Below are positions 1-64,000 of a stretch of 64,000 nt of DNA, in pieces (the stretch's first letter is position 1; each line of letters starts with the position of its first letter). The stretch lies in assembly GCF_014204915.1 (NCBI RefSeq), contig NZ_JACHMH010000001.1:3807501-3871500 (forward strand), read 5' to 3'. A program made the translations under genes and the position numbers. The DNA comes from Crossiella cryophila. GTDB lineage: Bacteria > Actinomycetota > Actinomycetes > Mycobacteriales > Pseudonocardiaceae. A model generated the notes under the pieces. It ran no database searches, was not told the origin of the DNA, and saw nothing but the letters and a program-made list of their open reading frames with translations.

Positions 1-2537
<2,537 letters not shown>

Positions 2538-2625
2538 CAAAGTTGCTACGCGTCCACTGTGTGGTTCTGAAAGAACCAACCTGGCACACCTGAGTGTGTG
2601 TTGATGGTTTGTGTTTTTTCATAGT

Positions 2626-2744
2626 GTTTCGGTGGTTATGGCGGAGGGGAAACGCCCGGTCCCATTCCGAACCCGGAAGCTAAGTCCTCCAGCGCCGATG
2701 GTACTGCATGCGTGAGCGTGTGGGAGAGTAGGACGCCGCCGAAC
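2626..2744 (+). rRNA. rrf: 5S ribosomal RNA
   Basis: A complete 5S gene follows the 23S by about 90 bases. It contains the conserved GGCGGAGGGGAAACGCCCGG and CCATTCCGAACCCGGAAG blocks, and its ends pair with each other (TTCGGTGG with CCGCCGAA). The spacer between 23S and 5S shows no tRNA. Confidence 0.96.
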
Positions 2745-2756
2745 TAAATTTGAGAA

Positions 2757-2799
2757 GGCTTCCGGCCTCGTGGGTTCGCCCCGGGGCCGGAAGCTTTTT
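2757..2799 (+). terminator. Rho-independent terminator of the rrn operon
   Basis: A long GC-rich stem (GCTTCCGGCC pairing with GGCCGGAAGC, with an inner extension) is followed by a run of five T, thirteen bases after the 5S gene. The following 185 bases up to the next gene show no clear feature. Confidence 0.9.
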
Positions 2800-2983
2800 C
2801 GCATTTTGGCGTTGTTCAGTGCCCTTTAGTGCATTGAATTCATTGACCGAAAATCGCAGAGTGCATGTTGCACATTGCCGGTCAAGGGTGCCGTTGTCAC
2901 CCGATCAGGTCGACAGTTCTGGCGGCTATTACTACAGTGGTCCGGTCCCTGCATATCCGCCGCATTAGTCGACAGCGGGAGCA

Positions 2984-4570
2984 ATGGCCGCGCGAACGTT
3001 CCGTGTGCTGACCACGACGACCCTGGTCGGGTTGTCGTTGCTGGTGGTCGTCACCAGTTCGGGGATCTTGTCCCCCTGGGCGTCGATGATCACGGACAAG
3101 GCGTTTCAGCTGGTAGCGGCCTTGTTCGCAGTGTTCGGGTACTCCTGGACCGCTCGGGGGCGGACCGGGGTGGGCCGGCGGTGGCGGAACTGGATGGCCG
3201 CGGCGAGCGTCGGGCTGGCCTTCGGGCTGGCGGCGCTGACCGTGGGCTCGATGGTCGGGATGACCCGGACAATCGCGATTGTCGCCTCGGCCGCCTTTGT
3301 CATCGCGCCATTGCTGTCCATGGCCGGCGTGGTCGAACTGGCCCGCGGCGAGCATTCCGAGGTGGCCGCGCCGGTGGCACGGCGGCGCTACGGCGGGGCG
3401 ATGCTGCTGGTGGACGCGCTGATCATCCTCGGCTCGCTGGCCTTCCTGTTCTGGGTGGCCTCGGCCATCCCCAGCGGGGCGCCGCGCTCCTGGTTCAGCA
3501 GTGGTCCCGGCATGATCACCCTGCTGGTGCACCCGGCCGCCTATGTGGTGCTGCTCGGCGTGGTCGCCACCCTGTCCCGGGTCCGGCAGACCGCGCGGCA
3601 GCTCCCGGTGGTCTTCCTCAGCGTGGCCTTCGCCTGCCAGTCCGCCTCCGGCTGGCTGTTCGCCTACCTGATCTCCAAGGGCACCGGGCATGTGCCGCCG
3701 ATCGCGGACGCCGGTTTCATGGCGGGCACCCTGATCTTCGCGCTGGCGCCGTGGGCGCCGGTGGACCGCGGGCCTGCGGGGCGGGACTCGGGCCGGTTGC
3801 AGGCCGGGGACTACCTGCACCTGGTGGTGCCGTACGTGCCGCTGGTGATCACCGGCGTGTTCATCGCGATCGGCACCGCACTGGGCATCCAACTGGGGAT
3901 GTGGCAGGTCTACCTGGGACTGTTCTGCGTCGGGCTGATCATGGTGCGCCAGCTGCTGACCTCAGCGGACAACATGCGACTGCTCAAACGCCTGCAGGAC
4001 AGCCAGCGGCAGCTCGAATACCAGGCCTACCACGACTCGCTCACCGGGCTGGCCAACCGGGTCGTCTTCCGGGACCGGCTCAGCGGGGCGATCCGCAGCC
4101 GGATCGACGAGCATCGGCCGCTGATGCTGCTGTTCATCGACGTGGACGACTTCAAGGCTGTCAATGACAGGTTCGGACATGCCGCGGGCGACGCGGTATT
4201 GCGCGCGGTCGGCGAACGGCTGCGCGGCTGCGTGGTCGCCACGGACACGGTGGCGCGGCTGGGCGGGGACGAGTTCGGGGTGCTGCTCGACGGCACCGAC
4301 CACCCGCCGGAAGAGGTCGGCGAGCGGGTGCTGTCCGCGTTGCAGGTGCCGTACGCGATCGCCGGGCAGCAGCACGTGGCCAGGGCGAGCATCGGCGTGG
4401 TGTGCCTGACCGTGTTCGAGCACGACCTGACCGCGGACAAGCTGCTCGGCCTGGCCGACGCGGCGATGTACTCGGCCAAGCGCCGCGGCAAGGGGCGGCT
4501 CATCGTGCACGGCACCGGGGTAGAGGTCACCGCGACCGCGACGCACCGGCCACTGGGCATCGGCGGCTGA
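2984..4570 (+). CDS. Membrane-bound diguanylate cyclase (GGDEF protein)
   Basis: 528 residues. The first 330 or so residues are a series of about eight to nine hydrophobic segments, so the protein sits in the cytoplasmic membrane. A short linker with a typical 'YHDSLTGLANR' entry leads into a GGDEF domain with the intact signature GGDEF at residues 427-431, predicted to make cyclic di-GMP from two GTP. The inhibitory RxxD site that normally precedes the signature reads VATD here, so product inhibition through that site is probably lost. There is no EAL domain. The membrane region matches no sensor family I recognise. ATG start at the head of the reading frame; the gene stands alone after the rRNA terminator. 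Confidence 0.85.
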   Translation: MAARTFRVLTTTTLVGLSLLVVVTSSGILSPWASMITDKAFQLVAALFAVFGYSWTARGRTGVGRRWRNWMAAASVGLAFGLAALTVGSMVGMTRTIAIVASAAFVIAPLLSMAGVVELARGEHSEVAAPVARRRYGGAMLLVDALIILGSLAFLFWVASAIPSGAPRSWFSSGPGMITLLVHPAAYVVLLGVVATLSRVRQTARQLPVVFLSVAFACQSASGWLFAYLISKGTGHVPPIADAGFMAGTLIFALAPWAPVDRGPAGRDSGRLQAGDYLHLVVPYVPLVITGVFIAIGTALGIQLGMWQVYLGLFCVGLIMVRQLLTSADNMRLLKRLQDSQRQLEYQAYHDSLTGLANRVVFRDRLSGAIRSRIDEHRPLMLLFIDVDDFKAVNDRFGHAAGDAVLRAVGERLRGCVVATDTVARLGGDEFGVLLDGTDHPPEEVGERVLSALQVPYAIAGQQHVARASIGVVCLTVFEHDLTADKLLGLADAAMYSAKRRGKGRLIVHGTGVEVTATATHRPLGIGG

Positions 4571-4740
4571 CCGCGCGAGGCGGCCGGGGCTATGGCGGCT
4601 GGTCGCCTCGCGGCCGCGGGGCAATGTCGGCTGGTCGCACGCGGCCGCGGGACAATGGCAGCTGGTCGCACGCCGCCGCTGGGCAATGTCGGCTGGCATC
4701 GCGAGGCGGCCGGGGCGAGCGCGGCTGACCGCGGCGGGTG
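4564..4740. repeat. Imperfect 31-bp tandem repeats
   Basis: About five and a half imperfect copies of a unit of roughly 31 bases, with core CGGCTGGTCGCACGCGGCCG followed by CGGGGCAATGT. Copies begin near 4564, 4596, 4628, 4659, 4690 and 4722. The array starts in the last codons of the GGDEF gene and runs to just before the end of the next gene on the opposite strand. No start codon with ribosome binding site was seen in it. Confidence 0.7.
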
Positions 4741-4755
4741 TGGGCGGGAACTGGG

Positions 4756-5295
4756 TCAGCAACCTCCGAGGTTCACCCGGAACGGGTCCAGCGAACCCAT
4801 CGGCACCGAATCGCCCGGCTGGTACAGCTCCACCGTCCGCTGTGATCGGAACGGCTCGCTGACCGGCGGGAACGTCCGGGCGCGGCCGACCAGCTGCAAC
4901 GGGGTCGAGGTCCGCAGGTGCAGGGCCCGGCCCGAACCGGGGGAACGCTCGATGTCCACCGCGCAGTGCAGGAACAGGGCGCTCACGCCGGGAGCCTCGG
5001 TGCCGCCGGTGTCCACCAGGCTGGTGGGGGCCGAGTCCGGTTCGGTTCGGGTGATGGTCACCTTGCCGAGTTGCGGATGATCGGCCAGCAGGTGGAAGCC
5101 CAGGACGCGGAGCCGGCTGCGGCCGTCGACAGAGGCCTCGGCGCGCAGGCGCAGGCCGCCGGAGAAGAACAACAGGACCGGGCGGTGGCCGAGTTGCAGG
5201 CCGACCCGGGGTGCGAAGGCCAGTAGCGGCACCTCGGTGCCGGGCTTCGGCGGTGTGGACCGCCGGGCGAGCTGTACTGGTGCGTTGCCCTCCAC
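4756..5295 (-). CDS. Conserved-looking protein of unknown function
   Basis: 179 residues, no family recognised. The reading frame has actinobacterial codon use and a convincing start: GTG at 5295 preceded by GGGAGG at seven bases. There is no signal peptide or clear membrane segment. The protein alternates short hydrophobic and polar stretches (for example 'VLLFFSGGLRLRAEA'), which suggests a beta-rich fold. It is transcribed away from the peptide transporter operon that starts at 5434, sharing a 138-base intergenic region with it. Its 3' end abuts the tandem-repeat tract. Confidence 0.6.
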   Translation of the reverse strand: MEGNAPVQLARRSTPPKPGTEVPLLAFAPRVGLQLGHRPVLLFFSGGLRLRAEASVDGRSRLRVLGFHLLADHPQLGKVTITRTEPDSAPTSLVDTGGTEAPGVSALFLHCAVDIERSPGSGRALHLRTSTPLQLVGRARTFPPVSEPFRSQRTVELYQPGDSVPMGSLDPFRVNLGGC

Positions 5296-5433
5296 GTTCG
5301 AACCTCCCTACCCCAGTACTGACAACGCGTTCTCTGCGCAAGCTAACCCGGGATGACACACACCACCGGACTCAGTGCGGATTTGCACCCGTTGGGGGCG
5401 GCCAACGGTCGGTGAAAGCCGTAGTGTGCCGAC

Positions 5434-6939
5434 ATGCGACGATCATCCAGCGGACTGCGCGCGGTCGCGTCGCTTCTCGTCCTCAGCGTCGTTTTCACCG
5501 GATGTTCGGCGGGTGAACGTGCCGTCGCACCGGCCGATCCGAACACCGTGAGCATCGGTTTCACCGCTGAGCCGCAGAACTTCGACTTCACCAGGACCGA
5601 CGGGGCCGCCATCCCACAGGTGTTGCTCGGCAACGTCTACGAGGGTCTGGTCAAGCGGGACGAGGGGGGCCGGATCGCGGCGGGACTGGCCGAATCGTGG
5701 ACGGTGAGTCCCGATCGGACGGTCTACGACTTCCGACTGAGGCCGAATGTCCGCTTCGCGAACGGGGCGCCGTTCAGCGCCGAGGACGTGAAGTTCAGCC
5801 TGGAGCGGGTACGCACCGACTGGGCGGTCTCCCTCAAGTCCACAATGGACGTTCTACGCCAGGTCGAGGTGGTCTCCCCGCTGCACGCCAGGGTGGTGCT
5901 GAGCAGGCCGAGCAACGGCTGGCTGTTCGCCATGACCGGGCGGGTGGGCGCGATGTTCTCCCCGACCGGCGTCAACGAGCTGGGCACCCGGCCGGTGGGC
6001 ACCGGACCGTATGAGGTGTTCTCCCGGACCAGGGGCGATTCCATCGTGCTGCGGGCCCGCGAGGGCTACTGGGGAGCGCGGCCGACCTACACCACCGTGG
6101 CGCTGAAGTACTTCCGCGATCCGACCGCGCTGAACAACGCGCTGCTGAGCAACGGCATCGACGTGATCGCCACCGTCGGCGCGCCGGACTCGATCCCGCA
6201 GTTCACCCAGGACCGCCGGTTCACCGTGCTGGAGGGCACCACCAACGGCGAGGTGGTGCTGTCCTTCAACAACCGCCGCGCGCCGCTGTCGGATGTGCGG
6301 GTGCGCCGGGCACTGACCCACGCCATCGACCGGGCCGCGTTGCTGCGACTGGCCTGGGCCGGGCGAGGGGTGCTGATCGGCAGCATGGTCCCACCGACCG
6401 ATCCCTGGTTCGAGGACCTCACCGGCGTCACGCCCTACGATCCGGACCAGGCGCGGAAACTGCTGCGCGAGGCCGGGGTGAGCGGGCTGAACCTGACCCT
6501 GCGCATCCCGAACCTGCCCTACGCCATCTCCTCCGCCCAGGTGATCAAGTCCTACCTCGACAAGGTCGGCGTGACCGTGGGCATCGAGCCGGTGGACTTC
6601 CCCTCGGTGTGGCTCAAGCAGGTCTTCACCGAACACGACTTCGACCTGTCCATCGTGCAGCACGTCGAGGCCCGCGACATCGACAGCTTCGGCAACCCCA
6701 ACTACTACTGGGGCTACGACAACCCGGCCGTGCGCACCCTGCTGGACCGGGCCGACCAGGTCGACCCGGACACCCAGAACCGGCTGATGCGGGAGGCGGC
6801 CCGGACCATCGCCACGGACGCCGCCGCCTGCTGGCTGTTCGTCTTCCCCAACCTGGTGGTGGCCAGGACCAAGGTGACCGGGCTGCCGCGCAACGAGATC
6901 GGCGAGTCCTTCGAGTTCGCCCGGCTGGGCAGGCAGTGA
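5434..6939 (+). CDS. Peptide/nickel-type ABC transporter substrate-binding lipoprotein
   Basis: 501 residues with a lipoprotein signal peptide: an Arg-rich start, a hydrophobic stretch and the lipobox FTGC with Cys24 as lipid anchor. The rest is the solute-binding family 5 fold (oligopeptide, dipeptide or nickel binding proteins). It shows the usual early 'PQNFDFTRTDGA' region, 'GLAESWTVSPDRTVYDFRLRP' and 'VRRALTHAIDRAALL' blocks. It is the first gene of a coupled operon with two permeases and two ATPases and should deliver its ligand to them. The ligand cannot be read from the sequence; a peptide is the family default. Its stop overlaps the next start (GTGA). Confidence 0.9.
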   Translation: MRRSSSGLRAVASLLVLSVVFTGCSAGERAVAPADPNTVSIGFTAEPQNFDFTRTDGAAIPQVLLGNVYEGLVKRDEGGRIAAGLAESWTVSPDRTVYDFRLRPNVRFANGAPFSAEDVKFSLERVRTDWAVSLKSTMDVLRQVEVVSPLHARVVLSRPSNGWLFAMTGRVGAMFSPTGVNELGTRPVGTGPYEVFSRTRGDSIVLRAREGYWGARPTYTTVALKYFRDPTALNNALLSNGIDVIATVGAPDSIPQFTQDRRFTVLEGTTNGEVVLSFNNRRAPLSDVRVRRALTHAIDRAALLRLAWAGRGVLIGSMVPPTDPWFEDLTGVTPYDPDQARKLLREAGVSGLNLTLRIPNLPYAISSAQVIKSYLDKVGVTVGIEPVDFPSVWLKQVFTEHDFDLSIVQHVEARDIDSFGNPNYYWGYDNPAVRTLLDRADQVDPDTQNRLMREAARTIATDAAACWLFVFPNLVVARTKVTGLPRNEIGESFEFARLGRQ

Positions 6940-7895
6940 CCGCGGCGATGCTGCCGCGACTGGCCCGGCGTACGGCGATCCTGCTGGTCAGCACGCTGAT
7001 CGCGTCCGTGGTGGTGTTCGCCTTCCTGGCCCTGCTGCCCGGTGATCCGGCCCAGGTGGCGCTGGGTCTGAGTGCCTCGCCCGAGCTGCTCGAACAGACC
7101 CGGCGCGAGTTCGGCACCGACCGGCCGCCGCTCACCCAGTACCTGGACTGGCTCGGCGGGTTCGTCACCGGCGAGTTCGGCCGCTCCTACGTGACCAGGG
7201 AACCGATCGGCCCGCAGCTGATGGACCGGCTCGGCGTGACGATGTGGCTGGTCGGGGCCGGGATGCTGGTGGCGCTGCTGATCGCGGTGCCTGCCGGGGT
7301 GTACGCGGCGATGGCACGGCGGCGGGCCGGTGGGGTCGCGGTGTCCTGGCTGAGCCAGCTCGGCCTGGCCGTGCCCGGGTTCATCGCGGGCATCCTGCTG
7401 GTGCAGCTCTTCGCGGTGCGCTGGCAGCTGCTGCCGGCCGGCGGCTGGACGCCGCCGGTGCGGGATCCACTGGAATTCCTGCGTGGACTGGTGCTGCCCG
7501 CGCTGGCCCTCGGGCTGGTGCAGGGCGCGGTGCTGACCAGGTACGTGCGCTCCGCGGTGCTGGATGTGTCCACAGAGGACTATCTGCGCACGGCGCGGGC
7601 GAAGGGGCACACCAGGTTCAGCGCGCTGCTGCGGCACGGGCTGCGCAACGCCGCCGGGCCGGTGCTCACCGTGCTCGGCCTCCAGCTCACCACGCTGCTG
7701 ATCGGCGCGGTGGTGGTGGAGCGGGTGTTCGTGCTGCCGGGGCTGGGCAGCCTGCTGCTGGACGGGGTCGCGGCCAGGGACCTGCTGGTGGTGCAGAACG
7801 TGGTGATGGTGCTGGTGTGCGCGGTGCTGCTGGTCAACTTCGCGGTGGACGTGCTGCACACGGTGCTCAACCCTCGGCTGCGGCAGGCCACGTGA
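6936..7895 (+). CDS. ABC transporter permease, DppB/OppB type
   Basis: 319 residues from a GTG at 6936 that overlaps the stop of the binding-protein gene in GTGA, a sign of translational coupling; an ATG at 6948 is the alternative. It has the N-terminal 'ARRTAILLVSTLIASVVVFA' helix and the 'LLPGDPA' loop typical of DppB-type permeases, then five further membrane segments. The cytoplasmic EAA-type loop reads 'YLRTARAKG..RFSALLRHGLRNA'. It pairs with the next gene product to form the membrane channel. Confidence 0.9.
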   Translation: MTAAMLPRLARRTAILLVSTLIASVVVFAFLALLPGDPAQVALGLSASPELLEQTRREFGTDRPPLTQYLDWLGGFVTGEFGRSYVTREPIGPQLMDRLGVTMWLVGAGMLVALLIAVPAGVYAAMARRRAGGVAVSWLSQLGLAVPGFIAGILLVQLFAVRWQLLPAGGWTPPVRDPLEFLRGLVLPALALGLVQGAVLTRYVRSAVLDVSTEDYLRTARAKGHTRFSALLRHGLRNAAGPVLTVLGLQLTTLLIGAVVVERVFVLPGLGSLLLDGVAARDLLVVQNVVMVLVCAVLLVNFAVDVLHTVLNPRLRQAT

Positions 7896-8719
7896 GCGCG
7901 CGCCAGGGCCGCTCGGCCAGCCTGTGGGCCGGGACCGTCCTCATCGGACTCGTGGGCTGCGCCGCGCTGCTGTCGCTGCTGTGGACCCCGCACGACCCGA
8001 CGCTGGTGGACGCCACGCTGCGGCTGACCGGGCCCGGCCCGGAGTACTGGCTGGGCACCGACCGGTTCGGCCGCGACATCGTCAGCCAGCTCATGATCGG
8101 CGCGCAGACCACGCTGCTGATCGGACTGGTCTCGGTGGGCGCGGCGGCGCTGATCGGCACCCCGCTCGGCGTGCTGGCCGCACTCGGGCCCGGCTGGCTG
8201 GACGAGCTGGTGATGCGGGCCAACGACCTGCTGCTGGCCTTCCCGACCCTGTTGCTGGCCATCATGTTCGGCGCCGTCTTCGGTGCGGACACCTCCACCG
8301 CGATGATCGCCATCGGCATCGCCACCGTGCCCGGGTTCGCCCGGATCGCCAGGGCGGCCACCGCGCAGGTGCGCTCGGCGGAGTTCGTGCTGGCCGCGCG
8401 GGCCGCCGGGCGCGGGCGGACCGGGATCGCGGTGCGGCACGTGCTGCCCAACATCGGCGGCCTGGTCATCGTGCAGGGCTCGGTGTCCTTCGCGATCGCG
8501 GTGCTGGCCGAGGCCGCCCTGTCCTACCTGGGCTTCGGCACCCGGCCGCCGACGCCGAGCTGGGGCCGGATGCTGCAGGAGTCCCAGGAACTGCTGTCGG
8601 TGGAACCGCGGCTGGCGGTGGCGCCCGGGATCGCGATCGCGGTGGCGGTGCTGGGGTTCAACCTGCTCGGCGACGGGTTGCGGGACCGGTTCGACCCTCG
8701 GCTGGTGAGTCGGTCATGA
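7892..8719 (+). CDS. ABC transporter permease, DppC/OppC type
   Basis: 275 residues. The GTG start at 7892 overlaps the stop of the preceding gene (GTGA). It carries the DppC hallmarks 'HWLGTDRFGRD'-like sequence ('YWLGTDRFGRDIVSQLMIGA'), several membrane segments and the EAA loop 'SAEFVLAARAAGRGRTGIAVRHVLPN'. It is the second half of the membrane channel of this importer. Confidence 0.9.
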   Translation: MSARQGRSASLWAGTVLIGLVGCAALLSLLWTPHDPTLVDATLRLTGPGPEYWLGTDRFGRDIVSQLMIGAQTTLLIGLVSVGAAALIGTPLGVLAALGPGWLDELVMRANDLLLAFPTLLLAIMFGAVFGADTSTAMIAIGIATVPGFARIARAATAQVRSAEFVLAARAAGRGRTGIAVRHVLPNIGGLVIVQGSVSFAIAVLAEAALSYLGFGTRPPTPSWGRMLQESQELLSVEPRLAVAPGIAIAVAVLGFNLLGDGLRDRFDPRLVSRS

Positions 8720-9540
8720 GTGTGCTGAGCGTGGCGGAGCTGACCGTGTCCACTGCGCATCGCGCGCTGGTGCGCGGGGTGTCCTTCGAGGTGGCGCGGG
8801 GCGAGCGGGTCGGCTTGATCGGCGAGTCCGGGTCCGGCAAGACGATGACCGCGGCCGCGGTGATGGGGCTGCTGCCCGAGGGCGTGCGGGCCACCGGGTC
8901 GGTGCGACTGTCCGGAGTGGACGGTGACCTGCTCCGGCTGCGGGAGCGGGAACTGGCCAGGGTGCGCGGGCGGCGGATGGCCATGGTCTTCCAGGAACCG
9001 ATGACCGCGCTCAACCCGGCCATGCGGGTGGGCAGGCAGGTCGCCGAGGCGATGACCCTGCACCGCACCAGGACCCGCCGCGCGGCCAAGGCGGCCGCGG
9101 TGGAGTTGCTGGACCAGGTGCGGCTGCCCGATCCGGAGATCACCGCGCGGGCCTACCCGCACGAGCTGTCCGGCGGGCAGCGGCAGCGGGTGCTGCTGGC
9201 GATGGCCCTTGCCAACGACCCCGAGGTGCTGATCTGCGATGAGCCGACCACCGCGCTGGACGTCACCGTGCAGGCCAAGCTGCTCAAACTGATCCGCGCG
9301 GTGACCGAGGAACGTGGCACCGCGCTGCTGTTCATCACGCACGACCTGGCCGTGGTCGCCGACATGTGCGAGCGGGTGCTGGTCATGCACGGCGGCCGGG
9401 TGGTCGACGCGGGCCCGCTGCCCGGCCTGTTCACCAGCCCGCGCCACCCCTACACCCAGGGCCTGCTGGCAGCATCCGACCTGGAGAAACTCGACGAGCA
9501 CGGGAAACTGCGCACGATCACCTGGAATGGCGATGACTGA
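8716..9540 (+). CDS. ABC transporter ATP-binding protein, DppD/OppD type
   Basis: 274 residues. ATG at 8716 overlaps the upstream stop (ATGA). Walker A reads GESGSGKT, the signature LSGGQRQR, Walker B VLICDEPTTALD, with the switch His in 'FITHDLAVVA'. The C-terminal segment ends with 'HPYTQGLLAA', typical of oligopeptide transporter ATPases, although the usual Cys-rich Fe-S extension of some DppD proteins is not evident. It powers the permease pair encoded upstream. Confidence 0.92.
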   Translation: MSVLSVAELTVSTAHRALVRGVSFEVARGERVGLIGESGSGKTMTAAAVMGLLPEGVRATGSVRLSGVDGDLLRLRERELARVRGRRMAMVFQEPMTALNPAMRVGRQVAEAMTLHRTRTRRAAKAAAVELLDQVRLPDPEITARAYPHELSGGQRQRVLLAMALANDPEVLICDEPTTALDVTVQAKLLKLIRAVTEERGTALLFITHDLAVVADMCERVLVMHGGRVVDAGPLPGLFTSPRHPYTQGLLAASDLEKLDEHGKLRTITWNGDD

Positions 9541-10342
9541 ACCCCTCATCCAGGTCCGCGGGCTGCACCGCACCTACCGGCGGACCCGCACCTCGCTGCT
9601 GCGGTCCGGCGCCGAGATCCCGGCACTGCGCGAGCTGTCCTTCGACATCGCCGCCGGGCAGCGCTTCGGCGTGGTCGGCGAATCAGGGTCGGGCAAGTCC
9701 ACGCTGGTCCGGCTGCTGGCCGCGCTGGACAAACCCACCGCAGGGTCGATCCGGTTCCAGGGCAAGGAGATCACCGGACTGCCCGAACGGCGGCTCGGGT
9801 TCCTGCGCCGGGAACTGCAATTGGTGTTCCAGGACCCGATGGGCTCGCTCAACCCCCGGCTGCGGGTCGGCGACATCATCAGCGAACCCCTGGTGGTGCA
9901 AGGCATCCCCGGCCGGAAGGAACGGGTGGCCGAGTTGCTGGCCGCGGTCGGGCTGCCGGTGGACGCCGCCGACGGGTATCCGCATCAGTTCTCCGGTGGG
10001 CAGCGGCAGCGGATCTCCATCGCCCGCGCGCTCGCGCCCAAGCCCAGCGTGCTGATCGCGGACGAGCCGGTCAGCGCCCTGGACGTCTCGGTGCGGGCGC
10101 AGATCCTCAACCTGCTCGACGACCTGGTCCGCCAGTACGCGCTGACCCTGGTGTTCGTCTCGCACGACCTCGGCGTGGTGCGGCACGTCTGCGACACCGT
10201 GGCCGTGCTGCGCCGCGGCGAACTCGTCGAGCTGGGACCGGTGGCGACGGTCTACGGCGCGCCCCAACAGGACTACACCGCAGGGCTGATCGCCGCCGCG
10301 CCGAGCCTGGCGCGGTCGCTGGCCCGGTTCGACCCAGAGTGA
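9533..10342 (+). CDS. ABC transporter ATP-binding protein, DppF/OppF type
   Basis: 269 residues from ATG at 9533, which overlaps the end of the previous gene; an in-frame ATG at 9527 is equally possible. Walker A GESGSGKS, signature FSGGQRQR, Walker B VLIADEPVSALD and switch region 'FVSHDLGVVRHVCD' are intact. It forms the heterodimeric motor with the preceding ATPase. A 26-base gap separates it from the dehydrogenase gene, so the two catabolic genes that follow are probably in the same transcript. Confidence 0.92.
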   Translation: MTEPLIQVRGLHRTYRRTRTSLLRSGAEIPALRELSFDIAAGQRFGVVGESGSGKSTLVRLLAALDKPTAGSIRFQGKEITGLPERRLGFLRRELQLVFQDPMGSLNPRLRVGDIISEPLVVQGIPGRKERVAELLAAVGLPVDAADGYPHQFSGGQRQRISIARALAPKPSVLIADEPVSALDVSVRAQILNLLDDLVRQYALTLVFVSHDLGVVRHVCDTVAVLRRGELVELGPVATVYGAPQQDYTAGLIAAAPSLARSLARFDPE

Positions 10343-10368
10343 TTCGGCCAGAGTGAGGAGTGTCCACA

Positions 10369-11142
10369 ATGGACTATTCGAGCCTGTTCCGGTTGGACGG
10401 CAAGACCGCCGTGGTGCTCGGCGGCGGCAGCGGCATCGGCCGTGAGTCCGCACGGGCACTGGCCGCGCACGGCGCGAAAGTCGTGTGCGCGGACTACAAC
10501 CAGGTCACCGCAAGGGAAACCGCCGAACTGATCGGCCCGGCCGCCAGCGCGGTCCAGCTCGACGTGCTGGACTCCGACGCGCTGGCCAAGGCCGCGGCCA
10601 GCCTCGGTCAGATCGACATCGTGGTGCTCACCGCAGCGGTCAACGTGCGCAAACGGCTGCTGGACTACACCCGCGCCGAATTCGACCGGGTGATCGCGCT
10701 GAACCTGACCGCCACCTTCGAGGTGGTGCGGGCCTTCGGCGGGGCCATGGTCGAACGCGGCAGCGGCAGCATCATCGCCTTCTCCTCCATCCGCGCGGTC
10801 ACCGTGGAACCGGGGCAGGGCGCCTACGCCGCGACCAAGGCCGGCATGGTGCAGCTGCTGCGCACCGCGGCCGCGGAGTTCGGGCCCGCCGGGGTGCGGG
10901 TGAACGCGATCGCGCCCGGCGTGGTGGAGACCCCGCTGACCCAGCAGATCAAGAACAGTCCCGAGTGGTACCAGGCGTACGCCGACAAGAACGCGCTCGG
11001 CCGATGGGCCAAACCGCAGGAGCTGGCCGGGGCGGTGGTGTACCTGGCCTCGGAGGCGGCCAGCTACGTCACCGGCGCGGTGCTCAGCGTGGACGGCGGC
11101 TGGACCGCCGTCGACGGCCGCTTCGACCCGCCGGCGAGCTGA
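10369..11142 (+). CDS. Short-chain dehydrogenase/reductase
   Basis: 257 residues. ATG at 10369 is chosen because GAGGAG lies nine bases upstream; the GTG at 10360 would sit on that ribosome binding site. It has the classical SDR pattern: cofactor loop GGGSGIG near residue 18, 'NLTATF', a catalytic Ser in 'IIAFSSIRA', and YxxxK as YAATK, followed by 'VNAIAPGVVETPL' and a C-terminal 'VDGGW'. It therefore uses NAD(P)H to oxidise or reduce a hydroxyl/carbonyl. The substrate is unknown. Its position after a peptide importer and before an amidase suggests breakdown or modification of an imported amide compound. Confidence 0.88.
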   Translation: MDYSSLFRLDGKTAVVLGGGSGIGRESARALAAHGAKVVCADYNQVTARETAELIGPAASAVQLDVLDSDALAKAAASLGQIDIVVLTAAVNVRKRLLDYTRAEFDRVIALNLTATFEVVRAFGGAMVERGSGSIIAFSSIRAVTVEPGQGAYAATKAGMVQLLRTAAAEFGPAGVRVNAIAPGVVETPLTQQIKNSPEWYQAYADKNALGRWAKPQELAGAVVYLASEAASYVTGAVLSVDGGWTAVDGRFDPPAS

Positions 11143-11156
11143 GAGGAAACCCCGGT

Positions 11157-12545
11157 ATGGCAACGGAACTACCCGACCTGACCGCCGTCGAACTCCTTGC
11201 GGGCTACCGCTGCGGGGAGCTGTCCCCGGTGGCGGTGACCGAGGCGGTGCTCGCCCGGATCGGCGCCAGGGAACCCGATATCCAGGCCCTCTACCACCCC
11301 GACCCGGCCACCGCGCTGGCCCAGGCCAAGGCCGCCGAACAGCGCTGGCGACGTGGTGAACCACGCGGTGCGCTGGACGGCGTGCCGGTCACCATCAAGG
11401 AGAACATCGCCACCGAGGGCGTGCCGGTGCCGCTGGGCACCGCGGCCACCGATCTGGTGCCCGCGCCGGTGGACGCGCCGCCCGCGGCCCGGCTGCGCGA
11501 GGCGGGCGCGGTGTTCCTGGCCAAGACCACCATGCCGGACTTCGGCATGCTCACCTCCGGCCTGTCCAGCTTCCACCCGCTCACCCGCAACCCGTGGCGG
11601 CTGGACCGCAACCCCGGCGGCTCCAGCGCCGGCGCCGCCGCGGCGGCCGCGGCCGGGTACGGGCCACTGCACGTGGGCACCGACATCGGCGGCTCCATCC
11701 GGCTGCCGGCCGGGCTGTGCGGACTCGTCGGGCACAAGCCGAGTTTCGGGCGGGTGCCGGTGGATCCGCCGTTCCTGGGCCGGGTCGCCGGGCCGATCAC
11801 CCGCACCGTGGCCGACGCCGCGCTGCTGATGTCCGTGCTCGCCCAGCCCGACGACCGCGACTACTGGAGCCTGCCGCCCGAACAGCTCCCGTGGCAGCAG
11901 CTCGACATCGAGGTCAAGGGCCTGCGGATCGGGTTGCAGGAGGAGGCGGGCGCCGGACTGCCGGTCGAAGCCGAGGTCCTGGCCGCGGTGCGGGCCGCCG
12001 CGGCGGCCTTCGAGGCGGCCGGGGCGATCGTCACCCCGGTGCGGCCCTTCCTCACCCAGGAGGTCCTGGACGGGCTCGATCGGTTCTGGCGCACCAGGTT
12101 CGCCGCCGACCTGGCCGGGTGGCCGGAAGAGCGGATCGCGAAGATCCTGCCCTACATCAGGGACTGGGTGTTCGACGGGTCCGAAGTGGACAGTCTGGCG
12201 GTGTACCGCGGCTTCGCCCAGATGGACGTGATGAGCGCCGCGGCCACCAGGGCCTTCCGCGAGTACGACTTCGTGCTCAGCCCGGTCTGCCCGGTGGTCT
12301 CCTTCGGCGCCGAACAGGCATCACCGGTGGATGATCCGGCCAAACCGTTCGAGCACATCGGGTTCACCGTGCCGTTCAACATGTCCGGGCAGCCCTCGCT
12401 CTCGCTCAACGCGGGTTACAGCGCGGACGGGTTGCCGATCGGCGTGCAGATCACCGGCAAGCGCTTCGACGACCTCGGGGTGCTGCGACTGGCCCGCGCG
12501 TTCGAGCAGCTGCGGCCGCCGCAGCGGCCCTGGCCGGTGGGCTAG
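11157..12545 (+). CDS. Amidase-signature family hydrolase
   Basis: 462 residues. It belongs to the amidase signature family with the Ser-cisSer-Lys triad: Lys81 in 'VTIKENI', the cis-Ser in GGSSAG at about 156, and the nucleophile in 'DIGGSIRLPAG' at about 180. ATG at 11157 follows GAGAGGAAA. It is expected to hydrolyse an amide to acid and amine, probably in the cytoplasm since no signal is seen. It is the last gene of the importer operon and converges with the salicylate synthase gene. The two stop codons share the palindrome CTAG at 12542-12545. Confidence 0.9.
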   Translation: MATELPDLTAVELLAGYRCGELSPVAVTEAVLARIGAREPDIQALYHPDPATALAQAKAAEQRWRRGEPRGALDGVPVTIKENIATEGVPVPLGTAATDLVPAPVDAPPAARLREAGAVFLAKTTMPDFGMLTSGLSSFHPLTRNPWRLDRNPGGSSAGAAAAAAAGYGPLHVGTDIGGSIRLPAGLCGLVGHKPSFGRVPVDPPFLGRVAGPITRTVADAALLMSVLAQPDDRDYWSLPPEQLPWQQLDIEVKGLRIGLQEEAGAGLPVEAEVLAAVRAAAAAFEAAGAIVTPVRPFLTQEVLDGLDRFWRTRFAADLAGWPEERIAKILPYIRDWVFDGSEVDSLAVYRGFAQMDVMSAAATRAFREYDFVLSPVCPVVSFGAEQASPVDDPAKPFEHIGFTVPFNMSGQPSLSLNAGYSADGLPIGVQITGKRFDDLGVLRLARAFEQLRPPQRPWPVG

Positions 12546-13876
12546 TCCCCGCGCACCAGGTGCGGGGACACGCTGCGCAGCTTCTCGCAGGTCTCCTCCA
12601 GCTCGCGGTCCGGATCCGACTGCTCGATGATGCCGGCCCCGGCACGCAGCCAGGTCCGGCCCGCGCGCTGGAACACCGTGCGCAGCACCAGCGCCGCGTC
12701 CAGGGTGCCCTCGCTGTCCGCACGGAACACCGCGCCGGAGTACAGGCCACGCGGCTCGGACTCGTGCCGGGCGATGGTCTCGTAGGCCGCGCGCTTGGGC
12801 ACGCCGCTGGCGGTGACCGCGGGGAACAACGCGGCGAAGGCTCCCCAGGGGCCCTCGCCCGCGGGCAGTTCGCCGGTCACCGTGGAGGCCAGGTGCTGGG
12901 CGCTGCCACGCTTCTTCACCGACATGAACCCGTGCACGTCCACGCTGCCAGGGCGGCACAGCTCGGCCAGCTCGTCGTGCGCGACCTTCACCGAGATCGC
13001 GTGCTCGTAGATCTCCTTGCTGTCCTGCAACAGGTCCTGCTCCAGCCGCTGGTCCTCCTCGGCCGAACCGGTCAGCGCCCTGGTGCCGGCCAGCGGCTGG
13101 GTGGTGACCCGGCCGTGCGCGTCCACCTCCAGGACCGTCTCCGGGCTGAACCCGGCCGCGCGCACGCCACCCAGGTCGAGCAGGAAGGACCGGGCCGGGG
13201 TGTTGCGGCGGCGGCCGACCAGGTAGGTGCCTGCCAGGTCCACCGGCTGCTCCACCGGGACGACTCTGGAGAGGATGACTTTCTGCAGGCGGCCCGCGCG
13301 GATCTCCTCGATCGCGCCCGCGACCGCGGTCCGGTACTGCTCCGCGCCCGCCTCGCCCAGCTCCACCGGCACCGGCTGGTAGGCGGGTTCGGCCACCGGT
13401 TCGGCCAGCAGTGCGGCGACCTTGGCCAGCAGCACCGGATCGGTGCCGGTGACCACCGCGGAACCCTCGGACAGCCGGGCCTCCACGGTCGGGATCACCA
13501 GGTGGAGCAACGGATCCTCGCCCACCTGGTCCAGCAGGCCCGCGTGCGCGTAGGCGAACTCGAACCCGGCCCAGCCGTAGGCGCGCCAGCCGGTGAAGGG
13601 GAGTTGGGCGAGCAGCTCGTCGATGCGTTCCAGCGGGGTGCGCTGCCAGGGCAGGGTGCGGTGTAACTCGCCCGCGACCAAGGTGATCTCGGTGCGGGTG
13701 ACGGTGATCCGGGCCGCCGCGCCCAATGCCACCGCGAACTCGCCGGAGCGCTCGTAGAGCACGTGCGTCTCGCTCAGTCCCGCCTCGGTCAGCCGGGTCG
13801 CCACCAGCAGTGGATCGGCCAGCAGATCGACCGTGCGCTGCTCGTTGTCCTGTCTGGCTGGCGCTTCGAGCGGCAC
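12542..13876 (-). CDS. mbtI: Salicylate synthase (MbtI/Irp9 type)
   Basis: 444 residues, the usual length of this family. It is a chorismate-utilising enzyme converting chorismate through isochorismate to salicylate and pyruvate. The C-terminal two thirds match MbtI closely: 'KVILSRVVPVEQPVDL', 'RRRNTPARSFLLDLGGVRA', 'PLAGTRALTGS', 'DSKEIYEHAISV', 'LFPAVTASGVPKRAAYETI', 'PRGLYSGAVFRADSEGTLDAA' and 'WLRAGAGIIEQS'. GTG start at 13876 with GGAGG at about seven bases. It should supply the aryl starter for the NRPS line at 38-60 kb. An iron box lies 50 bases upstream. An isochorismate synthase alone is the alternative, but the similarity favours salicylate synthase. Confidence 0.93.
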   Translation of the reverse strand: MPLEAPARQDNEQRTVDLLADPLLVATRLTEAGLSETHVLYERSGEFAVALGAAARITVTRTEITLVAGELHRTLPWQRTPLERIDELLAQLPFTGWRAYGWAGFEFAYAHAGLLDQVGEDPLLHLVIPTVEARLSEGSAVVTGTDPVLLAKVAALLAEPVAEPAYQPVPVELGEAGAEQYRTAVAGAIEEIRAGRLQKVILSRVVPVEQPVDLAGTYLVGRRRNTPARSFLLDLGGVRAAGFSPETVLEVDAHGRVTTQPLAGTRALTGSAEEDQRLEQDLLQDSKEIYEHAISVKVAHDELAELCRPGSVDVHGFMSVKKRGSAQHLASTVTGELPAGEGPWGAFAALFPAVTASGVPKRAAYETIARHESEPRGLYSGAVFRADSEGTLDAALVLRTVFQRAGRTWLRAGAGIIEQSDPDRELEETCEKLRSVSPHLVRGD

Positions 13877-13926
13877 CGGCGTCCTCCACCACTCAAGATC
13901 GGACAGTTCTGGTAGGCAACGCTAAC

Positions 13927-13945
13927 TTAGGTTAGGCTAAACACC
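13927..13945. promoter_or_regulatory. IdeR/DtxR-type iron box (salicylate synthase promoter)
   Basis: TTAGGTTAGGCTAAACACC agrees with the left 14 of 19 positions of the IdeR consensus TTAGGTTAGGCTAACCTAA. It lies about 50 bases upstream of the salicylate synthase start, where bound IdeR-Fe would block transcription. Confidence 0.75.
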
Positions 13946-14018
13946 TAGCCTGGGCGGGGCGACTGTGTCGTGCGCGGCATCTGGGCGTTGTGAACTTGAC
14001 AGGGGCCCGTCTGATTGT

Positions 14019-14037
14019 TTCGGTAAGGCTAACCTAA
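14019..14037. promoter_or_regulatory. IdeR/DtxR-type iron box (N-hydroxylase promoter)
   Basis: TTCGGTAAGGCTAACCTAA matches the IdeR consensus at 17 of 19 positions. It lies 38 bases upstream of the monooxygenase start. Together with the box at 13927 it makes the divergent region a two-site iron-responsive control element. Confidence 0.85.
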
Positions 14038-14074
14038 GTTTCCAGTGCCGTGGCTCGGCAGTGAAGGGGCAAGC

Positions 14075-15418
14075 GTGTCGACTGCGACCGAGGAACGAGA
14101 TATTCCGGTCCTGGACTTCGTGGGCATTGGGTTCGGCCCGTCCAACCTCGCGCTGGCCGTGGCGATGGAGGAGCGCAACCAGCAACAGCCGGACCAACGG
14201 CAGTTGCGCGGGGTGTTCTTCGAGAAGCAGCCGCGGTTCGGCTGGCATCGCGGGATGCTGATCGAGGACACCACGATGCAGGTCTCCTTCCTCAAGGACC
14301 TGGTCACCATGCGCAACCCCACCAGCCCGCACAGCTTCCTGTGTTACCTGCAGGACAAGGGCAGGCTGGCCGACTTCATCAACCACAAGATGCTGTTCCC
14401 GACCAGGATCGAGTTCCACGACTACCTGGAGTGGGTGGCCGAGCGGTTCGAGCACCTGGCCGAGTACGGCAGCGAGGTGGTCGAGCTGCGCCCGGTGCAC
14501 ACCGCCGACGGCGTGATCGACTACTTCGACGTGGTGGTGCGCAAGGACGGCGAGCTGACCGAGCACCGCGCCCGCAACATCGTGCTGGCCGCGGGCCTGC
14601 GGCCGAACCTGCCCGCGGACGCCGTGGTTTCCGAACGGGTCTGGCACAACCAGCAGCTGTTGCACCGTCTCGAGGAGCTGCCCGAGTCCGCGGCCAAGCG
14701 GTTCATCGTGGTCGGCGCCGGGCAGAGCGCCGCGGAGACCACCGAGTACCTGCACCGGCGCTACGCCGACGCCCAGGTGCACGCGGTGTTCGCCCGCTAC
14801 GGCTACGCGCCGGCCGATGACAGCGCCTTCGTCAACGGCATCTTCGACCCGGAGGCGGTGGACTACTTCTTCTCCGCCAGCGACGAGGTCAAGCGGATGC
14901 TGCTGAACTACCACCGCGGCACCAACTACTCCGCGGTGGACATGGACCTCATCGACCAGCTCTACGCCAGGGTGTACCAGGAGAAGGTCCGCGGTGTGCA
15001 CCGCATGCACATCCACAAGATCTCCCGGCTGACCGAGGTGCACGCCTCGCCGAACGGGGTCCGCGCCTCGCTGCGCTTCCTGCCCAACGGCGAGATGAGC
15101 GTGATCGAGGCCGACGTGCTGGTCTACGCCACCGGCTACCGGCCGGTGGACCCGCTGTCGCTGCTGGGCGAACTCGGCGAGCACTGCCACCGGGACGAGC
15201 GCGGCGAACTCCGGGTGGACCGGGACTACCGGGTGTCCACTCAGGACGGTCTGCGGGCCGGGATCTACCTGCAGGGCTCCACCGAGACCAGCCACGGCAT
15301 CACCTCGACCCTGCTGTCCAACACGGCGGTCCGGGTCGGCGAGATCCTGGACTCGATCCTGCTGGCCACCGAGCGGCCGACCGCGGCACTGGTCAAGGAC
15401 CAGGCCGTGCCTGCCTGA
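14075..15418 (+). CDS. L-ornithine/L-lysine N-monooxygenase for siderophore hydroxamates
   Basis: 447 residues. GTG at 14075 is preceded by AAGGGG. It is a flavin-dependent N-hydroxylating monooxygenase of the IucD/PvdA/MbtG family. The FAD site reads GIGFGPSNLALA near the N terminus, the NADPH site VVGAGQSAAE in the middle, and a late 'ATGYRP' motif is present. 'FLKDLVTMRNPTSPHSFLCYL' is characteristic of this family. Since the NRPS adenylation domains read as N5-hydroxyornithine, the substrate is probably L-ornithine. No ornithine formylase or acyltransferase gene is seen, which fits use of free N-hydroxyornithine by the NRPS. Confidence 0.92.
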   Translation: MSTATEERDIPVLDFVGIGFGPSNLALAVAMEERNQQQPDQRQLRGVFFEKQPRFGWHRGMLIEDTTMQVSFLKDLVTMRNPTSPHSFLCYLQDKGRLADFINHKMLFPTRIEFHDYLEWVAERFEHLAEYGSEVVELRPVHTADGVIDYFDVVVRKDGELTEHRARNIVLAAGLRPNLPADAVVSERVWHNQQLLHRLEELPESAAKRFIVVGAGQSAAETTEYLHRRYADAQVHAVFARYGYAPADDSAFVNGIFDPEAVDYFFSASDEVKRMLLNYHRGTNYSAVDMDLIDQLYARVYQEKVRGVHRMHIHKISRLTEVHASPNGVRASLRFLPNGEMSVIEADVLVYATGYRPVDPLSLLGELGEHCHRDERGELRVDRDYRVSTQDGLRAGIYLQGSTETSHGITSTLLSNTAVRVGEILDSILLATERPTAALVKDQAVPA

Positions 15419-15438
15419 TCTGCTTGCCCGGAAACGGA

Positions 15439-15475
15439 AAACGCCCGTGCGACCCCTCCAGGCGCACGGGCGTTT
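15439..15475. terminator. Bidirectional terminator hairpin
   Basis: A perfect 13-base stem (AAACGCCCGTGCG with CGCACGGGCGTTT) with an 11-base loop lies between the convergent monooxygenase and ABC-2 permease genes. The A/T ends of the stem give T-runs on both strands, so it can end both transcripts. Confidence 0.85.
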
Positions 15476-15487
15476 CTCTTCCGGTGA

Positions 15488-16231
15488 TCAGCGCGGTTCC
15501 CACTTGTAGAACCGGATGGTGATCACCCCCAACACCACCATCGACAACGCGATCCCGGCGGGCAGGACCAGGGCGATCTCGGGCAACTGGATGCCCGCGC
15601 CACCGCCGCCCCAGCCCTTGGCCAGCATGGTGGTCGGACCGTTGAGCGGCATCAGCATGCCGATCGTGCGGACCAGGTCGGAGTCGGAGAAGCCGGCGAT
15701 CATGCCGCCGAGCGCGGCCACCAGCACCGGCATCGCGGTGATCTGGGTGACCTCCACGCTCGAACTCAGGCTGGCCGTGGCCGCACCGGCCAGCAGCGCG
15801 ATCGCCGCGCCGAGCAGGATGCCGCCAAGGGCCAGCAGCGGGTTCTCCGGCAGTGGGGCGCCGATGGCCACGCAGAAGGCCAGGTAACCCAGCATCTGGG
15901 CCAGGGTGACCACGATCAGTGGGGTGACCATGCCGGCGATCAGGGCCGCGTCGGTGATCTCCGCGGTGCGCATCCGCTTGAGCACCAGTGACTGGCGGCG
16001 GGCGGTGAACACCGTGGTGCTGACCAGGAAGGTGGACACCAGCAGCACGATCATGAAGCTGTTGGCGAACATCGAGCCCCAGTCGGCCGCGTTGTCCGGC
16101 CGGTCGTTGGAATAGGCCACCACGCACATCGCCACCGGCACCCCCAGCACCGATGCCGCGTTGATCTTCTTGCGCAGCAGCAACTTCAGCTCGGTCAGGC
16201 CGAGCAGCACAGCGGCACGCATGCCGGTCAT
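15488..16231 (-). CDS. ABC-2 type exporter permease
   Basis: 247 residues with about six membrane segments and a short cytoplasmic N terminus ('LLGLTELKLLLRKK'), as in ABC-2 drug or lipid exporters. ATG at 16231 overlaps the stop of the ATPase gene (ATGA); an internal ATG at 16222 is an alternative. It forms an exporter with the upstream-encoded ATPase. The divergent DesK/DesR-like pair suggests induction by a membrane or cell-envelope signal. The substrate is unknown. Confidence 0.85.
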   Translation of the reverse strand: MTGMRAAVLLGLTELKLLLRKKINAASVLGVPVAMCVVAYSNDRPDNAADWGSMFANSFMIVLLVSTFLVSTTVFTARRQSLVLKRMRTAEITDAALIAGMVTPLIVVTLAQMLGYLAFCVAIGAPLPENPLLALGGILLGAAIALLAGAATASLSSSVEVTQITAMPVLVAALGGMIAGFSDSDLVRTIGMLMPLNGPTTMLAKGWGGGGAGIQLPEIALVLPAGIALSMVVLGVITIRFYKWEPR

Positions 16232-17121
16232 CCCTTCTCGGAGGTCGCGAGGAAGACCTCGTGCAGTGAGGCCGGGCTCGCGTTGAGGTTCTCCAGCTCC
16301 AGCCGGTGCTGACCAGCCCAGTTCAGCAGGGTGGTGAGATCGGCTTGCAGGGCAAGGGTTTCCACCCTGATCCGGTTACCGTCCACTGTGGTCGATCCGT
16401 GCAGGGTCGGCAGTGCGGGAGCGTGCGCTGGCAGGTCCGCGGTGATGGTGGCCGGGCGGCCGGAGAGGACCTCGTGCAGCGTGCCGGAGATCTGCGCGAC
16501 CCCGTTGTGCATGATGGTCACCTGGTCGGCCAGCGCCTCGGCCTCCTCCAGGTAGTGCGTGGTCAGCAGGATGGTGCTGCCGGACTCCTTCAGCTCCCCG
16601 ACCCTGGCCCAGAGCCGTTGCCGGGACTCGGGGTCCAGGCCGGTGGTCGGCTCGTCCAGCACCACCAGCTCGGGTGCGCCCCAGGTGGAGATGGCGAAGT
16701 CCAGCCGCCGCCGCTCGCCGCCGGAGAGCTTGTCCACCTGGACATCGGACTTGTGCGCCAGGTCCACTCTGGACAGTGCGGTGGCCACCTTGTCGGTGCG
16801 GCTGGACAGCCGCTGCCACAGCCGCAGCGTCTCGGCCACGGTCAGTTCCTCGATCAGCCCCGCGTTCTGCAGCATCACCCCGGTCCGGGCCTGCACCTGG
16901 TAGCGGTCGGCGTGCGGGTCCAGCCCGAGCACCCGCACCCGCCCCTTGGCCGGCTTGCGGAAGCCCTCGATCACCTCCAGGGTGGTGGTCTTGCCTGCCC
17001 CGTTGGTGCCCAGCAGGGCGAAGGTCTCGCCGCGGCGTACGGTGAAGTCGATCCCGCGCACCGCGGCGAACTCGCCGTAGCGATAGTGGAGGTCCTCGAC
17101 CTCGATCACGTTGCCGTTCAT
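16228..17121 (-). CDS. ABC transporter ATP-binding protein (DrrA-like)
   Basis: 297 residues. Walker A GTNGAGKT, signature LSGGERRRL, Walker B LVVLDEPTTGLD and switch 'LLTTHYLEEAEALADQV' are all present. The C-terminal extension of about 80 residues is typical of drug-exporter ATPases of the DrrA/CcmA group. It is coupled to the permease gene by a 4-base overlap and faces the histidine kinase gene across 136 bases that hold two operator-like dyads. Confidence 0.9.
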   Translation of the reverse strand: MNGNVIEVEDLHYRYGEFAAVRGIDFTVRRGETFALLGTNGAGKTTTLEVIEGFRKPAKGRVRVLGLDPHADRYQVQARTGVMLQNAGLIEELTVAETLRLWQRLSSRTDKVATALSRVDLAHKSDVQVDKLSGGERRRLDFAISTWGAPELVVLDEPTTGLDPESRQRLWARVGELKESGSTILLTTHYLEEAEALADQVTIMHNGVAQISGTLHEVLSGRPATITADLPAHAPALPTLHGSTTVDGNRIRVETLALQADLTTLLNWAGQHRLELENLNASPASLHEVFLATSEKG

Positions 17122-17178
17122 GAGGGCAAAGTTATGGATCGGGCGGGCGCGCGGGCAGTGTGCGATGTCAGGGGGTGG

Positions 17179-17216
17179 CGTGACGGGTGTCGTGCGTGGG
17201 CATGACAGGTGTCATC
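17179..17216. promoter_or_regulatory. Tandem dyad operator for a NarL/DesR-type regulator
   Basis: Two inverted repeats lie in the divergent region between the ABC ATPase and histidine kinase genes. CATGACAGGTGTCATC (17201-17216) contains a perfect 6-2-6 dyad, ATGACA-GG-TGTCAT. CGTGACGGGTGTCGTG (17179-17194) is an imperfect copy. Their centres are 22 bases apart, two helical turns, as expected for two response-regulator dimers bound on one face. The likely ligand is the regulator at 18430. Confidence 0.6.
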
Positions 17217-17257
17217 CGCTGGGCGGAGCCGGCGCCGTCCGCTGCTAGTTTTGGCTG

Positions 17258-18433
17258 GTGACGGCCATCAAGGAGCAGGAGTCGGCGTCTGCCGCGGCGC
17301 TGGAGCACCTCCGGAAGTACTTCCGCGACGCCCTCTATGGCGGCGCGGGCCTGGCGGTGATGTTCCCGCTGCTGTCCCTGCTGAACTCCGAAGAGCTGAG
17401 CCCGGTCCAGGTGACGGTCCTGCTCGTGGGCTGGGCGGCGTTCAACGCGCTCTTCCTGCCCGGCGCGCTGAGGTTGCTGCGCGATCCGTGGCGGGTGCGG
17501 CCGCTGCGCACCGGGGTGCCGTTGCTGGCGCTCGGGCTGGGGCTCACCGTGCTGGCCCTGGTGTGGGGTGCCGTCGCGATATTCTGGGCGGTGCTGCCCG
17601 GCCTGGCCTGCGCGGAGTTGCTGCTCAACCGGTCGGTCCGGTACGTGTGGCCGCTGACCGGTCTGCTGTCCGCGATCTTCGCGGGTCTGGGGCTGCTGGC
17701 CCACGGGGTGGCGGGCGTGCCCGACGTGGGCCGTCAGCTGATCATGTCGGTGGTGATGCTCGGGCTGACCTGCTACCTGCAGGAGACCACCGCGCGGCTG
17801 TGGCGCTCCAGCCTGGACCTGGACAACGCGCGGCTGGCCGCGGCCGAGCTGGCCGCCACCAAGGAACGGCTGCGCCTGTCCCAGGACCTGCACGACATCC
17901 TCGGGCACGCCCTCGAAGTGGTGTCGCTCAAGAGCGAGCTGGCCGCCCGGCTGTCCACTGTGGACACCGCGCGGGCGCACGCCGAGATGGTGGAGGTGCA
18001 GGAGCTGGCGCGGGGGGCGTTGCAGGACGTGCGGACGCTGGCGCACGCGCAGCGCGGCACCGACCTGCTGGGTGAGCTGGCCGGGGCGCGCAAGTTGCTG
18101 GCCTCGGCGGAGATCCGGTGCGAGGTGGACGCGCGGCCGGAGGAGCTGTCCGCGGCGCATCGGGAGTTGTTCGGCTGGGTGCTGCGGGAGGCGGTGACCA
18201 ACCTGCTGCGGCACGCCGACGCCCGCCGGTGCTGGATCACCCTTGACGGGCAAGGGGAATCGGTGGTGCTGCGGGTGGGCAACGACGGCGTGCTGGACGC
18301 GGGCGAGTGGGGCTCGGGGCTGGCCGGGCTGGCGGCGCGGATCAGCGGGGGCGGCGGCGAGTTCGGCGCGGTGGCGCGGGACGGGGAGTTCGTGGTGACC
18401 GCGAGCCTGCCGAAGCCGGCGGTGGCGCGGTGA
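17258..18433 (+). CDS. Sensor histidine kinase, DesK/HisKA_3 family
   Basis: 391 residues. About five membrane helices (residues 28-175) form the sensor. A short coiled coil leads into the HisKA_3 box LSQDLHDILGH with the phospho-acceptor His212. The ATPase domain shows an N-box 'REAVTNLLRHADAR' and a G-box 'GSGLAGLAARI'. GTG start at 17258. The stop overlaps the start of the response regulator gene (GTGA), so the two form a pair. The lack of an extracellular domain suggests that it senses membrane state or a membrane-active compound, perhaps the substrate of the divergent exporter. Confidence 0.9.
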   Translation: MTAIKEQESASAAALEHLRKYFRDALYGGAGLAVMFPLLSLLNSEELSPVQVTVLLVGWAAFNALFLPGALRLLRDPWRVRPLRTGVPLLALGLGLTVLALVWGAVAIFWAVLPGLACAELLLNRSVRYVWPLTGLLSAIFAGLGLLAHGVAGVPDVGRQLIMSVVMLGLTCYLQETTARLWRSSLDLDNARLAAAELAATKERLRLSQDLHDILGHALEVVSLKSELAARLSTVDTARAHAEMVEVQELARGALQDVRTLAHAQRGTDLLGELAGARKLLASAEIRCEVDARPEELSAAHRELFGWVLREAVTNLLRHADARRCWITLDGQGESVVLRVGNDGVLDAGEWGSGLAGLAARISGGGGEFGAVARDGEFVVTASLPKPAVAR

Positions 18434-19035
18434 TCAGGGTGGTGCTGGTCGACGACGAGCGGCTGACCCGGCAGGCGGTGGCCGCGTTGCTGGGGCTGGA
18501 ACCGGATCTGACCGTGGTCGCCGATGTCTCCGACGGCTTGCAGGGCCTGGCAGCGGTGGCCGAGCACGGGCCGGACGTGGTGGTGCTGGACGTGGAGATG
18601 CCGGGGCTGGACGGGCCCGCGGTGGCCGCCCGGCTGGCGCGGGAGTTCCCGGCGGTGCGGGTGGTGATGCTGACCCGGCATGCCAGGCCAGGGGTGTTGC
18701 GGCAGTCGTTGTCGTTGGGGGCCAAGGGTTTTCTGGCCAAGAACGCGCCTGCCTCGTTGCTGGCCGAGGTGATCCGGCGGGTGCACGCGGGTCTGCGGTA
18801 CGTGGACCCGGAGTTCGCCGCGGACGCGCTGGCCGAGGCGGACTGCCCGCTGACCGAGCGGGAGCTGGACGTGCTGCGGCAGGTGCACGACACCGCGACC
18901 GCGGCCGATATCGCGGCCGCGGTGCACCTGTCCGCGGGCACGGTGCGCAACTACGTGTCCTCGGCGATGGCCAAGCTGGGCGCGCGGACCAGGGCGGAGG
19001 CGGCCCGGATCGCGCGCGACCACGGCTGGCTGTGA
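18430..19035 (+). CDS. Response regulator, NarL/LuxR (DesR-like) family
   Basis: 201 residues from a GTG overlapping the kinase stop. The receiver domain has the acidic pair DDE at residues 8-10 and the phospho-acceptor Asp54 in 'VLDVEMPGLDG', plus 'KNAP' carrying the conserved Lys. The C-terminal LuxR-type helix-turn-helix reads 'LTERELDVLRQVHDTATAADIAAAVHLSAGTVRNYVSSAMAKLG'-like sequence, with minor departures from consensus. It probably binds the tandem dyads at 17179-17216 and controls the ABC exporter. Confidence 0.9.
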   Translation: MIRVVLVDDERLTRQAVAALLGLEPDLTVVADVSDGLQGLAAVAEHGPDVVVLDVEMPGLDGPAVAARLAREFPAVRVVMLTRHARPGVLRQSLSLGAKGFLAKNAPASLLAEVIRRVHAGLRYVDPEFAADALAEADCPLTERELDVLRQVHDTATAADIAAAVHLSAGTVRNYVSSAMAKLGARTRAEAARIARDHGWL

Positions 19036-19084
19036 GCGCAGGCGGTGAAGTTGGCGGTCAACCGATGTGAGTTCATGAGCTTGG

Positions 19085-20060
19085 ATGTCCAGGAACGGGG
19101 TCGCTCTCGCCGCTGCCGGCGGAGCGTGGCCCGTGCTGGCCGGTTCGGCCGGTGCGGACACGGTGCAGGTCACCGTGTTGCGCGGGGCCACCCTGATCGA
19201 CGGGGCCTGCGTCGCGCCCTGGCCGGGGCGCGGGAGATGTGGGGGCTGGCCGAATCGCATCAGGCCCGGCGGGAGTTCGAGGCCGGGACCGCGCTCGGGC
19301 GGCGGTCCCGGCCGAGCATGCCAAGGGTGCGGAGTTCATCAAGGTCTATCAGATGCTCACGCCGGAGTTGCTGACCACGATCGCGGATGAGGCGGATCGG
19401 CTGGGGCTGCGCATTGCCGGGCACCTGGCGGATTTTGTGCCGGTGGACGCGGCGCTGGTGCGGCGGCAGAAGTCCTACGAGCACATGTTCGGGTTCCTGT
19501 TCGGCACCTCGCGGGAGGAGGCCGAGTACCGGCGGACTGGCCCGGAAGCTGCGGGAGCGGGATGGGTGGCTGTCGCCGACGTTGCGGGCGATACACATGG
19601 CGACCTCGCCCAAGGAGACCTTCGCCGGGGACGAGCGGATGAGGTAACTGCCGCCGTTCTACCGGCAGTACTGGGCGGATGGGGCGGCCCGGTGGGCGCC
19701 GGTGACGCCGGAGCAGATCGCGCAGCAGCGGGAGTTCTATGAGCGGCAGTCGCGGCCGGGTTGTCGCCGATGGCCGCGTTGCAGACGGTGACCCGGGACG
19801 CGGCCCGGTATCTGGGGCTGGCTTCCTCGGTGGGCACGGTGTCGGTGGGGAAGAAGGCGGATCTGGTGGTGCTGGAGGCGGATCCGCTGGCCTCGATCGC
19901 CAATGTGCGGCGGATTCACTCGGTGGTGAGCCGGGGGCGGGTTTTTGGCCCTGCGGAGCGGGTTCGGTTGCTGGGGGAGATCGAGCGGGCCGCGTTGGAG
20001 TGGCAGCCGCCGGTGGCCGCCTCGCGTGCGGGCGAGGTTTTGGCGGGGCGGTGTTGCTGA
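19085..20060 (+). pseudogene. Decayed amidohydrolase, paralogue of the next gene
   Basis: Segments in different frames match the intact amidohydrolase at 20117 in order. First come an N terminus with 'VQVTVLRGATLIDGA' (19085 on), and, after an internal deletion of about 70 residues and a frameshift, 'REMWGLAESHQARREFEAG'. Then follow 'AEFIKVYQMLTPELL', 'RIAGHLADFVP' and 'YEHMFGFLFGTSREEAEYRR', and, after another shift, 'GDERMR' ended by an in-frame TAA at the point where the intact copy continues 'YMPPFYREYW'. The stretch with the GTDTGNP metal site is deleted. The C terminus 'GKKADLVVLEADPLASIANVRRIH' remains open. At least two deletions, two or more frameshifts and one stop make it non-functional. 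Confidence 0.88.
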
Positions 20061-20084
20061 CACTTTTAGGTGGTTGGGCTTGAA

Positions 20085-20101
20085 CTTGACGTTACGTCAG
20101 G
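20085..20101. promoter_or_regulatory. Palindrome overlapping a TTGACG -35-like element
   Basis: CTTGACGTTACGTCAGG contains the inverted repeat TGACG-TTA-CGTCA. Similar dyads are bound by MerR-type regulators at actinobacterial promoters. It ends only 16 bases before the amidohydrolase ATG, so any transcript from it would have almost no leader. Low-confidence operator call. Confidence 0.3.
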
Positions 20102-20116
20102 GTGCAGGCTGCGGGA

Positions 20117-21613
20117 ATGCGTGCGAACGGGACGAGCCGCCGGGAGTTCCTGGGCTGGCTCAGTGGGATCGGGGCGGCCGCGGCTGCCGGGAGCCTGATG
20201 GGCTCCGGGGTGGCCGCGGCCGCTGATTCTGTTGCGGTGCAGGTGTTGCGTGGGGTGACGCTGGTGGATACCGGTGCTTCTCCCGTGCGGCGGGATGCCA
20301 CCTTGGTGTTGGGGGAGGGGCGGATTCTCGCGGTGGGTGGGCGGGATCTGCCGGTGCCCGCGGGGGCGGAGGTGTTCGATCTGCCTGGGAAGTATGTGAT
20401 TCCCGGGTTGTGGGACATGCACGTGCACGGGGCTTTCCTGGAGAAGGTCACGCTGCCGCTGTGCCTGGTGCACGGGGTGGTGGGGTTCCGGGAGATGTGG
20501 GGGTTCCCGCAGCACCATGATCTGCGGCGGCGGATCGAGGCCGGGGAGGTGTTCGGGCCTCGGTTGATCATTGGCAGCGCGATCATCGACGGGCCGGATT
20601 CGGTGTTGCCGATGGCGTTGATCGTGCGGACGCCGGAGGAAGCGCGGAAGGCCGTGCGGGACTCGGTGGCCGGCGGGGCGGATTTCGTGAAGGTGTATCC
20701 GTTCCTGGACCGGGTGCTGTTGCGGGCGGTGGCGGATGAGTGCCGGGTGCTGGGGGTGCGGTTCGCCGGGCATGCCTCGGATCATGTGCCGATGAGTGAG
20801 TCGAGTTCGCTGGGGCAGCGGACTTTTGAGCACATGTACGGGTTGCCGCTGGCGACGAGCACCCGGGAGGCGGAGTTGCGGCGGCGGATCGCGGCGATGC
20901 CGTTGGATCCGGCGGATCCCTTCGTGTGGTTCAAGGGGGTGCGGGAGATCGAGCGGGAGGCCGCGTTGAGCCACAGCGCGGTGAAGGCTCGGGTGCTCGC
21001 GCATCAGTTGCGGCGCAATGGGTCCTGGCAGTCGCCGACGATGGTGGCCATGCGGGTTTTCTCCTCGCCCGCGGCGGAGTTCGTGGGGGACGAGCGGATG
21101 AAGTACATGCCGCCGTTCTACCGGGAGTACTGGGCGGGGCAGCTGGCCCGATGGTCTCCGGTGACGGAGCTGGAGATCCGGCAGCAGCGGGAGTTCTTCG
21201 ACGCTCGGCTGCGGATGGTGGCGGAGCAGCACCGGTTCGGGGTGGGGACACTGCTGGGGACCGACACCGGGAATCCCTATGTGTTCCCCGGGTTCTCGGC
21301 GCACGAGGAGCTGGAGTTGCTGGTGCGGGCGGGGTTGTCGCCGATGGACGCGTTGCGGGCCGGGACTTCTGAGGTGGCTCGGTTCCTGGGAGAGGCGGCG
21401 GGGGCAGGCACCCTTGCGGTTGGGCAGCGGGCTGACGTCGTTGTGCTGGACGGGGATCCGCTGGCCTCGATCGCGAACACGCGGCGGATTCACCTGGTCG
21501 CCACTCGCGGGCGGGTGATCACCGCGGCGGATCGGGTGCGGATGCTGGCCGAGGTGGAGCAGGCCGCGTTGGAGCCGCCGGTGGCGGGTGTCGCGCGGGT
21601 CGGGTGTTGCTGA
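20117..21613 (+). CDS. Tat-exported amidohydrolase family protein
   Basis: 498 residues from ATG at 20117. The N terminus has a twin-arginine signal (SRREFLGWL, then a hydrophobic stretch ending in 'GVAAAADS'), so the folded enzyme is probably exported. It belongs to the imidazolonepropionase-like amidohydrolase superfamily. 'VFDLPGKYVIPGLWDMHVHG' has the HxH metal motif, a Lys follows in 'GADFVKVYPF', 'FAGHASDH' and 'RTFEHMYG' supply further His ligands, and 'GTDTGNP' gives the metal-binding Asp. The closing 'GQRADVVVLDGDPL' is typical of the family. The substrate is unknown; a cyclic amide or peptide-like bond is the family expectation. It is preceded by its decayed paralogue and ends three bases from the convergent ECF operon. 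Confidence 0.85.
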   Translation: MRANGTSRREFLGWLSGIGAAAAAGSLMGSGVAAAADSVAVQVLRGVTLVDTGASPVRRDATLVLGEGRILAVGGRDLPVPAGAEVFDLPGKYVIPGLWDMHVHGAFLEKVTLPLCLVHGVVGFREMWGFPQHHDLRRRIEAGEVFGPRLIIGSAIIDGPDSVLPMALIVRTPEEARKAVRDSVAGGADFVKVYPFLDRVLLRAVADECRVLGVRFAGHASDHVPMSESSSLGQRTFEHMYGLPLATSTREAELRRRIAAMPLDPADPFVWFKGVREIEREAALSHSAVKARVLAHQLRRNGSWQSPTMVAMRVFSSPAAEFVGDERMKYMPPFYREYWAGQLARWSPVTELEIRQQREFFDARLRMVAEQHRFGVGTLLGTDTGNPYVFPGFSAHEELELLVRAGLSPMDALRAGTSEVARFLGEAAGAGTLAVGQRADVVVLDGDPLASIANTRRIHLVATRGRVITAADRVRMLAEVEQAALEPPVAGVARVGCC

Positions 21614-21616
21614 GGG

Positions 21617-22477
21617 TCACTTCGGTGGCGTGAAGGTCACCGGGGCGTCGAAGGCCGCTCTTCTGGAAGCGCGGCGTAGTACCGCCAGTACCGCGTGGCC
21701 GGTCAACAGGATCGCGATGGTGTTGGTGATGGCTCTGCCGGTGTCCCAGCCGAAACTGGAGGTGATCAGGGTGAAGATGAAGAAGCGGTGCAGGTTGTCG
21801 CCCAGCGGGGCGCCGGGGATGTAACCGAGTTGGGTGTCGATGGTGGCGGTGAAGGGCCAGAACCACATGTTCATCACGAAGCCGAAGGCGTAGGCGGCGA
21901 AGATGCCGTAGCCGACGAGCATCGCGATTTCCCAGCGGCCCTTCACCCTGCGGGGGAGCAGGCCGGCGCCCAGGCCGATCCAGGAGCTGGCGATCATCTG
22001 GAACGGCAGCCAGGGGCCAACGCCCGCGGTGAGCAGGGCGGAGGCGAACAGGGAGGTGGAGCCCAGGACGAAGCCGAAGCCCGGACCGAAGACCCGGCCT
22101 GCCAGGACCAGGAGGAAGAAGACGGTTTCGATCCCCGCGGTGCCGGCGCCCAGGGGGCGCAGGGCGGCGTTGATGGCGGAGAGGACGCCGAGCATGGCCA
22201 GGGCTTTGGTGTCCATGCCGCCGGTGGTGATCTCGGCCAGGATGATCGCCAGCAGGACGGGGAGGGCGATCAGGAAGATCAGCGGGGCGTCGTTGCTGTG
22301 CGCGATGGCTTCCGGCTGGGCGACGGCGAAGAGGGGCCAGAGGAACATGGCCAGGCCCGCGATGGAGGCGATGGTGAGGACCAGCGCCGTGCGGGGGCTT
22401 ACCCGGAGGGCGCGGGGGTCCAGGGTGGGGAGGGTGTGCAGTTTCGGGGCGGGGGCGGGCTTGGGGGTCTTTGTCAT
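21617..22477 (-). CDS. ECF transporter S component, probably for cobalamin
   Basis: 286 residues with an N-terminal cytoplasmic tail and about seven hydrophobic segments. It resembles substrate-capture (S) components of energy-coupling-factor transporters: 'LGVLSAINAALRPLGAGTAGIETVFFLLVLAGRVFGPGFGFVLG' contains the small-residue helix and the 'GPxxGFxxG' turn seen in vitamin S components. It is the last gene of a five-gene coupled operon (ATGA overlap with the ATPase gene) whose leader is a cobalamin riboswitch. That context is the reason to propose B12 or a corrinoid as ligand. The C-terminal tail 'TFTPPK' is cytoplasmic. Confidence 0.8.
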   Translation of the reverse strand: MTKTPKPAPAPKLHTLPTLDPRALRVSPRTALVLTIASIAGLAMFLWPLFAVAQPEAIAHSNDAPLIFLIALPVLLAIILAEITTGGMDTKALAMLGVLSAINAALRPLGAGTAGIETVFFLLVLAGRVFGPGFGFVLGSTSLFASALLTAGVGPWLPFQMIASSWIGLGAGLLPRRVKGRWEIAMLVGYGIFAAYAFGFVMNMWFWPFTATIDTQLGYIPGAPLGDNLHRFFIFTLITSSFGWDTGRAITNTIAILLTGHAVLAVLRRASRRAAFDAPVTFTPPK

Positions 22478-24078
22478 GACAGGGCCTCGGCTACCTCGGC
22501 GACCGTCAACCAGGGCTGGGGGTTGAGGATTTTGGCTACCTGGGGGGCGAAGGCGGGGCTGGCGATGATGATGTCGGCGGTGGGTCCGTCCGCGACGATC
22601 TCGCCTTCGGCCATGACGGTCACCCGGTCCGCGGTGTTGGCCACGAGTTCCACGTCGTGGGTGGCCACCACGACGGTCCGGCCCTCGCTGGCCAGGGCGC
22701 GGATGAGGGTGGCGAACTCCTTCTTGGCCGTGTAGTCCAGGCCGCGGGTGGGTTCGTCCAGGAGGATCACGTTGGGGGCCGCGGTCAACTGGATGGCCAG
22801 GACCAGGGCCAGGCGTTGGCCTTCGGAGAGGTCACGCGGGTGGGTGGTGTCCTGGATGTTGGGGGCCAGGCGGTTCAGGATGGTGCGGCAGGTTCCCTGG
22901 GGGGACTGGCTTTCCTGGTCGGCCTCGGCGCATTCGGCGGCGACGGTTTCCAGGTAGAGCAGGTCGCCGGGGGTTTGCGGGACCAGGCCGACCAGGGATC
23001 GGGCTGTCGCCGCGGAGACCGCCCGGGGGTCCTGGTTGTTGACCGAGACGGTGCCGCCCTGGCGGGGGCCGGAGCCTTGCAGGGCCCAGAGGAGTGAGGA
23101 CTTGCCGGAGCCGTTCCGGCCCATCAGGGCGAGGATCTGGCCCTGGTGCAGGGAAATGGTCAGTTCGCGGACGGCGATCACCTGGCCGTAGCGGACGGTG
23201 ATGTTGCTGGCGGCGAGGATGGTGGGGGAGTCGGTGGCGGTTCTGCCCTGCGTGGGTTGGGGTTTGTCCGCCAGTTGAGCGCGCAGGGGGGCGGCCTGGC
23301 GGCGGGCGTCCCGGATGGAGAGGGGGAGCGGGGACCAGCCTGCCAGGCGGCCGAGTTCGACCACGGGGGGTGCGATGGTGGTGGTCTGCAGGAGGGTGGC
23401 CGGGGGGCCTTGCTCCAGGGTTTTGTTGCCGGGTAGGTGGATCAGCTGGTCCGCGTACTGGACCACGCGTTCCATCCGGTGTTCGGCCACCACGACGGTC
23501 ACGCCCAGGTCGTGGACCAGGCGGGTGATGGCGGCCAGGACGTCCTCGGCGGCGGTGGGGTCCAGGGCTGAGGTGGGTTCGTCCAGGACCAGGACCCTGG
23601 GGTGGGTGGTGAGGACCGAGCCGATGGCGACCCGTTGTTGCTGGCCGCCGCTGAGTGTCCGGAGTGGACGGTTGCGGAGTTCGGCGATGCCCAGGAGATC
23701 GAGGGTTTCCTCCACTCGCTTGCGCATCACCTCCGGCGGGATGGCCAGTTGTTCCATGCCGTAGGCGAGTTCTTCCTCGACCGTGTCGGTGACGAAGCCC
23801 GCGAGGGGGTCCTGGCCGACCACACCGACCAGGTGGGCCAGGTCCCGTGGTTTGTGGGTTCGGGTGTCCAGGCCGTTGATGGTGACCCGGCCGCGCAGGG
23901 TGCCGCCGGTGAAGTGCGGGACCAGGCCGTTGATGGCGCCGAGGAAGGTGGACTTGCCGGTGCCGGTGCGGCCGGTGACCAGGCAGAGTTCGCCCTCGCC
24001 GATTTCCAGGTCCACTGTGGACAGTGTGGGCTCGGCGGCGCCCGCGTACTGGATGGAGACCTGCTCGAACCTGATCAC
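22474..24078 (-). CDS. ECF transporter fused A-A' ATPase
   Basis: 534 residues from GTG at 24078, which overlaps the stop of the T-component gene (GTGA). Two complete ABC ATPase domains lie in tandem. The first has Walker A GRTGTGKST, signature LSGGQQQRV and Walker B VLVLDEPTSALD. The second has GRNGSGKSS, a less canonical signature LSEGQRLAL, and VILLDEPTRGLD. This is the fused form of the EcfA/EcfA' pair that drives a group-I ECF transporter. The adjacent T and S genes make the transporter complete. Long reading-frame extension upstream of 24078 runs through the T gene in another frame and is not coding. Confidence 0.9.
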   Translation of the reverse strand: MIRFEQVSIQYAGAAEPTLSTVDLEIGEGELCLVTGRTGTGKSTFLGAINGLVPHFTGGTLRGRVTINGLDTRTHKPRDLAHLVGVVGQDPLAGFVTDTVEEELAYGMEQLAIPPEVMRKRVEETLDLLGIAELRNRPLRTLSGGQQQRVAIGSVLTTHPRVLVLDEPTSALDPTAAEDVLAAITRLVHDLGVTVVVAEHRMERVVQYADQLIHLPGNKTLEQGPPATLLQTTTIAPPVVELGRLAGWSPLPLSIRDARRQAAPLRAQLADKPQPTQGRTATDSPTILAASNITVRYGQVIAVRELTISLHQGQILALMGRNGSGKSSLLWALQGSGPRQGGTVSVNNQDPRAVSAATARSLVGLVPQTPGDLLYLETVAAECAEADQESQSPQGTCRTILNRLAPNIQDTTHPRDLSEGQRLALVLAIQLTAAPNVILLDEPTRGLDYTAKKEFATLIRALASEGRTVVVATHDVELVANTADRVTVMAEGEIVADGPTADIIIASPAFAPQVAKILNPQPWLTVAEVAEALS

Positions 24079-25190
24079 CGGTGCTGCTCCGTGGTGGGTG
24101 GGGGTGGGCTGAGCCAGGCGGGCAGCACGGCGATGAGCACACCGATGCTGGGCAACAGGGACAGTTCGGGCCAGGCCAGTGGGTTCAGCGAGGGGTAGAG
24201 GTTGGTCGGGTCCACCGCGCCGGTGAGGAAGAGCAGCGCGCCCGCGGTGATGCCGGTGGCGGCGACCAGGATCTCCGGCAGGTGCCAGTGGTCGGGGCGG
24301 TAGATGCTGCGCTGGACGCGTTTGCCGCCGATGACGAAACCCGTCGCGGCGATGGCCAGTCCGCCCAGCAGGAAGGGCAGGCCGAGGGCGCGGGGAGTGG
24401 TGCCGTCCAGGAGGCCGTACACGCCGACGCAGACGCCGGAGAGGCCGAGCAGCACCAGGGTGCCGGTGAGCAGGCGGGATCTGGGGCTCGCGGTGCCGCG
24501 GCGGCCGTAGCCGCGGGAGTCCATCGCGGCAGCCAGCAGCAGGGAGCGGTCCAGCGCGTCGGCCAGTACCGGGATGACGATGCCGCGCAGGGCCCGCATG
24601 CCGCGTTGCCTGCCGCCGCGCAGGCGGCGGGCGCGGCGGACCCGGTGCACGCTCTCGATCAGTTGCGGGGCAACGGAAAGGGCCACGACCACGGCCGAGC
24701 CGACCTCGTACAGGGCGCCGGGGACGGCCTTGAGCATGCGTTTGGGGTTGGCCAGGGCGTTGGCGGCGCCCAGGCAGATCAGCATGGTGGCCAGGCGCAG
24801 GCCGTCGTAGAGGCCGCCCAGCAGTTGTTCGGCGGCCACCGGGCCGAACAGGCGGATGCCCGCGACCAGTTCGGGCAGCACGATCTGCGGCAGGGTGAAC
24901 AGCACCGTCTCGCCCTGGCCGCCGCCGAAGATGATCCGGAACAGCACCCGCATCAGGATGATGAACGCGCCGAAGAGCAGGTACATCCGGAAGGCCAGCG
25001 CCCAGGGCGCGTTGCCGCGGCGGCTGACCACCACGTAACCGGCCACCGCCAGGATCATGATCAGCAGCAGCGGGTTGGTGGTGCGGCCGGCGGCGGTGGC
25101 CAGGCCCAGCGCCCACACCCACCACGCGCCGGGGTGGAGGGTGCGGGGCAGCCTGGTCGAGCGCCGTGTCACGGCTTGGGTCAGGGTCAC
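24075..25190 (-). CDS. ECF transporter T component (EcfT)
   Basis: 371 residues, GTG at 25190, one base after the stop of the upstream gene. The N-terminal half has four to five membrane helices. The coupling region shows the two EcfT signature motifs: 'HRVRRARRLRGG' (the Ala-Arg type motif) and 'AAAMDSRGYGRRG'. These helices touch the ATPases. Further membrane segments follow in an unusually long C-terminal half (about residues 235-360), so the protein is larger than typical EcfT proteins of about 260 residues. Confidence 0.88.
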   Translation of the reverse strand: MTLTQAVTRRSTRLPRTLHPGAWWVWALGLATAAGRTTNPLLLIMILAVAGYVVVSRRGNAPWALAFRMYLLFGAFIILMRVLFRIIFGGGQGETVLFTLPQIVLPELVAGIRLFGPVAAEQLLGGLYDGLRLATMLICLGAANALANPKRMLKAVPGALYEVGSAVVVALSVAPQLIESVHRVRRARRLRGGRQRGMRALRGIVIPVLADALDRSLLLAAAMDSRGYGRRGTASPRSRLLTGTLVLLGLSGVCVGVYGLLDGTTPRALGLPFLLGGLAIAATGFVIGGKRVQRSIYRPDHWHLPEILVAATGITAGALLFLTGAVDPTNLYPSLNPLAWPELSLLPSIGVLIAVLPAWLSPPPPTTEQHR

Positions 25191-25191
25191 G

Positions 25192-26064
25192 TCAGCTCGG
25201 GTTGTCGGCGTTGCGGCGGCGACGCCAGGCCAGCAGGCCCGCGCCGGTCATGAGTACGGCCACCGCGCCGATGCCGAGTGCGGTGGAGAGCGGGAAACCC
25301 TGCTCCGCCTTGGGTTTCTCAGCCTCCACGCCACCGGTCCAGGCCAGTCCCTCACTGGTGGAGGGCGGAGTGCTCGACGAGGTTGGCGTGTCCGAAGTGG
25401 ACGGTGGGGTGGTCGCCGAGGTCGGTTCGCCGCTGGGTGGCGGGGTATCCGAGCTGGGCGGCGGGTTCCCGCCGGGAGGTGGCTGACCGCCGGGCGGTGG
25501 GTTGCCACCGGGGGGCGGGTTGCCGGGCGGGGGATTGCCGGGCGGCGGCTGGTTGGTGCGCGGGGGTTGCTGGGGGTTCGGGCGCCTGGGGGCGATGCGG
25601 GGGGCCGGGTTGGACTCGGCGCTGCGGTCCTTGGAGAAGGACCAGCCCTCGAAGCTGCCCGGTGGCGGCGTCCGGTTCATCACGCCGAGCTGGCTGTAGG
25701 TCCAGCCGCCGCCGTTGGGCGCGTGCCAGTAGGACCAGTAGGCGCTGGCGGGCGGGGTGTCCATGCAGGGCTCGGTGTCCTTGCCCGGCTTGCCCTCGAT
25801 GCGGCAGATGAACGCCTCGCCCCAGCGGTTGGTGCCGGTGATGTTGATGCCCGCGGCCCGCAGCGCGGCGTGGCCGGTGGCCTGTTTGCCCGGCGCGCAG
25901 CGGATGATCGTGCTGCCGCCGAGCTGCTGGAAGTCGATGATCACGGTCACGCCGGTGTCGTCGGGGCAGTAGCCGGGGGTGCCCGCGGCGAAGGCCGGTG
26001 GCGCGCCGATCGTCGTGCCCGCGAGGACCGCGAGCACGACGATCAGCTTGCGTAGTGCGGTCAT
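25192..26064 (-). CDS. Wall-anchored protein with transcobalamin beta-domain-like module
   Basis: 290 residues, ATG at 26064 overlapping the upstream stop. A signal peptide ends near 'APPAFAAG'. Residues about 28-140 form a compact domain with four Cys ('GYCPDDTGVTVIIDFQQLGG..RCAPG', 'FICRIEGKPG', 'EPCMDTPPASAYWSYWHAP', 'FEGWSFSKD'). It is nearly the same as the N-terminal domain of the next, larger protein and resembles the DUF4430-like domain that forms the beta-half of transcobalamin and intrinsic factor. A Pro/Gly/Ser/Thr linker of about 90 residues leads to LAWTG, a membrane helix and RRRR, a class E sortase signal. It is probably displayed on the cell wall to bind a corrinoid. The domain assignment is by recognition only. 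Confidence 0.75.
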   Translation of the reverse strand: MTALRKLIVVLAVLAGTTIGAPPAFAAGTPGYCPDDTGVTVIIDFQQLGGSTIIRCAPGKQATGHAALRAAGINITGTNRWGEAFICRIEGKPGKDTEPCMDTPPASAYWSYWHAPNGGGWTYSQLGVMNRTPPPGSFEGWSFSKDRSAESNPAPRIAPRRPNPQQPPRTNQPPPGNPPPGNPPPGGNPPPGGQPPPGGNPPPSSDTPPPSGEPTSATTPPSTSDTPTSSSTPPSTSEGLAWTGGVEAEKPKAEQGFPLSTALGIGAVAVLMTGAGLLAWRRRRNADNPS

Positions 26065-28826
26065 GCCGCCCGCCGCCTGCGGGTCAGCACCACCATGGCC
26101 GCTCCGGCGCCCAGCAGCAGCGCGCCCGCGAGCAGGGTCTCGGAGACCTCGGCGCCGGTGCGGGCCAGTGCGGCCGGGCGGTACTGCGGCTGCGGGGCCG
26201 GACCGGGATCGGTGCCGGGACCCGGGTTCGGGTCGTTCGGCGGCGGGTCGTTCGGTTTGGGCTCGGGCTTCGGGTCGGCGGGCCTGGCCACCCGCTCGGC
26301 CGGCTTGACCGGGCCGTTGTCCTTGCTGAGGAAGGACTTCCCGGCGGTGGCGGGCAGGGCCTGGGCGCTGGCCAGCAGGTTGCTCTCGGCGCCGGGGTTG
26401 AGCGGCAGGCCGCCGTCCTGGCGCTGCAGGCTGAGCAGCCAGGCGCGGCTGTCCTTGGCGTCCTGGCGGACCCCGAGCAGGCCCATGGTGGCGTAGGCGG
26501 TGCTGTTGACGTTCTCGCCGCCGGGGCCGATCCAGGAACCGTTGCCCTGGCGCAGTTTCTCCAGTGCGCGCACCGATTCGGTGAGCGCGGTCTTGCGATC
26601 CGGGCTCAGCGCGCCGCCGTTCTTGGGCACCGCGTTGAGGGCTTGCAGGGCCAGGCCGGTGGCATCGGCGGTGCCGGTGGCGCAGCCCTCGGCGGCGGGG
26701 AAGCCGACCGGCACGGTGGCGTCCTTGCAGCGGGCCGCGGCCAGTGCGGTGGCGGCCTTGTCCGCGCGGGTGGTGTCACCAACGGCGGTCAGCGCGAGGA
26801 TGCCGAAGGACTGGCCGAAGGTGTTGGCGTTGTTGCCGAACTCGCTGATGTCGGCGAACCGGCCGTTGTCCCCGAGCAGGCCGCTGAGCTGGTCGATCAG
26901 GTCGATGCCGCCGACCGCGCGCGGGTTCTTCCCGGCCAGGGTGAACAGGAAGGCGAGCTTGGCGGTGGCCCCGGCGTAGCGGGCGCCCGGCTTGTCGAAG
27001 GGCTTGCCCTGGGTGTATGCCTCGACGCTGTCCTTCTTGTCCAGGAAGGCCAGCACCTTGGTCAGGCTGCTGGGCTGCCTGCCGGAGAGCAGCAGGCCGT
27101 AGGCGACGTCCGCGGTCTGGCCGTAGTCCACAAAGGACTGTCCGCCCGCGGTGACCTCGACGTGGTCGCCGTTGACCAGCTTGCCGGTCAGGTACTTGGC
27201 CAGCTTGCCGTTGGGGCCGGCGTCCGGGACCTCGGGGCCGAGTTCGCCCAGCGGCACCCCGGCCAGGGTGAGCAGCGCTTGCGCGGTGGCCCGGCGCCAG
27301 GAGTCCTGCGCGCCCGGCAGCTCGGGGAAGCCGTCCTTGACCGCCTCCTCGAACTGCGCGCGGTTCCAGGCGATACCGCCTGCCTGGGCGCCTGCCTTGC
27401 CGCCGTTGTCCTTGGTGAGCTGGTGCGAGCGGACGAACTCGGCGGCCCGCTCGGCCGCCTTGGTCCGGCCACCGGCGGCCAGTGCCTGCCCGCCGAGTCC
27501 GGTGCTGTTGGTGTTGGAGGGCGCGGTCGGGCCGGAGCCGCCGATGCCGCCCGCCTCGTCCTGCTTGCTCTCCAGCCAGTTCAGCCCTTTGGTCGCCGCA
27601 TCGGCCGCGCCGGTGCTGCCGGACCTGGCCGCGGTGAGCAGGGCCTGCACGGCCATGCCGGTGGAGTCCGGGTCCAGCACCGCCTTGGGGTCCTCGTCAC
27701 AGCGGGCGCCGGTGGCGCCGAAACTGGTCCAGGACAGCCGGAACCCGCCGGCCGCGCACTGCTGCTTGACCAGGAAGTCCACCACCGGCTGCGGCACCCC
27801 GCCGCTGCGGGCCAGGCCCAGCACGGCGAAGCTCTGGCCGAACAGGTTGGTCTCGGACTTCGGCTGCACATCCCGGTCGCGCAGCTCGCCGGCGAACGCG
27901 CCAGCGTCGGCGCCCGCGATCAGGTTGAGCGTTTCCTGGCGCAGGTCGACGCCGCCGAAGTCGGTCGGGTCCACCCCCGCGGCCACCGCGCCCAGCAACG
28001 CCTTCGCGGTCTGGTCGCCCTGGCGTTCGTTCGGGTTCCCGCCCCACGGGTTGCCGATGTAGTCCAGCACGGAGCGTTCCAGCGCGCCGGTCATCCGCTG
28101 CTGGGCCGCCGGATCGGTCTTGGTGGCCACCAGCGCGAACAACGCGTCCAGGGTCAGCCCGTGGTCGGGCATCTCGGGGCCGATCACCCCGGGCAGCAGG
28201 CCGTCCTTGAGGAAGCCGGCCAGCCAGCGGCTCGCCTCCGGACCACCCGCGGCCACGTCATCGGTCTTGGGCGCGGACCTGGTGTCGGGCTTGGGCTCGG
28301 TCCTGGGCGCGGTCGCGGCCGGCCGGACCGGGGCGACCCGCGGCGGTGGGTTGGTGCTGCCGGTCTTGTCCTTGGAGAAGGACCAGCCCTCGAAGCTGCC
28401 CAGCGGGGGCTTGCGCCCGGTCACGCCGGAGGTGCTGTAGGCCCAGCTGCCGCCGTTGGGGGCGTGCCAGTAGGACCAGTAGGCGTTGGCGGGCGGGGTG
28501 TTGATACATGCCTCGGTGTCCACACCCGGCTTGCCCTGGATGCGGCAGATGAACGCCTTGCCCCAGCGCCGGGTGCCCTCGACCACAAAACCGGAGTTCT
28601 CCAGCGCGGTCAGCCCCGAAGCCTGGTCGCCGGGCGCACACCGGATCTCGGTCGCCCCACCCAGCTCCTGGAAGTCCACCACCACGGTGACCCCGTTGCC
28701 GTCCGGGCAGTAGCCGGGACTGCCGGGAATCGGTGCCGGCGCGGCCGCGGCCAGTGGCGCGGCCATGCTCAATAACAGTGCTGCCCCGGCGAACGCGGAC
28801 AGCGCTCGCCGCCAGATCTGGTTCAT
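26061..28826 (-). CDS. Large wall-anchored transcobalamin-like protein
   Basis: 921 residues; ATG at 28826 is chosen because AGGAAGG lies eight bases upstream and a signal peptide follows (cleaved near 'LAAAAPAP'). Residues about 33-150 are the Cys-containing DUF4430-like domain shared with the next gene. Residues about 195-840 are helical repeats of the squalene-cyclase/prenyltransferase toroid type ('AVLGLARSGGVPQPVVDFLVKQQ', 'TGMAVQALLTAA', 'YATMGLLGVRQ', 'LLSLQRQDGGLPLNPG'), long enough for two alpha6/alpha6 barrels. A Pro/Asp-rich linker and LARTG-helix-RRRR end it, a class E sortase signal. Intrinsic factor and transcobalamin combine the same two fold types. With a B12 riboswitch upstream, a surface cobalamin-binding role is inferred. 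No enzyme motif (DxDD) was seen. Confidence 0.78.
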   Translation of the reverse strand: MNQIWRRALSAFAGAALLLSMAAPLAAAAPAPIPGSPGYCPDGNGVTVVVDFQELGGATEIRCAPGDQASGLTALENSGFVVEGTRRWGKAFICRIQGKPGVDTEACINTPPANAYWSYWHAPNGGSWAYSTSGVTGRKPPLGSFEGWSFSKDKTGSTNPPPRVAPVRPAATAPRTEPKPDTRSAPKTDDVAAGGPEASRWLAGFLKDGLLPGVIGPEMPDHGLTLDALFALVATKTDPAAQQRMTGALERSVLDYIGNPWGGNPNERQGDQTAKALLGAVAAGVDPTDFGGVDLRQETLNLIAGADAGAFAGELRDRDVQPKSETNLFGQSFAVLGLARSGGVPQPVVDFLVKQQCAAGGFRLSWTSFGATGARCDEDPKAVLDPDSTGMAVQALLTAARSGSTGAADAATKGLNWLESKQDEAGGIGGSGPTAPSNTNSTGLGGQALAAGGRTKAAERAAEFVRSHQLTKDNGGKAGAQAGGIAWNRAQFEEAVKDGFPELPGAQDSWRRATAQALLTLAGVPLGELGPEVPDAGPNGKLAKYLTGKLVNGDHVEVTAGGQSFVDYGQTADVAYGLLLSGRQPSSLTKVLAFLDKKDSVEAYTQGKPFDKPGARYAGATAKLAFLFTLAGKNPRAVGGIDLIDQLSGLLGDNGRFADISEFGNNANTFGQSFGILALTAVGDTTRADKAATALAAARCKDATVPVGFPAAEGCATGTADATGLALQALNAVPKNGGALSPDRKTALTESVRALEKLRQGNGSWIGPGGENVNSTAYATMGLLGVRQDAKDSRAWLLSLQRQDGGLPLNPGAESNLLASAQALPATAGKSFLSKDNGPVKPAERVARPADPKPEPKPNDPPPNDPNPGPGTDPGPAPQPQYRPAALARTGAEVSETLLAGALLLGAGAAMVVLTRRRRAA

Positions 28827-28867
28827 CCCCAGTGCCTTCCTCGCGGTGGTCGAGTCCGGCAGGCGCA

Positions 28868-28893
28868 CAGGGGAGCCAACCGGCTCCACCCTG
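28868..28893 (-). promoter_or_regulatory. Strong hairpin in the riboswitch expression platform
   Basis: On the transcript, GGAGCC-GGTT-GGCTCC with flanking CAGGG and CCCTG pairing forms a stable hairpin between the B12 box and the start codon at 28826. It has no T-run. It probably switches pairing with the riboswitch or the ribosome binding region rather than acting as a classical terminator. Confidence 0.5.
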
Positions 28894-28904
28894 TAGTCCT
28901 CGAC

Positions 28905-29020
28905 AGATGAAGCCGCGCAGCTCAGACAGGCACTCCGGCTCGCGATCACGAAGATCGCCTACGGTTGCGGGTCAGCGCCGGGATTTGACCGGCTTCCCCC
29001 GTACTGAGACAGAACCTGAC
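28905..29020 (-). promoter_or_regulatory. Cobalamin riboswitch
   Basis: On the minus strand the leader reads GGGGGAAGCCGGTCAAATCC, then CGCTGACCCGCAACCGTAGG, a short variable stem (GCGATCTTCGTGATCGC), and then GAGCCGGAGTGCCTGTCTGA. These are the conserved core blocks of cobalamin riboswitches in their order: the GGGAA...GGTNAAATCC arm, the CTGNCCCGCAACNGTA junction, and a B12-box-like AGCC.GGA..CCTG. The element starts just after the HxlR regulator gene and ends about 80 bases before the start of the wall protein. It puts the whole ECF operon under B12 control. Confidence 0.88.
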
Positions 29021-29052
29021 GGTACGGCTCCGTACAGCGGGGACACAAGCGG

Positions 29053-29460
29053 CTAGGAGGAGGGCTGCGGCACGTCCGCGGCCCGCTGGTCGAAGGCCCG
29101 CCGCGCGGTCACCACCTGCGGCAGGTTGCCAGTGGACCAGGCCCGCACCGCGGCCAGCGGCTCGGCGGCCGAGCGACCCAGTTCGGTCAGCTCGTAGTCC
29201 ACGCGTAGTGGCACGGTCGGGTAGACGGTCCGGGTGACGAGGCCGTCCCGTTCCAGCGTGCGCAGGGTCTGGGTGAGCATCTTCTGGCTGATGCCCTCCA
29301 GCTTCACGCGGAGTTGGCCGAACCGGCGCGGGCCGTCCTCCAGGGCGCCGATGGTCAGGGCGGTCCACTTGTCGGCGAGCATGTCGAGCAGATCCCGGCA
29401 GGGGCACTGGCGGGAGTAGACGTCCCGCACTTCCGCATCGGGGATCCAGTCGGTTTTCAC
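29053..29460 (-). CDS. HxlR-family transcriptional regulator
   Basis: 135 residues from GTG at 29460, chosen because GGGAAG lies seven bases upstream; ATG codons at 29466 and 29475 are in frame but lack a spaced ribosome binding site. It has a winged-helix HxlR domain: 'LLDMLADKWTALTIGALEDGPRRFGQLRVKLEGISQKMLTQTLRTLERDGLV'-like sequence with the usual 'KWT' and 'RF.L' positions. Two Cys in 'RQCPCRD' near the N terminus are where redox-sensing HxlR proteins carry their reactive Cys. It lies directly upstream of the riboswitch on the same strand; a functional link with the B12 operon is not shown. Confidence 0.85.
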   Translation of the reverse strand: MKTDWIPDAEVRDVYSRQCPCRDLLDMLADKWTALTIGALEDGPRRFGQLRVKLEGISQKMLTQTLRTLERDGLVTRTVYPTVPLRVDYELTELGRSAAEPLAAVRAWSTGNLPQVVTARRAFDQRAADVPQPSS

Positions 29461-29472
29461 CTGCATACTTCC

Positions 29473-29499
29473 CATGGGGTACTTGGTATCACATGGGGT
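29473..29499. promoter_or_regulatory. Direct repeats upstream of the HxlR gene
   Basis: CATGGGGT occurs at 29473-29480 and again at 29492-29499, 19 bases apart, directly upstream of the HxlR-type regulator. The spacing is close to two helical turns and could be an autoregulatory site. Low confidence. Confidence 0.3.
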
Positions 29500-29568
29500 G
29501 CAGGGGTGGGAATGATCCGCACGTCCCCGCCCAGTCCGGCCCCGCCCCGGGGCGGCCCCCGGGGTGGC

Positions 29569-29729
29569 GTACGAGAACGGCCAACACGGTGTACGACGAC
29601 GGCCAACACGGCGTACAAGAACGGCCAACACGCCGGGGAGGGGTTCGGGGGGTTTCAACCCTCCGCGCGTGTTGGCCGTTGTCGTACCGAGTGTTGGCCG
29701 TTTTGGTACGGGGTGTTGGCCGTTGTGGG
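29569..29729. repeat. 3 + 3 array of 22-bp repeats in head-to-head orientation
   Basis: The 19-base unit GTACGAGAACGGCCAACAC (with variants GTACGACGAC.. and GTACAAGAAC..) occurs at 29569, 29591 and 29613, exactly 22 bases apart. Its reverse complement (GTGTTGGCCGTT...) occurs at 29669, 29691 and 29713, again 22 bases apart. The two halves can fold into a large cruciform or hairpin of about 60 pairs with a loop of about 37 bases. The same unit recurs at 30402 and 30424. Confidence 0.85.
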
Positions 29730-29782
29730 CGGGCGGAGCCCGAGGACGGGCAGCCGGGGTGGCTTTTCAAACCTTCCCTGAG

Positions 29783-29932
29783 CGGTTCCCCATCCCCGTC
29801 AGCCTGGAGAGGACACACCGCATCCTGGGCGCGCGGACCCGCAACCCGCCGCCGCCCTAGCCACCCAACCGCAGGGGTCCGCGCGCCCAGGATGTGGTTT
29901 GGTATCGGAGGGCTGACGGGGATGGGGAACCG
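29783..29932. repeat. 150-bp two-tier inverted repeat
   Basis: The outer arms 29783-29804 and 29911-29932 are perfect 22-base inverted repeats. The inner arms 29821-29840 and 29875-29894 are perfect 20-base inverted repeats (CATCCTGGGCGCGCGGACCC and its complement). The 16-base stretches between outer and inner arms pair poorly. A 34-base Pro-codon-like C-rich loop closes the structure. No T-run follows, so it is not a simple terminator. Confidence 0.88.
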
Positions 29933-29981
29933 TACGAGCACTGCTCTCTGCCCTTGATCTTCTCCCCCCATCCTTTGATTT

Positions 29982-30088
29982 CTGCCCGTCCGGCGAGGAC
30001 GATCTTGATCTTCGTTCGGGTACCTCAGCAACAGAGGCCACAAGCGCAAAGATCAAGAGCGGAAAAGATGGCCTCGCCGGCCGGGCAG
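29982..30088. repeat. 107-bp inverted repeat
   Basis: The outer arms 29982-29998 and 30072-30088 match at 16 of 17 bases (CTGCCCGTCCGGCGAGG against CCTCGCCGGCCGGGCAG). The inner arms 30001-30012 and 30049-30060 match at 11 of 12 (GATCTTGATCTT against AAGATCAAGAGC). A further small hairpin, CCTC-AGCAACA-GAGG, sits at the centre. Confidence 0.75.
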
Positions 30089-30180
30089 ACCACCGGAGGG
30101 GGTGGGGCAAGTCAAGAACCGGGATGAGCAGGTTGCGGGGCGGGGTTTGGGCTGCCGGGGCCGGTTCCAGCGTGGCTCCG

Positions 30181-30340
30181 AGGGCTCGCGTGTTCTCCGC
30201 ACGGCCTTCCGCAAGCCAACCACACCTCACCGAGCGGCCCCCGTCACGATGGGAAGCTAGGGCGGAAGCAGGTTGCAGGGGCCACTCGGCGAGGCGCGGT
30301 CAGCAAGCTCCAGGCCGTACGGAGAACACGCGAGAACCCT
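30181..30340. repeat. 160-bp imperfect inverted repeat
   Basis: Left arm 30181-30207 (AGGGCTCGCGTGTTCTCCGC then ACGGCCT) pairs with 30312-30340, with one mismatch and a two-base bulge. Inside, CACCGAGCGGCCCC near 30229 pairs with GGGGCCACTCGGCG near 30278 at 12 of 14 positions. G/C-rich flanks near 30135 and 30365 extend the symmetry outward more weakly. Confidence 0.75.
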
Positions 30341-30382
30341 CGTCGTGGGGGTCTACCCCCCAACCCCACACCCCGCCCCGTC

Positions 30383-30442
30383 CCACAACGGCCAACGACC
30401 CGTACGAGAACGGCCAACACTCCGTACGAGAACGGCCAACAC
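30383..30442. repeat. Second 22-bp repeat array
   Basis: Two perfect copies of GTACGAGAACGGCCAACAC at 30402-30420 and 30424-30442, 22 bases apart, follow a degenerate copy (CACAACGGCCAACGAC) near 30383. They have the same unit, phase and orientation as the left half of the array at 29569, so the gene-free block is bracketed by the same repeat. Confidence 0.85.
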
Positions 30443-30462
30443 GGTGGGAGGGGGGGTGGGGG

Positions 30463-30909
30463 TCAGGGTTGGCGGTGTTCGGTTATGGGGGAGGGGACCA
30501 TGGCTTCGGTTACGGCGTGGCCCATGCGGCGGAGGGCGGCTTCGATGGCGAGGCGGATGGAGCCGTTCATGGGTAACAGCGGTAGCCAGGGTTGGGCGTT
30601 CCACTCTGGGCCGCGCAGGCCTGGGCTGACCGTGACGGTGGCCAGTTCGTCGTTGGGGAGGACCAGTTCCAGCCTTGCCTGACGGACCACCACCTCGGCG
30701 CTGTGTTCCGCCCTGGGCGGGGGGACTGGCTCGTACTGGGCGGCGACCAGCCACTCCAGGTCGTCGCTGATCCGTTGGACGGACTCGGCGATCCCGATCA
30801 ACAACTCGGCCCGGCGGTACTGGCAGCTCTCCTCGGTTGCCTGGCGCAGGCGCCCGGCCACCTCGGTGAGGGCCACTGCGGCCTCGGACTCGGTTCGGCA
30901 CTCCACCAT
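30463..30909 (-). CDS. Hypothetical protein
   Basis: 148 residues from an ATG at 30909; a GTG at 30996 in the same frame would add 29 residues, and neither has a clear ribosome binding site. The N-terminal half is helical ('AAVALTEVAGRLRQATEESCQYRRAELLIGIAESVQRISDDLEWLVAAQYEP'-like pattern). The C-terminal half has 'VVVRQARLELVLPNDELATVTVSPGL' and a final helix 'RLAIEAALRRMGHAVTEAM'. No family is recognised and no membrane segment or signal is visible. It stands alone between the repeat block and the FAAL-like gene. Confidence 0.55.
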   Translation of the reverse strand: MVECRTESEAAVALTEVAGRLRQATEESCQYRRAELLIGIAESVQRISDDLEWLVAAQYEPVPPPRAEHSAEVVVRQARLELVLPNDELATVTVSPGLRGPEWNAQPWLPLLPMNGSIRLAIEAALRRMGHAVTEAMVPSPITEHRQP

Positions 30910-31068
30910 GTCGTGATCAACGGCACGGCCGCGGGAAAGTCGCGGTTCCCAATCGTTGTCACCCGATTGTGTAAGGCGACTTGTCACCTGGCTCACAAAT
31001 TTCCCAGCGGGCGGGACTGATCCGGGTTTGTGGTCGGCGGAATGTCACCGCGGTTCACCTCCTGGCTA

Positions 31069-31098
31069 TTGACAGTGTTCCTCGTTGATAAATAGCGT
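31069..31098 (+). promoter_or_regulatory. Possible sigma-70-type promoter of the FAAL-like gene
   Basis: TTGACA (31069-31074) and TAGCGT (31093-31098) with an 18-base spacer lie 32 bases before the GTG start at 31130. This gives a leader of about 25 bases. No iron box was found here, unlike at most siderophore promoters in the window. Confidence 0.4.
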
Positions 31099-31129
31099 CC
31101 AGCTCGGGGAAGTCGGAGGAGAAAACATT

Positions 31130-32881
31130 GTGATCGGGTCTTTTCGTGCTGCCGCACTAATTCCGCAACAGCTCTTCCATAAGCTGGACCAGGGCGGATT
31201 GTCGCTGCCGGACAACCTCAACCGCTGGGCGGCCGGGTTCGGCGACCAGCCCGCGCTGACCTTCCTGGACCACCACGGGCCGCGCCCGCTCGGTGAGGCC
31301 GTCGTGCTGACCTGGGCCGAGCTGGACCGCCGGGTCAGCGCGGTGGCCGCCTGGATCCAGCGCCGCGCCTGCCGCGGCCAGCGGGCGGCCATCGTCGCCC
31401 CGCACGGGCCGGACTACGTGATCGCGTTCCTGGCCGCCTTACGCGCCGGGATCATCGCGGTGCCGCTGTTCCCGCCCGGCCATCCGGGCACGGTGGGCAG
31501 GCTGGCCGCGATGTTCGCCGACTGCGGGCCGCGGCTGGTGCTGACCACCCGCGCCCAGCTGGCCGCGGTCGACGGGTTCCTGGACAGCCATGGCCTGCGC
31601 AAACCCGAGGTGGTCGCGGTGGACGCGCTGCCCGACGCGATCGGCGCCGAGGTCGAACCGGCCTGGCACACCGGGGACGACGTGGCCTACCTGCAGTACC
31701 CGCCGACCTGGACCGGCGCCCCCTGCGCGGTCCAGGTGACCTTCCGCAACGCGGTGGACAACGCGCTCACCCTGGTCGAGTCCATCGGCGCGCTGCCCGG
31801 TCAGTCGCCCTCGGTGAGCTGGCTGCCGCTGCACCACGCCGAGGGCCTGCTGCTCGGGGTGATCGCGCCGGTGGCGGTGCGGGCCCGCGCGGTGCTGATG
31901 GACCCGGCCGCCTTCCTGCTCAAGCCCGAGCGCTGGCTGCGCGCGCTCACCGCCAACCCGGGCGCGGTCAGCGCCGCCCCCGACTTCGCCTACGGCTACT
32001 GCGCGGCCCGGATCGGCGCCCAGGAGAAGGCCCTGCTGCGGCTGGACCACGTGCGCTCGCTGTTCGTGGACGGGGCCAGCGCCCAGGCGCAGACGCTGAG
32101 CCGGTTCCTGGACGCCTTCGCCGAATGCGGACTCCGCCCGGAAGCGGTGCGCTGTGGCTACGGGCCGGTCGGCGCGGCCGCCCTGGTCTCGGTGACCACC
32201 GCCGCACCCCGGCGCACCGGTTTCGACCGGGCCCTGCTGCGCCGGGGCCGGGCCGAGCCCCGCGCGGAGAACTCCCCCGACGCGCTGACCTTGCTCTCCA
32301 GCGGCACACCCACCCGCCATCGGGTGCGGATCGTGGCCCCGGACAACGGACGGACGCTGCCGGATGGCGCGGTCGGCGAGGTGTGGGTCTCCGGCGCGCT
32401 CGGCCCCGGGTTCTGGGGACGCCGCAAGGCGGGCGAGCGGCCCTTCGGCAACCGCCTCGAAGACGCTGACGCCCCTGCTCAGGGCTGGTTGCGGACCGGG
32501 GATCTCGGCCTGGTCGACGACGGTGAGCTGTACGTGCTCGGCCGGGTCGGCGAACTGCTGACCGTGCGCGAGCGCCAGCACTACCCCTACGACGTGGAGG
32601 CCACCGTGGCCGGCGCGCATTCCGCGCTGCGCGCGCACCAGGCCGCCGTGTTCACCGTGCGCGAGTTCGAGCGGGTGCTCACCGTGCTGGTGGCCGAACG
32701 GGTCCGGGAATGCTCCACCCAGCAGGTGGCAGGCCAGGTCCGGCGCGCGGTGACCGCCCGGCACGGCCTGGTGCTGGACCGGGTCGTGCTGGTGGACACC
32801 GGGCGGCTGCCGCGCACCCCGGACGGCGCGGTCTGCCGGGCCACCACCAGGGACCGCTACCTGACCGGCGGCTTCGACTGA
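31130..32881 (+). CDS. Degenerate fatty-acyl-AMP ligase-like protein
   Basis: 583 residues from GTG at 31130 with GGAGGA nine bases upstream. The fold is that of fatty-acyl-AMP ligases and NRPS-loading acyl-adenylases: 'LTWAELDRRVSAVAAWIQ', 'GIIAVPLFPPGHPGTVGRLAAMFADCGPRLVLT', 'SWLPLHHAEGLLLGVIAPV' and 'GWLRTGDLGLVDDGELYVLGRVGELL'-type blocks are present. However, the ATP-binding P-loop, normally YTSGSTGxPKG, reads YPPTWTGAPCA, and the C-terminal catalytic Lys (GKIQR) reads GAVCR. It may therefore not adenylate in the normal way. Its neighbours suggest a role near the siderophore locus, possibly lipid binding or acyl transfer, but this is not shown. Confidence 0.75.
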   Translation: MIGSFRAAALIPQQLFHKLDQGGLSLPDNLNRWAAGFGDQPALTFLDHHGPRPLGEAVVLTWAELDRRVSAVAAWIQRRACRGQRAAIVAPHGPDYVIAFLAALRAGIIAVPLFPPGHPGTVGRLAAMFADCGPRLVLTTRAQLAAVDGFLDSHGLRKPEVVAVDALPDAIGAEVEPAWHTGDDVAYLQYPPTWTGAPCAVQVTFRNAVDNALTLVESIGALPGQSPSVSWLPLHHAEGLLLGVIAPVAVRARAVLMDPAAFLLKPERWLRALTANPGAVSAAPDFAYGYCAARIGAQEKALLRLDHVRSLFVDGASAQAQTLSRFLDAFAECGLRPEAVRCGYGPVGAAALVSVTTAAPRRTGFDRALLRRGRAEPRAENSPDALTLLSSGTPTRHRVRIVAPDNGRTLPDGAVGEVWVSGALGPGFWGRRKAGERPFGNRLEDADAPAQGWLRTGDLGLVDDGELYVLGRVGELLTVRERQHYPYDVEATVAGAHSALRAHQAAVFTVREFERVLTVLVAERVRECSTQQVAGQVRRAVTARHGLVLDRVVLVDTGRLPRTPDGAVCRATTRDRYLTGGFD

Positions 32882-34176
32882 CCGGGCTGAATCGGCTGGC
32901 CGGCCGTTCCTGACTGGCGCAGCCGGGCGGCCCGCAGCACGAGTTCCAGCTCGAAGCGGGCCGCCGGATCGGTCAGCGTGTGCCCGAACAGGCTCTCCAG
33001 CTGGTGCAACCGGTACCGCACGGTCTGCGGGTGGATGCCCAGCCTGGCGGCCACCTCTGGCGCGCCGCTGCGGGTCTCCAGCCAGGCCAGCAGGGTCTCG
33101 GTGAGCCGCTCGCGCTGGCGCGGGGTCAGCTCGGCCAGCGGGGCCAGCACCCTGGCGGTCAGCTCGTCGAGCAGGAAGTCCTCGTGCAGCAGCCACAGCG
33201 TGCACAGGTGGTCCGCGCAGTGCTGCACGTCCAGCGCGGGCAGGGTGCCCGCGCGCATCAGGTTCAGCGCGTGCCGGGCCCAGCGCAGCGACTCCGCGGC
33301 GCTGGACAGCTCCACCGTGGGGCCGACCGCGACCAGCCAGTCCTGCAACGGCCGGTCCAGCAGCCGCTCGTGCTCGGCGCCGGCCGGGATGAGCAGGCAG
33401 GGCGCGCTGCCCTCGAAGTCGACCAGGATGGCCCGGTCCAGGCGGGGCTCGCCCTTGTTCACCCGGTCCGGCCGCGGTTCCAGGGCCACCGCGCACACCC
33501 GGTCCGGCAGCTCCCACTCGGCGGCCGCGGCCAGCTCGATCACCAGGTGCCTCGGGTTGGGCGGATCGGCCAGCAGCACCTCCAGCAGCCTGCGCCGCCT
33601 GCGTTCCCTGGCGCCGGTGGCCCGCTGCTGGGCGGCCACGTAACCCTCCACCGACAGCGCGGCCAGCTCGTCGATGTGCGCGAAGACCGCCTCGCCGAGC
33701 AGCCGCATGGTGTCCACCGACAGGTGCACCCGCTCGCCGAAGTCGGTCAGCCGCCGCCAGGCGATCCGCGCGCCGAGCCGGTAGGCCCGCTGCAGCGTGT
33801 CCAGGCTGCGGCCCTCGTGGAACTCGCCGCGGCCCAGCCGCCGGTACATCTCGGCGATCGCCGGTTGCGGCGCGCCGGGGTCGGCCACCCGGTCCACGAA
33901 CTGCATCAGCGCGTACTCGATCCCGTCGCTGATGATCTGCCCGAACGACTCGTCGAGTGGCCGGGAGTACTCGGGTATACCGCGTTGGATCTCGCCGAGT
34001 ATCTGGTCGGCCACATCCGGGACCTCGGCCCGCATCAACGGCGCCAGATCGCGGGAAAGCACTTTCCACGGGTCCAGGCCCGCGCGTAGCTGGTTCACGC
34101 CCTGCTCCAATGGCGGGAAGGGGGCGAGCAATTGCGGAGAGGGGTCAACAATGCTGGGCTGTTCGTCCGTTGTCAT
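32857..34176 (-). CDS. PucR-family transcriptional regulator
   Basis: 439 residues, with ATG at 34176 directly behind GAAGG. The C terminus has the PucR helix-turn-helix: 'RLTETLLAWLETRSGAPEVAARLGIHPQTVRYRLHQLESLFG' and 'FELELVLRAARL'-like ending. The N-terminal 200 residues are helical ('YVAAQQRATGARERRRRRLLEVLLADP') and the middle is the GGDEF-like linker of this family. It converges with the FAAL-like gene and overlaps its 3' end by 25 bases. It shares an upstream region with the iron-boxed exporter gene, which it might control. Confidence 0.85.
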   Translation of the reverse strand: MTTDEQPSIVDPSPQLLAPFPPLEQGVNQLRAGLDPWKVLSRDLAPLMRAEVPDVADQILGEIQRGIPEYSRPLDESFGQIISDGIEYALMQFVDRVADPGAPQPAIAEMYRRLGRGEFHEGRSLDTLQRAYRLGARIAWRRLTDFGERVHLSVDTMRLLGEAVFAHIDELAALSVEGYVAAQQRATGARERRRRRLLEVLLADPPNPRHLVIELAAAAEWELPDRVCAVALEPRPDRVNKGEPRLDRAILVDFEGSAPCLLIPAGAEHERLLDRPLQDWLVAVGPTVELSSAAESLRWARHALNLMRAGTLPALDVQHCADHLCTLWLLHEDFLLDELTARVLAPLAELTPRQRERLTETLLAWLETRSGAPEVAARLGIHPQTVRYRLHQLESLFGHTLTDPAARFELELVLRAARLRQSGTAGQPIQPGQSKPPVR

Positions 34177-34337
34177 CCTTCGAAGGAACTACATCCCATG
34201 ATCCGGCCTGTTTTCGGAAAAGAGCGCTCTCATTTGTTCCTCCCGACAGAAAACCGCTGGTCGTCGTACTCCGTCACTCCCACTAACGAGCGGGATGGGC
34301 CTGGGGGAACGCAACCGTTCGCGCCGGGATGTCGGGT

Positions 34338-34356
34338 TTAGGTAAGCCTAAGGTAA
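34338..34356. promoter_or_regulatory. IdeR/DtxR-type iron box (exporter promoter)
   Basis: TTAGGTAAGCCTAAGGTAA matches the IdeR consensus at about 15 of 19 positions and ends nine bases before the MFS exporter GTG. It overlaps the ribosome-binding region, so bound repressor would block transcription just upstream of or at the start. Confidence 0.75.
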
Positions 34357-34365
34357 GTTCTGGGC

Positions 34366-35649
34366 GTGCGACTCGGACAGTTCGTCATGGACACCGCCCC
34401 GCTGCGCAGCAGCCCGCCGTTCCGGCTGGTGTTCGCCGTGCAGGTGATCGCCATGGTCGGCACCAACCTCACCGTGGTGGCGGCCAACCTCCAGGTCTTC
34501 GCCATCACCCGGTCCTCGCTGCAGGTCGGGCTGGTCAGCCTGGCGCTCGGGGTGGCCCTGCTGTTCGGGCTGCTGGTCGGCGGCGTGCTGGCCGACCGGG
34601 CGAGCAAACGCCTGATCATCGTGACCACCCGGCTGGGCATGGTGGTGGTGCTGGGCGTGCTGGCCTGGAACTCCAGCCTGGACTCGCCCAGCCTGGCCCT
34701 GATCTACGCCACCGCGATCCCGGCCGGACTGATCAACGGCCTGGGCGCGCCCGCGCTGATCGCGGCCACCCCGGCGCTGGTCGGTCCGGAGAACTTGGCC
34801 GCGGCGGGCGCGCTGACCGCGGTCACCACCCAGATCGGCGCCATGATCGGCCCGCTGCTGGCCGGGTTCATCGCCGAATCCTGGGGCCTGGCGGTGTGTT
34901 TCACCATCGACGCGGCCACCTTCCTGCTCGGCGCGGTGCTGCTGGCCTTCCTGCCCAAGCTCGAACCGGAGGGTTCGGTCGAGCACGAGCACCCCGTCCG
35001 CTCCATCGTGGAGGGCTTCGCCTTCCTGCGGCGCAGCCGGGTGGTCACCGGACTGCTGCTGATCGACGTCTGCGCCATGGTCTTCGCCATGCCGTACGTG
35101 CTGTTCCCGGAGATGGGCGTGGCCGTCTTCGGCGGCGAGTTCGCCACCGGACTGCTCTACGCCGCACCCGCGGTCGGCGCCTTCCTGGCCGCGCTGACCA
35201 GTGGCTGGACCGCGACCGTGGCCCGCTCCGGACTGGTGCTGATCGGCTCGGTGCTGTTGTGGGGCCTGGCCGTGATCGGCTTCGGACTGAGCCCGGCGCT
35301 GTGGCTGGCACTGCTGTTCCTGGCGGTGGCCGGCGCGGCCGACACCATCTCGGAGATCCTGCGCCGCACCCTGTTGCAGCACCACACCCCGGAGCGGCTG
35401 CTCGGCCGGGTGGGCAGCATGTGGCTGGCCCAGGCCACCACCGGCACCTCCGCGGGCAACGCGGTGATGGGCGGCCTGTCCCGGCTGCTCGGCTCCGGCA
35501 TGGCCCTGGTGGCCGGTGGCGCGGTCTGCGTGCTCGGTGTGGTCGGCATCGCGATCGCGTTGCCTGAGCTGCGTAAAGCCACGTTGAGCGGGCCCAGCGC
35601 GGACGAGCAGGAACGCGTCACACAAGGTTGCAAGGTTAGCTTTACCTAA
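34366..35649 (+). CDS. MFS siderophore exporter (EntS-like)
   Basis: 427 residues. GTG at 34366 is used; an ATG at 34387 is an alternative start. About 12 membrane helices and the EntS/MFS_3-type pattern are visible: 'LVGGVLADRASKRLIIVTTRLGMVVVLGVLAW', 'FRLVFAVQVIAMVG' and 'HHTPERLLGRVGSMWLAQATTGTSAGNAVMGGL'-like stretches. It should export the newly made siderophore across the cytoplasmic membrane. An iron box precedes it and another overlaps its last codons, serving the MbtH gene. The C-terminal tail is short and polar. Confidence 0.87.
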   Translation: MRLGQFVMDTAPLRSSPPFRLVFAVQVIAMVGTNLTVVAANLQVFAITRSSLQVGLVSLALGVALLFGLLVGGVLADRASKRLIIVTTRLGMVVVLGVLAWNSSLDSPSLALIYATAIPAGLINGLGAPALIAATPALVGPENLAAAGALTAVTTQIGAMIGPLLAGFIAESWGLAVCFTIDAATFLLGAVLLAFLPKLEPEGSVEHEHPVRSIVEGFAFLRRSRVVTGLLLIDVCAMVFAMPYVLFPEMGVAVFGGEFATGLLYAAPAVGAFLAALTSGWTATVARSGLVLIGSVLLWGLAVIGFGLSPALWLALLFLAVAGAADTISEILRRTLLQHHTPERLLGRVGSMWLAQATTGTSAGNAVMGGLSRLLGSGMALVAGGAVCVLGVVGIAIALPELRKATLSGPSADEQERVTQGCKVSFT

Positions 35650-35654
35650 CCTAA
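35636..35654. promoter_or_regulatory. IdeR/DtxR-type iron box (mbtH-panD promoter)
   Basis: TTAGCTTTACCTAACCTAA matches the consensus at 15 of 19 positions. It overlaps the stop of the exporter gene and ends 38 bases before the MbtH start, giving that pair of genes its own iron-controlled promoter. Confidence 0.78.
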
Positions 35655-35692
35655 GCTTCGAGGCGTTTGGACAGTCGCTCAAGGAGTTGTGG

Positions 35693-35905
35693 ATGAACCC
35701 GCTGGATGACGAGAACGGCACGTTCTACGCCCTCGTCAACGAGGAAGGCCAGTACTCGCTCTGGCCGGTCTTCGTGGACGTGCCCGCCGGCTGGACGATC
35801 GCCTTCGGCAAGGACTCCCGGGTCGCCTGCCTTGAGTTCATCGAGCGGAGCTGGACCGACATGCGCCCGAAGAGCCTCGTCGAGGCCATGCGCGCCGCCG
35901 ACTGA
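35693..35905 (+). CDS. mbtH: MbtH-like protein
   Basis: 70 residues from ATG at 35693 with AAGGAG six bases upstream. It shows the family signature [10 protein letters not shown], then 'VPAGW' and '[14 protein letters not shown]' with the conserved Trp residues. MbtH-like proteins bind NRPS adenylation domains and help them fold or work. Here the partners are probably the A domains of the three NRPS proteins encoded at 38.6-59 kb. It is followed by panD after 35 bases. Confidence 0.95.
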
Positions 35906-35940
35906 CTTCTCACCTGACGTTCTATGAAGGAGAGCGCCAC

Positions 35941-36363
35941 GTGCGGCGTACGTTGATGAACGGCAAGATCCACCGGGCCACCGTGACCCAGGCCGACCTG
36001 CACTACGTCGGTTCGGTGACCATTGACGCGAACCTCTTGGAAGCGGCCGACATCGTCGAGGGCGAGGTCGTGCACATCGTCGACATCACCAACGGCGCCC
36101 GCCTGACCACCTACGCCATCACCGGCGAGCGGGGCAGCGGCGTGATCGGCATCAACGGCGCGGCCGCGCACCTGGTGCACCCGGAGGACATGGTGATCAT
36201 CATGTCCTTCGCGGAGTTCACCGAGGAGGAACGGGCCACGCACGTCCCGCACGTCGTGCACGTGGACGAGCGGAACCGGATCCTGGCCCTTGGCAACGAT
36301 CCGGCCGAGCCGGTGCCGGGCAGCGAGCAGCTCTCCGGGCGCGTGGTCGCGGCCGCGCACTAG
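35941..36363 (+). CDS. panD: Aspartate 1-decarboxylase, beta-alanine supply
   Basis: 140 residues from GTG at 35941 with GAAGGAGA upstream. It is the pyruvoyl enzyme PanD: '[24 protein letters not shown]' contains the Gly-Ser self-cleavage site (YVGS at about 23-26) and the conserved Lys, Tyr and '[18 protein letters not shown]'-like region. It converts aspartate to beta-alanine. PanD normally serves pantothenate synthesis, but no pan genes are nearby, and the second A domain of the NRPS at 48054 carries a beta-alanine-type code. A dedicated supply role is therefore likely. It is co-transcribed with mbtH. Confidence 0.93.
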
Positions 36364-36411
36364 TAGACCAGCGGCGGCCGGCGGTTCGGGGCCGACGGCA
36401 ACCGCGTACGA

Positions 36412-36447
36412 GGGCGGTCACCCGGGGTGCGGGTGACCGCCCTTTCT
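36412..36447. terminator. Terminator between panD and the binding-protein genes
   Basis: A perfect 12-base stem (GGGCGGTCACCC with GGGTGACCGCCC), a 7-base loop and TTTCTT behind it. It lies between the convergent panD and siderophore-binding-protein genes. Confidence 0.85.
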
Positions 36448-36467
36448 TATGCCACAACGGTTTCGCC

Positions 36468-37463
36468 TCAGCCGCCGCTGCCTGCACGCAGTTTGGGCAG
36501 GACCTGGGTCACCAGCCAAGGGATGTTGACCGGGGTCGGGGTGCGCAGGGCGTGGAACTCCAGGCCGTCCAGGATGATCCGGCCACCGGACTTGACCACG
36601 GGCAGGTTGCGGAACAGCGGGTTGGACTCCACCGCGCGCTCGTTGTCCTTGGAGCCGTCGTAGTTGATCAGCAGCAGGTCCACGTCCAGCTTGTCGTACT
36701 GCTCCGCGCCCAGTTCCGCCGCGAAGTTGCCGGGAAGTGCTTGCAGGGAATCGGGAATCCGCAGACCGAACGCGCCGAGCATGATCCCGGCCGGATCGGT
36801 TGGCGAGCGCAGCGCGTACAGCTTCCCGGCGCCTGCCGCCTGCGCCATGGTGGCGCGTTTCCCTTGCAGTGCCGGGAAATCCGTGCGGACCTTGGTCAGC
36901 GCCGACTCGGTGTCCGCGACCAGCTTCTCCGCCTCGGCCGACTTGCCGACGGCCTTGCCGACCTGGCGGGTCACCTGCTGCCAGGTGTCCTGGTAGGCCC
37001 CGGTCTCGAAGGCGGTGGTCGGCACGAACGCGCTCAGCTTGGCGTAGTACTTGTCGAGGTAGTAGTCGGAGCCGGCCAGGATCAGGTCCGGCTGGAGCTT
37101 GAGCACCTGCTCGGGGTCGAAGCCGTTGTCCCCGGCCACCAGCAGTTCCGGCTTGGCCGAGCCCAGTTTCGCCGCCGCCCACGGGGTGATCCCGCTGGGG
37201 TGCTCGTTGGAACGCGGCATGCCCACCGGCGTGATGCCAAGGGAGAGCAGCGCGTCCTGGTCCACCTCGCCCAGCACCACCACCCGTTTGGGCGCGGCCG
37301 GGATGGTGGTGGTGCCGAGTTTGTGGTTCAGCGTCACCGGAAATCCGGCCCCGGCGCCGGGTGGCGCCGCCTCGGGTGTGCTCGCACAACCCGCCGCAAC
37401 GACGAGGGCCGCGCTGACGAGCAGCGCGGCCCAGGTCCTGATCGCTGTGCTGGAAAGGCTCAC
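36468..37463 (-). CDS. Siderophore-binding lipoprotein, copy 2
   Basis: 331 residues. The lipobox 'VVAAGCAST' gives a lipid-anchored Cys. It is a cluster-A/FecB-like iron-siderophore binding protein with 'PKRVVVLGEVDQDALLSLGITPVG', 'LQPDLILAGSDYYLDKYYAKLSAFVPTTAFE' and 'DTWQQVTRQVGKAVGKSAEAEKLV' blocks. It is clearly a paralogue of the protein encoded 15 bases upstream, with the same order of motifs. The two probably bind the ferric siderophore or related ligands outside the membrane and feed the permease encoded at 60.7-63.6 kb. No permease gene lies beside it. Confidence 0.88.
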   Translation of the reverse strand: MSLSSTAIRTWAALLVSAALVVAAGCASTPEAAPPGAGAGFPVTLNHKLGTTTIPAAPKRVVVLGEVDQDALLSLGITPVGMPRSNEHPSGITPWAAAKLGSAKPELLVAGDNGFDPEQVLKLQPDLILAGSDYYLDKYYAKLSAFVPTTAFETGAYQDTWQQVTRQVGKAVGKSAEAEKLVADTESALTKVRTDFPALQGKRATMAQAAGAGKLYALRSPTDPAGIMLGAFGLRIPDSLQALPGNFAAELGAEQYDKLDVDLLLINYDGSKDNERAVESNPLFRNLPVVKSGGRIILDGLEFHALRTPTPVNIPWLVTQVLPKLRAGSGG

Positions 37464-37478
37464 CGGCTCAGTCTGGCA

Positions 37479-38507
37479 TCAGACGGCGGTCTTCTTCACC
37501 GCCGCGGACAGCTTCGGCACCATCTTGTCGATGGCGTAGGGGATGCCCAGCGGGGAGGGGGTGCGGATCGAGTAGAACTCGCTCAGGTCGACGACGATGG
37601 TGCCGCCCTTGCTGACCACCTTGAGCTTCTTGAACAACGGGTTCTGCTCGACGTCCTGCTGGTGCTGCTTGTTGTCGTTGAAGTAGGTGATCAGCACGTC
37701 CTGGTCGAGCAGGTCGTACTTCTCCGCGCTGACCTCGACCGCGAAGGACTCACCAGGCAGCTGCTGGATGGCAGGCGGCAGCACCAGGCCGAACTCGCCG
37801 AGCAGCTTGGTCGCGGTGTCCGTGGTGGACTTGAGCACCATGATCGTCCCGGTCTGGCCGGTGACGCCGAAGGCGAACTTCTTGCCGGTCAGCTCCGGGT
37901 TGCTCTTCTTGACCCCGGCGATCTTGCCCTCGACCTCGGTGACCAGCTTCTCCGCCTCGGCGCTCTTGCCGACGGCCTTGCCGACCTGGCGGGTGACCTG
38001 CTGCCAGGAGTCCTCGGCGGGGCCGGTCTCGTAGGCGGTGGTCGGCACGATGTCGTTGAGCTTCTTCCAGTACTTGTCGAGGTAGTAGTCGTAGTTGGCC
38101 AGGATCAGGTCCGGTTCGAGCTTGAGGACCTGCTCGACGTCGAATCCGTTGTCGCCGGCGGTCAGCAGCGTGGGCGCGGCGCCGGTGAGCTTGGCCTTGG
38201 TCCACGGCGCGACGCCGTCGCCGATGTTGGTCTTGACCATCGCGATCGGCGTGATGCCAAGGGACAGCAGCACGTCCTGGTCGGTCTCGCCGAGCACCAC
38301 GACCCGCTTCGGCGCGGACTTGATCGTGGTGGTGCCGAGCTTGTGCGTGATGGTGATGGGGTAACCCGGCGCGGCACCGGCCGACGTGTCCTTCGGGGCG
38401 CCGGCGTCACCGCCGCCACCGCACGCGGTCAGGCCCAGCACCAGTGCCGCCCCGGCCGCGACCAGACGAACCATTCGACTCGACGACCTGTGCGTTCGCG
38501 TCGACAT
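37479..38507 (-). CDS. Siderophore-binding lipoprotein, copy 1
   Basis: 342 residues with a lipobox 'GLTACGGG'. It has the same FecB-like family and motif order as the following gene: 'PKRVVVLGETDQDVLLSLGITPIA', 'LEPDLILANYDYYLDKYWKKLNDIVPTTAYE', 'SWQQVTRQVGKAVGKSAEAEKLV'. It is the first gene behind an iron box at 38535, so the pair is iron-repressed. The two copies are clearly duplicated but diverged, for example in 'AFGVTGQTGTIMVLKSTTD' against the sparser equivalent in copy 2, which may reflect different ligands. Confidence 0.9.
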   Translation of the reverse strand: MSTRTHRSSSRMVRLVAAGAALVLGLTACGGGGDAGAPKDTSAGAAPGYPITITHKLGTTTIKSAPKRVVVLGETDQDVLLSLGITPIAMVKTNIGDGVAPWTKAKLTGAAPTLLTAGDNGFDVEQVLKLEPDLILANYDYYLDKYWKKLNDIVPTTAYETGPAEDSWQQVTRQVGKAVGKSAEAEKLVTEVEGKIAGVKKSNPELTGKKFAFGVTGQTGTIMVLKSTTDTATKLLGEFGLVLPPAIQQLPGESFAVEVSAEKYDLLDQDVLITYFNDNKQHQQDVEQNPLFKKLKVVSKGGTIVVDLSEFYSIRTPSPLGIPYAIDKMVPKLSAAVKKTAV

Positions 38508-38534
38508 GCAGATGTCCTTCTTTCCTGGCGACGA

Positions 38535-38553
38535 TTAGGTTAGCCAACCCTAA
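38535..38553. promoter_or_regulatory. IdeR/DtxR-type iron box (binding-protein promoter)
   Basis: TTAGGTTAGCCAACCCTAA matches the IdeR consensus at about 17 of 19 positions. It lies 28 bases upstream of the first binding-protein gene and 51 bases downstream of the end of the NRPS operon on the same strand. Confidence 0.85.
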
Positions 38554-38604
38554 ACGACGAGTTCGGTTCGGCGATCACGGGATGGTCCGCTGGCGGTAAC
38601 GGAA

Positions 38605-41600
38605 TTACTGCACTTGCCCAGCCCCGTTCCGGCCCAGTGCGGCGGTGAGCGCGGGCCCGAACGCGGCGACCGCGTCCGGGGAGAGCAGCTCGTCGTGGGC
38701 GTGCGGCAGCTCCTGGTCCTCGATCCGGCCGGTGGCCAGTGCGGTCCAGTTCGCCGCGCCGGTGCCGGTGGATCCCTTGGCGCTGAACAACACCAGCGGT
38801 CCGGTGTAGACCGGGTAGCCGGTCTGCGGCAGCAGCCGGTCGTGTGCGGTCCAGGCCCGGACGAGTGCCTCGGTGGTCTGCTCGTCGGCGCTCAGGCGCA
38901 GGCGGTCCCTGATCTGCTCGGCGGAGAGTGGTTCGTCCGCGGGCAGCGCCGGGTCGGCGGGCTGGGCGTCCAGCACCGCGAGCAGGGCGACCTCCTCGCC
39001 CTCGGCCTGGAGCAGGCCGGCGATGGCGTGCGCGAGCTGACCGCCGAAGGACCAGCCGAGCAGGTGGTACGGCCCGCTGGGCTGCACGGTCCGGATCCGG
39101 CGCAGGTGCTCGCGGGCGAGTGAGTCGAAGCTGGACACCTCCTCGCCGGTCACCACCGGGGACTGCAGGCCGTAGAGCGGCCGGTCCTCGTCCAGGTGCG
39201 GCACCAGCGCGGCGTAGGGCCAGGCCAGGCCGAAGCCGGGGTGGATGGCGAACAGCGGCGGCTTCGCGCCCTCGGGGTGCAGGGCCAGTAGCGGGGCCAG
39301 TGCCGGGTCGGACCCGTCGGTGGACCCGAGCCGGTCGGCCAGTGCGGCCACGGTCGGGGCGGCCATCACCGCGCCGACCGAGACGCCCTCGATGCCACTG
39401 AGGCGGATCCGGCTGACCAGTTGCATGGCCAGCAGTGAGTGGCCGCCCAGCTCGAAGAAGCTGTCGTCGACGCCGACCCTCGGCACGCCGAGCACCTCGG
39501 CGAAGACCTGGCACAGCACGGCTTCCCGCTCGGTGCGCGGTCCCCGGCTGGACACCCTGGCGCCCAGGTCGGGGGCTGGCAGCGCGGCCCGGTCGAGCTT
39601 GCCGTTGACGGTCAGCGGCAGCGCGTCCACGGTCACGAACGCCGAGGGCACCATGTACCCGGGCAGTCGCTGCCCGGCCCACTCGCGCAGCTCCTCCTCG
39701 GTTGCCGCGCCCACCACGTAGGCGACCAGCAGTTTGACGCCCTGCAGGTCGGTGTCGGCGGCGATCACCGCGACCTGCCGGACGCCGGGGTGTTCGGCCA
39801 GGGTGGTGTCGATCTCGCCGATCTCCACCCGGTAGCCGCGGATCTTGACCTGGTCGTCGGTGCGGCCCAGGTAGTCGATCGTGCCGTCGGCGCACCAGCG
39901 CACCAGGTCGCCGGTGCGGTAGAGCCGGTCGCCGGGCACGCCGAAGGGGTTGGCGATGAAGCGGTCCGCGGTCAGCGCGGCCCGGTCCAGGTAGCCGCGG
40001 GCCAGGCCGATCCCGGCGATGTACAGCTCGCCGGCCACGCCGGGCGGGACCGGGCGCAGGTACTCGTCGAGCACGTGCGCGGTGGTGTTGAAGATCGGGC
40101 GGCCGACGGTGGGGGTGTCCCGGTCGGTGGTGCCGCCGCCGAGGGTGTTGATGGTGTATTCGGTTGGGCCGTAAAGGTTGTAGCCGAGCACGCCGGGGGT
40201 GTCCCGCAGCGTTTCCCACACCTGGTTGGACACGGCCTCGCCGCCGAGCAGCACCAGAACGGGGCGGTGGCCGGGGTTCTGGTTGAGCAGGCCGTTGTCG
40301 ATGAGCTGCTGGCAGTAGGTCGGCGTCACGTTGATGACGTCGATCCGGTGCTGGTCGCAGTAGGCGGTGAGGGCTTCGGCGTCGCGGCGCAGTTCCTCGT
40401 CGCAGACGTGCACCTCGTGGCCCTCGACCAGCCAGAGCAGTTCTTCCCAGGACATGTCGAAGGAGAAGGACACGGTGTGCGCGATGCGCAGCCGCCGTCC
40501 GGCCTCGGCCACCACCGGGTCGAAGATCTCGGCGCGGTGGTTGAACTGCATGTTGGTCAGGCCGCGGTAGGGGGTGACCACGCCCTTGGGTTTGCCGGTG
40601 GAGCCGGAGGTGTAGATGACGTAGGCCGGGTGCTCCAGGCGATGTGGGTCGGTGCGGTTGAAGCCGAGGCGTTCGGCGTCGGCGAGATCGTTGCCGGACA
40701 AGGCATCCAGCTCCGCCGTGGCCGCGTCGAGCAGCACCGTCGGGGCCGGGGACGCGGGCAGGGTGGCGGCGACCTCGGTGGTGCTGACCAGGCAGACGGC
40801 CTTGGCGTCGGCGAGCATGAAGGCCAGCCGCTCGGCCGGGTAGTCCAGGTCAAGGGGCAGGTAGGCGGCGCCGGTCTTGAGCACCGCGAACAGGGTGGCC
40901 ACCATGTCCGCCGAGCGCGGCAGGCCAAGGGCCACCACGGTTTCCGGCCCCGCGCCGCGGCTGATGAGCAGCCGGGCGATCCGGTTGGCGCGCTCGTTCA
41001 GCTCGGTGTAGTTCCAGCGGATCTCACCGGGCAGGTCCGGGTTGGCGAGGAGGGCGGGCGCGTCCGGGGTGCGGGCGGCCTGCTGTTCGAGCAGGTCGGC
41101 GATGGTGACCGCGGGGATCTCGCGTTCGGTCCGGTTCCAGGCGTCCAGGCGGGCCCCGGCCGCGCCGAGCACGTCCAGTTCGGCCATCCGCACGTCCGGC
41201 CGGGCCGCGGCCTGTTCGAGCAGGTCGAGCAGCCGGTCCAGCAGACCGGCCGCGGTGGTCCAGTCGAACAGGTCGGCCGCGTACTCCACGTCCAGGCCCA
41301 TGCCGTCGGTGTCCGTGCCGTAGTCGCGCAGCACGAAGTCCAGGTCGAACTTGGCGGTCGGCGGGTCGAACCGGCCCTCGGTGAGGGTCAGGCCGGGGAA
41401 GACGGCCGAGCCGGTGCCCTGGTTCTGGTAGCCGACCATCACCTGGAACAGCGGGTTGCGGGAGAGCGTCCGGGTCGGGTTGAGCGTTTCGACCAGGCGC
41501 TCGAAGGGCACGTCGGCGTGGCTGAGCCCGGCCAGGTCGGTGCGCCGGACCCGGTCCAGCAGCTCGGTGAAGCTGGGGTTGCCGCTGACGTCGGCCCTGA

Positions 41601-44600
41601 TGACCAGGGTGTTGACGAAGAAGCCGATCAGGTCGTTGAGCTGCTCCTCGTCCCGGCCGGCCACCGGGCTGCCCAGCGGGATGTCGGTACCGGCGCCGAG
41701 CCGGTGCAGCAGCGCCGCGACCGCGGTCTGGAACAGCATGAACACGGTGGCGTCCTGGGTGCGGGCGAGCTGCCGCAACCGCACCGCCAGGTCCGGGCTG
41801 ATCTCCCGCTGGATGGTCTCGCCGCGGAAGCTGGCCACCGCGGGCCGGGGCCGGTCGGTGGGCAGGGACAGCTCCTCGGGGATGCCGTCCAGTTCCTGCC
41901 GCCAGTAGGTCAACTGCTTGGCCTGCAGGCTCTTCGGGTCACCCGGCGCGCCGAGCAGGGCGCGCTGCCAGAGCGCGTAGTCCGCGTACTGCACCGGCAG
42001 CGGGGTCAGCTCCGGGGCGTGGCCTTCGTGCCGGGCGGCGTAGGCGGCGGTGAGGTCCTCGACGAAGGGCCGCAGTGACCACTCGTCGAAGGCGATGTGG
42101 TGGAACACGGCCAGCAGCACACAATCGGCCGGGCCGAGGGTGAGCACGGCCAGCCGGACCGGGTGGTCGGCGGCCAGGTCGAAGGGCACCGCGATGGCGG
42201 CGGCCACCGCGGCGTCGAGTTCGGCCTCGGCCACCGCGGTCACGGTGACCTCGGGGGTGCTGTCCTCGATGGGCCGGATCCGCTGGTAGGGCAGGCCTTC
42301 GTGGGTCTCGATCACCGTGCGCAGGCTCTCGTGCCTGGCCAGCACGTCGGCGAAGGCCGCGCGCAGGGCAGGCAGGTCCAGTTCGCCGTGCAGCCGGACG
42401 CCGGTGGGCACGGTGTAGGCCGAGCCGGCGGTGTCCATCTGGTCGAGCAGCCAGAGCCGTTGCTGGGCGAAGGAGAGCGGGATCCGCTCGGGGCGGGCGC
42501 CCGCGGTGAGCACGGGCTGGGCGATGGCGGGCGCGCTGTCCAGGGCCTTGGCGGCCAGTTCGGCCACGGTGGGGCAGGTGAACAGGTCCCGGATGGCCAG
42601 GTCCACGTCGAGTCCGGTGCGGGCCTTGCCGATCAGCCGGGCGGCCAGCAGCGAGTGCCCGCCCAGGTCGAAGAAGTTGTCCGCCACGCCGACCTTGGGC
42701 ACGCCGAGCACCTGGGCGAACAGCTCGCACAGGGCTTCCTCGGTGGGGTTGGCCGGTGGCCGTCCGCCGCCCGCGCCGGCCGCGAGGTCGGGGCTGGGCA
42801 GGGCACGCCGGTCGAGCTTTCCGTTGGTGGTCAACGGGAGTCGTTCCATGGTGACCAGCGCGGCCGGCACCATGTAGTCGGGCAGCACGGCCTTGAGGTG
42901 GTCGCGGACCCTGGCCACCAGGCCGGTGTTGTCGCGGGCCGCGGAGGGGTTGTTGGCGTAGCCGGACAGTGCGGAGTTGCGGGCCCTGGTGGGGGCGTAG
43001 GCGTTGAGCAGGATCTCGTCCTGGGCCAGGGTGAACACCGCGTCGTAGCTGCCGTCGGTGGTGTCGGACCAGGTGAGCAGCAGCCGGTGCCCGGACTGGT
43101 CGGCCAGCTCGTGCAGCGCCTCGGGTTCGATGCCCACGCCGGTCGCCGGGTTGAGCAGGCTGCGCGCGCCGGTGACCGGGGAACCGGCCTCCAGTGCGCG
43201 TTGCGCGGCGACCTCGGCGGTGAGCCGGGCGTTGGGGATGCGGGTGATGCGCAGCGAGTCCGGGCGTTCGGCCAGCCGGGTGGCCAGGTCGAGCGCGCCG
43301 TCCCACGGCAGCGACGGACCGTCCACAAGGGACAGTGCGTCCGCGCCTGCCTTGCGCAGCACCACGTCGTAGCGGTGCCGGGACAGCTCGTTGTGCATGT
43401 GCCCGCGCTTGATCCGCAGGTCAACGCCCGCGAGGGTGGGCAGGTGGTCGCCGAGGGCGGTGAAGTAGTCCGGGTCGACCAGGAGTTCCTTCTCCAGCAG
43501 CACCGCGCGTTCGATCGCCTTGCGCAGCGCGGCGTCCTCGGTGCGTTCGTCGGCGCGGCCGAGCTGGATGGCGGTGTGGAAGGTGCGGGCCAGTCGCAGG
43601 TTGCGCACGTCGCCGACGAACAGCGCGCCGCCGGGGGCGAGCAGGTCCAGTGCCTTGCCGATGACCTCGGTGAGGTAGTCGATGTTCGGGAAGTACTGGA
43701 TCACCGAGTTGATCACGATGGTGTCGAAGTGCCCGGCAGGCAGGCCGTCGGTGTCGTGCGCGGGACGGCAGCTCAGCTCGATCTTGGCGGCCAGTTCCGG
43801 GTCGGCTTGCAGGTCGCGGCCGAGTTTGTCGATGACCGGGGCGGCGAAGTCGCAGGCCCAGTAGGACTCGGTGTCCCTGGCCAGGCCGGAGAGCAGCAGG
43901 CCGGTGCCGACGCCGATCTCCAGCAGCCGCTTGGGCTTCAGCTCGCGGATGCGGTCCAGGGTGGCGGCCCGCCACTCGCTCATGTCGGTGAACGGGATGG
44001 GGTCGCCGTCGTAGCTGCTGTCCCAGCCCGCGTAGTCCTCGTCGAAGACCGCGGTGGGGATCTCGGTGTACTCGTCGCTGTAGATCTGGTTCCACTCGGC
44101 GATCTGCTCGGCCTCGACCTCCGAGCGGGCCTCCTCCCCGCTGACCTCGGCGGGCACCAGGTAGCCGAGAAGTCGTTTCACCCCAGGCAGATCGGTGTCG
44201 GCGGCGATGACCGCGGCCTGGGCGACCTCGGGGTGCGCGGCCAGGGCGCTCTCCACCTCGCCGATCTCCACCCGGTAGCCGCGGATCTTGACCTGGTCGT
44301 CGGTGCGGCCGAGGAAGTCCAGGTTGCCGTCCTGACGTTCCCGGACCAGGTCGCCGGTGCGGTACATGCGTTCGCCGGTGGTGCCGTAGGGGTCGGCGAT
44401 GAAGCGGTCGGCGGTGAGGCTGGGGCGCTTGAGGTAGCCGCGGGCCAGGCCGACGCCGGAGATGTACAGCTCACCGGGCACGCCGACCGGCACGGGCCGC
44501 AGGTAGGCGTCCAGGATGTAGGCGCGGGTGTTCCAGATGGCCTTGCCGACCGTGGAGGTGGCGCTGTCCTCGGTGCCGCCGCCCAGGGTGTTGATGGTGT

Positions 44601-47600
44601 ATTCGGTTGGGCCGTAAAGGTTGTAGCCGAGCACGCCGGGGGTGTCGCGCAGGGCGGACCAGACCTGTTCGGACACGGCCTCGCCGCCGAGCAGCACCAG
44701 AACGGGGCGGTGGCCGGGGTTCTCCTCCAGCAGCCCGTTGTCGATGAGCTGCTGGCAGTAGGTGGGGGTGACGTTGATGACGTCGATGGCGTGCTTGTCG
44801 CAGTAGGCGGTCAGCGCCAGGGCGTCCCGGCGCATGTCCTCGGTGAGCACGTGCACCTCGTGGCCCTCGACCAGCCACAGGAGTTCTTCCCAGGACATGT
44901 CGAAGGAGAAGGACACGGTGTGCGCGATCCGCAGCCGCCGCCCGGCCTGCTCGACCACCGGGTCGAAGATGGCCACCCGGTGGTTGAACTGCATGTTGGT
45001 CAGGCCGCGGTACGGCGTGGCCACGCCCTTGGGCTTGCCGGTGGAGCCGGAGGTGTAGATGACGTAGGCCGGGTGTTCCAGCCGCCAGGCGTCGGTGCGG
45101 TTGAAGCCGCGGCGTTCGGCGTCGGCGAGATCGTTGCCGGGCAGGGAGTCCAGTTCGGCGGCGATCTCGGCGGAGTCCAGCAGGACGTGCGGGACCTCGG
45201 TGTGCGGCAGCGTCGGGTCGACGTCCACAGTGGACAGAACGCAGAGCGGCACGGTGTCGGTGAGCATGAACTCCAGCCGGTCGGCCGGGTAGTCCAGGTC
45301 AAGGGGCAGGTAGGCGGCGCCGGTCTTGAGTACCGCGAACAACGCGGCCACCATGTCACTGGAGCGCGGCAGGCCAAGGGCCACCACGGTTTCCGGCCCG
45401 GCGCCGTGCCGGACCAGCCAGCGGGCGATCCGGTTGGCGCGCTCGTTCAGCTCCGCGTAGGTGTGCGTGACCTGCCCGAAGACCAGCGCGGTCGCCTCGG
45501 GGGTGCGGGCGGCCTGCTGTTCCAGCATGTCCGCGATGGTGATGTCCGGCACCGGGTTGGCGGTGCTGTCCCAGCCCTGGCGCAGCAGCGCGGGCTCGTC
45601 GCCGACCAGCACGTCCACCGCGGCGCAGGAGGCCGCCGGGGTGTCGGCGAGCGCGGTGAGGATGCGCAGGTAGCGTTCGAGGAGCCGCTCGATCTCGGTG
45701 CGGCTGAACACGTCCTGGTGGAACATCACCCGGAGTTCGGTCCGCACACCGGGGTTGACCACCATGGTGACCGGGTAGTGCGTGGCGTCCAGGACCTCGT
45801 GTTCGAGCACCCGCAGCGAGCCGTCCGGGCCGAAGGCGCGTTCCTTGGACGGGCGCGGGAAGTTCTGGAAGACGAACAGGGTGTCGAACAGGGTGCCGAT
45901 CCCGGCCAGCGCCTGCACGTCGGTGAGGCCGAGGTAGGGGTAGTCGAAGAGGTCGGCCTGTTCCTCCTGGACCCGGCGCAGCACGGTGTCCAGTGCGTCG
46001 GCCGCGCCGAGCCGGACGCGCACCGGCACGGTGTTGAACAGCAGGCCGACCGTGGTCTCCACGCCTGCCACGTCGGGGTGGCGGCCGGAGACCGAGGCGC
46101 CGAAGACCACGTCGTCCCGGCCGGTGAGCCTGCCCAGCAGCATCGCCCACGCGGTCTCGTACAGGGTGCTGGCCGTGATCCCGGACTCACGCATCCGGTG
46201 TGCCAGCCTGGTGGCCAGGTCGGCGGGTAGTTCCAGGTGGATCTCGTCGGCGGCGGTGACATCGACCGCCCGGCTGTCCGTGCCCGCGACCAGCAGGGTG
46301 GGTTCGGCCAGGCCGTCCAGGTTGCGCCGCCAGGCCGCGCGGGCCTGCTCGTGGTCCTGCGCGGTGAGCCAGCGCAGGTAGTCCCGGAACGGGGTGGTCG
46401 GCCGGGCGTGCTCGGCGGCCGGGTCGGTGTAGAACTCCAGCAGGCTGCTCAGCAGCAGACCGCCGGACCAGCCGTCGAGCAGGATCAGTTCGGAGGTCAT
46501 CACCAGCCGGTGCGCGCCGGGGGCCACGGTGGCCAGGCCGAAGCGGATCAGCGGCGGCCGGTCGGCGTGGAAGGGCCTGGCCCGCTGTCCGGCCACGAAG
46601 TCGTCGAACGCGGATTCGTCCTGTGTGGACAGATCAACGTAGTCGAAGGGCAGCTCGAACTCGCCGGGGATGAACTGCACCGGCGGGGCGTCGTCGGCGG
46701 TGGCGAACCCGGCGACCAGGTTGGGGTACTTGGCCAGGGCCAGCCGGACCGCCTCCCGGAAGCGGTCCGGGTCGAGGGTGCCGCCCAGGTGCAGCACGGC
46801 CTGCTGCACGTAGATGTCGCGCTCGGCGCCGTCGAGCATCAGGTGGAAGAGCAGGCCCTCCTGCAACGGGGACAGCGGCAGCGCCTCGATCGCGCCCGGC
46901 GGCAGCGCGCGGGCGGGGGCGGGCGCGGCGGCGGGCTCGTGTGCGCGCAACGCCTGGCCCCAGGCGGTGAGCAGGGTGTCGGCGTCCAGTTCGGGCAGCG
47001 CGGCCGGGTCCCAGGACAGGGTGAGGCGCACGCGTTCGCTGTTGCGGTCGAACCAGGCGCCGATCCGCAGCAGGTAACGGGTTTCGGCCTCCTCGGCCGG
47101 TTCGCCGAGGCCGGGTTCGGGGTCGTCGCCGAGGTCGGTGACGCCGTACTCGAGCAGGATCGCGGCCTCCACCAGGTCGGCGAAGGTGGCCGAGGTGCTG
47201 CCGCTGAGGTACTTGGCCACGCCGAACTCGGTGGCCGCGGTGTCGGTCGCGGCCACCGCTGCCGTCCCCGCACCGTCCACATCGGACAGTTCGGCCGGGC
47301 CGAACAGCACCGGGAACACCCGGCGCAGGTTGCCCAGCACGCCGGGGCGGTCCCGGTCGGACTCGCTGACGTCGAGCAGCAGACCGTTGGTGGCGCCGAG
47401 CTGTGGCACCAGGCTGAGCAGCACTCGCGCGCGCAGGCCCTCGGCGGTGGCGACCTCGTTCAGCGGCAGGATCCGCTCGGCCCGCAGCTGCGGCCCGCCG
47501 GTCTCGCCGTCGCTGGCCCATGGGGAGTCCAGGTCCAGCTCGTCCACCCGGTCGGCCAGTTCCAGCCAGGGCTCGACCCGGTCGGCCAGCCCGGGGTCGC

Positions 47601-48057
47601 GGGCCAGGGTGTCCAGCGCGGACAGGTATTCCCCGGTGCCGGAGGTGCTGGGCGTGCCACCGGCGAGTGCGGCGCGCAGGTCGGCGACCAGCACCGCCCA
47701 GCCCTCGCCGTCCACGTCGGCGGCGTGCGCGGCCACCACCAGCAGCCCGTCCCGTTCGGCGCCGCGGTCCACCCAGGCCGCGGCCAGTGCGGCGTCGGCG
47801 TCGAGCAGCCCGGCGGTGTGCCGCTTCAGCTCACCGACCGAGGCGCCGGTGCCGCCCCAGCGCAGTTCGCCGCGGTGCCGCAGCACCTCGTGCGCCTCGA
47901 TGACGGCGCGCACGGCGGCCTGCACGGCCGCCGGCCCGGTGTCCGACGGCCCGGCGACCAGGCGCAGCGCGGGCGCCGCGGTCCCGGTGAACGCCTCAGC
48001 CAGCCAGGCGGCCGCCGGGGTCTCGGCGAGGTGGATCTGACCGGATGATGCGCTCAA
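38605..48057 (-). CDS. NRPS: E-like, C, A, nMT, T, C, A, T, TE
   Basis: 3150 residues. The start is a TTG overlapping the stop of the upstream NRPS gene (TTGA). Domains in order: an epimerase-like domain (1-410; motif AHAADVDG near 111, degenerate); C (about 415-870) whose HHxxxDG reads ELILLDG at 523-529; A (core [11 protein letters not shown] near 999) with an N-methyltransferase (LLEIGVGTG near 1378) inserted before its end; T (GGHS near 1800); C (HHIAFDE near 1985); A (core near 2481); T (near 2870); thioesterase (GWSFGG near 3001). My reading of the ten-residue code is D-M-E-N-L-G-L-I-N-K for both A domains, the N5-hydroxyornithine code of coelichelin-type synthetases. It should add N-methyl-N5-OH-Orn and N5-OH-Orn and then release the chain. 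Confidence 0.93.
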
Positions 48058-51000
48058 CTCTTCGGCTCCGATTCTGCTGGTGCGGTCACTGCGGCCGTCC
48101 ACAGCCCGAGCAGCGCGCTGGCGGCCGCCGGGTCGAGGTCGGGGGAGAACTGGAGGTCGAGCAGCACGCCGTCGGCCCGGACCTGCCGGGTGGCCACGAT
48201 CGTGCGCCCGGCCGGGAGCAGCGGGTCGGGGGCGCCTGCCCGCAGCAGCACGGCGGCGTCCCGGTGGTCGCGCAACGCCTTGGCCCCGGCCCGGCTGGCG
48301 TGCCGGAGCAGGCCGAACTCGTGGCCGCGGTCGGCCCAGTAGCGCAGCTCCAGTTCGGTCTCGGCCCGCGGCGCCGGGGCGGCGGTGAAGGCGAACGGGT
48401 GCCGGTGGCTCAGCGGGCCGACCGTGCCGGAGAGGTCCCCGGCCGGGGATTTGGCGCTGGTGCGCGGGTCGACCTCGTGGTCGATCCGCAGCCGGGATCC
48501 GGTGCCGCCGGACCAGGTGCGCAGGGCCTCGACGAACGCGGCGTCCACCGCGGCCGGGTCGGCCCGCACGGTCTGGCTGACCCGGCCGCCGCTGCCCGGC
48601 GTGCGGGCCCCGGCTGGGATCGGGTCGGCGGTCTCCTGGAGCGCCGCGGTCCACTCCGGCAGCGCGGTGGCCACCTCGTTGGCCTGGGCGGCCAGGTGTT
48701 CGGTCCAGGCGCGGAAGCTGGTCGGCGCCGGGGCCAGGGTCTGCCCGGCGAGCACGGCGGTGATCTCGTCCGCGATCAGCTCCAGGGAGGGCTGGTCCAC
48801 GGCCAGGCCGTGCCCGGTCAGCGTCACGCCGTCGGGGGTCCGCTCCAGGCGGAGGGTGGCGCCCCTGGTGATGTCGATCTCGGTGAGGTCTTGTTCGCCG
48901 GGCTGGATCTCGGCGCGCCACAACCGTTTGTTGCTCGGGTCGACCACCAGGTGCAGTGATTCGTGCCGGGCGAGCACGGTCGCGGCGGCGGCCCGCAGTG
49001 CTTCCTCGGTGGCCTCGATCGCCCTGGTGGTGCGGACCAGCAGGCCGTTGACGCCGAGGTCGCTCTGCCGCAGCCAGTGCAGCAGCGGCGGCGGGGTGAC
49101 CGGGCCGGGGATGATCGCGGCCGGCGCGCACTGCCTGGCCAGCGCGGCCACCGTGCGGTGCTTGAACACCTCGCGCACCGACAGCGCCAGCCCGGCCTCC
49201 TTGGCCTTGGCCACCAGCAGGGCGGCGCTGATGCTGTCGCCGCCGAGGGTGAAGAAGCTGTCGTGCACGCCGACCTGGTCCAGGCCGAGTTGTTCGGCGA
49301 ACAGCCGGGCCAGGGTGGTCTCGGTCTCGGTGGCCGGTTCGGTGCTGGTCGCGGTGACCGGGGCCGGGTCGGGCAGCTTGGTCCGGTCGAGCTTTCCGTT
49401 GGGGTTCTTCGGGAACTCGGCCAGTTCGACCAGCAGCGCGGGCACCAGGTAGTCGGGCAGCCGGGCCGCCAGCCGCTCGCGCAGCGCGGTCAGGTCCGGC
49501 CGCGCGCCCGGCGCCGGGATCAGGTAGCCGATCAGCCGGAGTGCGCCGCCGGGGCCGGGGCGGGCGATCACCACGGCCTTGTCCACCTCGGGTTCGGCGG
49601 TCAGCGCGGCCTCGACCTCACCGGGTTCGATCCGGAAACCGCGGATCTTCACCTGGCTGTCCGCGCGGCCGAGGAAGTCCAGCACCCCGTCCTGGCGGCG
49701 GCGGGCCCGGTCGCCGGTGCGGTAGAGCCGGGATCCGGCCGGGCCGTAGGGGTTGGCCAGGAAGCGTTCCGCGGTCCGGCCGGGCTGGCCGAGGTAGCCG
49801 CGGGCCAGGCCGTGCCCGGCCAGGTACAGCTCACCGGCCACACCGGGCGGCACCGGGCGCAGCGCCTCGTCCAGCACGTAGGCCTGGGTGTTGGCCACCG
49901 GCAGGCCGATCGGCACCGGCCCCGCGCCCAGGCTGCCGACCTGGGCGAGACTGTCCCCGGCGGCCTCCGAGCAGCCGTAGAGGTTGACCAGCTTCGCCCG
50001 CGGCCAGCGGGTACTGGCCTGTTCGGCGAGTTCGGCGGAGAGCGCCTCGCCACTGGTGATCCAGGTGCGCACCGAGCCGAGCGAGTCCGCGGGCGCGGTG
50101 CGCAGCAGCGCGGTCAGCAGGCTGGGCACCACCGTGACCAGGTCCACCGCGTGCCGGTCGATCAGGTCGACCAGCGCGGCCGGATCGCTGACCGCGGCGT
50201 CGTCGGCCAGCACCACGGTGTCCCCGGCGACCAGGCCGCCGAGCAGTTCGGTGGAGCCGTCGATGAAGCTCAGCGAACTCTTCGCGATCCGCACCCCGCC
50301 AGCCAGCTCGCGTCCCCAGTCCAGGCGGTTGGCGAGCGCGGACTGGGTGCCGGTGACCGCCTTGGGGCGGCCGGTGGAGCCGGAGGTGAACACCAGGTAG
50401 GCCGGGTGCCCGTCCTGGATGGCCACCGCGGCCCGCGCGGGTCCGGTGGCATCCGGCGAGCAGGTGCCGGTCAGGCCGAACTCGGTGGCGAATTCGGGGC
50501 GGCACACCGTGATCGCGGGCCGGGCGTCGGCGAGCATCAGCTCGATCCGGTCCCGCGGGTAGCCCAGGTCGACGGGCAGGTAGGCGGCGCCGGTCTTGAC
50601 GATGGCCAGCAGCGCCACCACCAGTTCGGCGGTGCGCGGCAGGGCCAGCGCGACCACCTGTTCCGGTCCGGCGCCCTGGGCGGCGAGGGCGTCCGCGAGG
50701 GCTTCGGCCCGGCGGTCGAGTTCGGCGTAGCTCAGGGTCTCGGTCCCGGCGAGCACCGCGGTGGCCTCGGGGGTGCGTGCGACCTGGGCGGCGAACAACG
50801 CGGCCGGGGTGGGTGCGGTGCGGTCGACGGCGGTGTTGTTGGCGCCGGTGGTCACCGCGGTCAGCTCGGCGGCGGACATGATGTCCACAGTGGACAGTGG
50901 ACGGTCCGGCTCGGCCAGCGCGGTCCGCAGCAGCAGTTCCAGCCGGTCGATCAGGCCGCGCACGGTGTCCTGGTCGAAGAGGTCCTTGGCGTAGACCGCG

Positions 51001-54000
51001 AATCCGTCCACCCCGGCGGTGGCGGTCTCGGTGAAGTACAGGTCCAGGTCGAACTTGACCCCGCCGGTGTCCGGCAGGAACGGCTCGGTGGTCAGTCCGG
51101 GCAGCTGGAGTTCGAGGTCGTCGGCGCGCTGGTGGATCAGCATCACCTGGAACAGCGGGTGCCTGGACAGCGAACGCTCCGGCGCGACCCGCTCCACCAC
51201 CCAGTCGAAGGGCACGTCGGCGTGCGCGAAGGCGTCCAGGTCCGCCGCGCGCACCCGGCCCAGCAGCTCGGTGAAGCTCGGGTCGCCGGACAGGTCGGTG
51301 CGCAGCACCAGGGTGTTGGCGAACAGCCCGACCAGGGACTCCAGGTCAGCGTCGGCCCGGCCGGTGATCGGCGAGCCCAGCGGGATGTCGGTGCCCGCGC
51401 CGAGTTTGCGCAGCAGCGCGGCCAGTGCGGCGTGCAGCACCATGAACACGCTGACGCCGTGGCTCGCCGACAGCGCGCGCATCCCGGCGAGCAGTTCCTG
51501 GGACAGGTGGAACCGCACCAGCCCGCCGCGGTGACTCGCCTCCGCTGGCCGCGGGCGGTCGGTGGGCAGGCTCAGTTCCGCCGGGGCGCCGGCCAGGGTG
51601 CGTGTCCAGTAGTCGAGCTGGCGACTGGCCACCGAGTCCGCCTCGGCGCGGGAACCGAGGATCTCCCGCTGCCACACCGCGAAGTCGGTGTACTGCACCG
51701 GCGGCTCCGGCCACACCGGCTCCCGGCCCGCCGCCCTCGCGGTGTAGGCCTCGCCGAGGGTGGCCAGCAGCGGCCCGAAGGACCACTCGTCCGCGGCGGT
51801 GTGGTGCAGCAGCAGCACGAACTCCCACTCCTGCTCGCCGGCCCTGGCCAGGCTCACCCGCACCGGCAGCTCGGTGTCCAGCCGGAAGGTGTGCGCTGCC
51901 GCCGTGCTCAGATCGTCCACAGTGGACACGACGAGCCGGGTCCGCGCCTCCGCGGGGGACAGGACCCGTTGCGCCGGAAGGCCGTCCGGGCCTTCGGTGA
52001 GCAGCGTGCGCAGGGCCTCGTGCCGGGCCACCGCGTCGCCGAAGGCGGCCCGCAGCGCGTCCAGGTCGACCGGTCCGCGCACCCGCACGCCCAGCGGCAG
52101 CCCGTAGGAGGTGGACGGGCCGCGCAGCTTCTCCTCGAACCACATCCCGGTCTGCGGGAAGGAGGCCGGGGCCGGATCGGGCCGGTGCACCCCGCGCACC
52201 GCGAGCCGGGTCGTGCTGGCCGCGGGCAGCCGGTCGGCCAGCTCGGCCACGGTGGGCGCGTCGAAGAGCGTGCGCAGGTCCAGCTCCACCGACAACAGGC
52301 CGCGCACCCGGCCGATCACCTTGGTGACCAGCAGCGAATGCCCGCCGAGGGCGAAGAAGTCGTCGTCGATGCCGATCTCGGGCAGGCCGAGCACCTCGGC
52401 GAACACCCCGCACAGCACGCGTTCCCGCTCGGTGCGCGGGCCACGGCCGGAGACCTGGGCGGCCAGGTCGGGTTCGGGCAGCGCGCGGCGGTCCAGCTTG
52501 CCGTTCACCGTCACCGGCAGCCGGTCCAGGGTGACGAACGCCGCGGGCACCATGTAGTCCGGCACCCGCTCGGCCACCGCGGCCCGCAGCCCGGCGAGGT
52601 CGACCTCGCCCACCGGCACGAAATAGGCCACCGGCAGGCCGTGCCGCACCACGACCGCGCACTGCGCGACCTCGGGCTGGACGGCCAGCGCGGCCTCGAT
52701 CTCACCCAGCTCCACCCGGAACCCGCGGATCTTGACCTGCTCGTCCACCCGGCCCAGGCAGTCCAGCGAGCCGTCGGCCAGCCGGCGGGCCAGGTCCCCG
52801 GTGCGGTACATCCGGCTGCCCGCCGGGCCGTAGGGGTTGGCGGTGAAGCGTTCCGCGGACAGCCCCGGCCGACCGGCGTAGCCGCGGGCGAGCTGGGCGC
52901 CCGCCAGGTACAGCTCGCCGGTGACGCCGAAGGGCACCGGGCGCAGCCGGTCGTCCAGCACGTAGGCCTGGGTGTTGTGGAACGGCCTGCCGATCACCGG
53001 CGCGCCGGTCACCTCGGCCGCGGTCGCCCAGATGGTGGCCTCGGTCGGCCCGTACACGTTGATCACCTTGGCCGCCGCCGCGCGCAGCTCGGCCGCGGTG
53101 GCCGGGGGCAGTGCCTCGCCGCCGACCAGCACCCGCAGTTCACGCAGGAAACCCGGTTCCTGGCCGAGGATCGCGCCGAAGAGCGAGGGCGTGGCCTGGA
53201 TGACGGTGGCCCCTGACTCGGTGGCCAGCCGGGCCAGCCGGGCCGGATCGCGCACGGTGTCCTTGGTGGCCAGCACCACCTGGGCGCCGGAGACCAGCGG
53301 CAGGTAGATCTCCAGCGCGGCGATGTCGAAGGCGATGGTGGTCACCGCGAGCAGCCGGTCCGACCCGGACAGCGGGCTCAGTTCGTCCATTGTGGACAGG
53401 AAGTTGGCCAGCGCCGAGTGCGGGATGCCCACGCCCTTGGGGCGGCCGGTGGAGCCGGAGGTGTAGATGGTGTAGGCGAGCTGACCCGGCAGCAGCCGTC
53501 CGGTCGGCTCCGCGCCGAAGGCGTCCCAGCCCGGCTGGTCCAGCACCAGCCGGTCCGGACCCGGCGCCAGCTCGGCCAGCGCGGCCGTGGTGAGCACGCA
53601 GGCCGCGCCCGCGTCGGTGATCATGTACGCCAGCCGGTCGGCCGGGTGGTCGGCGTCCAGCGGCAGGTAGGCCGCGCCGGACTTGAGCACCCCGAGCAGC
53701 GCCACCACCAGGTCGGGCGTGCGCGGCAGCAGTAACGCCACCACCGACTCCGCGCCGATCCCCTTGGCGCACAAGGCCGCCGCCAGCCGCTCGGACCGGT
53801 GGTCCAGCTCGGCGTAGCTCAGCGTGGACCCGTCCTCGCCACGCACCGCCACCGCGTCCGGGGTGCGCCGGGCCTGCTCCTCGAACCGGTCCACCACCGT
53901 GGCCTGCGGAGTCGCCCGCTCGGTGTCGTTCCACTCGGCGAGCTGATCGAGCAGTTCCTCGTTGGGCAGCAACGGCAGCGCGCTGATCGGAGTGTCCGGA

Positions 54001-55412
54001 GTGGACAGTGCGGCGCCGAGCAGGTGCTCAAGGTGCTCGAGCAGCCGGGTGATCCGGTCCGCCTCGAACAGGTCCAGCCGGTAGGTGGCCTCCACCAGCA
54101 GCCCGTCCGGCCGCAGGAACGCCTCCAGCCACAGGTCGAACTGAGCCCCGTCGTTGCGGATGTGCTCCCAGTCGGTCCGGATGCCGGGCAGGTCCAGGCC
54201 GCCGATGCGCTGGGCCAAGAACAGCAGCATCACGTCGAAGAGCGGGTTGTGCCCGCGCCGTCGCTCCGGCCGGAGGTCGTCGATGAGCTTGTCGAAGGGC
54301 AGGCCCTGGTGCGCGAAGCCATCGGTGGCGGTGCGCCGCACCTGCCCGAGCAGCTCGCGGAAGGTCGGATCGCCGGAGACGTCCGTGCGCAGCACCAGGG
54401 TGTTGCCGAAGTTGCCGACCAGGTTCTGTGCCTGCGCGTGTCCACGGTCCATCACCGCGGAGCCGAGCGGGATGTCGCTCGCGCCGGTGTAGCGCCGCAA
54501 CAGCACCGAACACGCGGCCACCATGATCATGAACGGGGTGACGTTCTCGCTCGCCGCGACCGCCCGCAGGCCGTGCGCGATCGCCGGGTCGAACCACTTC
54601 GCGACCAGCCCACCGCGTTCGGAGCCGCCCTTGCCGCGCGGCTGATCCGTAGGCAGGTCAAGGGGTTCCGGGACGGGGGTGAGCTGCTCACGCCAGTACG
54701 CCAGGTCGGTGGCGGTGCTCTCGGCAGGCCAGCGGGCCTGTTCCCAGGCCGCGTAGTCGGCGAACTGCACCTCCATCGAGGGCAGTCCGCTGGGCTCGCC
54801 GGTGGCCTCGGCCCGGTACAGCGCGGACAGCTCGTGCGAGAGCACGCCCCAGGTGCCGCCGTCCCAGGCGATGTGGTGCACCACCAGGATGAGCGCGAGT
54901 TCCCGCTCGGCGAAGCGGAGCAGGGCCAGCCGGATCGACTCCTCCGCGGACAGGTCGTAGGGCACCGCGGCCAGCCGCTCGGCCGCCTGGCGCCCGGTGG
55001 CCGCCCATTCGGACTCGGGCAGCGATGTGTGTTCGCTCACGGGCAACCCGACCCGGTAGTCCGCGGTGACCACCTGGTGCGCCGACCCGTCCGGCTCGGC
55101 CAGGTAGCGGGTGCGCAGGATCTCGTGCCGGTCGATGAGGGACTGCAGCGCGCGGTGCAGCGCCGGCACGTCCACCGGGCCGGACAGCGTGATCAGCAAC
55201 GGCACGTTGTAGGTCGTGGACTGGGGGAATGTCCGCTGGTGCACCCACATGCTCTGCTGGGCGAAGGACAGCGGGGTGCGCTGCGAGCGGTCCCGGGGGA
55301 CGACGCGTTCCGGCGACGAGTCCTCGGCGATGCCCGCTTTGGCCATGAGCTTGCGCATCAACGCACGCCGCTTGGCTGCGGCGTCGTTCCGCGCGCCCGG
55401 TTCGTCAGTCAT
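48054..55412 (-). CDS. NRPS: C, A, T, C, A, T, E
   Basis: 2452 residues. A short helical N terminus precedes C1 (HHIAWDG at 179), A1 ([11 protein letters not shown] near 650), T1 (GGHS near 1025), C2 (HHTAADE near 1201), A2 ([10 protein letters not shown] near 1674), T2 (GGDS near 2057) and an epimerase-type domain (GHGLAVDQ near 2200, [11 protein letters not shown] later). The A1 code reads D-I-L-Q-L-G-V-I-W-K, the glycine pattern apart from one position. The A2 code reads I-D-T-T-I-S-L-G-D-K; it lacks the Asp that holds an alpha-amino group and resembles beta-alanine codes. Beta-alanine is achiral, so the epimerase domain behind it is puzzling. The gene is divergent from the loading NRPS across an iron box and leads a two-gene operon. 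Confidence 0.92.
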
Positions 55413-55463
55413 CAGTCGTCGTCCTCGGAGAGCGCGGAGCAGGGGCTATGAGGTAAACCTTGC

Positions 55464-55482
55464 TTAGGTTAGCCTCACTTTT
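55464..55482. promoter_or_regulatory. IdeR/DtxR-type iron box (divergent NRPS promoter)
   Basis: TTAGGTTAGCCTCACTTTT matches the left and centre of the IdeR consensus (about 14-15 of 19). A weaker overlapping match begins at 55448 (TGAGGTAAACCTTGCTTAG). The site sits between the divergent NRPS genes at 55412 and 55533 and can control both. Confidence 0.7.
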
Positions 55483-55532
55483 GCAAGAGGCCAGTGTGCC
55501 ATGCAGCCTGGATCACAAGGGAGCACAAGCCC

Positions 55533-58500
55533 GTGTCGAGCAGCCCGACCGCCGATGACCTGCGCCGTGAAGTGGCACAACTGGTGGACCGCACGCCGGA
55601 GGAACTCCTGGACGCGGACAACCTCATCGAGCTGGGACTGGACTCGATCCGGCTGATGCGGCTGGCCGGGCAGTGGCGCAAGCGCGGTATCGAGGTGACC
55701 TTCGCCGAACTGGCCGAGCGGCCCAGCCTCGGCGAGTGGTTCGAACTGCTCACCGGACGCCTCACCCCCGCACCCGCCCCGGCGGCGCCCGCCGCGCCGG
55801 TCGAGCGCTTCGACAGCGCCGCCGAGTTCCCCCTCGCGCTCATGCAGCACGCCTACTGGGTCGGTCGTGGGGACGGGCAGGCACTCGGCGCGGTGGCCGC
55901 GCACCTCTACGTCGAGTTCGACGGCGGCGAGGTCGACCCGGACCGGTTCGCGCCCGCGGTGCGCGCCCTCATCGCCCGGCACGGCATGCTGCGCGCCCGG
56001 CTCACCGACGACGGCCGCCAGCGCATCCAGGACCAGCCGAGCCACGACGCACTCACCGTCGAGGACCTGCGCGAACACGCCGAAGAAGCGGCCGGGGCCC
56101 GGCTGGCCGAACTGCGCGAGCAGTGGTCGCACCAGATCCTGGACATCGAGGGCGGCCAGGTCTTCGCACTCCAGCTCACCCGGCTGCCCGGCGGGCGGAG
56201 CAGGCTGCACGTGGACGTGGACATGGTCGCCGCCGACGCGCTCAGCTTCCGGGTGCTGCTCGCCGACCTCGCCGCGCTCTACCAGGGCGAAACCCTCGCC
56301 CCCATCGACTACAGCTACCCCCAGTACCTCGCCGAGCGCGCCCCGCTGCGCCGCGAGGCCTGGGAACGCGCGCGCAGCTGGTGGCAGAGCCGCCTGCCCG
56401 AACTGCCCGCCGCACCCGACCTGCCGCTGGTGCCCGAGGCCGACCGCGGTGACGGACTGCACACCGTGCGCAAGCACCTGTGGCTCGCACCCGAGGACAA
56501 GCAGCGCCTGATCGAACGCGCGCACCAGCACCGGATCACCCCGGCGATGGCCCTGGCCACCGTGTTCGCCGAGGTGCTCGCGGCCTGGAGCGGGCAGCCC
56601 CGGTTCCTGCTCAACCTGCCGCTGTTCGACCGCGAGAACACCCACGCCGACGTCGGCAAACTCGTCGGCGACTTCACCAGCTCGGTACTGCTGGACGTGG
56701 ACCTCTCCGAACCGCGCTCCTTCCTGGAGGACGCGCGCAGGCTGCAGGCCCGCATGCACACCGACGCCGCCTACGCCGACTACTCCGGCGTCGAGGTGCT
56801 GCGCGACCTCTCCCGCGCCAACGGCGAACAGATCCTCGCCCCGGTCGTCTACACCAGCGCGCTCAACCTGGGCGAGCTGTTCGACGACAAGGTCAAGGGC
56901 AGCTTCGGCGAACCGGTGTGGATCATCTCCCAGGGCCCGCAGGTGCTGCTGGATGCCCAGGTCACCGAGGTCAACGGCGGGCTGCTGGTCAACTGGGACA
57001 TCCGCGAATCCGCCTTCCCGGCCGGGCTGATGGACGCCATGTTCGAGGCATACCGCACCCTGGTGCACTGGCTCGGCTCGGCCGACTCGGACTGGCACCA
57101 GCCGGTGCCCGCGCTGCTGCCCACCGCCCAGCTCACCGCCCGCGACACCGCGAACGACACCGCCGCACCGCGCTCCGGCCGCCGCCTGCACGAGGGATTC
57201 TTCAACCAGGCCAAGGAAACCCCGGACGCGCCCGCCGTGCTCTGGGGCGCCGACGGCGAACTCAGCTACCGCGAACTCGCCGAGCGGGCCGGCCGGGTCG
57301 CCGGCGCGCTGCGCACCCGCGGCGTCGAAATCGGCGAGGCCGTCGCGATCACCCTGCCCAAGGGCCCCGACCAGCTCGTCGCGGTGCTCGGCGTGCTCGC
57401 CGCCGGAGCCACCTACGTGCCGGTCAGCGTGGAACAACCGGCCGCCCGCCGCGAACGCATCCACGCCAGGGCCGGGGTGCGCCTGGTCCTGGACGCCGAC
57501 CGGCTCGCCGAAGCCCTGCGCGCCGAACCCGCGGAACCCGTGCTGGGCGAGGAAGAAGTCCCCGCCTACGTGCTGTTCACCTCCGGCTCCACCGGCGAGC
57601 CCAAGGGCGTCGAGGTGCCGCACCGGGCCGCGATGAACACCATCGACGACCTCAACGCCCGCTACGAGATCGGCCCGGCCGACCGCACCCTTGGCGTCTC
57701 CGCGCTCGACTTCGACCTCTCCGTCTTCGACATCTTCGGCCCGCTCTCCGTCGGCGGCGCGATCGTGCTGGTCAGCGAGAGCGAACGGCGCGAGGCCGCG
57801 GACTGGGCCACCCTGGTCCGCGACCGCGGGGTGACCATCGTCAACTGCGTGCCGCCGCTGCTGGACATGCTGCTCAACGCGGGCGACCTCGGCGACACCC
57901 TGCGCCTGGTGCTGCTCGGCGGCGACTGGGTCACCGTCGACCTGCCCGGCCGCCTGCGCGCCCAGGCCCCCGCCGCCCGCTTCGTCGGACTGGGCGGCAC
58001 CACCGAGACCGCCATCCACTCCACCGTGTGCGAGGTCACCGGCGAGGTGCCCGCGCACTGGATCTCGGTGCCCTACGGCACCCCGCTGACCAACGTGCGC
58101 TGCCGGGTGGTCGACGCCCGCGGCCGGGACTGCCCCGACTGGGTGGCAGGCGAACTCTGGATCGGCGGCGACGGCGTGGCCCTTGGCTACCGCGGCGACC
58201 CGGAACGCACCGCCGACCGCTTCGTCGTCCACAATGGACAGAACTGGTACCGCACCGGCGACCTCGGCCGCTACTGGCCGGACGGCACCCTGGAGTTCCT
58301 GGGCCGCCGCGACCACCAGGTCAAGCTTCGTGGTTTCCGGATCGAACTCGGCGAGGTCGAATCCGCCCTCGGCGCGCTGGACGGCGTCGGCCGCGCCATC
58401 GCCGGTGTCACCAGGGCGCCCGGCGCGACCCTGGTCGCCGCGGTGGCCGCCACCGGCGTCACCGGCGACGAACTGCGCGAGCAGGTCCGCCAGGCGTTGC

Positions 58501-58961
58501 CGCCGCACATGGTGCCCGAGCGGATCGTGGTGCTGGCCGAACTGCCGCTGACCGCCAACGGCAAGATCGACCGCCGCGCGGTGCAGCAGCTGTGGGCCGA
58601 ACAGGACAACAGCAGGCCGTTCGTGCCGCCGCGCACCGCGCTGGAGAAGGTCGTCGCCGGCGTCTGGCACGAGGTGCTCGGCGGCGCCGAGTTCGGCCTG
58701 GACGACGACTTCTTCCAGCGGGGCGGCGATTCCGTGCTGGCCACCACCATCGTCAGCAGGCTGCGCGAGGCGCTGGACACCACGGCCGTCTCGGTGAAGC
58801 TGCTCTTCGCCACCCTGTCGGTGGGTGGCATGGCCGCCCAGCTTCTCGAGCGGGAGACCACATCGGGCCGACTGGACCAGGTCGCCGAGATCTACCTGGC
58901 CGTGCTGGAGATGTCGGCCGACGAGGTCGAGGCCGAACTGTCCCGCAGCGCGGGTGAATGA
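55533..58961 (+). CDS. NRPS loading/heterocyclisation protein: ArCP, Cy, A, T
   Basis: 1142 residues from GTG at 55533 with AAGGGAG nine bases upstream. Domains: aryl carrier protein with Ser38 in LGLDSIRLM; cyclisation domain with the DxxxxD motif DMVAAD at 230-235 instead of HHxxxDG; A domain (FTSGSTGEPKG near 681); T domain (GGDSV near 1067). This is the MbtB/PchE-like layout. Salicylate on the ArCP is condensed with an amino acid that is cyclised to an oxazoline or thiazoline. The A code reads approximately D-L-F-N-L-G-L-I-H, close to codes of Cy-linked domains for Cys, Ser or Thr; Ser or Thr is favoured by analogy with madurastatin and mycobactin lines, but this is not certain. Confidence 0.92.
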   Translation: MSSSPTADDLRREVAQLVDRTPEELLDADNLIELGLDSIRLMRLAGQWRKRGIEVTFAELAERPSLGEWFELLTGRLTPAPAPAAPAAPVERFDSAAEFPLALMQHAYWVGRGDGQALGAVAAHLYVEFDGGEVDPDRFAPAVRALIARHGMLRARLTDDGRQRIQDQPSHDALTVEDLREHAEEAAGARLAELREQWSHQILDIEGGQVFALQLTRLPGGRSRLHVDVDMVAADALSFRVLLADLAALYQGETLAPIDYSYPQYLAERAPLRREAWERARSWWQSRLPELPAAPDLPLVPEADRGDGLHTVRKHLWLAPEDKQRLIERAHQHRITPAMALATVFAEVLAAWSGQPRFLLNLPLFDRENTHADVGKLVGDFTSSVLLDVDLSEPRSFLEDARRLQARMHTDAAYADYSGVEVLRDLSRANGEQILAPVVYTSALNLGELFDDKVKGSFGEPVWIISQGPQVLLDAQVTEVNGGLLVNWDIRESAFPAGLMDAMFEAYRTLVHWLGSADSDWHQPVPALLPTAQLTARDTANDTAAPRSGRRLHEGFFNQAKETPDAPAVLWGADGELSYRELAERAGRVAGALRTRGVEIGEAVAITLPKGPDQLVAVLGVLAAGATYVPVSVEQPAARRERIHARAGVRLVLDADRLAEALRAEPAEPVLGEEEVPAYVLFTSGSTGEPKGVEVPHRAAMNTIDDLNARYEIGPADRTLGVSALDFDLSVFDIFGPLSVGGAIVLVSESERREAADWATLVRDRGVTIVNCVPPLLDMLLNAGDLGDTLRLVLLGGDWVTVDLPGRLRAQAPAARFVGLGGTTETAIHSTVCEVTGEVPAHWISVPYGTPLTNVRCRVVDARGRDCPDWVAGELWIGGDGVALGYRGDPERTADRFVVHNGQNWYRTGDLGRYWPDGTLEFLGRRDHQVKLRGFRIELGEVESALGALDGVGRAIAGVTRAPGATLVAAVAATGVTGDELREQVRQALPPHMVPERIVVLAELPLTANGKIDRRAVQQLWAEQDNSRPFVPPRTALEKVVAGVWHEVLGGAEFGLDDDFFQRGGDSVLATTIVSRLREALDTTAVSVKLLFATLSVGGMAAQLLERETTSGRLDQVAEIYLAVLEMSADEVEAELSRSAGE

Positions 58962-58968
58962 GGGCGTG

Positions 58969-60588
58969 ATGACCGAGAATCAGTCCACATTGGACGGTTT
59001 TGTGCCGTGGCCGGACGAGTACGCCCGGCGCTACCGCGAGGCGGGGCACTGGCAGGACGTGCCGATCGGGGAACTCCTGCGGGACTGGGCTTTCCGGCAC
59101 GGCGACCGCACCGCGCTGGTGGACGGCGACCGGAAGATCAGCTACGCCCAGCTCGACGCCACCGCCGACCGGATGGCCGCCGGGCTGCTCGGACTCGGCA
59201 TCGCGCCGGGGGACCGGGTCGTGGTCCAGCTGCCCAACGTGGCCGAGTTCGTGGTGCTGCTCTTCGCCCTGCTCCGGGTGGGCGCGGTGCCCGCGCTGAC
59301 CCTGCCGGCGCACCGCTCGCACGAGATCGGTCACCTGGCCGAACTCGCCGAGGCGGTGGCCTACGTCATCCCGGACACCTTCGGCGGCTTCGACTACCGC
59401 GGCCTGGCCCGTGAGGTCGTGGCCAGGGTGCCGTCGGTCAAACACGTGCTGGTACTCGGTGATCCGGGTGACGTCGGCATCCCACTGTCCACAGTGGACG
59501 CCGACCTGGTCGATCTCCCGGAGGTCAACCCGGCCGACGTGGCGGTGCTGCTGGTCTCCGGCGGCACCACTGGCCTGCCCAAGCTGATCCCCAGGACGCA
59601 CAACGACTACGCCTACAACGCCCGCGCCAGCGCCGAGGTCTGCGAACTCACCCAGGACGACGTCTACCTGGTCGCGTTGCCGGTGGCGCACAACTTCCCG
59701 CTGGCCTGTCCCGGCGTGCTCGGCATCCTGGGGGTGGGCGGCAGTGCGGTCTTCCTCTCCGACCCCAGCCCCGACAACGCCTTCCCGCTGATCGAGCGGA
59801 CCGGCGCAACGGTCACCGCGCTGGTGCCACCGCTGGCCATGCTCTGGGGCCAGGCCACCGAATGGGAGGACGGCGACCTGTCCTCGCTGCGCCTGCTCCA
59901 GGTCGGCGGCGCCAAACTCGCCCCCGAACCCGCGCGTGCGCTGCCCGGCCAGCTCGACTGCCGGCTGCAGCAGGTCTTCGGCATGGCCGAGGGGCTGCTC
60001 AACTACACCCGCGCGGACGATGACGACGAGATCGTGGCCATCAGCCAGGGCCGCCCGCTCTCCGCCGAGGACGAACTGCGCGTGGTCGACGCCGAGGGCG
60101 ACGACGTCCCGGCGGGGGAGACCGGCGAACTCCTGGTCCGCGGCCCGTACACGATCCGCGGCTACTACCGCGCGGCCAAGCACAACGAAACCGCCATCAC
60201 CCCGGACGGCTACTACCGCAGCGGCGACCTGGTCCGCCAGCTCCCCAGCGGGCACCTGATCGTCACCGGCCGGGTCAAGGAGGTCATCAACCGCGGCGGC
60301 GAGAACGTCTCGGCCGAGGAACTCGAGGAGCACCTCCTCGCGCACCCCGGCATCCGCCAGGTCGCGGTGATCCCGGTGCCCGATGACATGCTCGGCGAAC
60401 GCGTCTGCGCGGTCATCGTGCCCGAGGGCGAGGCCCCCGCACTGCGCGAGCTGAAGACCTTCCTCACCGGCCGCGGCCTGGCCCAGTACAAGCTCCCTGA
60501 CCTCCTCGAACTGGCCGCGGATCTGCCGCGCACCGCGGTGGGCAAGATCGACAAGCGCGAGGTCGCCGCTCGGCTGGCGAAGCCCTGA
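58969..60588 (+). CDS. Salicylate-AMP ligase (MbtA/DhbE-like)
   Basis: 539 residues. ATG at 58969 follows GAGGG; an adjacent GTG at 58966 is possible. It is a stand-alone aryl adenylating enzyme: 'FVPWPDEYARRYREAGHW' start, P-loop 'LLVSGGTTGLPKLIPRTHNDY', the aryl-acid site 'LPVAHNFPLACPG', 'GMAEGLLNYTR', 'SGDLV' and the C-terminal Lys in 'RTAVGKIDKR'. It activates salicylate as the adenylate and loads it on the ArCP of the NRPS encoded eight bases upstream. 2,3-Dihydroxybenzoate is the family alternative. The salicylate synthase at 12.5 kb and the absence of entA/entB-like genes favour salicylate. Confidence 0.94.
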   Translation: MTENQSTLDGFVPWPDEYARRYREAGHWQDVPIGELLRDWAFRHGDRTALVDGDRKISYAQLDATADRMAAGLLGLGIAPGDRVVVQLPNVAEFVVLLFALLRVGAVPALTLPAHRSHEIGHLAELAEAVAYVIPDTFGGFDYRGLAREVVARVPSVKHVLVLGDPGDVGIPLSTVDADLVDLPEVNPADVAVLLVSGGTTGLPKLIPRTHNDYAYNARASAEVCELTQDDVYLVALPVAHNFPLACPGVLGILGVGGSAVFLSDPSPDNAFPLIERTGATVTALVPPLAMLWGQATEWEDGDLSSLRLLQVGGAKLAPEPARALPGQLDCRLQQVFGMAEGLLNYTRADDDDEIVAISQGRPLSAEDELRVVDAEGDDVPAGETGELLVRGPYTIRGYYRAAKHNETAITPDGYYRSGDLVRQLPSGHLIVTGRVKEVINRGGENVSAEELEEHLLAHPGIRQVAVIPVPDDMLGERVCAVIVPEGEAPALRELKTFLTGRGLAQYKLPDLLELAADLPRTAVGKIDKREVAARLAKP

Positions 60589-60678
60589 CCAGCGGGAGCC
60601 GGTCGTCACGCACCGTGTTCTGATCGACACCGGACCGCAACCCCTCGGGTGACCCCCGTCATTGAGCCGCTGAACCCC

Positions 60679-60697
60679 TTTAGTTAGCCTCGCCTTA
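60679..60697. promoter_or_regulatory. Weak IdeR/DtxR-type iron box (siderophore permease promoter)
   Basis: TTTAGTTAGCCTCGCCTTA matches the IdeR consensus at about 14 of 19 positions, 33 bases before the permease gene. The 141-base gap after the ligase gene suggests that the uptake genes have their own promoter. Confidence 0.6.
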
Positions 60698-60729
60698 GTT
60701 GAACCGTCGCGGGGCAGAAGGGGGACAGG

Positions 60730-61737
60730 GTGATCTCGGCCGGTAGCGCCACCCGAGGGGCCGGGCTGCTCGGCGCCTGCGGAGTGCTGGTGCTGGTGTG
60801 CCTGCTCAGCATCGCCGTCGGCGCGCGGAGCATCCCGCTGCCCGAGGTCTGGCAGGCGCTCTGGTCGCCGTCGGACTCCACCGAGTCCCTGGTCATCCAC
60901 GACCTGCGCATCCCACGCACCCTGCTCGGCCTCGGCGTCGGCGCGGCCCTCGGCCTGGCGGGCGCGCTCATGCAGGCGCTGACCCGCAACCCGCTGGCCG
61001 ACCCCGGGCTGCTCGGCGTCAACCTGGGCGCCTCCGCGGCGGTGGTGATCGGCATCGGCTGGTTCGGCGTCGGCGCGGCCAGTGGCTACGTCTGGTTCGC
61101 CTTCGCCGGGGCCGCGGCCGCCTCGGTACTGGTGTTCCTGCTCGGCTCGGCCGGGCGGCGGGCCGCCACCCCCGAACGCCTGGTGCTGGCCGGGGTGGCG
61201 ATCAGCGCGGCACTGTCCGCGTTCATCTCCACCGTGGTGTTGCTGGACAACAAGACCTTCGACCAGTTCCGCTACTGGGTGGTCGGCGCGCTGGCCGGGC
61301 GCAAGATGTCCACGGTGATCGAACTGGCCCCGTTCCTGCTCGCCGGGATCGTGCTCGCGCTGCTGCTGGCCCGCTCGCTCAACGCGATCGCCCTCGGCGA
61401 GGAGGCGGGCAGGGCACTGGGCGCCGACATCGGCCGCACCCGCGCGCTGGGCGCGGTCGCGATCACCCTGCTCTGCGGTGCGGCCACCGCCGCCGCGGGC
61501 CCGATCGGCTTCGTCGGACTGGCCGTGCCGCACATGGTCCGCGGCTTCACCGGCCCCGACCAGCGCTGGCTGCTGCCCTACTCGATGGTCCTGTCCCCGG
61601 TGCTGCTGCTCGCCGCCGACATCCTCGGCCGGATCCTGCTCTCGCCAGGCGAACTGGAGGTCGGCGTGGTCACCGCGTTCCTCGGCGCGCCCGTGTTCAT
61701 CCTGCTGGTGCGCCGCCGGAAGCTGGTGGCGGCATGA
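60730..61737 (+). CDS. FecCD-family siderophore ABC permease, subunit 1
   Basis: 335 residues, GTG at 60730. About nine to ten membrane helices with FecCD/BtuC family marks: 'LRIPRTLLGLGVGAALGLAGALMQALTRNPLADPGLLGVNLGA' pattern, 'ALGADIGRTRALG' (the loop that touches the ATPase) and 'AGPIGFVGLAVPHMVRGFTGPD'. It forms a heterodimeric channel with the next gene product for ferric-siderophore import. The BtuC (B12) subgroup looks similar, but the iron-controlled NRPS context favours a siderophore. Confidence 0.92.
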   Translation: MISAGSATRGAGLLGACGVLVLVCLLSIAVGARSIPLPEVWQALWSPSDSTESLVIHDLRIPRTLLGLGVGAALGLAGALMQALTRNPLADPGLLGVNLGASAAVVIGIGWFGVGAASGYVWFAFAGAAAASVLVFLLGSAGRRAATPERLVLAGVAISAALSAFISTVVLLDNKTFDQFRYWVVGALAGRKMSTVIELAPFLLAGIVLALLLARSLNAIALGEEAGRALGADIGRTRALGAVAITLLCGAATAAAGPIGFVGLAVPHMVRGFTGPDQRWLLPYSMVLSPVLLLAADILGRILLSPGELEVGVVTAFLGAPVFILLVRRRKLVAA

Positions 61738-62786
61738 CCGACCTGGCCACCAGACCCCGCCCGTCCCGGGTGCTGCGCAGCCGCGGCGGCCACTTCTCCC
61801 TGCGCCTGCACGGCCGCACCGCCGCCGTGGTGCTCGGCCTGGTGCTGGCCATCCTGGTCATCGGCGCGTTCACCCTGACCATCGGCGAGTACGAACTCAC
61901 CGTCGGCCAGGTGCTCGCCGCGCTGGCCGGTGAAGGCGGCAGGGCCGCCCAGTACGTGATCACCGAGTTCCGGCTGCCGCGCTGGCTCACCGGCCTGCTC
62001 GTCGGCGCCGCGCTGGCGGTCAGCGGCGCGCTCATGCAGAGCCTGGCCCGCAACCCGTTGGGCAGCCCCGACTTCATCGGCTTCACCACCGGCGCGGCCA
62101 CCGGCGGCATCCTGATGATCATCACCGGCGCGAGCGCGGCCCAGCTCGCGTTCGGGGCCATCGCGGGCGGCCTGCTCACCGCGCTGGCCATGTACCTGCT
62201 GGCCTTCACCAGGGGCGTGCACGGCTCCCGGCTGGTGCTGGTCGGCGTCGGGGTGAACGCGATCCTGATCGCGGTCAACTCCTACCTGATCAGCCGGGCC
62301 GAACTGCGCGACGCCACCATCGCGCAGGCCTGGCTCACCGGCAGCCTCAACGCCCGCGGCTGGGAACACGTGCTGCCGGTGGGCATCGCGCTGGCCCTGC
62401 TGCTGCCACTGGCCTTCACCATGGCCAGGCGGCTGGCGCTGCTGGAGATGGGCGATGAGGCGGCCAGCGCGCTTGGCGTGCCGGTGCAGCGCAGCCGGGC
62501 CGTGCTCATGGTCACCAGCGTGGCACTGGCCGCGGTCGCGGTGGCCTCGGCCGGACCGGTCGCCTTCGTCGCGCTGATGGCCCCCCAGCTGGCCCGGCGG
62601 CTCACCAGGGCCGCCTCCCCGGTCCTGGTGCCCACCGCGCTGATGGGCGCGTTCGTGGTCTCACTCAGCGACTTCGCGGCACAACGGCTCTTTTCCCCGA
62701 TCGCGGTGCCGGTCGGGGTCATGACGGCGGCGGTCGGCGGGATCTACCTCGCCTGGCTGCTGGCCACCGAATGGCGAGGAAGGTAG
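61734..62786 (+). CDS. FecCD-family siderophore ABC permease, subunit 2
   Basis: 350 residues. ATG at 61734 overlaps the stop of subunit 1 (ATGA). A cytoplasmic N terminus of about 30 residues precedes about nine to ten membrane helices with 'FRLPRWLTGLLVGAALAVSGALMQSLARNPLGSPDFIGFTTGA' pattern, 'SALGVPVQRSRAVL' and 'AGPVAFVALMAPQLARRLT'. It is the partner of the preceding permease. Confidence 0.92.
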   Translation: MTDLATRPRPSRVLRSRGGHFSLRLHGRTAAVVLGLVLAILVIGAFTLTIGEYELTVGQVLAALAGEGGRAAQYVITEFRLPRWLTGLLVGAALAVSGALMQSLARNPLGSPDFIGFTTGAATGGILMIITGASAAQLAFGAIAGGLLTALAMYLLAFTRGVHGSRLVLVGVGVNAILIAVNSYLISRAELRDATIAQAWLTGSLNARGWEHVLPVGIALALLLPLAFTMARRLALLEMGDEAASALGVPVQRSRAVLMVTSVALAAVAVASAGPVAFVALMAPQLARRLTRAASPVLVPTALMGAFVVSLSDFAAQRLFSPIAVPVGVMTAAVGGIYLAWLLATEWRGR

Positions 62787-62790
62787 ATCG

Positions 62791-63621
62791 ATGGCGGCGG
62801 AACACAGCGAACCCCGGCTGCACGCCGAGGACCTGACGCTGGCCTACGAGGCCCGGATCGTGGCCGAGGGCCTGGGCGTGCGGATCCCGGACGGATCCTT
62901 CACCGTGATCGTCGGCCCGAACGCCTGCGGCAAGTCCACCCTGCTCAAGGCGCTGTCCCGGATCCTCAAGCCCAAGGCGGGCTCGGTGGTGCTGGACGGC
63001 GCGGCGATCTCCTCCTACCCGGCCAAGGAGGTCGCCCGGCGGCTCGGCCTGCTGCCGCAGACCTCCATCGCGCCCAGCGGGATCACCGTGGCCGACCTGG
63101 TCGCCCGCGGCCGGTACCCGCACCAGCGGCTGCTCCGCCAGTGGTCACTGGAGGACGAGGCCGCGGTGGCCGAGGCGCTGGCGCTGACCGGCGTGGACGA
63201 GCTGGCCGAGCGGTTCGTGGACGAACTCTCCGGCGGGCAGCGGCAGCGGGTCTGGCTGGCCATGGTGCTGGCCCAGCAGACCCCGATCCTGCTGCTGGAC
63301 GAGCCGACCACCTTCCTGGACATCGCGCACCAGGTAGAGGTGCTCGACCTGTGCGCCGACCTGCACGAGCAGCGCGGGCACACCCTGGTCGCGGTGCTGC
63401 ACGACCTCAACCACGCCTGCCGCTACGCCACCCACCTGATCGCCATGCGCGGCGGCCGGATCGTGGCCCAGGGCGATCCCAGGGAGATCGTCACCGCCGA
63501 ACTGGTGCGGGAGGTGTTCGGGCTGGCCTGCCGGGTCATCCCGTGCCCGGAGACCGGCACCCCGCTGGTGGTGCCGGCCCGCCGGGTCCGCGAGCAGACC
63601 CCGGTGGCCGCCGCGGGCTGA
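62791..63621 (+). CDS. Siderophore ABC transporter ATPase (FecE/FepC type)
   Basis: 276 residues, ATG at 62791 with AGGAAGG upstream. Walker A GPNACGKST, signature LSGGQRQRV, Walker B ILLLDEPTTFLD and switch 'VLHDLNHACRYATHLIAM' are typical of iron-siderophore importers; TFLDIAHQ is a hallmark of this subgroup. It powers the FecCD pair encoded directly upstream. The binding proteins for this transporter are most likely those encoded at 36.5-38.5 kb, on the other side of the NRPS genes. Confidence 0.94.
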   Translation: MAAEHSEPRLHAEDLTLAYEARIVAEGLGVRIPDGSFTVIVGPNACGKSTLLKALSRILKPKAGSVVLDGAAISSYPAKEVARRLGLLPQTSIAPSGITVADLVARGRYPHQRLLRQWSLEDEAAVAEALALTGVDELAERFVDELSGGQRQRVWLAMVLAQQTPILLLDEPTTFLDIAHQVEVLDLCADLHEQRGHTLVAVLHDLNHACRYATHLIAMRGGRIVAQGDPREIVTAELVREVFGLACRVIPCPETGTPLVVPARRVREQTPVAAAG

Positions 63622-63642
63622 TCCACTGTGGACCGAAGATCT

Positions 63643-63654
63643 TTCGGTACCGAA
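63643..63654. promoter_or_regulatory. Perfect palindrome before the last gene
   Basis: TTCGGTACCGAA is a perfect 12-base palindrome, flanked by further CCGAA/TTCGG half-sites (63633 and 63663 regions). It lies 69 bases before the lipoprotein gene and could be an operator. No known regulator is recognised for it. Confidence 0.35.
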
Positions 63655-63722
63655 GGATTTGGTCCGAAAGACCACAGCCCCAGACCTTGCCGGGGCGGCG
63701 GCGGTTTTGTCAGCATCGGGCC

Positions 63723-64000
63723 ATGACACTCCGCCCGGTCGCGCTCGCCCTGCTCGGCGTGCTGCTGGCCGGGTGCGGGGCGGTCGCGCCGGGGCTGGTG
63801 CAGCTGCGCTACTCCGCCGAGACCCCGGCCGCGGCCGGGGACATCGCCGGGTTCAGCTGGGCCATCCCGCGCGAACCCCGGTCACTGGACTGGCTGCGCG
63901 GCGGTGAGCCGCCGGAGGACACCGTCACCGCGAACCTGTGCGAGCGGCTGCCCGGACTCTCCGCCGAGATCGCCACCCCGGACCCGCTGACCCTGATCTA
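63723..64000 (+). CDS. Peptide-type ABC transporter binding lipoprotein, 5' part
   Basis: The first 92 residues of a gene cut by the window end. The signal peptide has a lipobox (LLAGCGAV, Cys18), followed by 'FSWAIPREPRSLDWLRGGEPPEDTVTANLCERL', which fits the start of solute-binding family 5 proteins (compare 'EPRSLDP'). ATG at 63723. It is separated from the siderophore ATPase gene by about 100 bases. Ligand and completeness are unknown. Confidence 0.75.
   Translation, partial: MTLRPVALALLGVLLAGCGAVAPGLVQLRYSAETPAAAGDIAGFSWAIPREPRSLDWLRGGEPPEDTVTANLCERLPGLSAEIATPDPLTLI

Follow-up and report, generated by a model that had tools for sequence, protein, structure and literature searches.

The window analysed, a 64-kb stretch of DNA of the soil actinomycete Crossiella cryophila, contains an operon of five minus-strand genes running from 28826 to 21617. 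The first two encode secreted proteins, here called BIG (921 amino acids; 26061..28826) and SMALL (290 amino acids; 25192..26064). They are followed by genes for an EcfT transmembrane subunit of the CbiQ family (371 amino acids; 24075..25190), a fused EcfA-A′ double ATPase, EcfAA′ (534 amino acids; 22474..24078), and an S component, a predicted corrinoid-binding membrane subunit (286 amino acids; 21617..22477). A short element resembling the cobalamin riboswitch lies in the operon leader on the same strand (28909..29034). The starts of BIG and EcfAA′ were chosen by us inside longer open reading frames (ORFs). By the ORF coordinates, three of the junctions are 4-nt overlaps and the fourth is a 1-nt gap, in agreement with the five coupled genes of the initial annotation.

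BIG and SMALL share a domain, D (DUF4430/SLBB-like), for which alignment revealed four conserved cysteines, and both N-termini were judged by eye to be signal-peptide-like. One alignment of these proteins (A2) has the L030 row in a wrong frame and an L033 row that runs out of frame; no count was drawn from it. In BIG, D (residues ~30–167) precedes two toroids, R1 (~197–537) and R2 (~541–843), with domain limits carried over from the near relative L041; LARTG, a hydrophobic helix and RRRR then form the C-terminal tail. In SMALL, D is followed by a Pro-rich linker and a tail of LAWTG, hydrophobic helix and RRRR. These features bear out an earlier description of two secreted proteins with a common cysteine-containing domain and LAXTG–helix–Arg ends, the larger adding helical toroids. 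SMALL scored above the cut-off of the NCBIfam LPXTG_anchor model (TIGR01167; 16.5 bits, cut-off 15.9), and BIG fell below the cut-offs of both LAXTG/LAVTG models that it matched, despite carrying the motif. With an LPXTG/LAXTG motif, helix and basic tail, and with six sortase matches in the Crossiella genome, both proteins have the features of sortase substrates.

The nearest NCBIfam models to these proteins name no function: the R part of BIG resembled SCO2321_fam (E 6.7e-32) and the D domains SCO2322_fam (E about 1e-6; SMALL, 1.2e-6), all below the curated cut-offs. Searched against Pfam with two extra residues ahead of its ATG, BIG gave 25.5 bits with SQHop_cyclase_C (cut-off 26.1) and 16.3 bits with Cobalamin_bind (PF01122; cut-off 25). 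Neither PF01122 nor PF14478 matched BIG or SMALL above cut-off in Pfam, and PF14478 had no match across the Crossiella genome.

The importer had been annotated as a complete ECF transporter. EcfT and both ATPase domains are above their Pfam cut-offs (EcfT, 39.5 bits with PF02361, cut-off 25; EcfAA′, two stretches of PF00005, 169.3 bits, cut-off 25), but the S component is just below its own (PF07155, 25.4 bits, cut-off 26.7). EcfT also matched, by phmmer, the EcfT chain of solved ECF transporters including 6fnp (E 4.1e-5), and EcfAA′ scored 292 bits with ECF_ATPase_1, below the cut-off of 315. S scored 20.8 bits with TIGR04518 (cut-off 60) and has at least 549 related stretches in the genome contigs searched; sequence searches found no PDB relative of it and no relation to CbrT or any other solved S component.

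The leader element aligned with RF00174 (model positions 1–189) at 29.9 bits (E 1.3e-5, in an E-value-threshold search of 901 bases). Since this lies below the gathering cut-off of 31.5 bits, at which RF00174 had no match across the whole window, we call the element RF00174-like, although its E-value is low. The stability of the fold of 28800–29040 was not special (z −0.35). Elements at the same position score 42.8 bits in a genome of the same genus (G002, locus L026) and 30.3 bits in L041, and RF00174 scores 36.1 and 39.2 bits in the relatives L031 and L033.

Of 61 testable loci in relatives (63 loci minus L118 and L120, whose contigs break off at or close to the first gene), 56 had a cobalamin-riboswitch match upstream of the operon's first gene; 47 of these matches were at E ≤ 0.01 and 9 were weaker, with 27 above the Rfam cut-off. 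Elements were counted by position, with matches assigned to loci via contig coordinates and 14 genomes re-searched in a second pass, and the riboswitch core was checked by fuzzy matching to a 29-base consensus taken from alignment A3: 21–29 bases fitted at the 56 places, compared with 12–17 in 40 random pieces. A strict core regular expression, which alone found 29 of 63 loci, was dropped because it missed clear elements such as that of L042. Because whole genomes carry only 1–12 RF00174 matches each, the position before the operon is not due to chance. Spacing to the operon was odd in four of the nine second-pass matches (L102, 63 nt; L111, 611 nt; L114, 82 nt; L117, 465 nt), the sole match in L103 was internal, and no match upstream of the operon was found for L083, L084, L091 or L101 (all Amycolatopsis). 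The riboswitch core first read on the minus strand is supported by its E-value and conserved placement but stays below Rfam gathering in the window; the link to B12 is supported through the relatives.

A survey of carrier and ECF genes, called for by the initial annotation, supported their co-occurrence. Among the 67 loci whose upstream sequence was long enough (S at least 6.5 kb in), 66 contained a SMALL-like D domain and 53 a toroid R (D without R in 13), when D and R were counted anywhere in the locus. In the reverse test, EcfT, ATPase and S genes adjoined 17 of 20 places chosen by D. Of 197 genomes sampled from the class, the D profile matched 108, many of them weakly and over its last third only. 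When NF040672 was used to search for D in four further genomes from the genus, two (G003 and G004) gave no match.

The carriers of relatives differ in their C-termini. Within an 80-locus set, 63 of the 66 D proteins that come last before EcfT ended in a helix and basic tail, compared with 119 of 4,451 background ORFs, and in 62 of the 66 this tail came without LPXTG/LAXTG; the motif was found in 24 of 71 R proteins. Even in G002, of the same genus, the LAWTG of SMALL is replaced by SWTG; the LARTG of BIG is retained. The D protein nearest EcfT therefore looks, in relatives, to be nearly always membrane-tethered with no sortase motif. A pair of carriers that are both predicted to be anchored to the wall by sortase belongs to the Crossiella genome and to L041 rather than to the system, and the wall-anchored pair suggested earlier is not supported as a general scheme.

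On this sequence evidence, we consider it probable that the operon is a salvage system for corrinoids (vitamin B12 or cobinamide). An alternative, which we think unlikely, is that the cargo is a corrinoid precursor or lower ligand (cobinamide, cobyrinate diamide or dimethylbenzimidazole) rather than complete cobamides. A cobalamin riboswitch does not distinguish the imported vitamer, cbrUVT is given in a review as ‘cobyrinate diamide uptake’ (PMC8123684), and the Crossiella genome encodes late corrin steps, for example CobB and an adenosyltransferase; the transcobalamin-like pairing of R and D, however, suggests a whole corrinoid. As the characterised ECF-CbrT is described as importing cobalamin and cobinamide alike (PMC5997447), the whole-corrinoid and precursor readings are not exclusive.

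Import of cobalt (or nickel) under B12 control is much less probable. Pfam names PF02361, matched by EcfT, ‘Cobalt transport protein’, and B12 riboswitches are reported upstream of cobalt transporters (PMC2667541, PMC3766115), but at E ≤ 0.1 the only Pfam match of S is PF07155, a vitamin S-component family. The operon accordingly has no CbiM, and we rejected the cobalt reading because a CbiM-like S is lacking; paired toroid and D carriers would also be unusual for a metal ion.

Evidence on fold came from AlphaFold2 models and profile comparisons. For L073, a relative in which R and D are fused, the model (pLDDT 82.9) had human transcobalamin or intrinsic factor as its PDB matches ranked 1–7 (E 2.4e-7 to 1.9e-6), with alignments of 473–492 columns compared with about 200–350 for lower-ranked enzymes. 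The alignment with transcobalamin is long enough for both domains, but their mutual placement is not reproduced (rmsd 21–23 Å, TM 0.34–0.43). D aligned with the DUF4430 profile in hhalign with a probability of 75.6 and an E-value of 2.4e-5 for this single comparison (2 of 24 template rows were junk), and its score of 34.7 compares with 15.6 for the best of 30 column shuffles. Row by row, PF01122 matched 2 of 44 R sequences (E ≤ 0.01) and PF14478 matched 2 of 65 D sequences (E ≤ 1, best 0.0017). No related carrier emerged when the PDB was searched by sequence with BIG, SMALL, S or the D profile, and the R profile had no transcobalamin among the 60 of 82 matches listed. The transcobalamin-like fold initially predicted for the carriers is therefore supported by L073 and by D, but not by BIG, whose own model (mean pLDDT 86.6, pTM 0.62) matched class II terpene cyclases on top, as well as prenyltransferases and complement domains, with no transcobalamin among the 50 PDB matches listed.

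That the R proteins are secreted terpene-cyclase-like enzymes without a B12 role is scarcely credible: the fold ranking of BIG, the best PDB sequence match of the R profile (squalene-hopene cyclase, 1.8e-31) and the 28 of 44 R rows that match SQHop_cyclase_C (E ≤ 0.01) speak for it, but we ruled it out because DXDD, which we take to be the catalytic motif of the cyclase, is missing from its aligned site in all 44 rows (the last D being S, A, T, Y or G) and occurs anywhere in only 2, while conserved R positions are polar and not aromatic (23 columns conserved at ≥95%, 13 polar, none aromatic), and secretion, riboswitch and ECF linkage also count against it. The R and D domains look homologous to those of animal B12 carriers, as published (PMC1796856); the term ‘analogue’ used at first is too weak for this.

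Burroughs et al. (2007) predicted transcobalamin-like B12 scavengers adjoining CbiO/CbiQ genes (PMC1796856). Their SLBB/DUF4430 clade is described there as mostly secreted, with several Gram-positive anchors, an alpha/alpha toroid to which the D-type domain is commonly fused on its N- or C-terminal side and, often, a second paralogue in the same operon. Its hosts are given as low-GC Gram-positives, planctomycetes and euryarchaea, usually without key B12 synthesis enzymes; the legend of Figure 2 names one Mycobacterium, for this or another clade (PMC1796856). The Crossiella system likewise has secreted proteins (by eye), a toroid partner and CbiO/CbiQ in the operon, but differs in its actinobacterial hosts, in D mostly on its own chain, in the membrane-tethered-looking D nearest EcfT, in double toroids and a short riboswitch, and in having corrin-synthesis genes in the genome. 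The kind of system was thus already predicted in 2007, and what looks new is an actinobacterial branch in which separate chains mostly carry the individual carrier domains. We found no experimental study of the actinobacterial operon in the literature searched, which took in only a minority of subscription papers and no bioRxiv preprints.

Animal transcobalamin and intrinsic factor similarly combine a toroid with a DUF4430-like domain, and the fusions of L072 and L073 have the same order, toroid first. Bacterial carriers differ in being often cell-anchored and usually split over at least two proteins; BIG differs further in placing D first, in its two toroids and in falling short of the PF01122 cut-off. 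ECF-CbrT of Lactobacillus delbrueckii and the predicted CbrUVT likewise have EcfT, two ATPase domains and an integral-membrane S, with B12 the likely substrate (PMC5997447, PMC6593275), whereas the Crossiella importer has fused ATPases, its own S in the operon, with no detectable sequence relation to CbrT, and extracellular D/R partners.

In the corrinoid-salvage scheme that we favour, low intracellular cobalamin would permit expression through the leader riboswitch, as in its family. The R and D domains would be secreted and partly tethered to wall or membrane, and, going by their fold and family, the alpha6/alpha6 toroid and the beta-grasp D may sandwich one corrinoid like the two halves of transcobalamin or intrinsic factor. 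The D protein nearest EcfT, usually membrane-anchored, would then deliver the ligand to S, and EcfT with the fused ATPases would power inward transport, again judging from their families. If true, this would be a widespread actinobacterial B12 uptake route, would show how a thick-walled cell captures a scarce, large vitamin and would offer living relatives in bacteria from which to trace where the human B12 carriers came from.

More tentatively, and with somewhat more doubt than confidence, we suggest that this is a split transcobalamin. The toroid (wall-bound, membrane-bound or secreted) and a membrane-anchored D would sit on separate, differently tethered chains, the corrinoid would glue them together, and D would dock on S, forming an ECF relay. 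ECF importers are generally regarded as working without an extracytoplasmic binding protein; under this proposal an ECF transporter would gain such a relay, and in the R–D fusions of L072 and L073 bacteria would have their own counterpart to the architecture of the animal carriers.

The Crossiella genome also has corrin-ring genes and a second importer possibly taking B12, so the need for a B12-uptake operon is not obvious. In favour of a corrinoid role, the other cobalamin riboswitches in this genome lie upstream of corrin-synthesis genes, of a BtuCD/F420-0-like ABC importer, of a ribonucleotide reductase and of two metE genes.

The five genes of the operon run on the minus strand from 28826 to 21617, in a genome of 10.06 Mb, and by their coordinates neighbouring genes overlap by 4 nt at three junctions and are 1 nt apart at the fourth, in agreement with the coupling claimed in the initial annotation. 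The first two encode BIG (921 aa), with a DUF4430/SLBB-like domain (D) followed by the toroid domains R1 and R2, and SMALL (290 aa), with a D domain and a proline-rich linker. Judged by eye, both N-termini are secretion-like; both C-termini carry LAXTG, a hydrophobic helix and arginines. EcfT and the fused double ATPase exceeded Pfam cut-offs, with the S component slightly below one. Upstream lies an HxlR-type regulator gene (29053-29574, minus strand; 90.6 bits), ending 18 nt before the riboswitch-like element, so the operon promoter would sit within or upstream of the regulator gene.

This element is short (126 nt; 28909-29034) and fits the Rfam cobalamin riboswitch model RF00174 from end to end in a covariance-model search, but scores 29.9 bits against a cut-off of 31.5, such that no match is reported at the operon leader at the gathering score. 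An element at the equivalent place in another genome of the genus (G002) scored 42.8 bits. The C. cryophila genome holds seven further cobalamin riboswitches, three short (112-134 nt) and four long (177-237 nt); neighbours were sought among ORFs of 150 aa or longer whose GC3 exceeds 0.85. Two of the short ones precede corrin-synthesis genes and one an ABC importer. Of the long ones, three are followed by two metE genes and a ribonucleotide reductase gene, and the remaining one (L034), the strongest in the genome at 93.6 bits, lies about 1 kb upstream of a methyltransferase-like gene.

Homologous operons supported the B12 link. RF00174 was searched in 63 relatives' genomes (25 + 38, 14 of them twice), which contained 1-12 matches each; two loci ending at or near the first gene were excluded. 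A match in the operon's orientation lay upstream of its first gene in 56 of the remaining 61 loci, with E ≤ 0.01 in 47 and a weaker value (E ≤ 0.1) in nine; 27 were above the Rfam cut-off. The median distance to the first domain was 210 nt (range 63-611), and 21-29 of 29 consensus core bases fitted at the 56 places, compared with 12-17 in 40 random pieces. Among the 61 loci, no match preceded the operon in L083, L084, L091 and L101 (all Amycolatopsis, with genes in the order D, EcfT, double ATPase, S), and L103 had an internal match only. Five loci (L066, L075, L076, L085 and L097) had, besides the match at the start, another within the operon, upstream of the second R gene.

An S-component alignment, used to scan genomes, retrieved at least 549 relatives, of which the best 80 loci (actinobacterial by title) were kept; D and R profiles were applied to the 67 with S at least 6.5 kb in, counting domains anywhere within the locus. 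The co-occurrence of wall-protein-type domains with ECF genes was borne out: D was found in 66/67 loci, usually immediately upstream of EcfT, and R as well in 53/67, with L049 the single locus lacking both. ORFs carried D alone (101), one R (56), R-R (15) or fusions (8), the last being D-R-R (L041 and L071), D-R (L070, L092, L094 and L113) and R-D (L072 and L073), which is the order of animal transcobalamin. Conversely, searching 197 genomes of the class with the D profile gave matches in 108, many of them confined to its last third. At 20 places in 19 of these 108 genomes, drawn from many families blind to neighbours but possibly overlapping the 80 S-picked loci, EcfT, ATPase and S adjoined D at 17, with divergent subunits at two. 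The other three (L189, L200 and L201) had a D-type gene without EcfT, ATPase or S nearby; a full operon (L190) is present elsewhere in the L189 genome. The L200 and L201 genomes are 1.2 Mb in size. At L029, adjacent D and R genes (8311-8832 and 7311-8333) had no matching ECF genes within 18 kb, and a cobalamin riboswitch lay 8 kb beyond the pair. The NCBIfam SCO2322 profile matched 10 of 41 relatives (own genome counted), all under its cut-off, and gave no match in two of four other genomes of the genus, indicating a patchy operon distribution.

Sortase anchoring of both proteins, as initially proposed, is by sequence pattern a peculiarity of the present operon, shared with that of a close relative, Crossiella sp. 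S99.2 (L041), whose S component is 95% identical. A simple pattern (helix, basic tail, LPXTG/LAXTG) was applied to the last D before EcfT in 66 relatives: 62 had the helix and tail but no sortase motif, one (L041) had the motif as well, and three had neither. In G002 LARTG was retained in BIG but SMALL had SWTG. Other D proteins were mostly unanchored (34/35), and R proteins (n = 71) had the motif in 24 cases, a helix only in 18 and neither in 29; background ORFs had helix and tail in 119 of 4,451 and the motif in none. The genome has six sortase matches. The tails suggest that the constant element is a D predicted to be membrane-held beside the importer.

Transcobalamin was retrieved with the model of a relative but did not occur among the 50 PDB matches listed for the BIG model. 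The AlphaFold2 model of the L073 R-D protein (46 rows; pLDDT 82.9, pTM 0.62; weak stretch 265-319) retrieved transcobalamin or intrinsic factor at PDB ranks 1-7 (E 2.4e-7 to 1.9e-6). These alignments span 473-492 columns including gaps, against about 200-350 for lower-ranked enzymes, which we take to mean that both modelled domains are aligned; superposition was poor (rmsd 21-23 Å), so the model does not fix their mutual placement. The BIG model (43 rows; pLDDT 86.6, pTM 0.62) first matched class II terpene cyclases, as expected of a double toroid. The cyclase motif DXDD was absent at its aligned site in 44/44 R rows. Of 23 R columns conserved at ≥95% (13 polar, none aromatic), several at predicted helix starts, R1 retains 22 and R2 20. 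D matched DUF4430 in Pfam faintly (2/65), and a profile of 24 DUF4430 rows (two junk) with probability 75.6 and score 34.7 (best of 30 column shuffles, 15.6).

Gene order, the linkage to riboswitches, the association of D with ECF genes, and the folds and tethering predicted for the individual parts are best explained by corrinoid salvage, our favoured account, whereby R and D would capture the vitamin, perhaps sandwiched between them, D would carry it to S, and ATP would power import. As the genome has corrin-synthesis genes (cobaltochelatase, CobB and adenosyltransferase) under riboswitches and the riboswitch-preceded ABC importer, with parts closest to F420-0 and BtuC/D models (under their cut-offs), the operon would be an extra route. 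Burroughs et al. (2007; PMC1796856) describe a clade of transcobalamin-like SLBB proteins that carry signal peptides and Gram-positive anchors, occur as paralogous pairs, have a toroid fused at either end and are encoded in operons with CbiO/CbiQ, and propose B12 scavenging for it. Lactobacillus ECF-CbrT is a proven B12 importer (PMC5997447), and CbrUVT labels a B12 transporter (PMC6593275; PMC8123684). Within the literature searched, the actinobacterial branch, faintly related to DUF4430 by sequence, appears new, as do the riboswitch counts at these operons, the distribution of the domains mostly over separate chains, the predicted membrane-held D and an R-D fusion whose modelled fold retrieves transcobalamin.

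Two features flank the operon. On the plus strand, 20102-21613 encodes an amidohydrolase with a twin-arginine-like N-terminus, preceded by a frame (19761-20060) resembling the end of a second amidohydrolase (both by eye). A 22-nt interspersed repeat, GTAC-NNN-AACGGCCAACAC-NNN, occurs at 29568-29731 and 30379-30452, frequently as inverted pairs; the reversed control pattern had no match in the genome, whereas the repeat pattern had 191 exact matches (92 forward and 99 reverse).
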